Source: Lachnospiraceae bacterium
GTDB taxonomy: Bacteria > Bacillota > Clostridia > Lachnospirales > Lachnospiraceae
NCBI GenBank assembly: GCA_024696615.1
Contig: JAILGS010000081.1
Span: 1 to 64,000 of the forward strand
DNA: 64,000 nt
Direction: 5' to 3'
The translations under genes were made by a program, and so were the position numbers. This document shows, one piece after another, positions 1 to 64,000 of this stretch; within the stretch, counting starts at the first letter, position 1; each line of letters begins with the position of its first letter. The notes beneath the pieces are model-generated. The model was not told where the DNA came from. It made no database searches and worked only from the letters and a program-made list of their open reading frames with translations.

Positions 1-3000
1 GTTGCTTCATCAATAATAACAGCCATTCGACGGTACTGCTGGTTCGGATCCGAATCCGCATTACCACCTGCGGTACGAAGGTACATACGGTAAGCAACCT
101 GCCATTCAATATCCGTACAACTATTTAAGTCAGAACCATACTTTAATCCAGTCTTTATCTTACTCTCATTAAAGCTCAGTACATATTGATCATTGGCATT
201 CTTCTCACTATCACATAAGGATGGACATTTATCTTCTACCACCTTACGATAACGTGTTCCATTATTATATACGGTGGTTTCATCCGAAACTAACTTACCA
301 GAAGCATCTCGTTTTTCAAAACACTTGATAGCAGCTGTATCATCCACCGAAGAATGATTTCCAAAATAAACACTTCCTCGTCCACCATCAAAATACATAA
401 AGTCAATATTGTTGATGAAACGACGAATCGCATCCGTATCCTGATAGATCGGTTCTCCATCACCATCATACATGGAAGCTTTCGCACTTCCATCCGCATT
501 CATATAATCATAATAAACCAGACGATTTAAATCCGCAGCATCTACGGTAATCACCTTAATATTAAATGGCTGATATTCTACAACCACTCTACCATCGGAT
601 TCCGTATAACTAGGAATCGCATTATAGAATAAGGTATGATAATCGGTATCGCCCATCAAGCTTGGAATAACATTCTGAAGACTCTCTGGAGTACTATACT
701 TTTCTCTAGAGAAATCAAAATCCCAAGCAGAAATCTCATCCGTATAATTCATATAACTGGTAGTCTGATTAAATCCTGGAACTACCACACCATTATTATT
801 ATAACTGGTTGTAATCCACTTAGCATGTACTGGAACACACATGGTTAACTGATTTCTAGCATCATGATAAGAACCCGAATTACGACTTGCGATCGTTGCT
901 GGAACATATACGGTATACTGGAATCCTTCTCCGGAAAATTCTACTGGAATAAAGTCTGACTTATTCGTTAAAGTTAATAACTTAAATTCATTCTCGCCCC
1001 AATAACGAACATACCAGGAAGTATATAAGGAAGTAATCTCAGCAAATTCTTCTGCCGTACCTGTCCAGGTATCCAAGTTTACGAGATTTTCTCCATCACC
1101 GTCCGGATCAATCATCCATCCATTAAATACATATTCATCCACATATGGAGTTAAACTATCTACTGCACCGGCTTCGTTCTTGCCTGCCTTATAGGCTAAG
1201 TTAATACAGGACTTACGGAAGGTATAATCCATAACTAACAACTTACCATTGTTCTGGTTCGTAGAACAACGATAGAATTCCGTGGTATTAGCACCGGAAT
1301 TAGACTGACTCGTAGTTAGAATTGGATCAAATACGGATGTGGTCATAGTATAACCAGCACTCATGTTTACTTTTGCAGTACCCGTTCCATCCGTAACACC
1401 ACCAGTACCAGCAGAATACTTATCAAATTCCCAATCGGTACTATATACAAAATTACCATCATTATCTACAGAATACGCTCTGGCATTATCATAAAGATAA
1501 TCGTAGTTAGGATATGCCACACCATTATCACGTTCTGCGCCATACGCCTGAGCCTTTTCGAACATAATCTTATAATTTAATCCAGAGTCATAGGCTGAGG
1601 ATAGACGCTTCTCATAAGACGATTCCGAAAGAATATCATGATCAACTACATACTTCTCAAGTTTCACTAATACCTTTTCTACGGCATCACGATCAGAAGG
1701 ATCATCCACTTCTGAAAGAGAAGTCATCACATCCATGGCATTAAGATATTTACTATCAAGTTTTGGTTCTTCTGGCACCGTCAAAGCACTCTTAAATTCA
1801 TCCGGATTTAATAATACACTTTCATCTGCAAGTTTAGCACTGGCAATTGCCCAGGCATCTTCTACTGCAGCATCCACTGTTTCCATATATTCTGTATAAT
1901 AAGTATCACCTAAACCATACTTTCCAGGATATCCATCATTTGAAGTGTACGCAAAAAATTCTTCCTTAGAAGAAAATGCCCAAGTTCCAAGAACCCCCGC
2001 AATTACAGATTGCATAGAGTCCCAGGTATTTGTACGATTATTATATGCCTCCTGAATAATCGCCCAGATCTTTGTTTTATATCCATCCAATAAAGCCGTA
2101 GCAAGAGCAGTCGTCATACCAGACTTAAAAGAGGGTTCTTTTTGCGCAAGATTCATAGTCGCAAGACCAGTATACAAGGTTTCATAAGCATTCACAGTAG
2201 CATTATAAGCAGCTAAAGCAGTTTGATATTCATCATACTTTTTCTGGTTTTCAGCAAAGTTAGCAACATTCTCACTATTCCACTGAGAAATCAGACGATT
2301 TAAAAGGTTTATACGAACAACTAATTTTTCTTCATCCGTAAGTTTAATACCTTCGTAGGTAACACCATTTAAGGTACCCCCATATACTTCTTCATGAGTT
2401 AAAGAATAATAACCTGCATCCGCAATCAAAGGACGAATGGAGGACTGAGAAGCATTAGGACTATATTCCATAATCACATATGGATTTTCGATCGTACCAG
2501 TATGAGCAAGGGATAATGTTAAGTTATTATCTTCCTTAAGATCCGGGTTAAACATACCCAAGAGATCATAAGCTGGTACAGCATCCCCACTATTGGAATA
2601 GAATTTAATCGTCTGACCTTCTAAATATAAATTCTCTCCATGATTATCTGTGGACTGTGCAAGAGATGTTGGACGATAAGAATCTTTGGAAGCAGATACA
2701 ATGTATGAAACATCGCCTTCCTCTTCATTCTTAATTAATCCAGTATTAGCAATCGTTAGTCCCTCATTCACAATGGAATCCTGGATAGAAGAAGTAATAC
2801 CCTTTAATAGATCATTGGAATCCCCCGCCATATCAACATATAAGGTATTATTCTCATCAGCCATATTTTTTAATGCATCTTCTACAACACTGTCAGAAAG
2901 CACAGGATTCATGCTCTTCTCCTGTTCTGCTGCAGAAACGGTAACACCTGGTGCAACTGTAGTAATCATACAAGCTGCCGCGAGTGTAAATGATATAGCC

Positions 3001-3038
3001 TTTTTCCCTCTTTTGTAGAATGTTGTAAACTTTCTCAT
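1..3038 (-). CDS. Large secreted protein (partial, C-terminus beyond left edge), at the end of the T4P operon
   Basis: Read by hand: ATG at 3036-3038 starts MRKFTTFYKRGKKAISFTLAAACMITTVAPGVTVSAAEQ, a typical signal peptide. The frame appears open to the left window edge (~1012 codons). Not in the ORF track because it has no stop inside the window. Confidence 0.8.
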   Translation of the reverse strand, partial: MRKFTTFYKRGKKAISFTLAAACMITTVAPGVTVSAAEQEKSMNPVLSDSVVEDALKNMADENNTLYVDMAGDSNDLLKGITSSIQDSIVNEGLTIANTGLIKNEEEGDVSYIVSASKDSYRPTSLAQSTDNHGENLYLEGQTIKFYSNSGDAVPAYDLLGMFNPDLKEDNNLTLSLAHTGTIENPYVIMEYSPNASQSSIRPLIADAGYYSLTHEEVYGGTLNGVTYEGIKLTDEEKLVVRINLLNRLISQWNSENVANFAENQKKYDEYQTALAAYNATVNAYETLYTGLATMNLAQKEPSFKSGMTTALATALLDGYKTKIWAIIQEAYNNRTNTWDSMQSVIAGVLGTWAFSSKEEFFAYTSNDGYPGKYGLGDTYYTEYMETVDAAVEDAWAIASAKLADESVLLNPDEFKSALTVPEEPKLDSKYLNAMDVMTSLSEVDDPSDRDAVEKVLVKLEKYVVDHDILSESSYEKRLSSAYDSGLNYKIMFEKAQAYGAERDNGVAYPNYDYLYDNARAYSVDNDGNFVYSTDWEFDKYSAGTGGVTDGTGTAKVNMSAGYTMTTSVFDPILTTSQSNSGANTTEFYRCSTNQNNGKLLVMDYTFRKSCINLAYKAGKNEAGAVDSLTPYVDEYVFNGWMIDPDGDGENLVNLDTWTGTAEEFAEITSLYTSWYVRYWGENEFKLLTLTNKSDFIPVEFSGEGFQYTVYVPATIASRNSGSYHDARNQLTMCVPVHAKWITTSYNNNGVVVPGFNQTTSYMNYTDEISAWDFDFSREKYSTPESLQNVIPSLMGDTDYHTLFYNAIPSYTESDGRVVVEYQPFNIKVITVDAADLNRLVYYDYMNADGSAKASMYDGDGEPIYQDTDAIRRFINNIDFMYFDGGRGSVYFGNHSSVDDTAAIKCFEKRDASGKLVSDETTVYNNGTRYRKVVEDKCPSLCDSEKNANDQYVLSFNESKIKTGLKYGSDLNSCTDIEWQVAYRMYLRTAGGNADSDPNQQYRRMAVIIDEA

Positions 3039-3052
3039 ATTCTACGCTCCTC

Positions 3053-3844
3053 CTATTTATGACTATGAACAGTGTACGAATTCAAGATACTATTAGCCGT
3101 ATCATAAATCTGAATGTAATCCAAGGAATTTCTACAAGTAACACCCATGGTGAATTTTCTTGTAAATGAACGTCCATTGGTATGAGTAATGCGATACTTA
3201 ATAGTTATATCCACTGGATCCTGTACACCGAGCTCTGAACTAGAAGCTCTGGTAGTCTTATCATATACATTAACATTTCCCATAGGGATCTCGACAGAAA
3301 ACTCCGATACATATCTTGAAATCAAGTATAAATCCGGCTTTGAACCAAGATATGCCTGAAGTGCCGCAGAACTTGAGAAATCAAATGTTGATAACATATC
3401 TAATTCGGTAGTATCTGACTTTGGAATCGTATAGACATAAAGACTTGTATTCTCACGATCATACACAAGCACACGCTTGTCACCCTTATCTTCCGTACCA
3501 TCACATAATACTAAATATCCACTACCAGTTAAACGGGCGGTTGTATTGGTGGAATCTGGAATTTGATTTGCATCCGTACCCGAACCATCTTCATCACCGT
3601 TAAACAATACAGTTATTGCTGTCGCTTCCATAATACTCTCACTTAAGTAATTGGAAATAACTGTGGATTCATCATGAATCTCAACCAATGTGGACTGTCG
3701 TTCAAAAAATGTCGCACCATTGACAATCATATTGGTTGCAATGAGCATTACTATGGACATGATCGCCACAGAAACCAACAGTTCCACCAAGGTCACACCT
3801 TGATTATCCAATTTCAATTTTTCCCTTAAAAATGAATACGTCAT
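3053..3844 (-). CDS. Type IV minor prepilin (PilW/PilJ-like class)
   Basis: N-terminal prepilin motif NQG|VTLVELLVSVAIMSIVMLIA with Glu at +5. Confidence 0.8.
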   Translation of the reverse strand: MTYSFLREKLKLDNQGVTLVELLVSVAIMSIVMLIATNMIVNGATFFERQSTLVEIHDESTVISNYLSESIMEATAITVLFNGDEDGSGTDANQIPDSTNTTARLTGSGYLVLCDGTEDKGDKRVLVYDRENTSLYVYTIPKSDTTELDMLSTFDFSSSAALQAYLGSKPDLYLISRYVSEFSVEIPMGNVNVYDKTTRASSSELGVQDPVDITIKYRITHTNGRSFTRKFTMGVTCRNSLDYIQIYDTANSILNSYTVHSHK

Positions 3845-3909
3845 GAAAGCGTACCACCTTTCCCTACAACCTTATTTCAATGAATTCATCTAACCTTGTA
3901 TGCCAACTC

Positions 3910-4494
3910 TTAATCATATATATATTCCATCTGTCCCGTAATATAGTACAGACGAATCTTTCTACTATTATCATTCACAATAATTTCAATATCCACATAT
4001 CCTGGATTCGAATCTTTGGCAATCGTTGTTTCCGTAGAAGTTACAGATTTTACAGCTCCTGTACTCTTCTCGAACTGTATATTGGTTAAATAACCTTTCA
4101 GATTACCATCCGCATCCCAAAGCCGGATACTAGTCATCATAGGATCAAATTGATACTCATCTTCCGCCACAAATGATGTTCCTGTAGCATCCGTATAGCC
4201 ATTCGTCACCACATATGGATCCGTCTGACTATCACTTCCGATGGAAGGTCCGCCAGAAATTCTTAATTCCCACTTTCCACTTCTTGACATGGAGTCCGTT
4301 CTACTCGTAGCAATTGCGGAATGCATAGTCTTAACAGCCTTTTTAATATTACCACGAATTAAATAAGACAGACCACTTGTTGACATCGCAGCCAATACAG
4401 CAATAATTGCTACCACAACCAAGACTTCAACCAAAGAAAATCCTGCATTATTTCCTTGTAACAATAGTCTCTTTTTAAGAGTTGATGTTTTCAT
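3910..4494 (-). CDS. Type IV minor prepilin (GspH/FimT-like)
   Basis: NNAG|FSLVEVLVVVAIIAVLAAMSTSGL prepilin motif. Confidence 0.85.
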   Translation of the reverse strand: MKTSTLKKRLLLQGNNAGFSLVEVLVVVAIIAVLAAMSTSGLSYLIRGNIKKAVKTMHSAIATSRTDSMSRSGKWELRISGGPSIGSDSQTDPYVVTNGYTDATGTSFVAEDEYQFDPMMTSIRLWDADGNLKGYLTNIQFEKSTGAVKSVTSTETTIAKDSNPGYVDIEIIVNDNSRKIRLYYITGQMEYIYD

Positions 4495-4537
4495 AGGAAA
4501 CCTCCATCAAAATATAATCTTCATTCATCCCTATCTC

Positions 4538-7500
4538 TTATGGGCCTGCCACAGTAGCTGGCTCATCGTCATACTTACGCCAATTCTTATATTCCACAAC
4601 ATCAGAATACATTAAAGTACCCACGGTTTCACCATGCTTGAAAGTAGGATTCTCCGGCTGATATGCACAGAATACATCACTGACACAGCGAGCCTTCGTA
4701 GAAGCATCATCATAAATACACTGACCGGTACGAAGAATATCATCCACCATCGCTGCATCACTTATATACTGACCACCATTTTCAACAGTAATTCCACCAC
4801 GAGCAACAATCAAACCGGTAACACTACCTCTGACAGTCACTTTACCGCTGGTAACAAATATACCGTTAAAGGTTCCGGTAATCGTATAATCATCTAATGT
4901 TGTATACCACACATTACCTGTATGTGAACTACCGGTCACACTAGCTTTCCATACACCTGATCCATCCTGGGAGGAAGCACCTCGATCTTCCAGATTCGTT
5001 AAATTAATCATATTGGTAAAGATACTTCTTGTTGTATTGGTAGCCTTTAACTTCGTTGCTCTGGCAGAAGGGTTCGTTGAAACTGGATTATCCACATACT
5101 CTGCAAAAGAATCCCGCTTATTTTCGTAATAAGGCTGTTCTGCAGGAGTACAAGTAGTGGCTTTTCCTGCATAATACTTAAAGGTAGCCGCAAGATCATA
5201 CCGCATAATATTATTATAATCGGCAACTAATTCCGGACTTGCAAGAGAAACATCAATATTCGTTGGAAGTAACATGGACTTCATCAAGCGATAACGATTT
5301 CTCATGGAATCCGCCTGGTTCGTTACTAAATTAGCATCCGCAGCACTGAAATAATGATCATGATCAAGATCACCTTCCTCTTCACCACCAAGAGCGCTAA
5401 ATAATACCGTACCAGTAGTGGTCTGGGACAAAGCAGATACATCTGCAATAACAGGCGTCGTGCCGCTAGCAATCTCTGCCGGTGTCATCTCCACCATGGA
5501 AGAAAGATTCGCTTCTGCTCGATTCACAATACCTGCAACGATGGTTGTTTTACCCTTCGTAGCAGCAGTAGCCGCTGTAATTATACGATCTGCATAAGCA
5601 GTTTCACGCGCAACGGTTGAAAAATTCATATAAAAATATGTATAAGTTGTAGTCTTAGTACCAGAAGCATTCGATTTATTTACCGTAATCGTCTTAATAG
5701 GGTTCGTCGTATCAAGATCTCCTGGCATTAAGAAACCTGCATATCGTCCTGTTCCACCATAATTCGTCATAGCAGTATTAAGTTCGGTAACAGCAGCAAG
5801 CACAATATTATTTACTGTGGTAGCATCATTGGTTGTAACCGTTCCCGCAGCTGTCGTAGTAGCCATCTTTAATGGATTATTATAACCATTCGTTGCAAAA
5901 GCATCCAATTCTGGTGGTACTAAGTATAGAGCCTGATCCCCTCGTACAGTAAGGGATTCACCCGTACGTACTGCTGCATCACTGACACCAGTTTGCGCTT
6001 TCGTATGAACAACATAAGAAATACCACAAATATAGAGACGATTTAAATTCAAGGTCAACTTAGAATTCACACCGTTAACAATTACAGCACTACTATAACT
6101 ACGATCCACATCCGTAGCACCTGTTCTCATACTATAGGCAAAAAGATATCCACCCGTTCCTCCACCTACATTGGACATAGTAATGGAACTACCATTACTA
6201 TCCACCTGAAGATCATCCTGCAGATAAACTTCCAAATCACCACCAAGCAAATTAATCGTAGAACCGATACGATTACTACTAGTAGTCGCATTACCGGCGG
6301 TATCACGTGTTACTTTAATGTTATTAGCCCAAACCTGTGCGCGATTCACATAGAAATTCTCATATGTTGCATCTCCAGTATGAGCACCTCTATTACCATT
6401 AATCGTTAAGCTTGAATCCGTCTGACCATTATTATCCACAAGAATATCATCCGAAGTTACTACTGCAAGAGGAATATACCGATTATTAGCATTGGCATTA
6501 ATAGTAACATGAGATCCTGCAGATACCACAATACCACTTGTAATATCCTTTGCTGAAGAAGATGCAAAACCATTCAGGTTGGATCCGGCAGCAATATTAC
6601 CCCTAACAGTAGGGCTACCACTTTTAAAATTAATAAAAGAATCCGAAATCAATACATAATCAATAAAAGTATTTAAATCGGAACCACTGGAAGCAGGATT
6701 CACATAATTAAAATCCCAATCCGGATAACGGATTAATGCATCAAAGGTATAGCTGGATTCATACTGCTGATCGTTACTATTATAAGCGCCATCATAATTA
6801 CTATCGATATATCCAACATAATTAATTCGAATATCCTTAATTAAGATGGTTGGATAATAGTCCTTATAAGTTCCAATAGAACCTGCAGCCATCTTACTTC
6901 CATCATAATCATAGATATACTTATTCTTTTTGATTACATTACCATTCACATCCACATCAGGATTACCATCGCCATCAGCATCCACAGTTTCTTCAATAAC
7001 AACAATACCCTTTAAATTACAATATACATCCCCATAAATATCAAGGGAAATAGACTGTATCTGAGGATTTACAACATTTAAACCAGATAAATTGGTAGGC
7101 GTATTGTAATCAATACCAATACCCTGATCAATAATCTTTACAATTTCTTCAATCTGTGCATTGGCGGATGTCATCGTAGCAGTATCAAAACTATTCACAA
7201 GATGAACTAAATCCAAAGAAGTACTACTACTACTAGAAGGTGCCCCAAGAACATAAGCAGCAGAAGTAACTTCTGACTGTTTATGAATACGGAATAAGGT
7301 AAGCATATTCTTATAGAATGAATGCTTTAATTCCTTATTTAAAGAGTCATCACTAGCAATATTTCCACCCTTTAACTGACCCATTACAGAATTATAGGAT
7401 TCACCTAAAACACCTAACGTGGTCATTCCAAGATAATTATAAACTTCATCCGAATAGGTTTCACCCGTCAGGAAATTCTGATTAGAATGTACATCCACAT

Positions 7501-7630
7501 TTCGGATCTGAAATGATGCCACGGACATTGCTAAAATCAATGAAGCAAGTAAACCAACAAAGATAATTGTAACAATTACAAATACCAATGTAGAACCTTG
7601 GTTATTTTTTCGTAAAGACAATTTACTCAC
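4538..7630 (-). CDS. Giant GspK/PilX-like minor pilin with large extracellular domain (1030 aa)
   Basis: KNNQG|STLVFVIVTIIFVGLLASLILAM N-terminus, prepilin-like without Glu5; Ser/Asn/Gly/Thr-rich beta-strand-like body. Confidence 0.7.
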   Translation of the reverse strand: MSKLSLRKNNQGSTLVFVIVTIIFVGLLASLILAMSVASFQIRNVDVHSNQNFLTGETYSDEVYNYLGMTTLGVLGESYNSVMGQLKGGNIASDDSLNKELKHSFYKNMLTLFRIHKQSEVTSAAYVLGAPSSSSSTSLDLVHLVNSFDTATMTSANAQIEEIVKIIDQGIGIDYNTPTNLSGLNVVNPQIQSISLDIYGDVYCNLKGIVVIEETVDADGDGNPDVDVNGNVIKKNKYIYDYDGSKMAAGSIGTYKDYYPTILIKDIRINYVGYIDSNYDGAYNSNDQQYESSYTFDALIRYPDWDFNYVNPASSGSDLNTFIDYVLISDSFINFKSGSPTVRGNIAAGSNLNGFASSSAKDITSGIVVSAGSHVTINANANNRYIPLAVVTSDDILVDNNGQTDSSLTINGNRGAHTGDATYENFYVNRAQVWANNIKVTRDTAGNATTSSNRIGSTINLLGGDLEVYLQDDLQVDSNGSSITMSNVGGGTGGYLFAYSMRTGATDVDRSYSSAVIVNGVNSKLTLNLNRLYICGISYVVHTKAQTGVSDAAVRTGESLTVRGDQALYLVPPELDAFATNGYNNPLKMATTTAAGTVTTNDATTVNNIVLAAVTELNTAMTNYGGTGRYAGFLMPGDLDTTNPIKTITVNKSNASGTKTTTYTYFYMNFSTVARETAYADRIITAATAATKGKTTIVAGIVNRAEANLSSMVEMTPAEIASGTTPVIADVSALSQTTTGTVLFSALGGEEEGDLDHDHYFSAADANLVTNQADSMRNRYRLMKSMLLPTNIDVSLASPELVADYNNIMRYDLAATFKYYAGKATTCTPAEQPYYENKRDSFAEYVDNPVSTNPSARATKLKATNTTRSIFTNMINLTNLEDRGASSQDGSGVWKASVTGSSHTGNVWYTTLDDYTITGTFNGIFVTSGKVTVRGSVTGLIVARGGITVENGGQYISDAAMVDDILRTGQCIYDDASTKARCVSDVFCAYQPENPTFKHGETVGTLMYSDVVEYKNWRKYDDEPATVAGP

Positions 7631-7634
7631 AGTT

Positions 7635-9422
7635 TTACTCCCCCTTATATGTATTCAACGTATAAATAGCAGTATTCGTAGCACCAGCAGTAGTATCATA
7701 AGTAGCCGCTTTGTATAACTTAATCTCCATAGCATAATAATTCGTTCTGGCATTACCATAGGAATTCGTCAAATAATTATAACGATTCAACAGAGAATTA
7801 CTATTACTACTATTTTTTAATAAGTTCTCACTATTCGTATATACAGAAACAGCCTGGAAATCATGGGTTGTTCCCGTTTTCATTGCATTATTCTTTAAAG
7901 TAAGATTAGAACTAGAAAGATCATATTCTTTCGTTCCAGCTGTATTCTTTACCTTCTGAACAACAAAATATACATTCACCGGAACCGTTCCTGTACCACC
8001 ATCAATAACAACCTTATCTTTTGAAAGTAAAGTATTCGTACCAGCAACACCGGTATTGGAATATTTATCAAATGGTTCATAGATAATATAGAGATTGGTT
8101 AAATTTCGCTCAGCATCGGAGATCAACTGGCTACGATAAAGAACACCACCAAAAGAGCCCTTATAATTAGAACCACTGAAGGAATTACTTGCTAACACTC
8201 CCTGTGAAACTAAGCCATCCACATCATTAGAGATCAAAGAATCCAAGTCTTCAATATAAGTAACGGTGTACTTGGAACCGGAGGTAGTAACAGTCATACT
8301 ATTATTATTTACCGTAATCGTTCCAGGAAGACCAGCGATCGTACCTGTTCCAGCAACATTATACACTGGAAGATTACAACTAACTTCATATTCCACGGTA
8401 ACCACATAAACATATGAAATTGGATCGGTATCAGCACCAGTACCCACCTGCTTTAAGGTAATCGTGGTTGTTTTCTGAATATCATTACCCGCAGTGGTGT
8501 TTCCGGTATAGTAATATCCAAAATCCGTATCAAAATCACCTGCAAATCTGGCAGTATCTGCAAGGGTTGCATCAGATGCAGTTGCTCCTAAACTTGCATT
8601 ATAAGCATCAATTTTTTCAACCATCAGGTTCTTAATATCATTTAAAACTAAAGTATCATACTGATTGATTTCATCCGTAACAACAACACCATCACCATCA
8701 TACATATTACGGATATCCGGTACCACATAATTATTGGTCTTTACTGCAAAATTCGCATCATAATCCGCACTAGATGGGTCCGAAGAATGGGTCACACCAT
8801 TCTCATCCACATAAGATGGTGCTAACTGAAAATATTCGCCGGTAGAATCCAATGTGGTCTGCTTGTATGTGGAACCAACACCTGCCTTCGAAGCTTCCAC
8901 AGGAGTAAGAGTAACATCCACATAAAATTCAGGATTAGAAGAATCACCATTGGTAATATTAATAGGCATTCCGGTATAACTGATCTTTGAAACCTTCACC
9001 TGCTTATCTTTAACAAGATCACCAATACCAAAAGGGGATGAATTAGAATCTGTCACTTTATAATTAGAACCCGTTGCAGAATCAAAAATCAATCCCACAT
9101 CCGTATAAGAAAGCATTCCTCCACTTGTTTTGACAGTTCCACGCATAGATTGCGCAGCGCTCTGTGTTTTGAACTCAATGTCACCATTCACAGCCGAAGG
9201 ATTATATGTTGAATCAAGACTCAACCAACGAAGAGAATGAGTATTAAACCACTCTGCGACATAATTGGCCGTAGCTTCACGATTCTGCATATCCGTTGCT
9301 TTATTATAGGTCCATAAACCCTGTAAAAAGCCGTTATAAATAACCGTACCTACAATTGAAAGAATTGCAAGTGCTACAATAATTTCCAAAAGCGAAAATC
9401 CATTGTTATCAAGACGTCTCAT
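7635..9422 (-). CDS. Large type IV minor prepilin (595 aa)
   Basis: MRRLDNNG|FSLLEIIVALAILSIVGTVIYNGF prepilin motif. Confidence 0.8.
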   Translation of the reverse strand: MRRLDNNGFSLLEIIVALAILSIVGTVIYNGFLQGLWTYNKATDMQNREATANYVAEWFNTHSLRWLSLDSTYNPSAVNGDIEFKTQSAAQSMRGTVKTSGGMLSYTDVGLIFDSATGSNYKVTDSNSSPFGIGDLVKDKQVKVSKISYTGMPINITNGDSSNPEFYVDVTLTPVEASKAGVGSTYKQTTLDSTGEYFQLAPSYVDENGVTHSSDPSSADYDANFAVKTNNYVVPDIRNMYDGDGVVVTDEINQYDTLVLNDIKNLMVEKIDAYNASLGATASDATLADTARFAGDFDTDFGYYYTGNTTAGNDIQKTTTITLKQVGTGADTDPISYVYVVTVEYEVSCNLPVYNVAGTGTIAGLPGTITVNNNSMTVTTSGSKYTVTYIEDLDSLISNDVDGLVSQGVLASNSFSGSNYKGSFGGVLYRSQLISDAERNLTNLYIIYEPFDKYSNTGVAGTNTLLSKDKVVIDGGTGTVPVNVYFVVQKVKNTAGTKEYDLSSSNLTLKNNAMKTGTTHDFQAVSVYTNSENLLKNSSNSNSLLNRYNYLTNSYGNARTNYYAMEIKLYKAATYDTTAGATNTAIYTLNTYKGE

Positions 9423-9539
9423 ACTTCATACCCCTACTCTTAAAACTTATTCTCTGGTTATCATTCGATCCCATGAATCCATATATATACTCATATATAC
9501 AGATGCTTAACATCGAATAAAAGTATTATATATAGATAT

Positions 9540-9567
9540 AGGTAACCGTGTTTTTTCACGGTTACCT
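9540..9567 (-). terminator. Perfect 11-bp hairpin between pilO and the minor pilin genes (terminator, attenuator or processing site)
   Basis: aggtaaccgtg-tttttt-cacggttacct; on the minus strand it is followed by ATATCTATATATAATACTTTT rather than a clean U-tract. Confidence 0.45.
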
Positions 9568-9582
9568 GTACCTATTTAATAT

Positions 9583-10695
9583 TTAACGATAAATCTTAAC
9601 TTCGCCTTTGCGATCACCTACGGATACTCTTGGAGAATTCTCATCATCATCAGCAATTAAAACATTTAATTCCATATCTGTTTCATTGACGAAATTAACG
9701 GTTAAAGCAACCTTATCCTTCTTATCAGAACGTTCAGTACTCTGAATTAAGAAATCTAAAGTATCACCAACCTTAATGGTAGCACCCTTATCAAAATTCT
9801 TGGTAGGATACTTCTCATCACCTAACTGATAATTAACAGTATACTTACCTTCCTTACCCATAAATGTTACAGTAAGCTCGGTTTCACCATTCTCATCAAC
9901 ACTAATGGAATCCTTAGCCTTAGAATTATTTGAAGTACCCATAATGATTGCATCAAGGTCTGCACCATTAGGACTTACAACTGCACATAGGTCATAATCA
10001 GAACGAATGTACTGGAAGTTTTCCGCCATAGTCTTAGGACTAGCAACACCGCCTTCAGAACTAAAGATATTTTCTACACCACATTCCATCTCAATTGGTT
10101 CTGCCGGATTAGGAGCCGTAGCACTCTGAAGTGCAAAATACTTTAAGCCAAGAGTAGATGTAATAACTCCAGTATCTAATGAATATTCCATTTCAAGAGA
10201 TTCAATTGCAGTAGGATCACTTACGTTAGTCAGAATATCATTTAAAAATACTTTGGTATTATCGTATTCACCTTCAAATTCCAACTGGATATCTGCAGTC
10301 AAGCCTCTAAATCCTGGCATGGAGAGAAATTCATACGAATTGTCCACATTAGCATATTCCACAGAAGTAATAAAAATTTCATTCTTCTCTTCTAAATCAA
10401 CAAAGGTCTCGATGGTATCTGCCTGAGAAAAACCACCCTTACCTTCCTGATACTGATGAATAATATTCTCTCTTTCCGTTATATAATTCTGTGTATCAGT
10501 TTCATACGCTTCACGTTTTGGACGGAACACAGCTAACTCATCAATTCTTGCTTTAATCTGCTGTGTTTCGGCTTTAATTGCATTGGTCTCTTCATTTAAA
10601 GGTTTCGTACCAAAAAAGTAAGCACCAGCTGCAATTACTATTGCCAAAACAAATCCTAATAATTTGATATCTCTACTAGATGTTTCCTTATTCAT
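9583..10695 (-). CDS. pilO: PilO-like T4P assembly protein with C-terminal extension
   Basis: Short cytoplasmic N-terminus, single TM, coiled-coil (ETNAIKAETQQIKARIDEL); position directly after pilMN. Confidence 0.65.
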   Translation of the reverse strand: MNKETSSRDIKLLGFVLAIVIAAGAYFFGTKPLNEETNAIKAETQQIKARIDELAVFRPKREAYETDTQNYITERENIIHQYQEGKGGFSQADTIETFVDLEEKNEIFITSVEYANVDNSYEFLSMPGFRGLTADIQLEFEGEYDNTKVFLNDILTNVSDPTAIESLEMEYSLDTGVITSTLGLKYFALQSATAPNPAEPIEMECGVENIFSSEGGVASPKTMAENFQYIRSDYDLCAVVSPNGADLDAIIMGTSNNSKAKDSISVDENGETELTVTFMGKEGKYTVNYQLGDEKYPTKNFDKGATIKVGDTLDFLIQSTERSDKKDKVALTVNFVNETDMELNVLIADDDENSPRVSVGDRKGEVKIYR

Positions 10696-10708
10696 GCTCT
10701 AAATCCTC

Positions 10709-12430
10709 CTAATTTGCTGGTGCAGCCTGAGTTTCTTCAGTTACGCCTTCACCTGAGGAAGCTGCTTCACCGTTTTCTGCTTTGGAAACATATCCCCGAT
10801 TCTCTAACTCATCATTTTTAAGAATAATAGTACACTGGAACTCAACAATCTCTTCTTCATTCTCATCAATCACATCATCAATCGTAGAAACAAAACTAGC
10901 ATTACCATAAGCAGTAGTTAATTCTTCAGCCTGAAGAAGGAATTTAGCAACTGCAGTTTTATTCGTAGAAGTACCCTTGAAGGATACTAATCCCTCTTCT
11001 GCATTATTAAATTCAAAGCTGTTCAAACAAACACCCTGAGGAAGGATTTTTTCCATATCAGCAATAAAACTAGGAATAATATCATATTCATTTCTAGATA
11101 ACTGATAAAAATCATTCACATCATTATATGCGGTCTTGGCAGCATTAAATTCTTCCAAAACTTGTTCAATAACAACAACTCTGTCCAATTCTGCCTGTGC
11201 TTCATCACGTTCACTTGCAGCTTTGTTTCTCTGATAAAGAGGTACTACAACAAAAAATACTGCGGCAACAATACCAAGAATAGTCAAAGCATTTAAGAGA
11301 CCTGCCATTGCATCACTACTGTTACCCCCACGTGACGTCGTACTCTCCACTGCCATGGACTTAGGAGTAAATCCAATAGGATCTATAACCGCACCAATAT
11401 TGGCAATGTAGGTAGTAAGGTGAGTCTCTTCAATATAAGTCTTCTTATCAGCCGTTACACCCTTTAAGAAACTAATGGACTCAACAGGAGCATTTAAGGA
11501 ATTCTTAAATAAATCTTCCAAACCAAGAATTAATGTAGCATTACCAACAATGTATGCCTTCTCAATTGGTTTTCCACTATTACGGGATGACTGATAATCC
11601 ATAATACGCTGTACATTATTGACTAAGAACTTCATGGATTCAGTTACTTCATCCCCATCAAATTCAGGATGAACCAAAGTTTCTTTCGTAAGAATATCCA
11701 ATGCTACATCGTAACTATAGATTTTTCTCTTTTCCATAACGGCCTTAACCACCATGGTTTTACCATAAGGAACCGTACGCTGTAACTGTAAAATATCATT
11801 CTCAAATACAGAAATGATCGTAGAGTCATTTTCAATCTGAATCATTACGGAAGATTCAACATCGGACTGTGTACGAAGAATCTGTAACGTAGAATTACCA
11901 AGATAATCAATGGATGCCACCTTAAGTCCAGCTGTGGAGGCAAAATCATAATAATCCTCGATCATCTTACTTGGAACAGCAATAACAAGAAGTTTTAACT
12001 TCTTATCTTTCTTATCATCTGGATTCACAATTGTCTCCAGAACGGTATGATCAATCACATACTCTTCTATATTAACAGGGAAATAATCTGTTGCATTCGA
12101 TTTAACAAGTGCTGCTACTTTGTTAGGCTTTACAGCCGGAATAATAACTTCCTTCGTAGCAATCTTAGAAGAAGAAATGGTGAATATGGTATTGGTTGTC
12201 TGTACACCATTTCTCTGTAATGCAATCGTAAGTTCCTTCGCAATTGCATTACGATCACGAATAATACCATCACGATATGCACGCTCTGGCATGGTAATAC
12301 TAAAGAGCTTATGTACAATTAAGCCCTTATTTGTTTTTGAGAGTTCCACGCACTTAATGAACTCATTGTTGAAATTGATTGTCAAAAACCGATTTTTTTG
12401 ATTTGTTGACAGCTTTTCCTTTTTAGCCAT
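10709..12430 (-). CDS. pilMN: Fused PilM-PilN type IV pilus assembly protein
   Basis: PilM (actin-like) N-terminal part (FLTINFNNEFIKCVEL... IIPAVKPNKVAALVKSNATDYFPVNIEEYVIDHTVL), then one TM and PilN-like C-terminal part (IPSFIADMEKILPQGVCLNSFEF); RBS TTAGGAGG upstream of ATG. Confidence 0.8.
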   Translation of the reverse strand: MAKKEKLSTNQKNRFLTINFNNEFIKCVELSKTNKGLIVHKLFSITMPERAYRDGIIRDRNAIAKELTIALQRNGVQTTNTIFTISSSKIATKEVIIPAVKPNKVAALVKSNATDYFPVNIEEYVIDHTVLETIVNPDDKKDKKLKLLVIAVPSKMIEDYYDFASTAGLKVASIDYLGNSTLQILRTQSDVESSVMIQIENDSTIISVFENDILQLQRTVPYGKTMVVKAVMEKRKIYSYDVALDILTKETLVHPEFDGDEVTESMKFLVNNVQRIMDYQSSRNSGKPIEKAYIVGNATLILGLEDLFKNSLNAPVESISFLKGVTADKKTYIEETHLTTYIANIGAVIDPIGFTPKSMAVESTTSRGGNSSDAMAGLLNALTILGIVAAVFFVVVPLYQRNKAASERDEAQAELDRVVVIEQVLEEFNAAKTAYNDVNDFYQLSRNEYDIIPSFIADMEKILPQGVCLNSFEFNNAEEGLVSFKGTSTNKTAVAKFLLQAEELTTAYGNASFVSTIDDVIDENEEEIVEFQCTIILKNDELENRGYVSKAENGEAASSGEGVTEETQAAPAN

Positions 12431-12463
12431 TATTAGCCTCCTAATTATTATTCATATTTATTG

Positions 12464-12527
12464 AACCCGAAGAATTATCCATTCTCGGTTTATCTCCCCG
12501 GTGCGAATCTCCCCTAATTCTTGGGTC
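12464..12527 (-). ncRNA. Candidate structured leader element upstream of the pilMN RBS
   Basis: Long-range stem: 12464-12476 (aacccgaagaatt) pairs with 12516-12526 (aattcttgggt) with one bulge; a competing stem uses 12503-12513 with 12523-12529. Confidence 0.4.
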
Positions 12528-12602
12528 GCAATAAACGAACGGAGTTGAATTGTCTGCTTTTTCAGCTAATAGAATCACTATGTAAGCGATTTCATGTAAA
12601 AC

Positions 12603-12702
12603 ATAGCAAAAGCGCTTCATCCTTTCAATCAATACTGATGTACCCAGTTCCGATCACGGAAATTCAGTAAATAGTATGAACATCAGAAGCGCTTAATGCT
12701 AT
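12603..12702 (-). ncRNA. Candidate structured intergenic RNA between pilA and pilMN
   Basis: Nested helices: 12603-12608/12697-12702 (6 bp), 12610-12617/12687-12694 (AAGCGCTT, 8 bp), 12635-12641/12680-12686 (7 bp), 12648-12652/12657-12661 (5-bp hairpin, 4-nt loop). Confidence 0.5.
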
Positions 12703-12719
12703 TAATACTTCAAGTTAAA

Positions 12720-13166
12720 TTACTTAGAAATGGTGTAAATAGTAGAACCAGCACTACTTGTAACAGTAAGAGTAAACTTACCGGTTACAGGGTTGAAAGT
12801 AATGCTCTGGGAACTACCCTTGAAGGTATTAGATGCCCAAACAACATTACTGTAACCAAGAATAGTTCTTACAGCATCAGTAAAGGTAGAACCAGAAGTA
12901 GTTACTGCAGCCTGGCTACCAGAGTCAGCGAAAGTAATTACACTTGTAATTGCGCCGGAAGCAGAAGGCTTACCAGTAGTAACATCCTGATCAGCATAAG
13001 CTGTAGCGAAAGCAGTAAGAACTGCATCACAAGCCTGCTTATCCTTAGCAACGTTAGCCTTATCAATCTGACCTAAAACTGATGGTGCAAGTACACCTAC
13101 TAAGATTGCCATAATAGCAATTACAACAATCAACTCAACTAATGAGAAACCATTATTATTCTTCAT
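12720..13166 (-). CDS. pilA: Major type IV pilin (PilA)
   Basis: MKNNNG|FSLVELIVVIAIMAILVGVLAPSVLGQIDKANVAKDKQACDAVLTAFATAY, class III signal plus alpha1 helix. Confidence 0.88.
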   Translation of the reverse strand: MKNNNGFSLVELIVVIAIMAILVGVLAPSVLGQIDKANVAKDKQACDAVLTAFATAYADQDVTTGKPSASGAITSVITFADSGSQAAVTTSGSTFTDAVRTILGYSNVVWASNTFKGSSQSITFNPVTGKFTLTVTSSAGSTIYTISK

Positions 13167-13234
13167 ATTATATAACTTCCTCCCTTAAAGAAAATATATT
13201 ATTATTAATCAATTGACGGGTACAGCCAATTGGA

Positions 13235-14467
13235 TTAACCGATGTTGTCGTACAGCGAAATCATTGGTGTATAGATCGCAAGTACTACGACTAATACTAC
13301 GCCGGCCATTACTAAGGTAATAGCCGGTTCCAACACTGCAGTTAACTGCTGTGTTGCATTCTCCACTTCTTCATCATAATAATCTGCACAGGACTCTAAC
13401 ATCTGTTCCAGATTACCGGTTTCCTCACCGATGCCAACCATATGTACGATCATTGGTGGGAATAACTGAGTTCTTAAAAGTTCTGTATTTAATGCGGAAC
13501 CAAGAGAAACATTATCTCTTACATCCAATAACGCATCCTTATAAATTACATTGTCCATGGTCTTAGAACAAATATCCAAAGCATCCATCATGGACATACC
13601 GGCCATTAACAATGTCTGTAAGGTCTGAGCAAATCTTGCACAAGCGGTCTTAACAACCAGATTCTTCATAACAGGAATTCGAAGTTGAGCACCTGCGATC
13701 TGATATTTACCTGTTTCCGTATGAGAATATAATTTCCATGCAACTACAATAATTACAACAATGGCAATTAACACATACCAACGATGGGTAACGAATTCAC
13801 TTGCACCAATTAACAGACGAGTCATAATTGGAAGCTGCACATTCATGGATGCAAACATATCCACGAAGGTTGGCATTACAAATGCTAAAATTGCAATTAC
13901 AACGAGAATCAATACAATAATCAAAATAATCGGATAGGTTAACGCCTTCTTAACCAAACTGGTTAATCGATTATCTTTTTCAAACTGAATAGCCATTCGA
14001 CTAATTGCAATTTCCAAAGAACCGGAAGCTTCACCAGCCTCCACCATGCTGATAAACAATCGGCTAAATACATCCGGATTTCTGGAAAATGCTGCGGATA
14101 AAGTATCACCCTTTTCAACACAATCCTTCGTTTCTTTTAAGCATTCCTGAAGTCTTACATTCTCTGTCTGTTCAGCCAACATATCCAAAGCCTGTACAAT
14201 ACTTACACCGGCATTCAAAATACTTACGAACTGCCGACAAAATACGCAAAGGTCTCTTGATTTTACTTTCTTCTTTCGCTGTAAAAAAGGAATCTCAATC
14301 TCCTTGTCCAGCGCTCCAGCTTCATTAATATCAACGATCATACCACCCTTGGCTTTGATCATCTGTCTTGCTTCTTCGATATCAACTGCATTGATATTTG
14401 CTTTTTCTTCTCTGCCATCCGGCATTAAAGCACGATAATTAAATGTAGCCATCTCTTCTCCCATCAC
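13235..14467 (-). CDS. pilC: Type IV pilus / type II secretion inner-membrane platform protein PilC/GspF
   Basis: MATFNYRALMPDGREEKA N-terminus; FCRQFVSILNAGVSIVQALDMLAEQTEN; duplicated GspF domain with TM segments. Start probably at the internal M (MATFNY). Confidence 0.9.
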   Translation of the reverse strand: MMGEEMATFNYRALMPDGREEKANINAVDIEEARQMIKAKGGMIVDINEAGALDKEIEIPFLQRKKKVKSRDLCVFCRQFVSILNAGVSIVQALDMLAEQTENVRLQECLKETKDCVEKGDTLSAAFSRNPDVFSRLFISMVEAGEASGSLEIAISRMAIQFEKDNRLTSLVKKALTYPIILIIVLILVVIAILAFVMPTFVDMFASMNVQLPIMTRLLIGASEFVTHRWYVLIAIVVIIVVAWKLYSHTETGKYQIAGAQLRIPVMKNLVVKTACARFAQTLQTLLMAGMSMMDALDICSKTMDNVIYKDALLDVRDNVSLGSALNTELLRTQLFPPMIVHMVGIGEETGNLEQMLESCADYYDEEVENATQQLTAVLEPAITLVMAGVVLVVVLAIYTPMISLYDNIG

Positions 14468-14514
14468 TTAATTTAATAATTTAACGTCATCATTAAATCA
14501 AAATTTACTTCTAT

Positions 14515-14543
14515 ATAATATCATAGTTTTTTTTATTTGTAAA
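14515..14543 (-). promoter_or_regulatory. Sigma-A-type promoter for the pil operon
   Basis: Minus strand TTTACA-17 bp-TATTAT, ~48 bp upstream of the pilC ORF. Confidence 0.6.
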
Positions 14544-14561
14544 TTTTTTTTAAACAAATAA

Positions 14562-16427
14562 TTAATCAATTTGAATCACATAGGAAAGTCGTCCAAAAAT
14601 CTCCGTATATCCCACATAATCAAACGTATTTCCGATATGATGTTGTTTAAAAAATTCCCGGTATTCTTTCATATAATGATCCTGTACAGCGGTAGAATAA
14701 TAATCATAACTCTCTTTCTGAAACTGTACCAATTCCTCATCATTCAAAGTATACTCCGTAGTATTATCGTCAGAATCATTCATTTTATCCTCATTTTTCC
14801 TCTCATCGGATTCGATCATTAAATCAATTGCTCTGGGAACTGGCAATAATAAATATGCTTCCTCCGAATGAAATGAGGATAACTTCTCTTCAGAACCAAG
14901 TAACCCCTTCGGGGTTGTCGGATATATTTGATTACTGTCCATCAGATAAACACTCATAAAATCTAATAAAAATGGTTCTGCATAAACCGTAATATAATCC
15001 GCCCCTTTAGGAAGATCCCCTAATGACATGGCATCCACTCCAATAAGATTCTTCTTCGGAAAATAGAATCCCTTATTTCCGCAGTTCAGTGAATAACTTA
15101 TAAACACGAAAGTCGTAATACTGATCAAAAGTGTTGAAATATATGTACTATATTTTTTTTCTTCCAACTTTAACAAGTTCATAAGAATATGAAAGAATCC
15201 TTTAATAAGCATCATTCCAAGAAGAATTACATAAGGATATAGAAGAAAAACATATCGCACCGTATAAATTCCCATACTTGTAGGATAAGAGGTTCGCACC
15301 GTAATGAAATGATAGAATGGAATGACAATGCCAAGGACAAAGAAAAAATAGTTTCGTTCCGTAAAGAGCAGCTTTACATTCCGCCAGATCCAGTTCCATA
15401 TCCTTTCGTATAATTTTATCTTTTTTATTTCTTTCCGAAATACGATATTGATCGGAATCAAGATCACCGCTAAAATCAATATCGCTTCCGTGAGATAAAT
15501 CTGAAGTCCCCATGGATAGATGGGAAGATCAATATCTGCAATCGCCAGTAAAGAGGCCCGTAATAAATACTTGCATTCCAGTACAAATCCCATGGTCTGA
15601 TCCATCTTATCATTCACTGCAGTCACTTCAGCAAATACATATGGATGTACGATAAGAAAAAGTACAACTGCCATAAGCTGGGCAATCCCATAAGAACACA
15701 TAAGTTTCCATTTTTTCTGAAAAAGATAGTAAAAACAGAAGCATGCAGAGATGAGGCCTTCAAAAACCAGAAAATACATCTGGGTTAATCCCCCCAGAAG
15801 CGTAATCAATCCGATCATCGGAATCAAACGATGCTTTCCCTGTAGTAGTTTCACATGAAGATAAGAACTAATTGTACCAAAAGCAGTCACCAGCGCATAC
15901 ATCCGAATATAGATAAAGGTATCAATTCCCCACATACAAAATGCATAACTTACACATACTGCTAAAGCAAATGTTTTTTGTCTGGTTAATTCCCATACCA
16001 ATAAATATAAAAAAATCATAGTAAGCACGGCGGCAACTAAATTAATGGAGAATGCGTACCACCAGGAAAATTTACCAACAAAAAAAGAACAGATGGTATG
16101 TAAGATCATAAAATAAAGAGGGGCCTGAATATCAGTTTCATTCTTAACAATATATCCATAATGAAATTGTTCTTCTTCGTTACAAGTAAGATAGTCCCTC
16201 ATAAAGGAACCCGTTAACCATACATCTTGATTTTGTAATGCATAATTATTACGTCCACCAATACTCAGATAAGTTCCCGTGGAACTATTCGCTGAAGCAT
16301 AAGAATACACTTCATCCGAATGAAAAGACTCTTTTTTCTCCCAAAAAACATAATTCAAAGTTACCAATTGAATTAAGATGATTATTACAAGTAGCAACTC
16401 ATACTTATTTTTCTTTATCCATTCCAT
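14562..16427 (-). CDS. Multi-TM GT-C-fold glycosyltransferase-like protein (GT39/PMT-like)
   Basis: Multiple TM helices; early FHSDEVYSYASAN acidic motif typical of GT-C first loop. Confidence 0.55.
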   Translation of the reverse strand: MEWIKKNKYELLLVIIILIQLVTLNYVFWEKKESFHSDEVYSYASANSSTGTYLSIGGRNNYALQNQDVWLTGSFMRDYLTCNEEEQFHYGYIVKNETDIQAPLYFMILHTICSFFVGKFSWWYAFSINLVAAVLTMIFLYLLVWELTRQKTFALAVCVSYAFCMWGIDTFIYIRMYALVTAFGTISSYLHVKLLQGKHRLIPMIGLITLLGGLTQMYFLVFEGLISACFCFYYLFQKKWKLMCSYGIAQLMAVVLFLIVHPYVFAEVTAVNDKMDQTMGFVLECKYLLRASLLAIADIDLPIYPWGLQIYLTEAILILAVILIPINIVFRKEIKKIKLYERIWNWIWRNVKLLFTERNYFFFVLGIVIPFYHFITVRTSYPTSMGIYTVRYVFLLYPYVILLGMMLIKGFFHILMNLLKLEEKKYSTYISTLLISITTFVFISYSLNCGNKGFYFPKKNLIGVDAMSLGDLPKGADYITVYAEPFLLDFMSVYLMDSNQIYPTTPKGLLGSEEKLSSFHSEEAYLLLPVPRAIDLMIESDERKNEDKMNDSDDNTTEYTLNDEELVQFQKESYDYYSTAVQDHYMKEYREFFKQHHIGNTFDYVGYTEIFGRLSYVIQID

Positions 16428-16442
16428 CCTTTTAGTTCCTCT

Positions 16443-17333
16443 TTAATCATTCCTTACTCTTAACACGCCCCTTCTAAGGTATGGAGAGGCATAATTCATA
16501 TCGTAATAATATAACATATAGCCCGGAGTAGTCTCCACCTGATAGGAAGCGAATTCTTTGGTAAAATAATCATGATGCCAATCACAATGATACGTACAAA
16601 GTGCCAGACAAAACTTTTGATTCTGCTCCAAAATCTGTTTCATGCCTTCATAAATCAATGGTTCAGATCCTTCAGCATCTACCTTAATAAATAATTTTTC
16701 CTGCTCTAGATGATATTCTTTCACAAATTCATCCAAAGATATATATTGCTCATTATTAATGTTACTTACAAACTTTGGAATAATCGTTATTTTATCCTGA
16801 TATGGTGCAAAGGTATACTTCATTGCGTCAATCCAATCCTGGTCACATTCAAAAATATACGCATGCTTACACTGTTCAATATATTCCAAAGAGAAAATAC
16901 CTTCTGCACCACCAACATCCACAATGATACAATCCTTCTCGGGAACGAAAGAATCTGTACAGTAACGATGTGGGGAATGTACATCCTGTTCCATGCAAAG
17001 ATTACTATAATATCGTTTTGCTCGAAACGCGGACTGATACTTACTTTTTAAAAATAATTTTTTCCCATGATGCATTACATAATATAAATTATTCTCTTTC
17101 GCAACAGAGACTCCCTCCATATGATATTGATTTTTAAATTCATATGGAAATACAGTCATTGGATTTTGTTGTAAATATGTCAAAATCTCCTTTTTTTCCA
17201 AATCACCAGGATCTTCCTCAAGTGATTTCATTATTTTTTTCTTTATCCATCTAGCTTTCAATTCACACCAAATAAATTCTAAATCGTTCGTCGCTAAACG
17301 AATATTATCATGAATTAATCTCTGATCTTCCAT
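16443..17333 (-). CDS. FkbM-family methyltransferase-like protein
   Basis: CIIVDVGGAEGIFSLEYIEQCKHAYIFECDQDW ... LFIKVDAEGSEPLIYEGM. Confidence 0.75.
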   Translation of the reverse strand: MEDQRLIHDNIRLATNDLEFIWCELKARWIKKKIMKSLEEDPGDLEKKEILTYLQQNPMTVFPYEFKNQYHMEGVSVAKENNLYYVMHHGKKLFLKSKYQSAFRAKRYYSNLCMEQDVHSPHRYCTDSFVPEKDCIIVDVGGAEGIFSLEYIEQCKHAYIFECDQDWIDAMKYTFAPYQDKITIIPKFVSNINNEQYISLDEFVKEYHLEQEKLFIKVDAEGSEPLIYEGMKQILEQNQKFCLALCTYHCDWHHDYFTKEFASYQVETTPGYMLYYYDMNYASPYLRRGVLRVRND

Positions 17334-17341
17334 AAAACCCC

Positions 17342-18142
17342 TTATTCCCCTTCGTTATAAATAGTATATGCCTTCGTATAAAACTTCATAAGGATTCGTA
17401 CAATCCAATCCGGCCAAAATTTTTGAAACATGGCAACATCATCCAACTCTCTTTTATGATTTTTTATAAAATCACTCGACGTTGCTTCCTCACTAATTCG
17501 ATAATATACTAATGGAGCATCAAAGTACGCAAATTGCCCTTTGATATCTCCTAATTTTAAAAAAGTATCCCAATCGATATTATAACAAAGTTCCGATGTA
17601 AAGAAATGCTCTCCCAATCGTTCTTTATTATATGACACCGTCGGACAACATATGGAATTTCCCAAAGCAAGGATATGCTTCTTCCACCAGGTACTTCCGG
17701 ATAAAATACGACTCTTTAATGGACTTCTTAAAAAATGCCTGATTCTACAATTGGCATTGCCCTCAACAACACGATTTCCAATGTAAGGCCGATAATCCGT
17801 TGTAAATGCAATCGCATCCTTATACTTTTCTAATGCTTTCATCAGTGAGCGTACATAGTCCGGAGAATACACATCATCCTGATGCGCCACCGTTACCCAT
17901 TGGGTCTTAGCACAGTCATATGCATAATTCCAATCTTCTTTAATATTAGGCTGCCCATTCCGTATATACAATGGAATATTGTATTGCTTCGCTAAATTAT
18001 GAAGGAAGTCTGAAGGGGTGGACGTTGTCATGATGACATCCCCCAACCAATGCTGGTTCATAATCGAACGTATACATTCTTCAAGGTAGGGTGATTCTTG
18101 ATATGCACAAATAGCAAATGTATGATTCACATTCTTCTTCAT
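17342..18142 (-). CDS. Family 2 glycosyltransferase
   Basis: HTFAICAYQESPYLEECIRSIMNQ ... WVTVAHQDDVYSPDYV. Confidence 0.8.
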   Translation of the reverse strand: MKKNVNHTFAICAYQESPYLEECIRSIMNQHWLGDVIMTTSTPSDFLHNLAKQYNIPLYIRNGQPNIKEDWNYAYDCAKTQWVTVAHQDDVYSPDYVRSLMKALEKYKDAIAFTTDYRPYIGNRVVEGNANCRIRHFLRSPLKSRILSGSTWWKKHILALGNSICCPTVSYNKERLGEHFFTSELCYNIDWDTFLKLGDIKGQFAYFDAPLVYYRISEEATSSDFIKNHKRELDDVAMFQKFWPDWIVRILMKFYTKAYTIYNEGE

Positions 18143-18160
18143 AACCCTCGTTACTTCCTC

Positions 18161-19129
18161 TCATTTTTTCAAATATTCTTCCACGATAAACCGAGGTCTG
18201 CGCTTCGTCTCCATATATATTTTTCCAATATATTCTCCAATCACACCAATTGCTAAAAGCTGAAGACCACCGATACCCCAGATCGACACCACTGTACTGG
18301 CCCATCCGGGAATCGTCATTCCACGTAAATGTCCAATAATAAAATAAATCATAACCAAAATACTGATCAAAAAGATCATTACCCCCAGTGCCAGGATCAT
18401 ACGCACCGGTTTCACTGATAAAGAAGTTATGCCATCTGTTGCAAAAGAAATCATCTTCTTCAGTGGATACTTAGAACTTCCGGCAAATCTCTCATTTCTT
18501 TCATATTCCACAGTTGTACAAGGATATCCAATCATTGGAACAATCCCTCGCAGGAAAAGATTCACTTCTCCATATTCCATTAATGCATGCACAGCACGCT
18601 GACTCATCAAGCGATAATCCGCATGATCATAAACCACTTCTGCCCCAAGAAGATGCATCATATGATAAAAAGCATGTGCTGTACTTCTCTTAAACCAACT
18701 ATCTTTCTTTCGATTCTTTCGAACACCATAAACAATATCATTTCCATGGAGATATTCATGAATAAATTCATCCAACACCTCGATATCATCTTGAAGATCT
18801 GCATCCATGGTAACGATCACGTCACAATCATCCACCACCGTAAACATTCCTTCCAGCAAGGTGTTTTGATGGCCCCGATTTCTTGAGGATTTAATTCCTA
18901 CAACATAGGGATTCTCCTTATAATACTCTTCAATCAGATGCCATGTACCATCCTTAGAGCCATCATCCACATATACAATGCGACTGGACTCTGAAATGAT
19001 CTTTTCTTCTGTCATGTGCCCTAACTTTTCCGTCAGGCGTCTTGTTGTTTCAGGAAGCACTTCTTCCTCATTATAACAAGGTACAACAATATAAAGAATT
19101 GGACATTTTTTCATATACATTCCCCCCAT
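18161..19129 (-). CDS. GtrB/DPM1-like polyprenyl-phosphate glycosyltransferase
   Basis: ILYIVVPCYNEEEVLPETTRRL ... VTMDADLQDD; two C-terminal TM helices. Confidence 0.85.
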   Translation of the reverse strand: MGGMYMKKCPILYIVVPCYNEEEVLPETTRRLTEKLGHMTEEKIISESSRIVYVDDGSKDGTWHLIEEYYKENPYVVGIKSSRNRGHQNTLLEGMFTVVDDCDVIVTMDADLQDDIEVLDEFIHEYLHGNDIVYGVRKNRKKDSWFKRSTAHAFYHMMHLLGAEVVYDHADYRLMSQRAVHALMEYGEVNLFLRGIVPMIGYPCTTVEYERNERFAGSSKYPLKKMISFATDGITSLSVKPVRMILALGVMIFLISILVMIYFIIGHLRGMTIPGWASTVVSIWGIGGLQLLAIGVIGEYIGKIYMETKRRPRFIVEEYLKK

Positions 19130-19140
19130 ACCACCAAAAA

Positions 19141-21039
19141 CTATTGTACCATAAAAATCCAGTTACCCTTACAATTTTCAGGATACTTTTCTAAAAGTAC
19201 TTGATTTTCCAATTCATATCCAGCCAGAAAACATACATATCCTTGATGAAGTAACCGATCGATTTCTTTCAGATCATTCGATACAATAAACTGATTCGTA
19301 TTAAGCGCATATTGAGCTAAATAATACTCATTCGAATATTGTTGCTTTGTTCCATCCGTTGTTCCACTCTCCAAAAAGAATTTATTTTCAGAATAAATAA
19401 CAAGATTGGACTCCGAATGGATTATACCATCCCTAAACCCCTGTTCTAAATTCTTACGTAGATCTATATTCATATGCCAAATATTCCATGGATCATACCA
19501 ATCTTTCGGTAACGATACAAGAATTGAAATCAATCCAATAAACATCAGTGGCAAAATGCTATGAGAAATCAGGGGTTGAACATCCTTTGCGGCACATTTT
19601 TTAAGAAAAATATCTTTCATTTTAGGAATAATATCTTTCATTTTAGAAAAAATATCTTTCATTTTATGATTACTAAGATATCCTACCAGGTAATACGTCC
19701 ATATCATATAAAGAAAGAGTTCCATCGTTCGCCGATAACGATCCATACTAACAACCTTGTCGATTTCACTATCCGTCATCGAGCATAGATACATTGCCAT
19801 CAAAGCTAACATCCAGGTAATATATGTCGTTACACTAATCTGTAAAAGCCGCCGTGCAAATGTTGTCTTTCGCATCACATAACATAAAATCCATATGATC
19901 AAAAGAAGCAGACATACATAGTAGCACTCTATCCCATAAGAATTCCCTAAAAAATAGTAGAAGAACTTGGAAAGATCCTCCCCCTGCCTTGTAGCAAGAA
20001 TCTTTCCATACCGGCTAATAGAAAAAGCATGATTACTCATTTCGCTATTCGGTAAGTTAACATAGGAATAGATCTTCCAAAATACTGTAACAAGGATTGG
20101 TAGGATCCATACCTGAAGGATATTTTTGATCCGATTCACAAGCGACTCCGGAAGCATCCACAAGGCGAATACGCTCCACAAAATCAAAAAATACCAACCG
20201 CTATTTTTGATCATCAGATTCATCGCCAAAAGAATCCCTATGCCCCAATACGCCTCCTTCGATTCCATATAGGAAGCAAGTATCCTTCGATCCTGATATT
20301 CTTTCCAGCGAATCCTCTCCAGTAGCAAAATCACCGGAAGAGAACCAACCAATGCAATCATGGTATCCACACTAAGCGATTTGATAATTGGAACATTTCC
20401 ATTTAACATTAATATGCTAAATAAAACTAATAAGGGACTCCACGCTCTTTTATTCCCCCCTAAACAATAAAATAACGGGAGGAAACAGGAAAGATTAAGT
20501 AAAAATTGCATCCATTGCATGGTCCAATCACTAAATCCGATCATATTGCAACCATAATAATCCCATACGCTAATTCCAAGGGGATAACTCTGAAATTGAA
20601 TCATGGAATCGGAAGCGGTAGGAAACGCCTGCATGGTATAAATCCGCTTTACCACCAGTGCCCAGTGAGAATAATCATCATGGGTATCCATATGGATTCC
20701 ATAAATCCATATGGTAAAAATAATCATTCCAAGAAGAATAACGAGAAAGTTCCATATCCATCCTTGGATAATAATATCTTTCTTCCTATGTATCCGCTTT
20801 ATTTCAAAAACAATTGCCATGACAGACCATAAAAATCCCGCCAAGTATATTGTTTTAGCCATCCAAGGAAGAATATGAACATATCCGGACACCAATAAAA
20901 TCTGCATTAAAAAGCCAATTGTTATACAAGGAAGCAAATAAATGGGAGTCTTTCGGAAGATTATATGCATACTCCAAATCCAGCCACACAGGCTACACAA
21001 AAATAATATGCAATGTATCAGCCAAATAGTCATAAGCAT
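19141..21039 (-). CDS. Large multi-TM membrane protein, possible GT-C glycosyltransferase
   Basis: Polytopic; GIHMDTHDDYSHWALVVKRIY acidic loop; downstream of pil and next to glycosyltransferase genes. Confidence 0.45.
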   Translation of the reverse strand: MLMTIWLIHCILFLCSLCGWIWSMHIIFRKTPIYLLPCITIGFLMQILLVSGYVHILPWMAKTIYLAGFLWSVMAIVFEIKRIHRKKDIIIQGWIWNFLVILLGMIIFTIWIYGIHMDTHDDYSHWALVVKRIYTMQAFPTASDSMIQFQSYPLGISVWDYYGCNMIGFSDWTMQWMQFLLNLSCFLPLFYCLGGNKRAWSPLLVLFSILMLNGNVPIIKSLSVDTMIALVGSLPVILLLERIRWKEYQDRRILASYMESKEAYWGIGILLAMNLMIKNSGWYFLILWSVFALWMLPESLVNRIKNILQVWILPILVTVFWKIYSYVNLPNSEMSNHAFSISRYGKILATRQGEDLSKFFYYFLGNSYGIECYYVCLLLLIIWILCYVMRKTTFARRLLQISVTTYITWMLALMAMYLCSMTDSEIDKVVSMDRYRRTMELFLYMIWTYYLVGYLSNHKMKDIFSKMKDIIPKMKDIFLKKCAAKDVQPLISHSILPLMFIGLISILVSLPKDWYDPWNIWHMNIDLRKNLEQGFRDGIIHSESNLVIYSENKFFLESGTTDGTKQQYSNEYYLAQYALNTNQFIVSNDLKEIDRLLHQGYVCFLAGYELENQVLLEKYPENCKGNWIFMVQ

Positions 21040-21124
21040 CCTCTTTCACAACTTTAAAACTTCGTATCATCTCCCTTCCTCCGCTTCCATAGGAAACAAA
21101 GGTCGGGAGAAAAACGATTTCACT

Positions 21125-22117
21125 TTACACATCCAATTTCTTTACACTATACTTACTCTTTTCAGAAGCATAGGACGAAATAACTATGATCAGTGAGGAA
21201 ACCACACCAAATCCCAGGGTCATATAGAAATTGTGATAATAAGCATCCAATTCCCCATACAATTCATAAATTTCCTTGGCATGGAACAATACATAGGAAA
21301 AATCCACATTGTAGCCCGAAGATTTATATATTCTCCAAAGATCCAGTCCAGAACATAGTACTGCGGAACCATAACTTGCCACCACATTGGCAATACATCC
21401 GATGATGCAACCAATTAATGAATTCCGACCGCCCAGTTTTTTATACAACCAAACAGAACAAAATCCACCCAATGCCCCGGAAACATACGCTACCCGATTC
21501 ATTAAGGAAAAGATCACGGCTAAAACAATTCCAGCCAAACTTCCAACAATTGCACCAAGACTACCAAGAAGCACATTCTCCGGTTGAGCCAGCGCTTCCT
21601 GTTCTCCCTGTTTTAAACTCTTAGAAAGGGCCGCTGCAGAGGCTGCGGTCGCAATCTTCTTCTCCCCTTGGATAATAATTAAGTGTCCCACACCCTGTTG
21701 ACCCATACAATCCACATTCACATAATGGTTATTCTCTAACACGGTAATAATTTTATCCACCGCATCCACTAAAGAAGCCACCAGATCATTCACCTTGCCT
21801 TGGCACACTCTTGCTACCACAATCTCTCCCTGATCAACCCGAAAATAAATCTCCGAAGGAAGGTTCAAAGAATAAAAATCCTGTGCAGTTACCATTCTGC
21901 AACCATCATCCAAACCGTATTCTCCCATACCGATACTTATGCCTGAAACATCCCCTGCATAGAATTTTAATTCCACCGTTCCCGTATTTTTCAGTAGCGA
22001 AGGATACACTGCAATCGTAAAACCACGATATACGCCCAATGTAACAGCATTTTTCTTGTTGTACATAAAACTCCAGCGATTCGCCAATTCCTGAATTACT
22101 TTTTTCTGATTTGCCAT
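21125..22117 (-). CDS. Hypothetical membrane protein
   Basis: ORF track 21125-22183; start refined to MANQKKVIQELANRW after GGGAGAAAG RBS; soluble N-terminal part then several TM segments. Confidence 0.6.
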   Translation of the reverse strand: MANQKKVIQELANRWSFMYNKKNAVTLGVYRGFTIAVYPSLLKNTGTVELKFYAGDVSGISIGMGEYGLDDGCRMVTAQDFYSLNLPSEIYFRVDQGEIVVARVCQGKVNDLVASLVDAVDKIITVLENNHYVNVDCMGQQGVGHLIIIQGEKKIATAASAAALSKSLKQGEQEALAQPENVLLGSLGAIVGSLAGIVLAVIFSLMNRVAYVSGALGGFCSVWLYKKLGGRNSLIGCIIGCIANVVASYGSAVLCSGLDLWRIYKSSGYNVDFSYVLFHAKEIYELYGELDAYYHNFYMTLGFGVVSSLIIVISSYASEKSKYSVKKLDV

Positions 22118-22213
22118 AATCTTTCTCCCTAAATATTTTTTATCCCTGCCCAAAAAGAAAACTCCCCATCTTTTCAAGCACATAACAACTTATTATATCA
22201 TAATATATCCCAT

Positions 22214-22273
22214 AAAAAAATCCCGATTTGAAAACTCATAAGTTCTCACATATGAGTCTTCATCGGGATTTTA
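22214..22273 (-). terminator. Rho-independent terminator of serA
   Basis: AAATCCCGAT...ATCGGGATTTTTTT on minus strand (10-bp outer stem, inner ACTCAT/ATGAGT stem). Confidence 0.8.
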
Positions 22274-22328
22274 AAGGAATAAAACATTTACTCCATAACT
22301 ACTTTCTATTCTTCCGAACCCAAGGAAT

Positions 22329-23492
22329 TTACTTTACCTTACGAACCTTAATCACACCTGCGGTCTTAGCAATCTGATCCAATACTTCATCCGTAGGAAC
22401 AGAATCTAAATCCATCATGGTATATGCGTAATCGCCCTTAGCCTTAGAATTAATCTCTGCAATGTTCACACCGGCAGCACCACAAGCTGTGGTTAATGCG
22501 CTAATGATATTAGGAACATTCTTATGAGCAACGGAAACACGGCTGGCCTTGTTGCAAACTCCCATATCCAATGCTGGATAATTCACAGAGTTCTTAATAT
22601 TACCATTCTCAATATAATCTACAATTTCCTTTACTGCCATAATTGCACAATTATCTTCTGATTCCTGGGTAGAGGCTCCAAGATGTGGAAGAGCAATGAC
22701 ATTATTAGCAGTTAAGATATTCTTGGTAGGGAAGTCCGTAACATACTTACGAACCTTACCGGACTCTAAAGCTTCCTTTAAGTCTTCTTCGTTAACCAAA
22801 AGATCACGAGCAAAGTTTAAGATGATTACATTATCCTTCATCATAGAAAGGGATGCCTTATTGATCATACCCTTGGTATCATCTAAGAGAGGTACATGAA
22901 CAGAAATATAATCTGCTGCTGCATATACATCTGCATTGGACTTCACAATATTCACCTTGGTAGAAAGGTTTAATGCATTCTGTACAGAAAGGAATGGATC
23001 ACAACCAACAACGTTCATGCCCATAGCTACTGCTGCATTGGCAACAAGTACACCGATTGCACCAAGACCGATCACACCAAGAGTCTTACCCTGAATTTCT
23101 GTTCCGGCGAACTTACTCTTAGCCTTCTCCATGGTCTTATTGATGGTCTCATCATCCTTATTCTCTTCTACCCACTGCATACCGCCGCGAATATCACGGG
23201 AAGCAAGAAGCATTGCTGCTACAACCAGTTCCTTAACACCATTGGCATTGGCACCAGGAGTATTAAATACGACAATACCCTTCTCAGCACACTTATCCAA
23301 AGGAATATTATTCACACCTGCACCAGCTCTTGCTACAGCAAGTAACTGATCTGGTAATTCTAATTCATGCATTGCTGCGGAACGAACTAATACTGCATCA
23401 GCTTCTGCAAATTCTCCAGTAGTACCAAAATCTGCTGGTAATAATTCCATACCAACCTTAGCGATTGGATTGAGACAATTCACTTTAATCAT
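22329..23492 (-). CDS. serA: D-3-phosphoglycerate dehydrogenase
   Basis: GKTLGVIGLGAIGVLVANAAVAMGM; ARAGAGVNNIP; C-terminal ACT-like region; adjacent to serC. Start refined to MIKVNCLNPIAK after AAAAAGGAG. Confidence 0.88.
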   Translation of the reverse strand: MIKVNCLNPIAKVGMELLPADFGTTGEFAEADAVLVRSAAMHELELPDQLLAVARAGAGVNNIPLDKCAEKGIVVFNTPGANANGVKELVVAAMLLASRDIRGGMQWVEENKDDETINKTMEKAKSKFAGTEIQGKTLGVIGLGAIGVLVANAAVAMGMNVVGCDPFLSVQNALNLSTKVNIVKSNADVYAAADYISVHVPLLDDTKGMINKASLSMMKDNVIILNFARDLLVNEEDLKEALESGKVRKYVTDFPTKNILTANNVIALPHLGASTQESEDNCAIMAVKEIVDYIENGNIKNSVNYPALDMGVCNKASRVSVAHKNVPNIISALTTACGAAGVNIAEINSKAKGDYAYTMMDLDSVPTDEVLDQIAKTAGVIKVRKVK

Positions 23493-23599
23493 AATGATTA
23501 ACTCCTTTTTAGATCTTATCCATGAAACACATTTCCTCGAACCAGAAACTATCATTCGTCGAAGAGATCACATTCCATTCCAGTTAATATATACACGAT

Positions 23600-24682
23600 T
23601 TAAGCATTCTTTGCTTCGAATTCCTTCATGAATGCTACTAACTTCTCAACGCCTTCCTTAGGCATTGCATTGTAGATGGATGCACGCATACCACCCACAG
23701 TTCTGTGACCCTTTAAGTTCACAAAACCAGCTTCGGTTGCTTCCTTAATGAACTTAGCATCCAGTTCTTCGTTACCGGTTACGAATGGAACGTTCATTAA
23801 AGAACGGCATTCCTTAACAACGGTACCCTTAAAGAGCTTGCTCTCGTCAAGGAAATCATATAAAACCTTAGCCTTCTCGATATTTCTTTCCTGCATAGCC
23901 TTTAAGCCGCCATTCTTCTTTAACCACTTAAATACCTTACCGCAGATATAGATTGTATAGCAAGGAGGAGTATTGTAAAGGGAATCAGCATCTGCCTGAG
24001 TCTTCCACTTTAACATGGTAGGAGTACCTGGTAATACATCATCCGTAATTAAATCCTCACGAATAATTGCGATTACACAACCTGCTGGACCAACATTCTT
24101 CTGAACACCACCGTATACAACACCGTACTTGGTAACATCCACTGGCTTGGATAAGAAATTAGAAGAGATATCGGATACTAAAATCTTTCCCTTCGTATTA
24201 GGTAATTCCTTATACTCCGTACCATAGATGGTGTTATTCTCACAGATATATACATAATCCATATCATCTGTGATTGGAAGATCAGAGCAATCTGGAATAT
24301 AGGAGAATGTCTTATCTGCTGAAGATGCAAGTTCTACAGCCTCACCGTAGATCTTACCTTCCTGATAAGCCTTCTTTGCCCACTGACCGGTAATGATATA
24401 ACCAGCCTTCTTGTTCTTCATCAGGTTCATAGGAACTTCTGCGAAGAACTGGCTTGCTCCACCCTGAAGGAATAATACCTTATAATTGTCAGGGATGTTC
24501 ATAAGCTCTCTTAAATCGGCTTCTGCTTCCTTGATGATCTTGTCATATACCTTGGAACGATGGCTCATTTCCATAACGGACTGGCCAGAACCCTGGTAAT
24601 CTAACATCTCATCTGCTGCTTCTCTTAGCACTTCCTCTGGAAGTACTGCTGGACCTGCTGAAAAATTGTACACTCTTGCCAT
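23600..24682 (-). CDS. serC: Phosphoserine aminotransferase
   Basis: MARVYNFSAGPAVLPEEVL...; VLFLQGGASQFFAEVPMNL; GGVQKNVGPAG. Confidence 0.95.
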   Translation of the reverse strand: MARVYNFSAGPAVLPEEVLREAADEMLDYQGSGQSVMEMSHRSKVYDKIIKEAEADLRELMNIPDNYKVLFLQGGASQFFAEVPMNLMKNKKAGYIITGQWAKKAYQEGKIYGEAVELASSADKTFSYIPDCSDLPITDDMDYVYICENNTIYGTEYKELPNTKGKILVSDISSNFLSKPVDVTKYGVVYGGVQKNVGPAGCVIAIIREDLITDDVLPGTPTMLKWKTQADADSLYNTPPCYTIYICGKVFKWLKKNGGLKAMQERNIEKAKVLYDFLDESKLFKGTVVKECRSLMNVPFVTGNEELDAKFIKEATEAGFVNLKGHRTVGGMRASIYNAMPKEGVEKLVAFMKEFEAKNA

Positions 24683-24795
24683 TTTTCATATGCCTCCACA
24701 AAATCAAAGTCTCATCCCTGTCCTAGAATTCTCATGACAGCGATGGAAATATATAAATCCCATTGGGAAATATAACAAATAAGAAATTAATGTTA

Positions 24796-24824
24796 ATAAT
24801 ATAACTAGCAATTTTCAATGTCAA
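24796..24824 (-). promoter_or_regulatory. Sigma-A promoter of serC-serA
   Basis: Minus strand TTGACA-17 bp-TATTAT. Confidence 0.75.
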
Positions 24825-24845
24825 CCACAATCCAAACAAAGAAGA

Positions 24846-26534
24846 TTAATTATTTTCCTTCTCTGCAAGATCCTTCTCGTCAAATGCTTCACTGATTCCA
24901 GTACCTGGAGCAACCATAGGGAATACCTTATCATCCTTATCGATGTGAACATCTAATACACAAGGAACATTTAATTCGATGGCTTCCTTGATCGCAGCAT
25001 CAAACTCTTCCTTCGTGGATATGGTATATGCCTTCGCTCCCATACCTTCTGAAATCTTAGCAAAATCCACTCCATCGTCGAAGATGGTATTGGAATAACG
25101 CTTTCCATAGAATAAGGTCTGCCACTGACGAACCATACCAAGTACGGAGTTATTGATCACCACTTCAATAATTGGAATATTATAACGGGTAGCGGTCATG
25201 ATTTCCTGCATATTCATACGGAAACATCCATCACCGGCAATATTGATACATACCTTATCACGCTGACCAACCTTGGCACCGATACATGCACCAATACCAT
25301 AACCCATGGTTCCAAGACCACCGGAAGTAAGAAGGGTTCTTGGCTGGGTATATTTATAATACTGTGCAGCCCACATCTGATGCTGTCCAACATCGGTGGT
25401 AATAATCGCTTCACCCTTGGTTGCCTCGTAAATCTTCTCTACAATATAAGGTCCCGTTAAGAGATCTGTATGATAGGTAAGAGGGAAACGAGCAGCAATG
25501 GCCTGAACTTCACTAATCCATTCCTTATGGGAAAGATCTGGAAGTAAAGCATTCATCTTCTCTAAGATTACCTTCACATCACCAACTACACTGGCAGTTG
25601 TCTTAATATTCTTATCAATTTCTGCCGGATCCACATCAAACTGAAGGACTTTCGCATTCGGTGCAAATCTGCTGGCATTACCGGTTACACGATCGGAGAA
25701 ACGAGCACCAATGGTAATTAACAGATCACACTTATTCACGCCAAAGTTGGAAGCCTTGGTTCCATGCATACCGATCATACCGGTATAACGAGGATCCGTT
25801 CCGGGGAAAGCACCCTTACCCATTAAAGAATCGCAGATTGGAGCATCCACCTTGTCCACAAAGGTACGAAGTTCCTCGCTTGCATTCGCAAGAATCGCAC
25901 CACCACCTACAAAGATAAATGGCTTCTTAGCAGACTGAATTAACTTCACTGCTTCTTCTAAATCAGCATCCTTTAAATGATCCACAACAGGTTCTACAGG
26001 AGCAATCACCTTCTTCTCATATTCTGCAGAATTGGCAGTAACATCCTTGGTAATATCAATCAGTACAGGGCCCGGACGACCGGTACGTGCGATTCGGAAA
26101 GCATCACGAATGGTATCTGCTAACTTATTCACATCCTTTACAATATAATTGTGCTTGGTGATTGGCATGGTCACACCGGCAATATCAATCTCCTGGAAAG
26201 AATCCTTACCAAGAATAGGAACACCTACATTAGCGGTAATGGCTACCAATGGAATGGAATCCAAATAAGCGGTAGCAATACCGGTAACAAGATTGGTTGC
26301 ACCAGGGCCACTGGTTGCCATACACACGCCCACCTTACCGGTAGCACGCGCATAGCCATCTGCGGCATGGGCAGCACCCTGCTCATGGGATGTTAAGATA
26401 TGAGTAATCTCATCCTTATGCTTATATAATTCATCGTAGACATTTAAGATACATCCTCCCGGATATCCGAAGATTGTGTCTACACCCTGCTCTTTCAAGC
26501 ATTCTACTACAATCTGAGAACCATTTAACTGCAT
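24846..26534 (-). CDS. ilvB: Acetolactate synthase, large subunit
   Basis: MQLNGSQIVVECLKEQGVDTIFGYPGGCILNVYDEL; TPP-binding GDGCFRMNMQEI. Confidence 0.93.
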   Translation of the reverse strand: MQLNGSQIVVECLKEQGVDTIFGYPGGCILNVYDELYKHKDEITHILTSHEQGAAHAADGYARATGKVGVCMATSGPGATNLVTGIATAYLDSIPLVAITANVGVPILGKDSFQEIDIAGVTMPITKHNYIVKDVNKLADTIRDAFRIARTGRPGPVLIDITKDVTANSAEYEKKVIAPVEPVVDHLKDADLEEAVKLIQSAKKPFIFVGGGAILANASEELRTFVDKVDAPICDSLMGKGAFPGTDPRYTGMIGMHGTKASNFGVNKCDLLITIGARFSDRVTGNASRFAPNAKVLQFDVDPAEIDKNIKTTASVVGDVKVILEKMNALLPDLSHKEWISEVQAIAARFPLTYHTDLLTGPYIVEKIYEATKGEAIITTDVGQHQMWAAQYYKYTQPRTLLTSGGLGTMGYGIGACIGAKVGQRDKVCINIAGDGCFRMNMQEIMTATRYNIPIIEVVINNSVLGMVRQWQTLFYGKRYSNTIFDDGVDFAKISEGMGAKAYTISTKEEFDAAIKEAIELNVPCVLDVHIDKDDKVFPMVAPGTGISEAFDEKDLAEKENN

Positions 26535-26585
26535 TGTCTCACTCCTCCATTAACCTATTTACTTCGAATCCTCACACTTTGCTTT

Positions 26586-28247
26586 TTAGAATCGATTTAA
26601 AACTGCACCTTCTGATGCAGATGATACCATCGCTGCATAACGAGCAAGATAACCGGTCTTCACCTTAGGCTCTCTTGGCTGCCACTTCTTACGACGCTCT
26701 TCCATCTCTTCGTCAGAAATATCCACATTCAATGAATGTTCTGGGATATTAATCTTAATCAGATCTCCTTCTTCCACCAATGCGATTGGTCCACCCACAG
26801 CTGCTTCAGGACTTACATGTCCAATGGAAGCACCACGGGAAGCACCGGAGAAACGGCCATCCGTAATCAATGCTACGGAAGAACCAAGTCCCATACCTGC
26901 AATAGCGGAGGTTGGATTTAACATTTCACGCATACCAGGGCCACCCTTAGGTCCCTCGTAACGAATTACCACAACATCGCCTTCCACAATCTTGCCACCC
27001 TTGATGGCTGCGATCGCATCCTCTTCACAATCGAAGACTCTTGCAGGTCCTTCATGTACCATCATTTCAGGTACCACTGCGGACTGCTTCACAACAGCGG
27101 TATCCGGAGCCAAATTACCCTTTAAGACTGCAATACCACCGGTCTTAGAATATGGATGATCTACCGAACGGATAATCTCTGGATTCTTATTCACACATGG
27201 AGCAATGTTCTCGCCCACGGTCTTACCGGTACAGGTAATGCAATCCGTATGTAAGAGATTTAATTTATTCAATTCATTCATGACTGCGTATACGCCGCCA
27301 GCTTCATTGAGTTCTTCAATATAAGTATGTCCTGCAGGTGCTAAATGGCAGAGGTTTGGAGTCTTCGCAGAGATTGCATTGGCCATATTTAAGTCAAGCT
27401 TTACTCCTGCCTCACGTGCGATCGCAGGCAAATGTAACATAGAATTGGTAGAACAACCAAGGGCCATATCCACCGTAAGAGCATTCTGGAATGCTTTCTC
27501 ATTCATAATGTCACGAGGCTTAATATCCTTCTCTAATAATTCCATAACCTTCATACCTGCATGCTTAGCAAGCTTTAAACGCTCGGAATAAACCCCTGGA
27601 ATGGTTCCGTTACCACCAAGGCCCATACCAAGAGCCTCTGTTAAACAGTTCATGGAATTCGCAGTATACATACCGGAGCAGGAACCACAAGTAGGACAGG
27701 TCTTTGCTTCATATTCCTGGAACTCTTCCTTACTGATCTTACCTGCAGCATATGCACCTACAGCTTCGAACATGGAAGAAAGAGAGGTCTTCTGTCCGTT
27801 CACACGACCTGCAAGCATTGGTCCACCACTGACGAAAATCGTAGGGATATTCACTCTGGCTGCAGCCATTAAAAGACCCGGTACATTCTTATCACAGTTT
27901 GGAACCATCACTAATGCATCAAACTGATGTGCAATAGCCATTGCTTCGGTAGAGTCCGCAATCAGATCACGAGTTACCAAAGAATATTTCATACCAATAT
28001 GTCCCATGGCAATACCATCACATACGGCAATGGCAGGGAATACAATCGGAGTACCACCAGCCATACTAACACCGGTCTTAACTGCCGCAACAATCTTATC
28101 GATATTCATATGACCTGGAACGATTTCATTATAGGAGCTAACAATACCGACTAACGGACGGTTCATCTCCTCTTCTGTTAAACCTAAGGCATTAAACAAA
28201 CTACGCTGTGGGGCTGCCTGATCACCCTTAAAAACACTACTACCCAT
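26586..28247 (-). CDS. ilvD: Dihydroxy-acid dehydratase
   Basis: [51 protein letters not shown]. Confidence 0.95.
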
Positions 28248-28323
28248 ACAAATTCTCCTTTATTCACACATACATCTTTTTATAAATACGTTCTTTGAGG
28301 GATTAAATCCGTTCTTTGAGGCA

Positions 28324-29412
28324 TTAAATCCGTTCTGCAATCAGATCCCCCATCTCATGACAGCTAACCTGCTTCAGACCTGCATCCTCGGACATAATAT
28401 CCACCGTACGATAACCATCCTTTAAAACCTGCTTTACGGCAGCTTCAATGGCATCTGCTTCCTGATCTAAATCTAAGGAATAACGAAGCATCATTGCTGC
28501 GGAAAGAATGGTGGCAATTGGATTAGCAATATCCTTACCTGCAATATCCGGTGCAGAACCATGGCTTGGCTCATATAATCCAAGCTTCGTAGCGCCAAGA
28601 CTTGCAGAAGATAACATACCGATGGAACCGGTAATCATACTTGCCTCATCGGATAAAATATCACCAAACATATTCTCTGTTAAAATCACATCGAACTGTC
28701 TTGGATTCATTACTAACTGCATTGCACAATTATCCACTAACATATCTTCTAAGGTAACTTCTGGATAATCTGCAGCCACTTCCTTCACTACCTTTCTCCA
28801 AAGGCGGGAAGTATCTAATACATTGGCCTTATCCACACTGATTACCTTCTTGCCACGCTTCATGGCAATTTCAAATGCTTTTACAGCAATTCTACGAATC
28901 TCATTCTCATCATAGGTATCCATATCCGTAGCCTTTAATACGCCATTCACTTCTTCTGTATGACGCTCTCCAAAATAGATACCACCGGTTAATTCACGCA
29001 TGATCACCATATCGAAACCATCCCCGATGATTTCATCCTTTAATGGACATGCGCCCTTTAATTCTTCATATAGGTAGGCAGGACGAATATTGGCAAAAAG
29101 TTCCAGTCCTTTTCGAATCTTTAATAAACCGGCTTCTGGACGAAGATTTGGTGCCACATCATACCACTTCGAATTACCAACCTTACCACCAACGGCTCCT
29201 AATAATACGGCATCGGAAGCTTTGGCTGTTGCAAGTGCTTCATCCGTCAATGGAACGCCCGTTGCATCAATGGAACATCCTCCCATTAAAATCTTGGTAA
29301 AATCAAATTCATGTCCGTACTTCTTTGCAACCTTCTCAAGAACCTTGACGGCTTCTGCTACGATTTCCGGACCAATTCCATCACCTGGAATCAGGGTAAT
29401 ATTATATCCCAT
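28324..29412 (-). CDS. leuB: 3-isopropylmalate dehydrogenase
   Basis: [61 protein letters not shown]. Start refined from 29427 on RBS spacing. Confidence 0.95.
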
Positions 29413-29454
29413 CTTGCTACCTCTCATTATTGTTAGATTTGTACATACTGCTAT

Positions 29455-29483
29455 ATTTTATTCCAAATACCCCTAGATTTCAA
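29455..29483 (-). promoter_or_regulatory. Sigma-A promoter of leuB-ilvD-ilvB
   Basis: Minus strand TTGAAA-17 bp-TAAAAT. Confidence 0.7.
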
Positions 29484-29520
29484 GAATTCATTCCGTTTTC
29501 TCTGGCATCTTCCAATAAGA

Positions 29521-29560
29521 AAGTCCGGAAAACCCCAAATTCAAGGGGCTTACCGGACTT
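29521..29560 (-). terminator. Terminator-like hairpin upstream of leuB
   Basis: aagtccgg ... aacccc/gggg ... ccggactt; T-rich on both flanks. Confidence 0.65.
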
Positions 29561-29675
29561 GTACTTTTTTAAGTTTTCTTAGAATGATACTTTTTTCATA
29601 GCATCTTCGATACCTTTTTTGTATATCAGATTCTTCGAAAAACACTTCAGGTATTAGTCAAGACTCGCGGAGCGT

Positions 29676-30251
29676 TTAAAAAAGGATTTCCTCCATGGAG
29701 CGCTTTGGTACATAATGTACTCCCGCATCATCCCGGTAATAATTATAACGGCCATCCTTCATGTCCACTAAGTGGATTTCTTCCACCGGCTTTCCTAAGG
29801 CGATTAACAGTTGTGGCTGTAAATTCGCAGGAATCTTTAGATATTCCTTCACGCCTTCTTGGTCAAAGGCGCCAATCATAATTCCACCAAGTCCCTTTTC
29901 TACGGCTCCAAGTAACATGGTCTGGGCTACAATTCCCACGTCCTTACTGCTTGCTTTCGGATCCGCTGCTAATTGTCCATCATTGCAGATTAAGATAAAG
30001 GCGGTTGGATGCTGTCCGTCTTTTGGAAGATGCAATGCCGGCAATGCGCCTGCCCAACGAGTGTAAGCTAAAATACTTTCCACTTCTTCCTTCTCATAGG
30101 ACAGATGATATTTTAAGGGCTGCAGATTTCTGGCGGAAGGCGTATTTCTTGCTAAATCCACCAGGTCCATTAACTCCTCCTTGGAAATTGCAACACTTTC
30201 ATCAAATCCACGATAACTACGATTCTTTAATACCATTTCTCGAAATTCCAT
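29676..30251 (-). CDS. Nitroreductase family protein
   Basis: MEFREMVLKNRSYRGFDES... LVDLARNTPSARNLQPLKY. Confidence 0.85.
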   Translation of the reverse strand: MEFREMVLKNRSYRGFDESVAISKEELMDLVDLARNTPSARNLQPLKYHLSYEKEEVESILAYTRWAGALPALHLPKDGQHPTAFILICNDGQLAADPKASSKDVGIVAQTMLLGAVEKGLGGIMIGAFDQEGVKEYLKIPANLQPQLLIALGKPVEEIHLVDMKDGRYNYYRDDAGVHYVPKRSMEEILF

Positions 30252-30317
30252 GCAAAACCTCCATATGATTCATTCAACAACATATCCCTAGTATACTCCA
30301 TTTGCAGAGAAAATCCA

Positions 30318-30354
30318 TAAAAAAAGAGGATCTGGAAAGTTCCAAATCCTCTTA
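30318..30354 (-). terminator. Terminator of glyA
   Basis: AAGAGGATTTGGAA-CT-TTCCAGATCCTCTTTTTTT on minus strand. Confidence 0.8.
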
Positions 30355-30372
30355 AATTCATTCGATGAATGA

Positions 30373-31611
30373 TTAGTATAATGGATGCTTTTCGGTAAGA
30401 GACTTTACAAGAGCTGCTGCTTCTGCACCATTCTTATCGATATCTGCTACTGCAAGGCTGATTGCCTGTGCAACAACATCCATATCTGCGGTATTAAAGC
30501 CACGGGAAGTAACTGCTGGGGTACCAAGACGGATACCGGAAGTTACGAATGGCTTCTGAGGGTCGTTAGGGATCGCATTCTTGTTACAGGTAATGTTCAC
30601 AGAATCAAGAAGCTTCTCTACTTCCTTACCGGTCTTATCCTTGCTACGAAGGTCCACTAACATTAAGTGGTTATCCGTACCACCGGATACAAGGTCAAAT
30701 CCTCTGGAGGTAAGACCCTTAGCAAGTGCCTGAGCATTATCAATAATGTTCTGCGCATATACCTTGAAAGAAGGATCCAATGCTTCCTTGAAACATACTG
30801 CCTTACCAGCGATTACATGCATTAAAGGACCACCCTGAATACCAGGGAAGATTGCCTTATTGAAGTTGAAACGCTCGTTGGCTTCAGCAGTAGCCATAAT
30901 CATACCACCACGTGGTCCACGAAGGGTCTTATGAGTGGTTGTGGTTACGATATCAGCATAAGGTACTGGGGACTCATGAAGTCCGGCAGCAACTAAGCCT
31001 GCGATATGAGCAATATCAACCATGAGAACTGCGCCAACCTTATGAGCAACTTCTGCGAAACGCTTGAAGTCGATCTTTCTTGCATATGCAGATGCACCTG
31101 CAACGATCATCTTAGGCTTGCACTCTACGGCAATACGCTCTAATTCATCATAATCAATAAATCCGTCATCATTTACACCGTAAGGAACGATATTAAAATA
31201 AGAACCGGAGAAATTCACTGGTGAACCATGAGAAAGGTGTCCACCATGTGCAAGATTCATACCCATAATGGTATCTCCTGGCTTACATACAGCAAAGAAT
31301 ACTGCCATATTCGCCTGAGCACCAGAATGTGGCTGTACATTCACATACTCGCAACCGAAAAGCTGCTTAGCTCTCTCTCTTGCAAGATCTTCAACAACAT
31401 CAACGAACTCACATCCACCATAGTAACGATGTCCTGGATATCCTTCTGCGTACTTATTGGTGAGTGGGCTTCCCATTGCTGCCATAACAGCCTTACTAAC
31501 GAAGTTCTCAGAAGCGATGAGCTCAATGTGACTTCTCTGACGCTCTAACTCGTTATTCATAGCTGCAGCAACTTCTGGATCAAAGTTCTGAATTTCATCA
31601 AATGAAAACAT
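30373..31611 (-). CDS. glyA: Serine hydroxymethyltransferase
   Basis: [57 protein letters not shown]. Confidence 0.97.
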
Positions 31612-31683
31612 GTCTTACCTCCAAAATTTTATTGCAAAATTTACAACTATTTCTAATTTAATGGTTTCAGAAGGCAAAGTCAA

Positions 31684-31724
31684 TTAAAAAAGTGCAAAGG
31701 CTAGAAAACCTTTGCACTTTTTAA
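31684..31724 (-). terminator. Terminator of chemoreceptor gene
   Basis: AAAGTGCAAAGG...CCTTTGCACTTTTTT on minus strand. Confidence 0.8.
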
Positions 31725-31747
31725 GATACATATGTAATTGTATAAAC

Positions 31748-34270
31748 TTACTCAACTTTGAATGCGCTAATGGTTTCGATTAAGTTCTCCGCATTATCGG
31801 CTACATCCTTGGCTTCGGAATTCAGCTGTTCTACGGCTTCAATCTGTGTATCACTGGTTGCATTCACTTCTTCTACCGCTGCTGCATTCTCCTGTGCTAC
31901 GGCAGAGATGCTGGAGATGGAAATTACGGTTGCGGCCTTAGCAGATTCAATATCATCCATACCTTTTCGGATCTGGGAGACATTATCACTTAAGGAACCA
32001 ACCTGGGTTTCGATCTGATTAAATACGGATACGGTCTGCGTTAAGGAATCGGACTGGGAAGCCACCACTTCTTCTGCTCTTGAAGCAATATTAGCAGTCT
32101 CCATGGCCTTCTGATTAATCTCATCCAAGATACCCTTAATCTGATTCGCAGAGGCAGAGGACTGATCTGCCAGTTTTCGGATCTCATCCGCAACTACGGC
32201 AAAGCCTCGACCTGCTTCTCCGGCTCTTGCAGCCTCAATGGAAGCATTTAAGGAAAGAAGATTGGTCTGATCGGCAATCTCATTAATCGCAGATACAATA
32301 TCTCCAATCTGTCTTGTGGATGCATCCAAGGAATGAATTCCCACAATAACATCATTGGTAATCTTTACCGTATCCTGGGCCTTATCATTCAAATCATCCA
32401 GACAGGTTAACCCTTCCCGTACTACTCCCGTGGCACTCTTAGCAACTTCCATGATTCGTTCGGAATTGTCCGTCATAATTCGAATCTGATCGGATAATAC
32501 ATCCATCTGACGAATACAATCTTCGGAATCTTCTGCCTGCTGAATAATACCACGTTCAATCTCGGAAATCGCCTGGGAAATACCCTTGGTACCATCTAAG
32601 ATCTTCTTGGAGTTGGCAGTTACAACATCCGCCGAATTACTTACCTGATTCGAAATATTCGCGGACTGTTCGATCATCCCCTTGGTCTTTAAGATCATGT
32701 TATTCACGGATCCACCAAGAATTCTAAATTCATCCTTCTGCTTTACCTTCACCTGGGTGGTTAAATCACCATCCGCAACCTTCTGTAAGCTCTTCATCAT
32801 ATGATGGATGGAACCATCAATTCCTAAGGAAAGCTTGAAGGCGATAAAGATTGCTACGGCCAGTGCAATGATTAACACAATCAATGTGGTAATCAAAATA
32901 CCGGAAGCCTTGGAAGTAATCTCGGACTTTGGTACTAACGCACAGATGGCAAATCCATTATCCAATACGGAATAGATAAATAACTGATTGCCACCATTCA
33001 CATAGGTGTAACCACTGGTTTTAGCTTCTTCCCCTTCTGCTGGTTCTTCACCAGCCTGGGCAATGATCTCTGTAAAATACTCCTTATCCACGAAGTATTT
33101 ACTGTCGCTGGCGGATACCATTTCCCCGTCATCATTCACAATCTCGCCGCCATCCGTAGCAACTAAAGCCACTATACTTTCATCCCCTAAGGATAGTTCT
33201 GCAATCGGTTCAAATACCACATCATAATCGATATCTAATACCAGATAACCGATGGCTCTGGTGGAATTGGAATAGAACTGACGCTCTAAGGATAAACCAT
33301 AGGTGGTCTTAATAAACTCATCCAATACCGGTCTGGATGTGGTCCAAATCATCTTATTCTCATCGATTAATTTTCCTTCCTCCGTCTCTGGGAAACTTTC
33401 CACAAAATTCGTAGAAGAAAGGGATGTGGTGGTAATAGCACGTCCATAATTGGCAAAAAGGAAAATATTACTAATGGAATCATTACTAATGACAATGGAC
33501 TGATAATACTTATTAATCGTATTATAGGAATTACTCTCCGCAGTCACATCATTACGATATAATTTGGAATAGTAATTCTTCGCCTCTTCATTACTGATCA
33601 TCTCCTGAGAAGAAGACTCTAAGTTATTAAACATCAGATTGAAGTAATCCCCCGTCTTAATGATGGTGGAATAGGTGGCTTCTTCGTAACTACTAATGAT
33701 CGCCTTACTTGCAGTACTGTAGGCAACAATTCCTAACAGTACTAAGAATGCCAGTGGAATGGCAAATCCTGCAATCAACTTAAATCGAATGCTCTGGAAT
33801 AGAGAAACCTTCGATCCCTCTCCCTCCGTATCATTCACTACTAAAATCTCTTCCTCCGAGTCCATGGAATGTTCTTCCTCCTTTATTTCTTCGTCATTCC
33901 CCGACTCCTTGGAAGATTCCTCCACATTCATGGAACTATCTTCTTGGGATAATCCTTCCGTTACTGGCTCCTGCACCTGTTCCGTCACGGTTTCTTCCGA
34001 AACTTCCGAAACTTCCGAACCTTCCGGAACTTCTGGCGCTTGTGCCTGATCCCTATGTTCATCAAACCAATCAGTGGATGGTCCTTCCTCCTGTGGTTGT
34101 TGTGAGGCTACAATCTGATTCTCTGCTTCATACATTGCCTGAAGTTGTGCTTCACTCATCTGTTCAGACACTTCCTCGGATACAGCCGTTTCTGCACCTG
34201 AGTTCAGTGTTTCATTTTGTGTTGTTTCTACTGTGTCGTTCTCTTCAAAAGCGTTTCGCAAAATGCTCAC
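31748..34270 (-). CDS. Methyl-accepting chemotaxis protein with long acidic N-terminal extension
   Basis: TM after ~155 residues, Cache-like extracellular domain, HAMP, signalling tip [41 protein letters not shown]. Start codon is GTG at 34270 or possibly the in-frame TTG nearby. Confidence 0.92.
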
Positions 34271-34302
34271 CTCAATTCATCAAGTATTAGCCCAGATTAC
34301 TG

Positions 34303-34378
34303 ATTCTAGGTCTCGGGCCCAGGCGTCTAAATCATCTCCCCTACAGATTCTTCAGATACCAAAGAAGTCCCCTAGAAT
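34303..34378 (-). promoter_or_regulatory. Inverted-repeat leader/operator upstream of chemoreceptor gene
   Basis: attctagg (34303-34310) / cctagaat (34371-34378) enclosing an internal hairpin. Confidence 0.35.
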
Positions 34379-34437
34379 ATAGTAAATTTTAACACAAAAA
34401 CCCTTTTCTGTAAAATTGATTTAGCAAAAATTTAACA

Positions 34438-34474
34438 AAAAAATGAGCCTTCGCAAGTACACGAAGACTCATTC
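34438..34474 (-). terminator. Terminator of aspS
   Basis: ATGAG(T)CTTCG...CGAAG(G)CTCATTTTTTT on minus strand. Confidence 0.75.
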
Positions 34475-34483
34475 CATAATATC

Positions 34484-36289
34484 TTATTCTGTCACATTCT
34501 CTTCCTTAGGGAGATCACAGATAATGCTTAATTCCTTTAACTGCTTTGCATCAACCACATCCGGTGCATTGGTTAACAGATCGGAAGCATCCTTCACCTT
34601 AGGGAAGGCAATCACATCACGAATACTATCCCGCTTGGCCATTAACATCACCAGACGGTCCAGACCATAAGCCAGTCCTGCATGTGGAGGAACACCATAC
34701 TTGAAAGCATCTAAGAGGAAGCCAAACTTCTCCTGAGTCTCCTCTTCCTTTAAGCCCAGTGCCTTGAACATACGCTCCTGAATATCTGCCTGATGGATAC
34801 GCACGGAACCACCACCGATTTCACAACCATTTAATACAATATCATAGGCCTTGGCACGAACTGCACCAGGATTGGACTCTAACTGATCTAAATCCTCTTC
34901 CATCGGCATGGTAAATGGATGATGCATTGCTACAAAACGCTCTTCCTCATCACTCCACTCAAACTGAGGGAATTCCGTTACCCATAAGAAGCGATATTCA
35001 TTCTTATCAAGCAATCCCTGCTGCTGTGCAAGTTCTAAACGAAGGGCACCAAGTACATTCCATACAATCTTGTTGCGATCCGCAGCGAATAATAAAAGAT
35101 CTCCCGGCTTCGCATCCAGAGCCTTCTGAATCGCTGCCATCTCTTCTTCACTCATAAACTTAGCAAATGAGCTCTTGACCGTTCCATCTCCTGCGATGGC
35201 AATATAGGCAAGACCCTTAGCGCCATATCCCTTGGCAAAATCCACTAAAGCATCAATCTTTTTCCGTGGCATCTCACCCATTCCCGTTGCATTAATACCA
35301 CGAACGGAACCTCCCGCTGCAATGGCACCGGAGAATACAGAGAATCCACAATCCTTCACAAGATCAGAGATATCCTTTAATTCCATACCAAAACGAAGAT
35401 CCGGCTTATCCGAACCGAAACGATCCATACATTCCTGCCAGGTCATTCGCTGAATCGGAAGACTTACTTCCACTCCTAAGATTTCCTTGAACAAATATGC
35501 TAAAAGACGCTCATTCACATCAATAACATCATCAATATCCACAAAGGATAATTCCATATCAATCTGAGTAAATTCCGGCTGACGATCTGCACGAAGATCC
35601 TCATCACGGAAGCAACGAGCGATCTGCATATAACGATCATAACCGGATACCATTAACATCTGCTTAAATAACTGTGGGCTCTGTGGAAGTGCATAGAACT
35701 TTCCAGGATGCACACGGCTTGGTACCAAATAATCACGAGCACCCTCTGGAGTGGACTTACATAACATAGGAGTCTCAATCTCTAAGAATCCTTCCTTGGA
35801 AAGAAAGGCACGGGTTAAGGTTGCCACCTTACTTCTCATGATGATATTGGCCTGAATATCCGGACGACGAAGATCCAGACAACGATACTTCAGGCGAATC
35901 TCTTCCTTCGTTGCAATATCCTCTTCAATAGGGAATGGAGGGGTCTGGGATTCGGAAAGTACACGAAGACCCATGGCACGAATCTCAATCTCACCGGTGG
36001 CAAGATTCTCATTCACTGCACCACTTCTTGCTTCCACCTTACCTGTAACAGCAATGACGAACTCACTACGAAGCTTTCCAGCCTTCTCGAAGATTTCACT
36101 GCCCGCACTCTCTTCTTCAAAAATAATCTGTAAAATTCCGGAACGATCTCGTAAATCCACGAATACGATTCCACCCTTATTACGATTCTTGGCCACCCAT
36201 CCCATGACGGTTACTTCACGACCAATATCCGCTTTGGAAAGTTCAGCGCATCGGCAACTTCTCTTCAGTCCCTGCATTGACTCTGCCAT
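34484..36289 (-). CDS. aspS: Aspartyl-tRNA synthetase
   Basis: VTVMGWVAKNRNKGGIVFVDLRDRSGILQIIF; RCFRDEDLRADRQPEFTQIDME; GLAYGLDRLVMLM. Confidence 0.97.
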   Translation of the reverse strand: MAESMQGLKRSCRCAELSKADIGREVTVMGWVAKNRNKGGIVFVDLRDRSGILQIIFEEESAGSEIFEKAGKLRSEFVIAVTGKVEARSGAVNENLATGEIEIRAMGLRVLSESQTPPFPIEEDIATKEEIRLKYRCLDLRRPDIQANIIMRSKVATLTRAFLSKEGFLEIETPMLCKSTPEGARDYLVPSRVHPGKFYALPQSPQLFKQMLMVSGYDRYMQIARCFRDEDLRADRQPEFTQIDMELSFVDIDDVIDVNERLLAYLFKEILGVEVSLPIQRMTWQECMDRFGSDKPDLRFGMELKDISDLVKDCGFSVFSGAIAAGGSVRGINATGMGEMPRKKIDALVDFAKGYGAKGLAYIAIAGDGTVKSSFAKFMSEEEMAAIQKALDAKPGDLLLFAADRNKIVWNVLGALRLELAQQQGLLDKNEYRFLWVTEFPQFEWSDEEERFVAMHHPFTMPMEEDLDQLESNPGAVRAKAYDIVLNGCEIGGGSVRIHQADIQERMFKALGLKEEETQEKFGFLLDAFKYGVPPHAGLAYGLDRLVMLMAKRDSIRDVIAFPKVKDASDLLTNAPDVVDAKQLKELSIICDLPKEENVTE

Positions 36290-36393
36290 AATACTCCTCC
36301 TAATTTCTCATTCTATTTCTTTCATCACTCCCTTGGGAGTGCTTTCTACATCTAGGGGATTGTACCACCAGATGCAATTTTCTTCAATTCTTT

Positions 36394-37011
36394 TTATAAC
36401 TTCCCAATCACATCTTCAATTCCATCAAAATTCACCCAATGGTTTAAGATGCCATCCATCACTCCATCCTCATGCACCACACGCTGGAATGCAATAAAAG
36501 CAGCCATATCAAAATCCTTCACTTCATCAATCATAATCTGAACCGCTTCTTCCACCGTAAAGGCTTTTCGATATGGGCGTTCTGAGATTAATGCGGCAAA
36601 TGTATCCGTTACCTTTAGAATCCGTGCCCCCATAGGAATCGCCTCTTCCTTTAAATGATCCGGATACCCCGAACCATCATAACATTCATGATGATGAAGC
36701 ACGATTTCTTTCTCCGTCTCGGTAAAATCATAATGTTGAAGTACTTCATAGCCCACCGTTGGATGCATTCGCATGTATTTCATCTCTTCCACATCCAAGG
36801 AGCCTTCATTACGACCATATAAATATTCTGAGAGACGAATTTTTCCAATATCATGCACCATACCGGATACTGCAATCTCGTAGCATTCTTCCTCGGAACA
36901 GCCCATCTTCTTGGCCACCAGATAGGTCAGATTACTAACTAAAATTCCATGATTTAGACCACTTTTTAAGTCCGACAACATATTAGGATCCAATCGACTC
37001 ATTCGATTCAT
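36394..37011 (-). CDS. Standalone HD-GYP domain protein
   Basis: VHDIGKIRL, HPTVGYEVL, HHHECYDGSGYPDHLKEEAIPMGARILKVTDTFAAL. Confidence 0.85.
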   Translation of the reverse strand: MNRMSRLDPNMLSDLKSGLNHGILVSNLTYLVAKKMGCSEEECYEIAVSGMVHDIGKIRLSEYLYGRNEGSLDVEEMKYMRMHPTVGYEVLQHYDFTETEKEIVLHHHECYDGSGYPDHLKEEAIPMGARILKVTDTFAALISERPYRKAFTVEEAVQIMIDEVKDFDMAAFIAFQRVVHEDGVMDGILNHWVNFDGIEDVIGKL

Positions 37012-37047
37012 TCGCCCCCCTCCTCGTCTTTTCCAGTTTTGGCGGTT

Positions 37048-38610
37048 CTATATCATCCATCCCATGTCCTTAAGAAATGCAGCCTTTCGCTCCACCATTT
37101 CATCCACCCGGTCCATATAATCCCGCACATATTTCACATTCTCCGCCCGTTCGATGCGATTGTCGCCATATACGAATTTGGACGATCCACCCGCACCACA
37201 GGCAATAATGGTCTGCACTTCTTCCATGATGAGCACATTATATAGGCACTCCGTTCCTGGAATAGCATATCCAACATTTTCCATATTACCAGTCATATTC
37301 TTCTGGCGATACATATAATAAGGCCGCATGCCAAGGCGCTTTGCACAATCTGCTGCCATATTGGTAAATGTCTCATCATTATGCATGGTGCCTCGATATT
37401 CCTCTTTCCGCCTGGAAAGATTGGCCGCACGTTTCACTGCCAAAGAATGCACCGTTAAATTATCCGGATGCATTTCTTCGATTTCTCTTAGGGTATGGGC
37501 TAATTCCTGCTCTCCCTCTCCCGGAAGACCTAGGATAATATCCATATTAATGGACTCAAATCCCACACTTCTTGCAAGTGCATAGGCCCGCTTCACATCC
37601 TCCACCGAATGGAACCGTCCAATTTCATCCAAAGTTTTCTGATTCATGGTCTGTGGATTAACAGAAACCCGCTTCACCCCATGCTCTTTTAACACCCGGA
37701 ATTTTTCAAGATCCACACTATCCGGACGACCGGCTTCCACCGTTAATTCCTGCAATGCATGAAGGTCATAAGAATCCTCGATCACTCCTAAAAGCCGGTC
37801 TAACTGCTTGGGAGTTAAGGAAGTTGGCGTTCCTCCACCAAAATATATGGTATCCAACCGCTTTTTTCCTAATATGCCAGCCATAACGCGAATTTCTTTC
37901 GCTAAAGCTTCCACATATCGATCCACTTCCCTTGCAAAGGCTTCTAAAGGATAGGCTGCAAAGGAACAATATAAGCATCTGGTAGGACAAAAAGGAATTC
38001 CCAGATAGAGACTATATCCCTCTTCGTAAGGCTTCCTGGCTAATAATTCCTGTTCCACCCTTGCTACGGTGGTGGCAAGAGAAATCTTTCCTTCACTCAC
38101 GAAGTAATGGTTGCGATACAGTTTTTGAATACTTTCCATGGATTCCTTTCGCATCAGTCCATTTAAAGCAGGCTTACTTGGGCGAACGCCCATCATGATT
38201 CCCCAGGGAAGTTTGCGCCCCGTCATCTTCCAAAGGGCCTCATATACAGCCACCTTACAGGTATCATGCAGATCCTTGCGAAGGTTCTTTGTCGTTTCTT
38301 TCCTGGAAACAACACATTCTCCTGTAGAATCTGCTACCGTAACCAAAAACTGTTCTCCCTCTTCGTTCAAGGAGTCTGCCACTACTTCTAGAAGAAGGGT
38401 AGGGATCCATTTTTCACGTTCCGCCCCTCTTGCTCGTTCATACACATTGGCATCCGCTTTTTTCGTTAATTGAAAGGCCCCTTGAAAGACCTCCTTCGCA
38501 TTCTCCATAGAGAATGTGGCCTGGTGTACATCCACTTCCGGATAAAAGGCTTTCACAAGAGCCTGTACATCATCAAAATATTCACTATGCAACACCTGTA
38601 ACAAAATCAT
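37048..38610 (-). CDS. hemZ: Coproporphyrinogen III dehydrogenase-like radical SAM protein
   Basis: Radical SAM CPTRCLYCSFAAYP; FGGGTPTSLTPKQLDRLL; ~160-aa N-terminal extension typical of HemZ. Confidence 0.8.
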   Translation of the reverse strand: MILLQVLHSEYFDDVQALVKAFYPEVDVHQATFSMENAKEVFQGAFQLTKKADANVYERARGAEREKWIPTLLLEVVADSLNEEGEQFLVTVADSTGECVVSRKETTKNLRKDLHDTCKVAVYEALWKMTGRKLPWGIMMGVRPSKPALNGLMRKESMESIQKLYRNHYFVSEGKISLATTVARVEQELLARKPYEEGYSLYLGIPFCPTRCLYCSFAAYPLEAFAREVDRYVEALAKEIRVMAGILGKKRLDTIYFGGGTPTSLTPKQLDRLLGVIEDSYDLHALQELTVEAGRPDSVDLEKFRVLKEHGVKRVSVNPQTMNQKTLDEIGRFHSVEDVKRAYALARSVGFESINMDIILGLPGEGEQELAHTLREIEEMHPDNLTVHSLAVKRAANLSRRKEEYRGTMHNDETFTNMAADCAKRLGMRPYYMYRQKNMTGNMENVGYAIPGTECLYNVLIMEEVQTIIACGAGGSSKFVYGDNRIERAENVKYVRDYMDRVDEMVERKAAFLKDMGWMI

Positions 38611-39245
38611 AATGACAGATACCTATTAATCATATTTAATTTCTTCTCCATGCCCACTGTGGTCACAGGTCCATGGCCGGAGAAAATATTCACATCCTCT
38701 GGCAGAGTAAACACCTGATTTTGAATGGAGAGGAGTAAGTCCTCTTCTTTCCCCGTTGGAAAATCCGTTCGTCCCACACTTCTGGCAAAGATCAAGTCCC
38801 CATCAAAAAGAGCCTTCTCGGACTCCACGTAATAGGAAACACTACCGGAGGTATGTCCTGGCGTAAAAAGAACCTTCCATGCAAGACCTGCAAGATGAAG
38901 AATCTCCCCCTCCTTTACCACCCGGTCCACCCGTCCCACATAGGGAGTACCAAATTGTGCGGAAAGATTTAACTCCACATCTTCCACCATGGCAACTTCT
39001 CCCTCATAGGCATAGATGGGAATATCATATTCCTTAGCCAATTCCAGACTACTCATCATGTGATCAAAATGACCATGAGTAAGTAAAATGGCCACAGGAT
39101 GATAGTCATTCTCCTTCACATGCTGATGTAAAATCTCATATCCATCCCCGGGATCCACAATCACAGTCTGATCCTGATTGGTTACAAAATAACAATTGGT
39201 TCCGCAGATTCCCACGGTTTTAGCTGATATGGTCATCGCTTCCAC
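38607..39245 (-). CDS. MBL-fold metallohydrolase (glyoxalase II-like)
   Basis: LTHGHFDHMMSSLELAKEYDIPIYA; FTPGHTSGSVSYYV; SGHGPVTTV. Confidence 0.88.
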   Translation of the reverse strand: MEAMTISAKTVGICGTNCYFVTNQDQTVIVDPGDGYEILHQHVKENDYHPVAILLTHGHFDHMMSSLELAKEYDIPIYAYEGEVAMVEDVELNLSAQFGTPYVGRVDRVVKEGEILHLAGLAWKVLFTPGHTSGSVSYYVESEKALFDGDLIFARSVGRTDFPTGKEEDLLLSIQNQVFTLPEDVNIFSGHGPVTTVGMEKKLNMINRYLSL

Positions 39246-39254
39246 CTCTTATTC

Positions 39255-41555
39255 TTATTGCGTCACATTGGCACGCTCAATATCAAGCACACCTTCTACA
39301 TTACGAAGTTTCTCTGCAAGGGAAACTAATTCCTCCTTGGACTTAATGGTAAATGCCAGGTTAATTGTAGCTTTTCCCTGCTTATTAATACGAGAATTCA
39401 TCTCCGTAATAGCAATTCCGCGCTCCGTTAAGATCTTAGAAAGATCCACAATAATACCAATACGATTATTGGCATAGATATTAATCTGAACCTCAAATTT
39501 CTCCTGACCTGCCAGTGCTTCCGGCTCCCACTCCGCTTCAATCAAGCGATTGCGCTCTAATTCCGGGAGATTGATCATATTAACACAGTCCGTACGATGG
39601 ATGGTGATACCACGACCACGGGTCACATAACCCACGATCTCATCCCCGGGAACGGGACGACAACAACGGGAGAAACGCACTGCCACATCATCCGTCCCCT
39701 TCACCACAATACCACTGCCACTCTTCTTGGCCTGATCATGACGAGCCTTATTCACAGAACCGGTTTCATTCACATCTTTTAATACATCATCATCCGTAAT
39801 GGCAGCTTTCTTTTCCTTCTCATATTCCTCAAGAAGACGGCTAACCACCTGACTTTCCTTTAAGCCACCATGTCCCACAGCAGCTAAAAGCGAATCCCAA
39901 TCCCGGAAGGAATATTTCGCCATACACTTTTCCTGATATTCCGGACGGATAATATTGGATACGGTAATTCCCTTGGTTTTACAATATGCATATAAGAGTT
40001 CACGGCCACGGACAATGTTCTCATCCTTCATCTCCGCCTTGAACCACTGATTAATCTTATTCTTTGCCTGAGCACTTTTAACAATATTTAACCAATCGTG
40101 ACTTGGTCCTTTGGAATTCTGGCTGGTCTGAATCTCCACCCGGTCACCATTGCATAGAACATAATCAATTGGGACTAAACGTCCATTGACTCTTGCTCCC
40201 ACCATCTTATTACCCACGGCAGAATGAATGCTATACGCAAAGTCAATTACTGTGGAGCCTGCAGGAAGATTCTTCACATCTCCCGTTGGAGTAAAGCAAT
40301 ATACTGCTTCGGAGAAGAGATTTAAGTCACTCTTGACGGAGGATACGAATTCCTTATTATCATCCATATCCTTCTGCCACTCCAGGATCTGACGAAGCCA
40401 AGCCATCTTCTCCTGTTCATTGGTGGTACCCTGACCGCCCTCCTTATATTTCCAGTGTGCAGCAATACCATATTCTGCAATACGATGCATCTCGTGCGTA
40501 CGGATCTGAATTTCGAATGGCTGACCCGTGGAAGAAATCAAGGTAGTATGTAAGGACTGATACATATTCTGCTTTGGCATAGCGATATAATCCTTAAAAC
40601 GACCCGGAATTGGCTTATACATTTCATGGATCACACCCAGTGCCGCATAGCAATCCTTCACGGTCTCCACACGAATTCGTACCGCAAAGATATCATAGAT
40701 CTGGTCCAAAGTCTTATGCTGATTGACCATCTTTCGATAGATACTAAAGAAATGTTTTACACGGCCATCCACCAGGGCATCAATATCCGCATGCTTCATA
40801 TGGGCACGCACCTCGGAAACCGCATTATTAATAAAGATTTCCCGATCATGACCACTGAGTGCAATCTTCTCTTCTAAATCCTTATATTCCTCCGGATAAA
40901 GATAGCGCATGGCAAGATCATCTAACTCCACCTTAATCTTACTAATACCAAGACGACTTGCTAATGGAGAATAAATCTCAAGGGTTTCTCTAGACTTCTC
41001 CTGCTGCTTTTCCGGCTTCTGGTATTCCAAGGTTCTCATATTATGAAGACGATCGGCAAGTTTTACTAAGATGACACGAATATCCTTCGCCATGGCAAGA
41101 AACATCTTACGCAGATTCTCTGCCTGTAATTCATTCTTATCCTTATCCACGGTAAAGTTTAATTTGGTAAGTTTGGTAACACCATCCACAATCAGTGCTA
41201 CTTCTTCTCCGAATTCCCGGGCAAGTTCCTCCTGGGTCATGGACGTATCTTCCACCACATCATGGAGAAGTCCCGCCATAATGGTTTCCTTATCCAGCTC
41301 CAAATCTGCAAGAATAATAGCTACATTAATGGGATGAATAATATAAGGCTCTCCGGACTTACGCTTCTGTCCTTCATGACAACGGGTTGCCACCTCATAT
41401 GCCTTCTCAATCATGGAAAGATCCGTATTCGGACGATATTTCTTAATACAACGAATTAACTGCTCATGTAAAATCTCCGGATCCGTAAAATCCTGCATAG
41501 CCATAACAGGTTTTTCAACCTCGGATAACATCATATTCTTATTCTTTTCTGCCAT
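39255..41555 (-). CDS. relA/spoT: Bifunctional (p)ppGpp synthetase/hydrolase
   Basis: HD (GLLHDVVEDTSMT), RelA synthetase (YKPIPGRFKDYIAMPKQNMYQSLHTTLI), TGS and ACT domains. Start refined to MAEKNKNMMLSEVEK. Confidence 0.95.
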   Translation of the reverse strand: MAEKNKNMMLSEVEKPVMAMQDFTDPEILHEQLIRCIKKYRPNTDLSMIEKAYEVATRCHEGQKRKSGEPYIIHPINVAIILADLELDKETIMAGLLHDVVEDTSMTQEELAREFGEEVALIVDGVTKLTKLNFTVDKDKNELQAENLRKMFLAMAKDIRVILVKLADRLHNMRTLEYQKPEKQQEKSRETLEIYSPLASRLGISKIKVELDDLAMRYLYPEEYKDLEEKIALSGHDREIFINNAVSEVRAHMKHADIDALVDGRVKHFFSIYRKMVNQHKTLDQIYDIFAVRIRVETVKDCYAALGVIHEMYKPIPGRFKDYIAMPKQNMYQSLHTTLISSTGQPFEIQIRTHEMHRIAEYGIAAHWKYKEGGQGTTNEQEKMAWLRQILEWQKDMDDNKEFVSSVKSDLNLFSEAVYCFTPTGDVKNLPAGSTVIDFAYSIHSAVGNKMVGARVNGRLVPIDYVLCNGDRVEIQTSQNSKGPSHDWLNIVKSAQAKNKINQWFKAEMKDENIVRGRELLYAYCKTKGITVSNIIRPEYQEKCMAKYSFRDWDSLLAAVGHGGLKESQVVSRLLEEYEKEKKAAITDDDVLKDVNETGSVNKARHDQAKKSGSGIVVKGTDDVAVRFSRCCRPVPGDEIVGYVTRGRGITIHRTDCVNMINLPELERNRLIEAEWEPEALAGQEKFEVQINIYANNRIGIIVDLSKILTERGIAITEMNSRINKQGKATINLAFTIKSKEELVSLAEKLRNVEGVLDIERANVTQ

Positions 41556-41637
41556 AAACTCACCTTCCTCGTCTAGGATCATTCTCGCTCGTACACATGT
41601 ATCCCCATATTATATATGAAAATACCCCCAAAAATCA

Positions 41638-41670
41638 AGAAGCGAACTGTCCATCAACAGTCCGCTTCTT
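41638..41670 (-). terminator. Terminator of beta-propeller gene (T-rich on both sides)
   Basis: AAGAAGCGGACTGT-TGATGG-ACAGTTCGCTTCTT-GATTTTT on minus strand. Confidence 0.75.
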
Positions 41671-41697
41671 CTCCTTTTTTTCTATTAGAATTTTCTC

Positions 41698-43737
41698 CTA
41701 AGGAAGGGAAATGGTATCATATCCTTCACTCCAGAAGACATATACATAATCCCCAATATATACTGCTCTCGAATCATATTGATCTTCTCCTAAGAGCACC
41801 TTGCCCAGTTCTTTAAACGTCTTATTGTCCTTGTCATAGGTATAAATTCGATAATAACAACGTCCCTTCCAATCTGCATCATAGTTCCAGGTGGAAAAAC
41901 CAAACAAATTCTTTTCCGGATCAATCATCAATGCCTTATATTGCGTCAGTGCATTGGCCTCCGCTGCATCTGGAACCTCATATACGGAATGTTCCTTGAC
42001 ATCCGTAGGATCGGTGATGTCAAACATGGAAAGTTTCAAAGATTGCTTCCAATTATTCTCCGAAGTACCGGCGATCTCACCTAATCCAAGTAACAACCCC
42101 TCTCCATATCCATGGAGATATTCGGAAAATCCGGGAATCTTTAATGCTCCCAAAACCTTCGGATGGGTTGGATCCGTAAGATCAATACTAAAAAGTGGAT
42201 CCGTCTCCCGGTACGTCACCATATAAGCCGTATTTCCAAAATATCTGGCAGAGTAAATTCTCTCCCCCGGCGCTAATCCCCCTAAATTTCCCATCACCTG
42301 TAAGGTTTCATCTAACACATAAATCTGATTGGAAGTAGTCTGGCGCTGGTAAGAAGCCGATGTAGTGGTCATGATGCGCAGCATTCCCTCATAGGCATTT
42401 AATGCAAATGCATCTCTTACCGAACCACTTACCTCCCCACAATATAGGGCAGTAAACTGCCCCGTGGCAGGATCCACGGCAATCTTTCGAATCTTGGTAA
42501 CATCAGGAATTTCCTCATTATAATCATAATCCGTCCGATAAAGATATAAGGCATCCTCCGCCATATAGGTCGTACCGCCAAATCCAGCCAGGGTAAGATC
42601 ATCCACTGCTTCCAATTTCTCCCCCACGAAAATACTACTAATCGTGGTACTGGAAACTGTCTTTACTTCATCTTCAAGGATCAGATGATCTACGGAAACA
42701 TAACTTTCATTCACCTTGGGAATATAACATAATTCTTCCGATTCATCCGCCTTTACGGTACTCGTCTTTGTGGAAACCACATAGAGACGATCTCCTACTT
42801 TTCTGGTAGTAAAACGATTCCCTTCCTGCGTCCACTGATCCACCACTTTTCCTTCTTCCGGATTGGTAAGATCCACTAATACAACGCTTGCATCATAGGA
42901 AAGGTCCTGGTAAGAAAGACCGGTAACGATCATATATTGTTCATCCATATAGATTTCCTGAATCTCGGATAATTCAGCTAAATCCATCTTTCCACAGAAG
43001 GTTAAACTTCCATCTTTGGCCTGATAAATTTCAATCCAATGATATCCGGGCTTAGCATAATAAATATAGGACCCATTGGTTTTGATCAGATCCGCTTCAT
43101 CCACGCCCTCCGTCATCACATTGGTGGTGGAATAATCCTTCGTTTTTCCCGTAGCGATATTGATTTCAGAATTCGCCATGGCAGAAGAAGTAACTGCATC
43201 CTCTACGGCACCCACAATCACTTCACCGTCTAATGCACCCTGCACCATGTATAACATATCATCCTGTAAGAAAGCTTCCTGGTACGCTTTAGCTACTTCC
43301 TCATAGGAGGTAACAGAGGAAACTCCTTCTCCTAAGGTTAGACTTTGTATGCTTTCTTCTTCCATCGTCTTAGCTTCCTCACAAGATTCTGCTGCAAAGT
43401 TTCCTTGCGTTGTCATACTCATCGTGGAAGAGGCCTTCTCTTGTGACAAGGAAGAAAATCCCTGATGGATTCCAAGGGTTAGTAACAGGGTTGCTGCCAC
43501 CAGTCCACCGGCAATTGGTCCACGGTATTTTCTATACCATGGAAGGATGTTTCTTGAGGTTTCTTCTTTCTCCTGAAGACCATTTTCCTTATCCATAGGA
43601 TTCTTCGTAGAATTCTCCACCTTCTGAATCGTCATTAGAATATTCTCCGGCAATAATTCTTCTGGAATCGATAGTTTTTTTCCATCTTCTTCTATGATTT
43701 CTTGCATATGATCTTTTGGCATATGATCTTTTTTCAT
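41698..43737 (-). CDS. Membrane-anchored beta-propeller domain protein, putative sigma-factor partner
   Basis: Cytoplasmic N-terminus, one TM (GPIAGGLVAATLLLTLGI), then VMTEGVDEADLIKTNGSYIYYAKPG, the signature of the secreted C-terminal beta-propeller family. Confidence 0.8.
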   Translation of the reverse strand: MKKDHMPKDHMQEIIEEDGKKLSIPEELLPENILMTIQKVENSTKNPMDKENGLQEKEETSRNILPWYRKYRGPIAGGLVAATLLLTLGIHQGFSSLSQEKASSTMSMTTQGNFAAESCEEAKTMEEESIQSLTLGEGVSSVTSYEEVAKAYQEAFLQDDMLYMVQGALDGEVIVGAVEDAVTSSAMANSEINIATGKTKDYSTTNVMTEGVDEADLIKTNGSYIYYAKPGYHWIEIYQAKDGSLTFCGKMDLAELSEIQEIYMDEQYMIVTGLSYQDLSYDASVVLVDLTNPEEGKVVDQWTQEGNRFTTRKVGDRLYVVSTKTSTVKADESEELCYIPKVNESYVSVDHLILEDEVKTVSSTTISSIFVGEKLEAVDDLTLAGFGGTTYMAEDALYLYRTDYDYNEEIPDVTKIRKIAVDPATGQFTALYCGEVSGSVRDAFALNAYEGMLRIMTTTSASYQRQTTSNQIYVLDETLQVMGNLGGLAPGERIYSARYFGNTAYMVTYRETDPLFSIDLTDPTHPKVLGALKIPGFSEYLHGYGEGLLLGLGEIAGTSENNWKQSLKLSMFDITDPTDVKEHSVYEVPDAAEANALTQYKALMIDPEKNLFGFSTWNYDADWKGRCYYRIYTYDKDNKTFKELGKVLLGEDQYDSRAVYIGDYVYVFWSEGYDTISLP

Positions 43738-43790
43738 ATAATCACCTTCCTAATGAAATCTTTGTTTCTTATTATTTCTAGTTAAACTCC

Positions 43791-44369
43791 TTAAAACGAT
43801 GATGTTTCTAAGGTTTGTGGTTCTCCTAAAAGCTTTCGTAATTTCTCCAAAGCTCGTTTTCGAATACTTCGTACCGTACTTGCATTTTCTGAAAGCATCC
43901 TGCCAATTTCTCCACTTTCATATCCAGCGAAGATGGAAAGACTTAGGATATCCCGTTCCTTCTCATTTAATCTTCCCCAGGCATCCCGGACGGTAATCAT
44001 TTCTTCCATGCCGCTAGAAAGATTTCCATCCTGACGTAGCATCTTTCCATGGGCATTCTCCACTTCATCCGCTTCCCGCTCCTCATCCCTGGCATCATAT
44101 GAGTATTTGTAATAATCCTTCATCCTTTGATTACATTTGGACCGAAGGATGGTAAAAATCCAGCTGCGAAAACTTTCATATTTTTTGATTTTTCTTATGC
44201 CCTGATAAGCATCCGCCACAGCCTCCGCCACAGCATCCTTGGCATCTTCCTCCGTGCGCAGGGTATAATAGGCATATTGATACAGCTGCACATAATATAT
44301 TTCATAAAGGGCAACAAAGGCTTGATCATCACCCGCTGCCGCATTTTTCACTAATTCCATTTCTTTCAT
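43791..44369 (-). CDS. ECF-type RNA polymerase sigma factor
   Basis: Sigma-70 region 2 (FVALYEIYYVQLYQYAYYTLRTEEDAKDAVAEAVADAY) and region 4 (LNEKERDILSLSIFAGYESGEIGRMLSENASTVRSIRKRALEKLRKLL). Confidence 0.88.
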   Translation of the reverse strand: MKEMELVKNAAAGDDQAFVALYEIYYVQLYQYAYYTLRTEEDAKDAVAEAVADAYQGIRKIKKYESFRSWIFTILRSKCNQRMKDYYKYSYDARDEEREADEVENAHGKMLRQDGNLSSGMEEMITVRDAWGRLNEKERDILSLSIFAGYESGEIGRMLSENASTVRSIRKRALEKLRKLLGEPQTLETSSF

Positions 44370-44415
44370 GGTACGTACTCCTTGGAAAGATTTTTTAAGT
44401 TACACCATATAAGTA

Positions 44416-44448
44416 TAAAAAAAAGAGGGATCTGTTGCATCCCTCTTG
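44416..44448 (-). terminator. Terminator of histidine kinase gene
   Basis: AAGAGGGAT-gcaacag-ATCCCTCTTTTTTTT on minus strand. Confidence 0.85.
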
Positions 44449-44480
44449 AAAATTTTTTCAATATTTTGGATCCCCCTATG

Positions 44481-45809
44481 TTATAACACAATCATAATCC
44501 GAGTTCCAAGTCCGGCGCGGGAGAGAATTTCAAAATATCCCCCATGGCGATCCACGATCCATTTGGCAATGGAGAGGCCAAGGCCCGTTCCCTGATAACT
44601 TCTTGCATCATCTGCACGGTAAAATCGTTCAAACATATGCTCCACATCCGCTTCATTCATGCCAATGCCCGTATCCTCCACCATAAGATAAGGTCGTCCA
44701 TCTTCCTTTCTTCCCACACGGAGAATAATTTCATCCTTGGGATTGGTGTATTTGGCGGCATTATCCACTAAGATCCGCACTGCCTGTTTTAATAACGTAG
44801 GATCCGCCTCCACTTCCAAGGACTCGGTGGCATTCTCATAAGAATATACATGCTCCTCATCAATTAATAGGGATTCCTCATAGATTTCCTGCATTAATTG
44901 ATTTAAAACTAGTTTTTCCTTCTTTAAGGTGGTCTTTCCAGAATCACCCCTGGCTAAGAATAGGAGCTGTTCCACTAGGATATTCATATGATCCGCCTCA
45001 TGGGCAATGGCCTGGATGGACTCCTCAAGAACTTTCTCATCCTTCTTTCCCCAACGCAGTAACATATTGGCATATCCTTGAATCACCGCAATGGGGGTAC
45101 GAAGTTCATGGGAAGCATCATTTACAAATCTGGTCTGTTGACGATAGGATTCCCGCAGACGAATAATCATATTATTGACTGCTGCTTCAATGCCCTCCAA
45201 TTCCGAATCTCCCAGGGTAATCTTTTCCTCCCCCCTTGGAGTGACATGTTCAATTGCATCTTCGATGGCATGTACCTGATTTTCATCCAAAGCTCGAAGT
45301 TTTTCTTCATCCATGGCAAGTCTGGTAAATTCATCCGTCTTTAGGGCAAATTCATTTAACGGACTCAGGATTTTACGTAATCGTTTCACTTCTCCATAGA
45401 CTTCCACGATGATGGAGATGGATTGAAAAAGTACCATGGTCCCGAATAGCACCCCAAGAATAAGGGTGGGAATGGCAATGGATTGGGAGAATAAAAAATC
45501 CCCCTGGGTGGATGAAACCTGATAATATAACTCCGGCCATTTCGTTCCTGTAATGGTACGAAGACGTTCAAAATCCAGATTTCCCATGGTTTCATATTCC
45601 ACCTGAGCCATCCAGCCAAGACAGAGGATTACTGTAGTTACAAAATCCTGTCCAAGATATATTCCTAATTTTTTTCGTACGAACAGCCACTCCAATCGGT
45701 ATACCATGGAAGAGACACGACCACTTCTTGAAAAGAGAGTAGCGGAGTTTTTTTCCCCCTGCAGTTGTTCGTTACACTTCTCCTTCGGATTTGATGACAT
45801 ATCCCACAC
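44481..45809 (-). CDS. Sensor histidine kinase
   Basis: FVNDASHELRTPIAVIQGYANML; VRILVDNAAKYT; VEDTGIGMNEADVEHMFERFYRADDARSYQGTGLGLSIAKWIVDRHGG; start uncertain. Confidence 0.93.
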   Translation of the reverse strand: MWDMSSNPKEKCNEQLQGEKNSATLFSRSGRVSSMVYRLEWLFVRKKLGIYLGQDFVTTVILCLGWMAQVEYETMGNLDFERLRTITGTKWPELYYQVSSTQGDFLFSQSIAIPTLILGVLFGTMVLFQSISIIVEVYGEVKRLRKILSPLNEFALKTDEFTRLAMDEEKLRALDENQVHAIEDAIEHVTPRGEEKITLGDSELEGIEAAVNNMIIRLRESYRQQTRFVNDASHELRTPIAVIQGYANMLLRWGKKDEKVLEESIQAIAHEADHMNILVEQLLFLARGDSGKTTLKKEKLVLNQLMQEIYEESLLIDEEHVYSYENATESLEVEADPTLLKQAVRILVDNAAKYTNPKDEIILRVGRKEDGRPYLMVEDTGIGMNEADVEHMFERFYRADDARSYQGTGLGLSIAKWIVDRHGGYFEILSRAGLGTRIMIVL

Positions 45810-46488
45810 CTCGCACTGTCTGAATCATTTTCACATTATATGCATCATCAATTTTCGAACGAAGATAGCGAATATATACATCAATCACATTGGTTTCTCC
45901 AATATAATCATATCCACATACCTTCTCCAATAAGGTATCCCGTGATAATACAATATCCTGATTGGATAGCAGGGTTTCTAACATCAAAAATTCCCGGTTG
46001 GTTAATGTAATTTCATGTCCGTCATAAGTTACCATATGACGTTTTTTAGAAAGCTTACATACCCCCCAGGTATATTCATCTTCTTCGGCCTGTTCCCCGC
46101 CAGCCATTCCGCGTCCTGCTTCTTTTCCGTGAAGCTTTAGGGCCACACGAACTCTTGCGAGAAGTTCTTCAATGGCAAAGGGCTTCGTAATATAATCCAC
46201 AGCTCCCGCATCCAGTCCGGAAACTTTATCCATTACTGCATCCCTTGCAGTTAACAAAATCGTTGGGGTGGGTTTTGACCCCTGGAGTCTGCGAAGCACC
46301 TCCAAACCATTTAACCCTGGGAGCATAATGTCTAATAGGATCAGATCGAAGTCCCCCTGGATGGCAAGATCCAATGCTTCCCTGCCATCATACACCTTCG
46401 TCACCTCATATCCTTCATGAACTAACTCTAGTTCCACAAAGCGGGCTAATTTTTCTTCATCTTCCACTACTAATACATGTGCTCCCAT
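45772..46488 (-). CDS. OmpR-family response regulator
   Basis: VLVVEDEEKLARFVELELVHEGYEVTKVYDGREALDL; DLILLDIMLPGLNG; C-terminal winged helix. Start refined from ORF-track 46572 (a GTG inside the tandem repeat) to MGAHVLVVEDEE. Confidence 0.92.
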   Translation of the reverse strand: MGAHVLVVEDEEKLARFVELELVHEGYEVTKVYDGREALDLAIQGDFDLILLDIMLPGLNGLEVLRRLQGSKPTPTILLTARDAVMDKVSGLDAGAVDYITKPFAIEELLARVRVALKLHGKEAGRGMAGGEQAEEDEYTWGVCKLSKKRHMVTYDGHEITLTNREFLMLETLLSNQDIVLSRDTLLEKVCGYDYIGETNVIDVYIRYLRSKIDDAYNVKMIQTVRGVGYVIKSEGEV

Positions 46489-46546
46489 GGTTTTATCCTT
46501 CCATTTCTTTTTTTCGAATGCTCCAGGTGTCTTAGGAAGGTATTCT

Positions 46547-46610
46547 TTCCAGACACTACTCCTTCCAGACACTACTCCTTCCAGACACTACTCCTTCCGG
46601 GCATTACTCC
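46547..46610. repeat. 16-bp tandem direct repeat, 3 exact copies plus 1 degenerate
   Basis: ttccagacactactcc x3 (46547-46594) then ttccgggcattactcc (46595-46610). Confidence 0.95.
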
Positions 46611-47143
46611 TCGTCCTTATCCTCTGAAGAGAAAGAATCCGTGAATTTATTAAGCTGTCCCAGAATCGTATTAGCCGTTTCTAAATCGTCCTCCCCTTCC
46701 ATGCGATATTTTACATCACAGAATAAGGAAATCACAAATGCAACAATCACTACTTCCCATAAGAAGGCTACAAGCAGAACTACCAACCAAAGTGGCATTT
46801 CTGTCACTACTTTGTTCTTATGCTCAATCACCAAGGTATTATGCATCAAGAACTTTCCAATCTTAGATAATACCTTCTTTAACTTCTTTCCAAATGTTTC
46901 ATCCACTTTTTCCACCTGTTCTCTCACCTTATCTGTTACATCCGTATATTTGGCCTCTAACTGCTCTTCCGTAATGGTCTTATAGCTTGTCTTCTTACCA
47001 GGATTTTTTGTCTTTCCCTGATGCTCTAATAATACCATGGCATCTAATAAATCCCCATTACACTCCTTCAGCGCATCCCTTGCCTCTTCATAGGTGACAT
47101 TCGCACGATCTCTTAATTTTTCTACTTTTTCTAATTCGTCCAT
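46604..47143 (-). CDS. UBA-like/DUF4342-type protein with C-terminal TM
   Basis: MDELEKVEKLRDRANVTYEEARDALKECNGDLLDAMVLLEHQG, then one TM segment; start refined from 47263. Confidence 0.75.
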   Translation of the reverse strand: MDELEKVEKLRDRANVTYEEARDALKECNGDLLDAMVLLEHQGKTKNPGKKTSYKTITEEQLEAKYTDVTDKVREQVEKVDETFGKKLKKVLSKIGKFLMHNTLVIEHKNKVVTEMPLWLVVLLVAFLWEVVIVAFVISLFCDVKYRMEGEDDLETANTILGQLNKFTDSFSSEDKDEE

Positions 47144-47336
47144 ATAGAATCCTTTCTCCCCACTGGGATTTCTAAAATAATATTCCAGAAGGCATCCTCC
47201 TCTGGCGCCGATCCGAGATGGAAAACATCTTTCCTTATTCGGAATGGATTTCCCTCCTGACATGATGTATCATACCCTAAAAAAATTAAGACATCCTTTA
47301 AGAAAGATTAAAATTAGATTAAAACCTCGCGGAGCG

Positions 47337-47374
47337 TTTAACTCAGTCGGAGCTTGTACTCCGACTGAGTTAAA
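47337..47374. repeat. Perfect 16-bp inverted repeat (6-nt loop)
   Basis: tttaactcagtcggag-cttgta-ctccgactgagttaaa. Confidence 0.9.
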
Positions 47375-47406
47375 AAATGGGAACCCACAGTTTCCTGTGG
47401 ATTCCC
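47371..47406 (-). terminator. Terminator of second chemoreceptor gene
   Basis: GGGAATCCACAG-GAAA-CTGTGGGTTCCC-ATTTTTT on minus strand. Confidence 0.88.
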
Positions 47407-47440
47407 AGAACTTGTTTCTTGTGATGGAGTCCCGTCCTAC

Positions 47441-49420
47441 TTAACGTAACCGGAATTCTCCAATGGTATCCATCAATGACTTGGCACAATCTCCTAACTG
47501 ACTAGAAATTGCAGAATTCTCTTCTGCACTGGCTGCATTGGTTTCAACCATCTGAGAAATCTCTTTCAGATTCTCAGAAATATGAGTGGTTGAAGACTTC
47601 TGTGTATCCACAAATCCCACGATTTCATTCACCATCTCATCACTTGCAACGGAGTTAGCCACACTATCATCAATGGTCTTCGCAGTACGTCCCACCATAT
47701 CGCGCCCCTTATTCACAGCAACCTGTGTACGATTAATGGTTTCACTAATCTTAGAACTTGCTGCAGAACTGGTATCTGCTAAGGAACTAATCTCACCAGC
47801 AACAACTGCAAAACCACGTCCTACTTCTCCGGCTCTGGCTGCCTCAATGGAAGCATTCAGAGAAAGAAGATTGGTCTGACTTGCAATATTATTAATCTCA
47901 TCAACAAATTCGGAAATTTCATTAAAGCAGTTACCAATTTCATCCATGGCTCCTACCAATTCATCCATTTCCTTACTACCGGTAGCAAGACCTGCATTGG
48001 TTACTGCCGTATTGGACTTAATCCGTTCTGCAATCTCTGCGATCTTAGCCATATTCTCCGTTAAGGTACCCATTTCCTTCGAAGCATCCTGTACTGCATG
48101 AGCCTGCTGAGTTGCAGAGTCAGCAACGGCCTCGGAAGTCTCTGCTAAATTACCGGAGAATTCTAATACCGTACGCGCCTGTTCATTAATTTCAGCAAAA
48201 CTCTGATTTAATACATTAATAATATCTGTTAATGCATCTCGGATCTTCGAATAATCTCCATTATAATCCCCATTCACGGAGAAGCTTAAATCCTTCTCGG
48301 AAATCGCTGTAACCGTATCCGTAATCTGTTGAATGTACTGACGTAAACCATGCATCGTATCATTCAAAGCAGTGGACAGTCGATTCACTTCTTCGGATTG
48401 TTCATCCACATCAAATTCATATTCCAATTCACCATCCGTAATAGAACGAACATTGCTTGTTAAATCCTCCAAAGGAGCAAACATTGGAGAAATCTCCTTG
48501 GCTAATCCCTTGGTTGCAAGCTTGGAAATTAAGATTGCTAAAACCACTGCAAGAATTGCCATCTCACAGATAATAAAAATAATTACCTTTAAGGAGGTAA
48601 CAGAAAGAATGGACCATCCTGTTAACTGTGAATCATAACATAATACATTCTTAAGACCACCAGCATAATCCATAATGGTAGAAGTCTTTAAGTCCTTATT
48701 ATAGGCCTTCATATAACGTCCCTTTAAGGCATCCGAAATCTTCGTACTAGCAGATGCGCTTAAGGCAAATGCATCATTCGGATGCGTAAGAATTGTACCC
48801 TCTCCGGATACTAAGAATACATAATTACCATCATGATAGGAGGATTCAATTAAGGATACCAAATCATCCATATACATATCCAATCCAGCTACACCAATGG
48901 TCTTACCATCCTTATAGATGGCCTTAGCAAGTGTAATACAGATTCCACCGGACTGCTCATCCACATATGGTTCAGAAATATAAGTGCCTTCCTGTGACAT
49001 TGCACCAGTAAACCAAGCTCTGCTACTAACTACAAATGTTTCTGGTGGGATCCAACCGCCGGACATATAAGTGGTATATCCGTCCTCATAGGTCTTATTG
49101 CCATCATATAAAACAACATATACAGCGGATACATCGTCATACATTGCCACCATGGTATCCACATAATCATAATAATCCCCGGTAACACTTCCCGAAGTTA
49201 CACCTGCGGCGACCGTATCAATAAAGGACATCTTCTCTCCCATACTGGTTTCTACTTCAGATGTATATAACTTTACATTGGATACATTCGTGGCTGCACT
49301 TTCTCTCATATACGTTCCAAGCATTGCCAGTGCAGTGGCAATACAAAGAATGATTACGATCCATTTCACAGATCGTCCTACTTTTCGATTCACATTCGTG
49401 CTTAATTTCTGTATATCCAT
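47441..49420 (-). CDS. Methyl-accepting chemotaxis protein with dCache-like sensor
   Basis: TM, Cache-like domain ([53 protein letters not shown]), HAMP, signalling tip [41 protein letters not shown]. Confidence 0.93.
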
Positions 49421-49553
49421 AATTAGATCCCCCTTCATAGGCATTGGATTTCGAATAAAATTCGACTACTAAATTATAGCACATGGAATATTGTATTAAA
49501 ATAAAAACATTTTATTTTTTTTTCATATTTTTTTAATTATTAAAAATTTTCTA

Positions 49554-51248
49554 CTACTCCACGGTCTGAATCAGGTTTAGAATTTCCTCTTTGATCTGTT
49601 GATTGACCCGAAGAGCTTCCGCCCTATTTTCCTGGTTGGAATAGAAATAAAACTTAATTTTAGGCTCCGTACCACTTGGACGAATGGCAAACCAACTGCC
49701 ATTGTCTAAAAAGAGTCGAATGGCATTCTGTGGTGGAATGTCCTCATATCCATTCAGATAATCAATCACCTTCGCCACTTTACTATCAGCCACTTCCTTC
49801 GGAAGATTTCCACGGAAGAATTCCATCATTCGACCAATGCGCTTCGAACCTGCAATTCCTTCCAATACCAGATTCGGTTCATCCTCTGCAAATGCGCCAT
49901 AGGTGGCATAGATTTCCTCTAACACATCCCATAAGGTCTTTCCCTGCTTCTTATAGTATGCCGCAGCTTCCGCCACTAACATTCCCGCACTGATTCCATC
50001 CTTATCCCGAATCTCTTCACAGGCCGCATAACCCACGGATTCTTCATAACCAAAAAGATAGGTATATCCATGCTCATGCAGATATGGGATCTTACCACAG
50101 ATATTCTTAAATCCCGTTAAGGTTTCAAACATCTCCACCCCATAGGCCTTCGCCATAATGGAAGAAAGAGTGGAGGTAACGATGGATTTTACCATGGCTC
50201 CCTTCTTTGGAAGGGTTCCTGCGCTCCTTCGTCCCTCAAGAATATAATTTACTAAGAGATATCCCGTCTGATTTCCATTTAAAGGAATGTAATTTCCTTG
50301 TGGATCCCTGATTTCAATAGCAAAACGGTCCGCATCCGGGTCCGTGGCAAGAAGTAATTCCGCCTGGTTTTCACGACCATATTTCTCACTTAATGCAAAT
50401 GCTTTCGGATCCTCCGGATTAGGATATCCCACCGTGGTAAAATCCGGATCCGGCATCTCCTGCTCCGGAACAATCATCCAATTGGTAAAGCCGCGACGGG
50501 TGAGCATCTTTCGAAATGGAATGGAACCACATCCATTTAATGGGGTATAAATAATTGGAATGGAAAGATCCAACTCCTCCCACTCATGAATGGCAAGCCC
50601 AAGAATCTTTTCTAGATACTCTTCATCATAGGACTCATCCAACACCGTAATGGTGCCTGCTGCCACGCCCTCTTCATAGGAGGAAGTGCGAATATCCTTC
50701 CAGTAATCCACCGCTTCGATGCACTTTGTCATTCCACCGGCGATCTCTGCGGATACCTGGCAACCATCCTCCCAGTACACCTTATACCCATTGTAATCCT
50801 TAGGATTATGGGAGGCTGTAATATTAATTCCCGATACCGTTCCAAGACGTACGATCATATAGGCCAGTTCCGGAGTTGGTCGAAGGGATGGGAAGGTATA
50901 TACCCGAATTCCATTGGCAGCAAGAATTCCTGCAGCCAGTTCGCAAAACTCCCTGGAATAATGCCTTGGATCATGGGCGATCACCACGCCCTTTTGCTTG
51001 GCTTCTTCCCCATGGGATGCGATATAATCAGCAATTCCCTGGGTAGCACGTCCCACGGTATACACATTCATTCGATTGGTTCCAACACCCACTTTTCCTC
51101 GAAGTCCCGCGGTACCAAAGGAAAGATTCTGATAAAAACGCTCTTCTAACTCCGTCTCCTGCCCTAAAAGGTTCTCCAATTCCTTTTTAAGCGCGTCCCC
51201 CTCTGGCAAATGTTGTAACCACTCTTCTACTCTTGTCTGATAGTCCAT
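49554..51248 (-). CDS. Phosphoglucomutase/phosphomannomutase
   Basis: LSFGTAGLRGKVGVGTNRMNVYTV; GINITASHNPKDYNGYKVYW; LLATDPDADRFAIEIRD; RPSGTEPKIKFYFYS. Confidence 0.95.
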   Translation of the reverse strand: MDYQTRVEEWLQHLPEGDALKKELENLLGQETELEERFYQNLSFGTAGLRGKVGVGTNRMNVYTVGRATQGIADYIASHGEEAKQKGVVIAHDPRHYSREFCELAAGILAANGIRVYTFPSLRPTPELAYMIVRLGTVSGINITASHNPKDYNGYKVYWEDGCQVSAEIAGGMTKCIEAVDYWKDIRTSSYEEGVAAGTITVLDESYDEEYLEKILGLAIHEWEELDLSIPIIYTPLNGCGSIPFRKMLTRRGFTNWMIVPEQEMPDPDFTTVGYPNPEDPKAFALSEKYGRENQAELLLATDPDADRFAIEIRDPQGNYIPLNGNQTGYLLVNYILEGRRSAGTLPKKGAMVKSIVTSTLSSIMAKAYGVEMFETLTGFKNICGKIPYLHEHGYTYLFGYEESVGYAACEEIRDKDGISAGMLVAEAAAYYKKQGKTLWDVLEEIYATYGAFAEDEPNLVLEGIAGSKRIGRMMEFFRGNLPKEVADSKVAKVIDYLNGYEDIPPQNAIRLFLDNGSWFAIRPSGTEPKIKFYFYSNQENRAEALRVNQQIKEEILNLIQTVE

Positions 51249-51359
51249 ATGTCTTACCCCCTAATCCGATGTTCAACCCATCATGCTTTCTTGCACTCTT
51301 GCATTCTAACCTCTTGCATTCTAACCTCTTACCTTCAACTTTCCTTTATAAGTTCAGTC

Positions 51360-52892
51360 TTATTTTCCAGTCCTTACTTCTTCAAAGGTCTCTACCATTT
51401 CCTTGGAAGGGGCTTTCGTAAGAAGACTCACACAATAATTCACCCCAATGGCTACGAGGAAAGCAGGTAATAATTCATACATATTCCATGCACCGCCCAA
51501 TGGACGAACCATAAATTTCCATACAAATACCACAATACCACCGGCAAGCATACCGGAAATCGTTCCCGCAAAATTGGAGCGCTTCCAGAACAGTGCAAAT
51601 AATACCACTGGTCCAAAGGCAGCACCAAATCCAGCCCATGCAAAGGATACAATCTGGAAGACGGAGGAGTCCGGATTCCATGCGATTACCACCGCAATGG
51701 CAGATACTGCTACCACAGTAATCTTCGCAACCTTCACCGCCTGTTCCTCCGTCAATTTCTTATGGAAAAATCCCTGTAATAAATCCGAGGAAATAGAAGA
51801 AGCGGATGCTAATAACTGAGAATCCGCAGTGGACATGGTAGCAGCTAAGATTCCGGAAAGGATCACGCCACCAATCATGGCTGGTAAAATTCCATGGGAA
51901 CTCATAAAATTCGTAATATAGATAATGATACGCTCCGCATTACCACTGCCTTCTAAGACGTCAATGGTACCATTCTTACTTAATGCATTGCCAACCACAC
52001 CGATAAACATGGAAACAAACATGGAGATTACCACCCAGGTCTGTGCCACACGACGGGAAAGGGCGATCTTATGCTCATCTTCAATGGCCATAAATCGCGT
52101 TAAAATATGTGGCATACCAAAATAACCAAGTCCCCACGCAAGGGTGGAGCAGATGGTAAGAATACCATATGGATTACTTGCGCCACTCACTGGATCATGG
52201 GTGGCATTGAGGACAAAATATCCACTCATACTTTTGGCATTGTCCAATACAGCATTCCAACCACCGGCATGATGAATCCCAAAAAGAATGATCACGCAGA
52301 GAGAAATGGACATGCTGATACTCTGAATTAAATCCGTGGTACATACGGCCTTAAATCCACCCAGGGTGCAATATAACGCAATAATAATAGCACTTACGAT
52401 CATGGCGAAATAATAATCAATGCCAAATAAAGTATTAAATAACTTACCACATGCGGCAAATCCAGAAGCTACATAGGGTACAAAAAATACCACAATCACA
52501 ACAGAGGCTACCGCGGATAAAATCTTCTTCTCATCCTGATAACGCTTGGAAAAAAATTCTGGAATCGTAATGGAATCCAATTTAGCGGTATAACGACGTA
52601 AACGCTTTGCAACAAATAACCAGTTCACATACGTTCCCACACTTAATCCCACAATGGTCCAAAAAGGATCCGCAATACCGGATAAATATGCCAGTCCAGG
52701 AACACCCATTAATAACCAGCTGGACATATCCGATGCTTCCGCACTCATGGCGGCCACGAAAGGTCCTAGTTTTCTTCCCCCAAGATAGAAATCCCCACTA
52801 TCTTCATTGGATTTTGAAAATACTACTCCGATAATAATCATCATTGCCAGATATAATACAATGACAATTCCGATACAGATCTGTGTTGTCAT
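51360..52892 (-). CDS. putP: Sodium/proline symporter (SSS family)
   Basis: GDFYLGGRKLGPFVAAMSAEASDMSSWLLMGVPGLAYLSG; ILAATMSTADSQLLASASSISSDLL. Confidence 0.9.
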   Translation of the reverse strand: MTTQICIGIVIVLYLAMMIIIGVVFSKSNEDSGDFYLGGRKLGPFVAAMSAEASDMSSWLLMGVPGLAYLSGIADPFWTIVGLSVGTYVNWLFVAKRLRRYTAKLDSITIPEFFSKRYQDEKKILSAVASVVIVVFFVPYVASGFAACGKLFNTLFGIDYYFAMIVSAIIIALYCTLGGFKAVCTTDLIQSISMSISLCVIILFGIHHAGGWNAVLDNAKSMSGYFVLNATHDPVSGASNPYGILTICSTLAWGLGYFGMPHILTRFMAIEDEHKIALSRRVAQTWVVISMFVSMFIGVVGNALSKNGTIDVLEGSGNAERIIIYITNFMSSHGILPAMIGGVILSGILAATMSTADSQLLASASSISSDLLQGFFHKKLTEEQAVKVAKITVVAVSAIAVVIAWNPDSSVFQIVSFAWAGFGAAFGPVVLFALFWKRSNFAGTISGMLAGGIVVFVWKFMVRPLGGAWNMYELLPAFLVAIGVNYCVSLLTKAPSKEMVETFEEVRTGK

Positions 52893-52960
52893 ATTGTCTC
52901 TCCTAACTATGTTTTATTTTTACTTCCTACGTTCTTACGATCTTCTTTTTTTCTCTCTTC

Positions 52961-53818
52961 CTATGCCAAAACCTTGGATAAGAATTCCTTTAAACGTGCA
53001 TTCTTCGGATGTTCAAAAATCTCTTCCGGAGTACCCGCTTCTAAGATTTTACCACCATCGATGAATAACACCTTGTTAGCAATCTCTCTGGCAAATCCCA
53101 TCTCATGGGTAACCACCACCATGGTCATGCCTTCTTTGGCCACCTGCTTCATTAATTCCAATACTTCTCCAACCATCTCCGGATCCAGTGCAGAAGTCGG
53201 CTCATCGAACAGGATCACCTGTGGATTCATGGCTAAGGAGCGCACGATGGCAACTCTTTGCTTTTGTCCACCGGACAGCGTGGATGGATATACATCCGCT
53301 TTATCCGCCAGTCCAATTCGCTCCAGTAATTTTAGGGCAGTCTCCCTGGCCTCTTGGTTAATACTGGCTTTCGTCTTGGTAATTGGCACCATTGCCACCT
53401 GTTTTTCCTTACTCCGAAACAGATTGCAAAGTCCATTCCATGCATTCTTTCTCTGATTGCGCTTTAAATCCTGCAACTGTACATGCACAGGAGCAAGCAT
53501 AATATTCTGTAATACGGTTTTATTCTGGAAAAGATTAAAATGCTGGAATACCATGCCCATATGTCTTCGATGAACATCAATATTCACGGACATATCCGCA
53601 ATATTCACTCCATCGAACATAATCTTTCCACCCGTTGGATCTTCCATACAATTCAGACAACGAAGGAAGGTACTTTTACCAGAACCGGATGGACCAATTA
53701 CCACCACAATATCGCCCTGATTGATGGCAACACTGATGCCATCCAACACGTTCTTGCCATCGAAACTCTTCTCTAAATCGATGACATCAATTAATTTCAT
53801 ATTAGTTTCTGCGGTCAC
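52961..53818 (-). CDS. Polar amino acid ABC transporter ATP-binding protein
   Basis: Walker [24 protein letters not shown]; signature [40 protein letters not shown]. Confidence 0.94.
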
Positions 53819-54512
53819 TGCGTCGTAAGCTCCTTTCCATCTGTTTAATCAAGATACTGATCAAAATTACCATTACTAAGTAGATGGCAGCCATCACTAA
53901 GTATGGAACCATGAATTCATAACTATTACTTCCGATATAGTTAAAAGCCACATATAAATCGCTGGCACCAACAAAGCTCACCACGGAAGTTTCCTTGATC
54001 AATGCGATAAATTCATTACCAATGGTAGGAAGAATATTCTTCACAGCCTGAGGAATCACAATCTTCACCATGGTGGTCCAAAAGCTTAATCCCAGAGCAC
54101 GTCCCGCTTCCATCTGTCCTGGATCCACGGAAAGAATTCCGCCCCTCATAATTTCTGAAATATAAGCACCGGAATTTAATCCGAATACCCAAATGGCCAC
54201 CTGTACTCCCGTCATATGCATTCCTAACAGAGGAAGCATTACATAATAGAATAACAGAAGCTGTACCACCATGGGAGTACCACGGAATAATTCCACATAG
54301 AATGTAGCAATTCCATTTAAGATTCTTGGAAGTACCTTATAGCGCGGAAGTACACGTACAATGGCAATCAAAGTACCAATCAATAATCCGATAAACATGC
54401 CAAGAAAAGCAATTAATAAGGTATTTCCAAGACCTTCTAAAACCTTCTCATACCCCTTATACTCGAAGAAAATGCGGAGGAAATTCTCCCATTTTGCCCC
54501 AAAACCATTCAT
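53802..54512 (-). CDS. Polar amino acid ABC transporter permease
   Basis: [63 protein letters not shown]. Confidence 0.94.
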
Positions 54513-54533
54513 ATTCTTTCATCCTTTCCCAAT

Positions 54534-54576
54534 ATAAAAAAATACCCTTGGTACCACATAAGATACCAAGGGTGAA
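54534..54576 (-). terminator. Terminator/attenuator between substrate-binding protein and permease genes
   Basis: ACCCTTGGTA-tcttatgtgg-TACCAAGGGT-ATTTTTTT on minus strand. Confidence 0.75.
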
Positions 54577-54579
54577 TTG

Positions 54580-55452
54580 TTACTGTACGGAATTAATCGC
54601 CTCGGTGATAAACTTCGCTGGTGCAGCATCAATAATGACGTAATTAATATTACCATTTAACAGATCCTGAACCGCTAAAGAACCATTCTTATAACCAACG
54701 GTAGTTAATGGAAGGCCGGTAAAGCCCCAATCCGCATCGCCTTCACAATAGAACTGACCGGTGGTACCTGTCTGAACACCAATCTTGGATAACTTATCCT
54801 TACTATTTAAGATTGCTTCTACGGAAGCTGCATCCTGACATGCATCAAATTCGGTATCCGTGCTAAGTACAATTAATTTCTGGCTGGCTACATAGTAGGT
54901 ATCCGTAAAATCCACATATTCCTTACGATCTTCCTTGACGGTAAGTCCGGACATTGCAATATCAGCCTTGTGCTGACCTACGGAAAGACATACTGCGTCA
55001 AAATCCATATTCTCAATAACTAATTCCATACCAAGGTGATCTGCAAGGAGCTTGGCAATCTCCATATCAATACCCACATAGCTACTACCCTGCATATACT
55101 CAAATGGAGCAAAAGCAGCATTGGTGGCAATCACTAACTGATCCTTAGAAGCATCAAAGGTAGCGGACTCCACTGGAGTAGGAGTACCATCGCCAAAATA
55201 CTTATTACAGATTTCATCATAAGTTCCGTCGGACATGATCTGCTTAATAAATTCATTGGTGGAAGCAAGGAGTTCTGGCTGTGCCTTATCCACACCAAAC
55301 GCATATTCCTCTTCCGTTAAATTTACCTCAATGACCTTGGCGGTAAGTTTTTCCTTCGGAGCATCCTGTGCACTCTTGCCACAACCTGCGAACGAAGCAA
55401 CCATAAGTCCCATGGAAAGGCTAAGAGCAAGCAATTTCTTCATCTTCATCAT
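54580..55452 (-). CDS. Amino acid ABC transporter substrate-binding lipoprotein with permuted domain order
   Basis: Lipobox VASFAGCGKS; SBP_bac_3-type body DQLVIATNAAFAPFEYMQGSSYVGIDMEIAKLLADHLGMELVIENMDFDA. Confidence 0.9.
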   Translation of the reverse strand: MMKMKKLLALSLSMGLMVASFAGCGKSAQDAPKEKLTAKVIEVNLTEEEYAFGVDKAQPELLASTNEFIKQIMSDGTYDEICNKYFGDGTPTPVESATFDASKDQLVIATNAAFAPFEYMQGSSYVGIDMEIAKLLADHLGMELVIENMDFDAVCLSVGQHKADIAMSGLTVKEDRKEYVDFTDTYYVASQKLIVLSTDTEFDACQDAASVEAILNSKDKLSKIGVQTGTTGQFYCEGDADWGFTGLPLTTVGYKNGSLAVQDLLNGNINYVIIDAAPAKFITEAINSVQ

Positions 55453-55618
55453 ATAATTTTTCCTCTTTTCTTTATCTATAACATGGAATCCATGCTACGT
55501 CATAGTCATACCCCGATAATCAACTCTACGTACGCACCAAAGCGCACCATCAACTCTTTTTATGACTCAATCACGACTGAGTCATCATATCCCTTCCATC
55601 CTTCCTGGATGTTAGGCT

Positions 55619-55939
55619 TTAATAAAATGTACCATAGGTAGAATTTAGCTGATCTGCTAATCCGTTCACCGATGTATCCGATTCCGTCTCATCCGTGGAC
55701 TCCTCTACCTGATCATAGCCGCCATCCGCCTTCTTATCTTCTACGAATTCCTTCACCATTGCTACAATGCCTTCCGGATCAATTCCATGCACCCAACAAG
55801 CTTCTTCAATGGTTTCTGAAAGCGATGCGGGACAGCTTACACAATGCATTCCTGCATCCATTAATACATAGGCAATCTCCATATCAAAACGAAGGAGATC
55901 TGCAATAATGGTATCTTTTGTAATCTCAATGATTTCCAT
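55619..55939 (-). CDS. DUF1858 (ScdA-N/disulfide) domain protein
   Basis: ITKDTIIADLLRFDMEIAYVLMDAGMHCVSCPASLSETIEEACWVHGID. Confidence 0.88.
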   Translation of the reverse strand: MEIIEITKDTIIADLLRFDMEIAYVLMDAGMHCVSCPASLSETIEEACWVHGIDPEGIVAMVKEFVEDKKADGGYDQVEESTDETESDTSVNGLADQLNSTYGTFY

Positions 55940-56049
55940 CTTCCTAACCTCACTATTCTATCAGTTATTGTACTGATTCTTAGTTCCCCGGTAGACGTAT
56001 AGCACGCCCATTCACGCTAGAATATCACATATAGCAGAATTTTTCAAGA

Positions 56050-57381
56050 TTACACCCCAAACACTTCCCCCTTCTTTTCCTTCCGATAATGGTAAAGATA
56101 GCAAAAAGAAAGACCCAGGGCTTTCACAATATTATCCGCAATCATGCAATACCACACTTGTGTTAATCCAAGCATCCATACATTGGTAACCAAATAGGTA
56201 AAGACAATTCGGATTCCCCACATACTGCAGGTTTCAATCAAAAATACCTCCATGGTTCGTCCCGTTCCATAGGCGATTCCTTCCATGACAATCATTAAAC
56301 CAAAGAATGGTTCCGTAAAAGCCACTAATCGAAGCATGGCTGCACCAATCACTGCCACATCCTCTTGATTCGTAAATACCTTCATTAATGGCAATGCTAC
56401 CAAAAAGAGGCAAAGTCCCGTAAGGAACATAATTCCTATGGTAATAAGAATACTGAGATGCTCCACTAGATGCTGCTTCTTAGGATTTTTTTCTCCGATA
56501 GAATTGCCAACTAAGGAGGACGTTGCCTGACGAAGCCCATGTCCCGGAACATAGAATAACTGTTCCGCTGTCACGGCAATGGAATGAGCTGCAAAGATGG
56601 TGGTTCCCATACCGGACACCATGGATGCAAAAAATACATATCCAAGACAGGAAGCGGTGGAGGTGGAAAGAGCCGGAATTCCAATATGAAGAACTTTTTC
56701 CATACTGCGCTTTTCCAGTCTTAAATCCTCCCGCCCAAAGGTAAGGAATTCATGCTTTCTTGCCGCCAAAACCATCCATCCGCCAAAGATACTATAACTA
56801 ATGGCGGAACCGATCGCTGCGCCGATGACACCAAAATTCATCCGATAGATGAAAAGATAATTGAGGAGAATATTTAATCCATTGGCCCCCAGATTAATAA
56901 ACATGGGAGTTTTCGTATTCTTCACCGCACGAAGAGCCGCAGCAAAGATCGTATTCATACTCCGAAAAACCATGGCAAGACTAATAATGGCAAAATAAGT
57001 TCCCGCAGTCTCCCAGATCGCTTCTTCCGCGTGCATCCATTGAGGAATTTGACTGCTTAAAAGAACACATACCACCGTTAATACGCTACCCACCACAAGG
57101 CTGATGGTCATGGCCTGACCTGCTAAGCGTCTGGTGCGATCCTTATGCCCCGCCCCGCATTCTTTGGAAATCATGGCAAGAAATGCAATTCCTAAAGCAT
57201 GGGGAATACTATTCACTAACCAGGTAATGGTGGTGGTGGTACTTACGGAAGCCGTGGCCTGTTGTCCAAGATGCCCCACCATGGCCGTATCCACATATTG
57301 TAATAAAGTACTTAGGATCTGTTCAATCATGGTAGGGATGGAAAGCATCACTAAGGACTTTAAGATTTCTTTCTTATTCAT
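56050..57381 (-). CDS. MATE family efflux transporter
   Basis: MIEQILSTLLQYVDTAMVGHLGQQATASVS; twelve-TM architecture. Confidence 0.92.
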   Translation of the reverse strand: MNKKEILKSLVMLSIPTMIEQILSTLLQYVDTAMVGHLGQQATASVSTTTTITWLVNSIPHALGIAFLAMISKECGAGHKDRTRRLAGQAMTISLVVGSVLTVVCVLLSSQIPQWMHAEEAIWETAGTYFAIISLAMVFRSMNTIFAAALRAVKNTKTPMFINLGANGLNILLNYLFIYRMNFGVIGAAIGSAISYSIFGGWMVLAARKHEFLTFGREDLRLEKRSMEKVLHIGIPALSTSTASCLGYVFFASMVSGMGTTIFAAHSIAVTAEQLFYVPGHGLRQATSSLVGNSIGEKNPKKQHLVEHLSILITIGIMFLTGLCLFLVALPLMKVFTNQEDVAVIGAAMLRLVAFTEPFFGLMIVMEGIAYGTGRTMEVFLIETCSMWGIRIVFTYLVTNVWMLGLTQVWYCMIADNIVKALGLSFCYLYHYRKEKKGEVFGV

Positions 57382-57536
57382 GTAAAAAACCTCGCTATTC
57401 TTTGCTACAATATATGATATTCTTTCCCATTGTCAACTAGATGGAACAAAAAATTTTGCACAACCCTTTTTTTCTCAACTCAAACCAATTATAATAGATT
57501 CTTAGGGACGATAGGTCCTCTGTAAGGAGATAAAAG

Positions 57537-58268
57537 ATGTTATTAGCCGATAATTTAAAAATAGTTCATTCCAATATAGAAGCAGCTTGTAAATTAAGTG
57601 GAAGAAATCCTTCCGAGGTAACCTTAATTGCTGTTAGTAAAACCAAGCCCTTAGAAGCTATGAACCAGTGCTATGCACTGGGAGAGCGCCATTTTGGTGA
57701 GAATTACGTTCAGGAAATGATGAATAAGCAGACAGAAAGTGCTGCGCAAAAGATTCTACCGGATGCGAAGTGGCACATGATTGGACATTTGCAGACCAAC
57801 AAAGTGCGTTTTGTGGTGGGAAATACCGCCCTCATCCATTCCGTGGACTCCCTGCACTTACTGCAGGCCATTGAGCGGGATTCGAAAAAGAAGGCCATCA
57901 TCACCGATGTTTTATTAGAGGTGAATGTGGCCCAGGAAGAAAGCAAATGGGGTTTTAGCGTGGAAGAAATTCGTTCTTCCATATTTGATTTGGTCTTTCA
58001 ACATCCCCATGTGAATATCCGAGGACTCATGACTTCCGCTCCATATACCATGGAAGCCAACGATAATCGCTTGTATTTTAGGGAATTACGAGAACTGCGT
58101 GATGAGTGCAGAGTCACGTTAGTAAAGTCCAATCAGACAGAAAAAGCCGCCATTTTCCAGGAATTATCCATGGGAATGACGGGGGATTATGTGGTAGCCA
58201 TTGAAGAAGGAGCCACCATGGTTCGTGTAGGAACCGGAATTTTTGGAGAACGGAAGTACCAATTATAG
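57537..58268 (+). CDS. yggS: YggS-family pyridoxal phosphate homeostasis protein
   Basis: EVTLIAVSKTKPLEAM; FGENYVQEMMNK; WHMIGHLQTNKVRFVVGNTALIHSVDS; SMGMTGDYVVAIEEGATMVRVGTGIFGER. Confidence 0.95.
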   Translation: MLLADNLKIVHSNIEAACKLSGRNPSEVTLIAVSKTKPLEAMNQCYALGERHFGENYVQEMMNKQTESAAQKILPDAKWHMIGHLQTNKVRFVVGNTALIHSVDSLHLLQAIERDSKKKAIITDVLLEVNVAQEESKWGFSVEEIRSSIFDLVFQHPHVNIRGLMTSAPYTMEANDNRLYFRELRELRDECRVTLVKSNQTEKAAIFQELSMGMTGDYVVAIEEGATMVRVGTGIFGERKYQL

Positions 58269-58301
58269 GGATTTACTGTAAGAATTGATGATAGCGAATC
58301 T

Positions 58302-58336
58302 AAAAAGCCGAGGAATAGGATTTCCTCGGCTTTTCT
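58302..58336 (+). terminator. Terminator of yggS
   Basis: AAAAGCCGAGGAA-tagga-TTTCCTCGGCTTTT. Confidence 0.85.
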
Positions 58337-58390
58337 ATCGCATTCATCAAGTGCGCACCCACACTTTGATCGGTTCTAAAAAAAAATCTA

Positions 58391-58975
58391 CTAGATGGAA
58401 AAATCCAGATTCTGTCCAAGAGCCCGTTCTCTTGGAGAAAGAATATGGTTACTTAATTCTTCGATGGAGTAATCCTGAACCTTCTTAAATAACTCTTCGC
58501 TGCTTCTTGCAGAAAGGCTAATAAACCCCGGAGTTTCAAGACGATTGGTCTCCCGTCTGGCCTCATATAATGCCTCTAACTCCGCCTTTTGGTTGGATTT
58601 TTCGGTCAGTACTTCCTTCTGTACAGCCTTCGCGATCATGCGTTCAATACGATTGCGCTGGCCCTCTCCTGCCTTCTGAAGTACGGCAAAAAATGAAGGT
58701 GTTCCTTCCTCATCGATTTGAAGTCCGTAATCATTCACCTTCACCGGAAGAGTCTGCAACTGCTTTCCAAGATGGGAAACATCCATGGCAGCACTTGCTA
58801 ACAGATTTTCATATTCATTACGCATCTGTTCATCCTGTTGCATTCTTTCCTGAAAGGAATCCGCAACATGGATTCGGTCCGTTACCTTCTGATCCTGATG
58901 CTTCATCATCCAGCTTTCCGCTTTTTCCAATAAAGAAACGGAACCCCGTTCTGAAATTGATGAGATCATACTCAT
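58391..58975 (-). CDS. Hypothetical protein
   Basis: ORF track 58391-59005; start refined to MSMISSISERG after AAGGAGGATTATAACA. Confidence 0.65.
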   Translation of the reverse strand: MSMISSISERGSVSLLEKAESWMMKHQDQKVTDRIHVADSFQERMQQDEQMRNEYENLLASAAMDVSHLGKQLQTLPVKVNDYGLQIDEEGTPSFFAVLQKAGEGQRNRIERMIAKAVQKEVLTEKSNQKAELEALYEARRETNRLETPGFISLSARSSEELFKKVQDYSIEELSNHILSPRERALGQNLDFSI

Positions 58976-59120
58976 TGTTATAATCCTCCTTGAATTGGTA
59001 GGCAAAATCCATTTCGCCCCTATGTTGTATCGGAAACACTTTTTATATATTAACCTACTCTTGTAAAAAAATCATCATTGTACTAAAATAAATACAATAA
59101 ATAAAGCACCCAAAGGAGGA

Positions 59121-59804
59121 ATGCCTATGTTTCTATCCTGTTATGAATGGACTCCAACCAATATCATCCTGCGCATTTTCATTTCCTTCCTTCTCGGATG
59201 CATTATTGGACTGGATCGTGGTGTTAAAAAACGTGGTGCCGGTGCGAAAACCAATACCATTGTCTGTCTTGGATCCACCTTAGTCATGCTCACGGCACAA
59301 TATATGTCCGTATATTTTCCGGGACAGGCGGATATTGCACGAATGGCCTCCCAGGTCATTAGTGGGGTGGGTTTCCTTGGAGTTGGAACCATCATTGTAA
59401 CCGGTCACCAGGTACGAGGTCTGACCACTGCCGCAAGTCTCTGGGCCTGTGCCTGTATAGGACTTGCCATCGGCATTGGCTTCATCGATGGTGGTATCAT
59501 TATTGCGATTCTCGTCCTTATTTCCCTGCGTATTCTCCCAGCCATCGAACGAATTGCCGGAAGACATAGTAAGTATCTGGCGCTCTATCTGGAAGTGGAT
59601 GGCAATACCGGAGTATCCGCCTTCATCGATAAGATGAGTCAGGACGGTACCGTGATTGATTATCTGGATATTTCCAATCCGAAAAAGGAAAATGAATACA
59701 CCATCGTACAAGCCACATTAAAATTAAAGAATTCCTATCATCCAACCTATATTGATGAGATTGGACAGCTCCCAGGAATTAAATCCGTGGAAGTGATGAA
59801 CTAA
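59121..59804 (+). CDS. MgtC/SapB family membrane protein
   Basis: IILRIFISFLLGCIIGLDRGVKKRGAGAKTNTIVCLGSTLVMLTAQY; QVISGVGFLGVGTIIVTGHQVRGLTTAASLWACACIGLAIG. Confidence 0.93.
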   Translation: MPMFLSCYEWTPTNIILRIFISFLLGCIIGLDRGVKKRGAGAKTNTIVCLGSTLVMLTAQYMSVYFPGQADIARMASQVISGVGFLGVGTIIVTGHQVRGLTTAASLWACACIGLAIGIGFIDGGIIIAILVLISLRILPAIERIAGRHSKYLALYLEVDGNTGVSAFIDKMSQDGTVIDYLDISNPKKENEYTIVQATLKLKNSYHPTYIDEIGQLPGIKSVEVMN

Positions 59805-59815
59805 TGCAACGCTTA

Positions 59816-60676
59816 CTACTGCACCGTATAAGGAATCACTGCTCCATCGTAGGTTTCCCGGATATAGGTGATTACTTCTTCACTCTTTAAAGCATGCACT
59901 AATGCCTGGATCTTTTCAGAGGATTCTGCCCCTTCCTTCACAGCGATCACATTCACGTAAGTGGAGGCAGCGATGGAGTCCTCTTTTTCTGCCGCTAAGC
60001 CGTCCTTAGCTACGGAAAGACCTGCACTTAAGGCATAATTTCCATTAATCACGGCATAGGATACTTCTTCTAAATGATATGGGATCTGTGCAGCTTCTAA
60101 TTCTACAATCTCTAATTCATAAGGATTTTCTACGATATCAAACTTGGTTGCAGTAAGATCTGCTCCCTCCTTTAATTTTAACAATCCATTATCCTGTAAT
60201 AATAACAGCGCACGTGCTTCATTGGTGGTATCATTTGGCACCGCAACACTGTCCCCCTTTTCCACCTGTGCTAAATCCTTCTTGGTACCACCATAGATGG
60301 CAAATGGTTCATAGTGAATTCCACCTGCATTCACAAGATGGGTTCCCTGCTCCTCGTTAAAGCTGTTAAGATAAGGAATATGCTGAAAATAATTGGCATC
60401 AAATTCCCCGGATTCCACCACCTGATTTGGCTGTACATAATCATCAAAAACAGTGATCTGAAGATCATATCCTTCTTCTGCAAGAATTGGCTTTACAGCT
60501 TCTAAAATCTCGGCATGTGGCGTTGCACTGGCTGCCACGGTAATCACCTGACGATTTTCATTACTTGCTACTGCACTTCCTTCATTGGTAGCTGCATTAC
60601 TTACAGATCCACATCCCACCAGGGATGCCACTGCTACTCCCATTGCTACCACACTACTCCATACTCTTTTTTTCAT
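59816..60676 (-). CDS. metQ: Methionine ABC transporter substrate-binding lipoprotein
   Basis: Lipobox SLVGCGS; VITVAASATPHAEILEAVKPILAEEGYDLQITVFDDYVQPNQVVESGEFDANYFQHIPYL. Confidence 0.93.
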   Translation of the reverse strand: MKKRVWSSVVAMGVAVASLVGCGSVSNAATNEGSAVASNENRQVITVAASATPHAEILEAVKPILAEEGYDLQITVFDDYVQPNQVVESGEFDANYFQHIPYLNSFNEEQGTHLVNAGGIHYEPFAIYGGTKKDLAQVEKGDSVAVPNDTTNEARALLLLQDNGLLKLKEGADLTATKFDIVENPYELEIVELEAAQIPYHLEEVSYAVINGNYALSAGLSVAKDGLAAEKEDSIAASTYVNVIAVKEGAESSEKIQALVHALKSEEVITYIRETYDGAVIPYTVQ

Positions 60677-60731
60677 ATTCTCTACCTCATATCTTTCTTT
60701 TTGTAATACATTTGGACGAAGGAAAATCGCC

Positions 60732-61523
60732 TTAAGCGCGATGATCCGTCACCTTCGCAATCTTCATTCCAATGGCCTGAAGCAATTGGAAAATCACAAC
60801 AATTAATGCCACCGTGGCTATCATAATCGGGGTGTTCCAGCGATAGTAACCATACTGTATCGCCGTAGAACCAAGGCCGCCACCGCCCACACAACCGGCC
60901 ATGGCAGTGTATCCAAGAATGGTTCCTGCGGTAATGGTTGCTCCTACAATTAAGGAGGTTCTCGCTTCTACTAATAACACCCGGAAGATGATATCCCAGT
61001 CCGAAGCCCCCATGGATTTAGCTGCTTCGATCACACCGGGATCCACTTCCTTTAAGGAGGATTCCACCATTCTCGCAATATATGGTGCTGAACACACCAC
61101 TAAGGGAACGATGGTTGCTACTGTTCCATAACTTTTTCCCACCAAAAGACGGGTAAAGGGAATGAGTAGCACCAGTAATATGATAAATGGAATGCTTCGT
61201 ACCAAATTAATGATTCCGTCTAAGATTTTATAAAGAACCATATTGGGACGGATTCCATTCTGATCCGTTACTGTAAGTACAATTCCAAGGGGAAGTCCGA
61301 AAAGATATCCAATGGCAGTGGACCCAAGGGTCATCCACAGAGTATCCCGCACACCTTCCAATAAGAGTTCCAATAACAATTTATGCTCCAATGCTACATT
61401 CCTCCTTTGGTGAAATTCCTTTGGTGTGGGTTTCTTGTAATAACTCCCTGGCCTCCTTGGATTTTGGATGGGAAAAGATGGCATCCACCATTCCATCCTC
61501 CACAATGCGCCCCTCAGAAACAA
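60732..61523 (-). CDS. metI: Methionine ABC transporter permease
   Basis: EGVRDTLWMTLGSTAIGYLFGLPLGIVL; NLVRSIPFIILLVLLIPFTRLLVG; IEAAKSMGAS; ORF-track start likely too far upstream (overlaps metN). Confidence 0.93.
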   Translation of the reverse strand: MFLRGALWRMEWWMPSFPIQNPRRPGSYYKKPTPKEFHQRRNVALEHKLLLELLLEGVRDTLWMTLGSTAIGYLFGLPLGIVLTVTDQNGIRPNMVLYKILDGIINLVRSIPFIILLVLLIPFTRLLVGKSYGTVATIVPLVVCSAPYIARMVESSLKEVDPGVIEAAKSMGASDWDIIFRVLLVEARTSLIVGATITAGTILGYTAMAGCVGGGGLGSTAIQYGYYRWNTPIMIATVALIVVIFQLLQAIGMKIAKVTDHRA

Positions 61524-62187
61524 TGGCCACTTTATTACAGATGGTTTCCACCACGGACATCTGGTGTGTGATCACTACCACCGTAAGTCCTAAACGGTCA
61601 TGGATTCCTTGTAATAATTCCAGAATCGAAGCTGTGGTCTGGGGATCGAGTGCACTGGTTGCTTCATCGCAAAGTAAAATCTTAGGATTACAAGCAAGCG
61701 CTCTTGCAATGGCCACCCGCTGTTTTTGTCCTCCGGATAACTGCGCAGGATAGGAAGTTGCTTTGGATAAAAGCCCCACCATGTCAAGAAGCTCCCTGGC
61801 TCTCTCCCTGGCCTTTTCCTTCTTCATTCCGGATAAGTACAGTGGAAAGCATACATTTTCCAACACATTCTTCTGCATTAACAGATGGAAATGCTGGAAG
61901 ATCATGGCGATTTCCTTTCGCTTTTGTCGAAGTTCTTTCTTGGATAGACTTCCTAAATCCACTCCGTCCACCAACACCTGACCCGTGGTTGGTTTCTCCA
62001 AGTAATTCAGACATCTTACCAAGGTACTTTTTCCTGCGCCGGAAAGGCCAATGATTCCATAGATATCTCCCTTCTCAATCGTCAGGTTAATATCCGTTAA
62101 TGCTTGAACCACTTCCCCTTTTTGCTCATAGGTCTTATTCACTTGTTGTACTTTAATTACTGCCATGTTCTTTCCTTTCTTTGACAT
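61381..62187 (-). CDS. metN: Methionine ABC transporter ATP-binding protein
   Basis: [72 protein letters not shown]. Confidence 0.93.
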   Translation of the reverse strand: MSKKGKNMAVIKVQQVNKTYEQKGEVVQALTDINLTIEKGDIYGIIGLSGAGKSTLVRCLNYLEKPTTGQVLVDGVDLGSLSKKELRQKRKEIAMIFQHFHLLMQKNVLENVCFPLYLSGMKKEKARERARELLDMVGLLSKATSYPAQLSGGQKQRVAIARALACNPKILLCDEATSALDPQTTASILELLQGIHDRLGLTVVVITHQMSVVETICNKVAIVSEGRIVEDGMVDAIFSHPKSKEARELLQETHTKGISPKEECSIGA

Positions 62188-62275
62188 GAGTCAGTATAGC
62201 CCAAGGACTTTTGTTCCGTCCAATACACAAAATTTATGCCTTGCTATAGATTTTTACTATAACAAGGCACAAAAA

Positions 62276-62310
62276 AATCCGTGGGATTCTTTCGAATTTC
62301 CCACGGATTC
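62276..62310 (-). terminator. Terminator of azlCD
   Basis: AATCCGTGGGA...TCCCACGGATTTTTTT on minus strand. Confidence 0.85.
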
Positions 62311-62311
62311 C

Positions 62312-62677
62312 TTATAGTAGAGCTAAAAGTCGCTCCACGACAAATACTGTAGCACAGCTACACAGAGCCACGGTAATCAGACTCTTTCCCTTAAAGGCTG
62401 CCAAAAATCCCACAAATAACGCTACCACACCGGCAATCTTCGAGTCCGGAGCAAGCATCATGGCTGGAAATGTCATCGCGGAAAGACAGGCATAGGGTAC
62501 ATAATATAAAAAAGACTTTACAAAACGATTGGTAATTTCCTTACGAATGGCTACTAAGGGAAGCATACGAATCAGATAGGTCACTCCCGCCATCACCAAG
62601 ATATAAAGATAAATATTAATCTGCATCCTTACGCTCCTCTCCTTCTTCCACCGGCCAAATAAGGGCAGCAAGTCCAC
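62312..62677 (-). CDS. azlD: AzlD-family branched-chain amino acid transport protein
   Basis: YILVMAGVTYLIRMLPLVAIRKEITNRFVKSFLYYVPYACLSAMTFPAMM; adjacent to azlC. Confidence 0.88.
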   Translation of the reverse strand: MDLLPLFGRWKKERSVRMQINIYLYILVMAGVTYLIRMLPLVAIRKEITNRFVKSFLYYVPYACLSAMTFPAMMLAPDSKIAGVVALFVGFLAAFKGKSLITVALCSCATVFVVERLLALL

Positions 62678-63335
62678 TTACCACTAAGGCCACGATAATA
62701 ATTACAAAACCGGAAGATACTTGGGATAAATACGGTGCATAATGGAAAATCGCTGCAAGAATCATGGAAGCCACCACCACCATACGTACGGAGAATTTCT
62801 CCTTGGCAGGTGGAATGATAATGGCAAGGAACATTCCATAGATTGCCACATTTAATGCGCTGGTTACAATCCCCGGAAGGACATTGCCAAGAACACCACC
62901 GATCAAGGTTCCAAGAACCCAACCGGGAAGCGCCACACTAATGGCACCATAATTATAATAGGGACTTACCTTTCCTTCCCTACTGGCACTAATTCCATAG
63001 ATTTCATCCGTCATTCCAAATGCTACGAAAAATCGATGGATGATTCTTCCCCCATCTGCGATCTTCTGGGACATGGAAAAGGACATCAGACTATAACGAA
63101 GATTGATGACAAGCTGAGTCAGTGCAATCTCCCATAAAGATCCTCCAGCCAGGATAATATCAAGTCCTGCAAACTGTCCTGCACTGGTAAGATTGGTTAA
63201 GGAAATCAATACGGTGGGCCATAACCCCACGCCACCGGAAACTGCCATCATACCAAAAGTAAAGGACACAGCAAAATATCCAAGGGCGATGGGAATTCCA
63301 TCCTTCATCCCTTGCATAAAATTCTTTCGTTTCAT
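62616..63335 (-). CDS. azlC: AzlC-family branched-chain amino acid permease
   Basis: GIPIALGYFAVSFTFGMMAVSGG; LTSAGQFAGLDIILAGGSLWEIALTQLVINLRYSLMS. Confidence 0.92.
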   Translation of the reverse strand: MKRKNFMQGMKDGIPIALGYFAVSFTFGMMAVSGGVGLWPTVLISLTNLTSAGQFAGLDIILAGGSLWEIALTQLVINLRYSLMSFSMSQKIADGGRIIHRFFVAFGMTDEIYGISASREGKVSPYYNYGAISVALPGWVLGTLIGGVLGNVLPGIVTSALNVAIYGMFLAIIIPPAKEKFSVRMVVVASMILAAIFHYAPYLSQVSSGFVIIIVALVVSGLAALIWPVEEGEERKDAD

Positions 63336-63407
63336 AACTCTACTCCTCTAAACTCCCCTTAGGAAGCATTCTATCAAAGAAAGGAAGGCCCCTGGCCATC
63401 AATAATA

Positions 63408-63430
63408 TACCCCGGACATTCATCCGGGGC
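63408..63430 (-). terminator. Short GC-rich hairpin downstream of right-edge gene
   Basis: CCCCGGA...TCCGGGG; weak T-tract on minus strand. Confidence 0.45.
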
Positions 63431-63448
63431 AATTAAGTCATTATAATA

Positions 63449-64000
63449 CTACGTTTCTTCCTGTTCTGCAAGATTCAGAATTCCATATCGGATGGTACGA
63501 ATGGCAATATAAGTAATTCCAAGTCCGATAAATAACAGGATGCATAATACGGTTAAATAAAAATTCTTTCCACTAAAACGATAGAATAATACTCCCACCA
63601 CGGTGACAATCGCTGCAAATAAAATCGCAATTCCCATGGCATAGAAGGTATTATAATTTTCTCTAAGGGAGCTTAATTCATCATCCCATACGAGCTTTGG
63701 CTGAATCGAATCAAGATAAATTCCCATATAGGAAATAAATACGATGGAAGCCAGACTAATTGCTAAATAGCACAGGCAATGAGCTAGTGGAATCGAGAAT
63801 AGGAAAAATCCTGGGATTAAATAAATCCACATTCCAAGGGTGGAGAAAAATACTCCCGTCATTGCTTTCGCATGCCACTGAATCTTATAGGATACGGGAA
63901 TATATTTCATAAACTGAAAATACTGACCCTCCCTGGATATGGCTCCGGAAGCGATACTACTCATGGCACTGATGATGATGGAGATGATAAATATTCCAAA
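63449..64000 (-). CDS. Membrane protein, probable ABC-2-type permease C-terminus (partial, runs off right edge)
   Basis: ORF track ends at 63964, but the frame stays open upstream to the edge (...GIFIISIIISAMSSIASGAISREGQYFQFMKYIPVSY). Confidence 0.6.
   Translation of the reverse strand, partial: FGIFIISIIISAMSSIASGAISREGQYFQFMKYIPVSYKIQWHAKAMTGVFFSTLGMWIYLIPGFFLFSIPLAHCLCYLAISLASIVFISYMGIYLDSIQPKLVWDDELSSLRENYNTFYAMGIAILFAAIVTVVGVLFYRFSGKNFYLTVLCILLFIGLGITYIAIRTIRYGILNLAEQEET

Follow-up and report, generated by a model that had tools for sequence, protein, structure and literature searches.

Natural circular permutation in a probable amino-acid importer lipoprotein of the SBP_bac_3 family from Clostridia, and other rotations among its relatives

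The window analysed here, 64,000 nucleotides from a Lachnospiraceae bacterium (contig JAILGS010000081.1, positions 1 to 64,000), encodes a substrate-binding protein (SBP) in which the segments of the SBP_bac_3 fold occur in a rotated order. The canonical C-terminal tail (T) comes first, the N-terminal half of lobe 1 (N) follows, and the chain ends with lobe 2 (C), giving tail-N-C (TNC) in place of N-C-tail (NCT). The permuted order is real, each segment being significant by itself. We put a probability of roughly 0.88 on the full reading, namely that nature has circularly permuted the SBP_bac_3 fold in this protein, which is the substrate-binding lipoprotein of an ABC importer of the polar-amino-acid type. 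The features are listed in Table 1.

Table 1. Permuted lipoprotein gene, its segments and neighbouring importer features in the window
Feature	Position	Strand	Basis
Circularly permuted SBP_bac_3 lipoprotein, order TNC, 290 aa	54580..55452	-	kept in about 36 homologues
Signal peptide and lipobox FAGC, residues 1-24 (Cys24, lipid anchor)	55381..55452	-	sequence; Cys24 invariant in 34 aligned homologues
Linker from lipid anchor to tail segment, residues 25-37	55342..55380	-	low pLDDT at mature start; variable in alignment
T segment, residues 38-88, canonical C-terminal tail, here N-terminal	55189..55341	-	T HMM E 7e-14; PDB tail matches; pLDDT mostly 94-98
New junction linker, residues 89-104, old C-terminus to old N-terminus	55141..55188	-	sequence; spanned by junction profile A3
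N segment, residues 105-205, N-terminal half of lobe 1 in canonical proteins, with first hinge strand	54838..55140	-	N HMM E 3e-35; G169, T171, R176 invariant in alignment of 34
C segment, residues 206-290, lobe 2, here C-terminal	54583..54837	-	C HMM (residues 222-286) E 2e-15; T230, T231, D275 invariant
Terminator-like hairpin with T run, between SBP and permease genes	54544..54573	-	12-pair stem; consensus match only
Permease of the same importer (BPD_transp_1, HEQRo subfamily)	53802..54512	-	PF00528 E 5e-24; TIGR01726 over cut-off; same order in homologues
ATPase of the same importer (GlnQ-like)	52961..53818	-	PF00005; PRK09493 E 2e-87

Segment HMMs built from canonical-order proteins only matched the window SBP once each, in the order T (residues 39-85), N (106-196) and C (222-286), with the E-values of Table 1; the ORF coordinates in the output of these searches are 14 higher than the protein residues given here. 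The Pfam model PF00497 is split in the same frame, its positions 97-131 aligning to the N-terminal part of the protein and positions 1-96 to the later part. At 109.4 bits the protein exceeds the curated cut-off of this family (26.4), and it is without the colinear N-C-tail order of the canonical fold; as its order is T-N-C, it is filed as a permuted relative of SBP_bac_3 and not as a canonical member. All parental segments are present once, in rotated order and with the old termini joined, which is what defines a circular permutation, and a scan of open frames found neither a second tail downstream of the gene nor an N part upstream of it. The T segment, made up of the second hinge strand, a strand pair and two helices, matches the tails of PDB entries 4zv1 (183-233) and 5eyf (192-244). 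The preliminary description had proposed a circular permutation, with a tail-like segment directly after the lipobox, the normal N-terminal half behind it, and an end just where the tail would start. The permutation and the order of the segments are upheld by these matches, by the conservation of ligand residues and operon, and by a confident single-fold model; the tail does lie at the mature N-terminus, but a linker of 13 residues separates it from Cys24, so that its first residue is 38 and it does not directly follow the lipobox.

A genome scan yielded 54 loci, about 36 of which encode proteins 51-74% identical to the window SBP across essentially the whole protein, with the TNC order common to them. 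Their records are named Lachnospiraceae, Clostridiaceae, Oscillospiraceae and Eubacteriaceae and comprise isolates as well as MAGs. An alignment of 34 sequences shows no variation at Cys24, in the tail motif or at the residues expected to form the amino-acid site. As the order is kept in about 36 homologues of named genome records, it is due neither to chance nor to an assembly error. The window's genome is indeed a draft (105 contigs, 81% complete), where fragments might be fused by faulty assembly or gene calling, and the preliminary description had itself named an assembly error as fatal to its proposal. The identical order in dozens of independent genomes, including those of isolates (L007, L008, L033), rules out this source of the rotation and leaves such an error a vanishingly small probability. 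Two loci were rejected, having been recruited via the signal peptide (L057, unrelated, and L056, with a canonical start).

Judged from its sequence and its genomic setting, the window lipoprotein probably serves an ABC importer by capturing amino acids. It carries a lipobox signal and is encoded next to permease and ATPase genes, and the order SBP > permease > ATPase recurs in nearly all TNC loci with enough flank, while one locus (L008) showed neither partner. The hairpin between the SBP and permease genes is a possible attenuator; neither a T-box nor any other leader RNA hinting at the substrate was found at gathering scores. Upstream of the SBP gene lies a gene for a DUF1858 / hybrid-cluster-protein-associated redox disulfide protein (window 55619-55939, minus strand). 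The residue set for α-amino-acid binding (xGxT, Arg, GTT loop, Asp) is present in the window SBP, and its members are presumably equivalent to ligand-site residues of GlnH. Among the 44 thinned TNC rows of the tree set, G169, R176, T230, T231 and D275 are identical in all, and T171 in 43. Most likely an α-amino acid would be bound in the usual closing cleft and delivered to the permease and ATPase encoded alongside. With the cleft residues unchanged, the window SBP should bind and deliver its ligand just as canonical proteins do, and we infer that it is a working binder.

AlphaFold2 (34 sequences) predicted one two-lobed fold for the window SBP, with the expected elements present (pLDDT 89.2, pTM 0.75) and with the tail strands and both tail helices among the confidently modelled parts (Table 1). 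A relative of the C-tail-N (CTN) order described below, L041, was also modelled confidently (pLDDT 86.5, pTM 0.77). Foldseek aligned about 173-198 columns of the window model, about the length of N plus C, to glutamine and arginine binders, and superposed it on several closed, ligand-bound engineered glutamine-binding chains at 2.2-2.8 Å over about 173-189 columns; as the search is colinear, these alignments cannot show the moved tail. We infer that the tail occupies its canonical position, packed against the rest of its own chain. Two other arrangements of the tail have to be weighed. The N-terminal segment might fold apart as an added domain, the rest being a truncated, non-functional relic, as could be suggested by the absence of the canonical tail from the C-terminus; conservation of the tail at key positions, its high-confidence prediction and the retention of the whole gene and operon across many genera make this very improbable. 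Somewhat less remote, yet still improbable, is an obligate, domain-swapped dimer in which the N-terminal tail completes a neighbouring molecule. A relative, the ArgBP of T. maritima, is reportedly a dimer with loose domain swapping, and the monomer model is compatible with swapping, but the model is confident as a monomer, and the 16-residue linker between T and N lets the tail pack in its own chain.

In canonical SBP_bac_3 proteins the chain passes between the lobes twice, first from lobe 1 into lobe 2 and later in the opposite direction. The main breakpoints found here, those of the TNC and CTN orders, are at or beside these two lobe crossings, so that each lobe is contiguous. In a TNC protein, lobe 1 (T plus N) and lobe 2 (C) would each be formed by one uninterrupted stretch, and the lipid anchor, which in canonical proteins is attached where lobe 1 begins, would be carried by the second hinge strand. 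In a CTN protein the anchor would have moved to lobe 2.

The TNC order is one of several rotations in the family. The segment HMMs separated NCT, TNC and CTN proteins, a form broken inside C, and multidomain permease fusions. BLAST comparison of segments assigned the CTN order to ten loci (L041, L042, L044-L048, L061, L073, L074). A third breakpoint, inside C and thus within lobe 2, is found in L085, L120 and L131, where the chain both starts and ends mid-C. Permease fusions with several binding domains occur as NCT-NCT (L138), as CTN-CTN (L159) and as a three-domain array starting with C (L158); in L158 (1000 aa) and L159 (779 aa) three and two tandem binding domains, respectively, precede the permease domain in the CTN register. 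A single CTN domain is fused to a permease in proteins of about 510-537 aa (L074, L183, L185, L187, L192, L195, L197, L204, L206, L207). A T-N junction profile, which single canonical domains can match only partly, was searched in whole genomes and gave junction-spanning matches in at least 44 of 291 genomes of the class and in at least 45 of 150 genera sampled in the window's family. Loci L165-L209 of the family sample, fetched for spanning this junction, include 14 TNC proteins, 23 CTN proteins and 9 CTN-permease fusions. In a check of plasmids and Pseudomonadota, which is a weak test, only an Enterococcus SBP/permease fusion clearly spans the junction among the 30 matches listed.

Sequence trees indicate that Clostridia have rotated the SBP_bac_3 order several times and in more than one register, with binding site and transporter operon kept, although the N segment taken alone is compatible with one TNC origin. 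Before tree building, segments were put back in canonical order and long-branched sequences were excluded. The window's TNC clade (support 99/95) groups with the CTN proteins L041, L042, L044 and L046 in a joint clade (100/99), while a second TNC group (L116, L117, L147 and L149, 100/95, with L150 nearby) is placed elsewhere, among canonical proteins. At least 8 changes between permuted and canonical order are needed on the tree, a count in which gain and loss are indistinguishable. AU tests, for which the groups were picked by architecture and not by tree, reject a single clade of all TNC proteins (p 2.7e-8), of all CTN proteins (p 2e-4) and of all permuted proteins (p 2e-61). When segments are analysed apart, a single TNC clade is rejected by C+T (p 1.6e-4) but remains acceptable for N (p 0.16); both analyses recover the window's clade together with L041, L042, L044 and L046. 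Within this joint clade, either the CTN or the TNC order may have come first.

The partner genes agree with the SBP tree in permease identity and in an ATPase insert. Identity to the window's permease is 56-61% for the CTN sisters, 40-44% for the second TNC group (TNC-2) and mostly 32-48% at other CTN, TNC-2 and NCT loci. After the LAPV segment, the ATPases of the window's TNC clade carry an insert of about 35 aa (in the window, ATPase residues 115-150, about 53370-53476). L041 and L046, two of the CTN sisters, share it, and none of the remaining ATPases inspected from CTN, TNC-2 and NCT loci has it. The ATPases of L034 and L035 carry a different insert of about 65 aa.

As to the route, tandem duplication followed by trimming, as suggested in the preliminary description, is plausible. 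The rotation would have arisen by an in-frame tandem duplication and subsequent loss of the outer parts. In this way a short linker would have come to connect the old C-terminal tail with the old N-terminus, and the chain would have gained new ends immediately ahead of the strand leading from lobe 2 back into lobe 1. Tandem arrays could be a ready source of rotated registers, as any rotation may be obtained by dropping outer pieces from a repeated domain. Homologues with two binding domains, which the preliminary description had proposed to look for, do exist, as tandem NCT-NCT and CTN-CTN proteins fused to permeases, but no in-frame duplicate of the complete domain was found in the window's own clade. 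The latter result is also what would be expected if a real permutation had been reached in another way, by fusion of separate lobe genes or by a cut-and-paste of the tail, and lobe fission and fusion are conceivable since the lobes end up contiguous. We consider this the less likely course, though one with appreciable weight, given that tandem arrays of both registers occur in the same phylum (L138, L158, L159) and that no split-lobe genes were noticed, albeit without a dedicated search. It concerns the origin only and is compatible with all else that is proposed here.

The window SBP shares with canonical SBP_bac_3 proteins (GlnH, ArtJ, ArgBP; PF00497) the three segments, the ligand-site residues, the lipoprotein form seen in Firmicutes and an operon with a BPD_transp_1 permease and a GlnQ-like ATPase; it differs in its tail-N-C order, in having each lobe contiguous and in the anchor on a hinge strand. 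The betaine binders OpuAC and ProX are related type II proteins with their lobes in different order. They belong to another family with other ligands and are only a lead. In GlnPQ-type proteins with tandem SBD1-SBD2 (PDB 6h30), a tail-N junction like that of the window SBP lies between the domains, and the window SBP (P0001) aligns across it. Unlike the window SBP, however, they have two complete canonical domains fused to the permease, with no ends missing; by analogy they may serve as a model for the duplication stage.

A natural permutation of a binding protein is already known. TpMglB-2 (Tp0684) of Treponema pallidum is a naturally permuted ABC binding lipoprotein, like the window SBP, for which ligand binding was shown and the designation 'type Ic' proposed (PMC4990184). 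It differs in its type I fold, its sugar ligand and the transfer of the first N-lobe strands to the C-terminus; a single rotation was described, and it added a fourth lobe crossing (PMC4990184), whereas one crossing is removed in the window SBP. The type I sugar-binding fold on which type Ic is based is not that of the window SBP, whose sequence and fold matches are to amino-acid-binding SBP_bac_3 proteins. No report of a permutation in SBP_bac_3 was found in the open literature, subscription papers being mostly outside the search, and the interesting part of the present case is the recurrence within this family.

For TpMglB-2 it has been proposed that rotation may relieve strain of the tether near the ligand (PMC4990184). 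This idea fits the CTN proteins poorly, because their anchor is close to the GTT ligand loop. A wider and rather doubtful proposal is that the clostridial SBP_bac_3 fold behaves as a closed ring that has been cut repeatedly at the two lobe crossings, with permease-linked tandem arrays supplying the registers. Rotations might then be kept for moving the anchor from lobe 1 to the hinge or lobe 2 and for leaving one covalent crossing in place of two, so altering opening and docking.

The results carry a warning, as permuted proteins are overlooked or broken up by profile searches and by structure searches that are colinear. A widely studied transporter family holds several natural rotations, some of them within one conserved operon lineage, and its tandem arrays look like the duplication stage. 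The family thereby offers natural pairs for testing how ligand binding, opening and docking depend on where the termini lie and how the hinge is connected.
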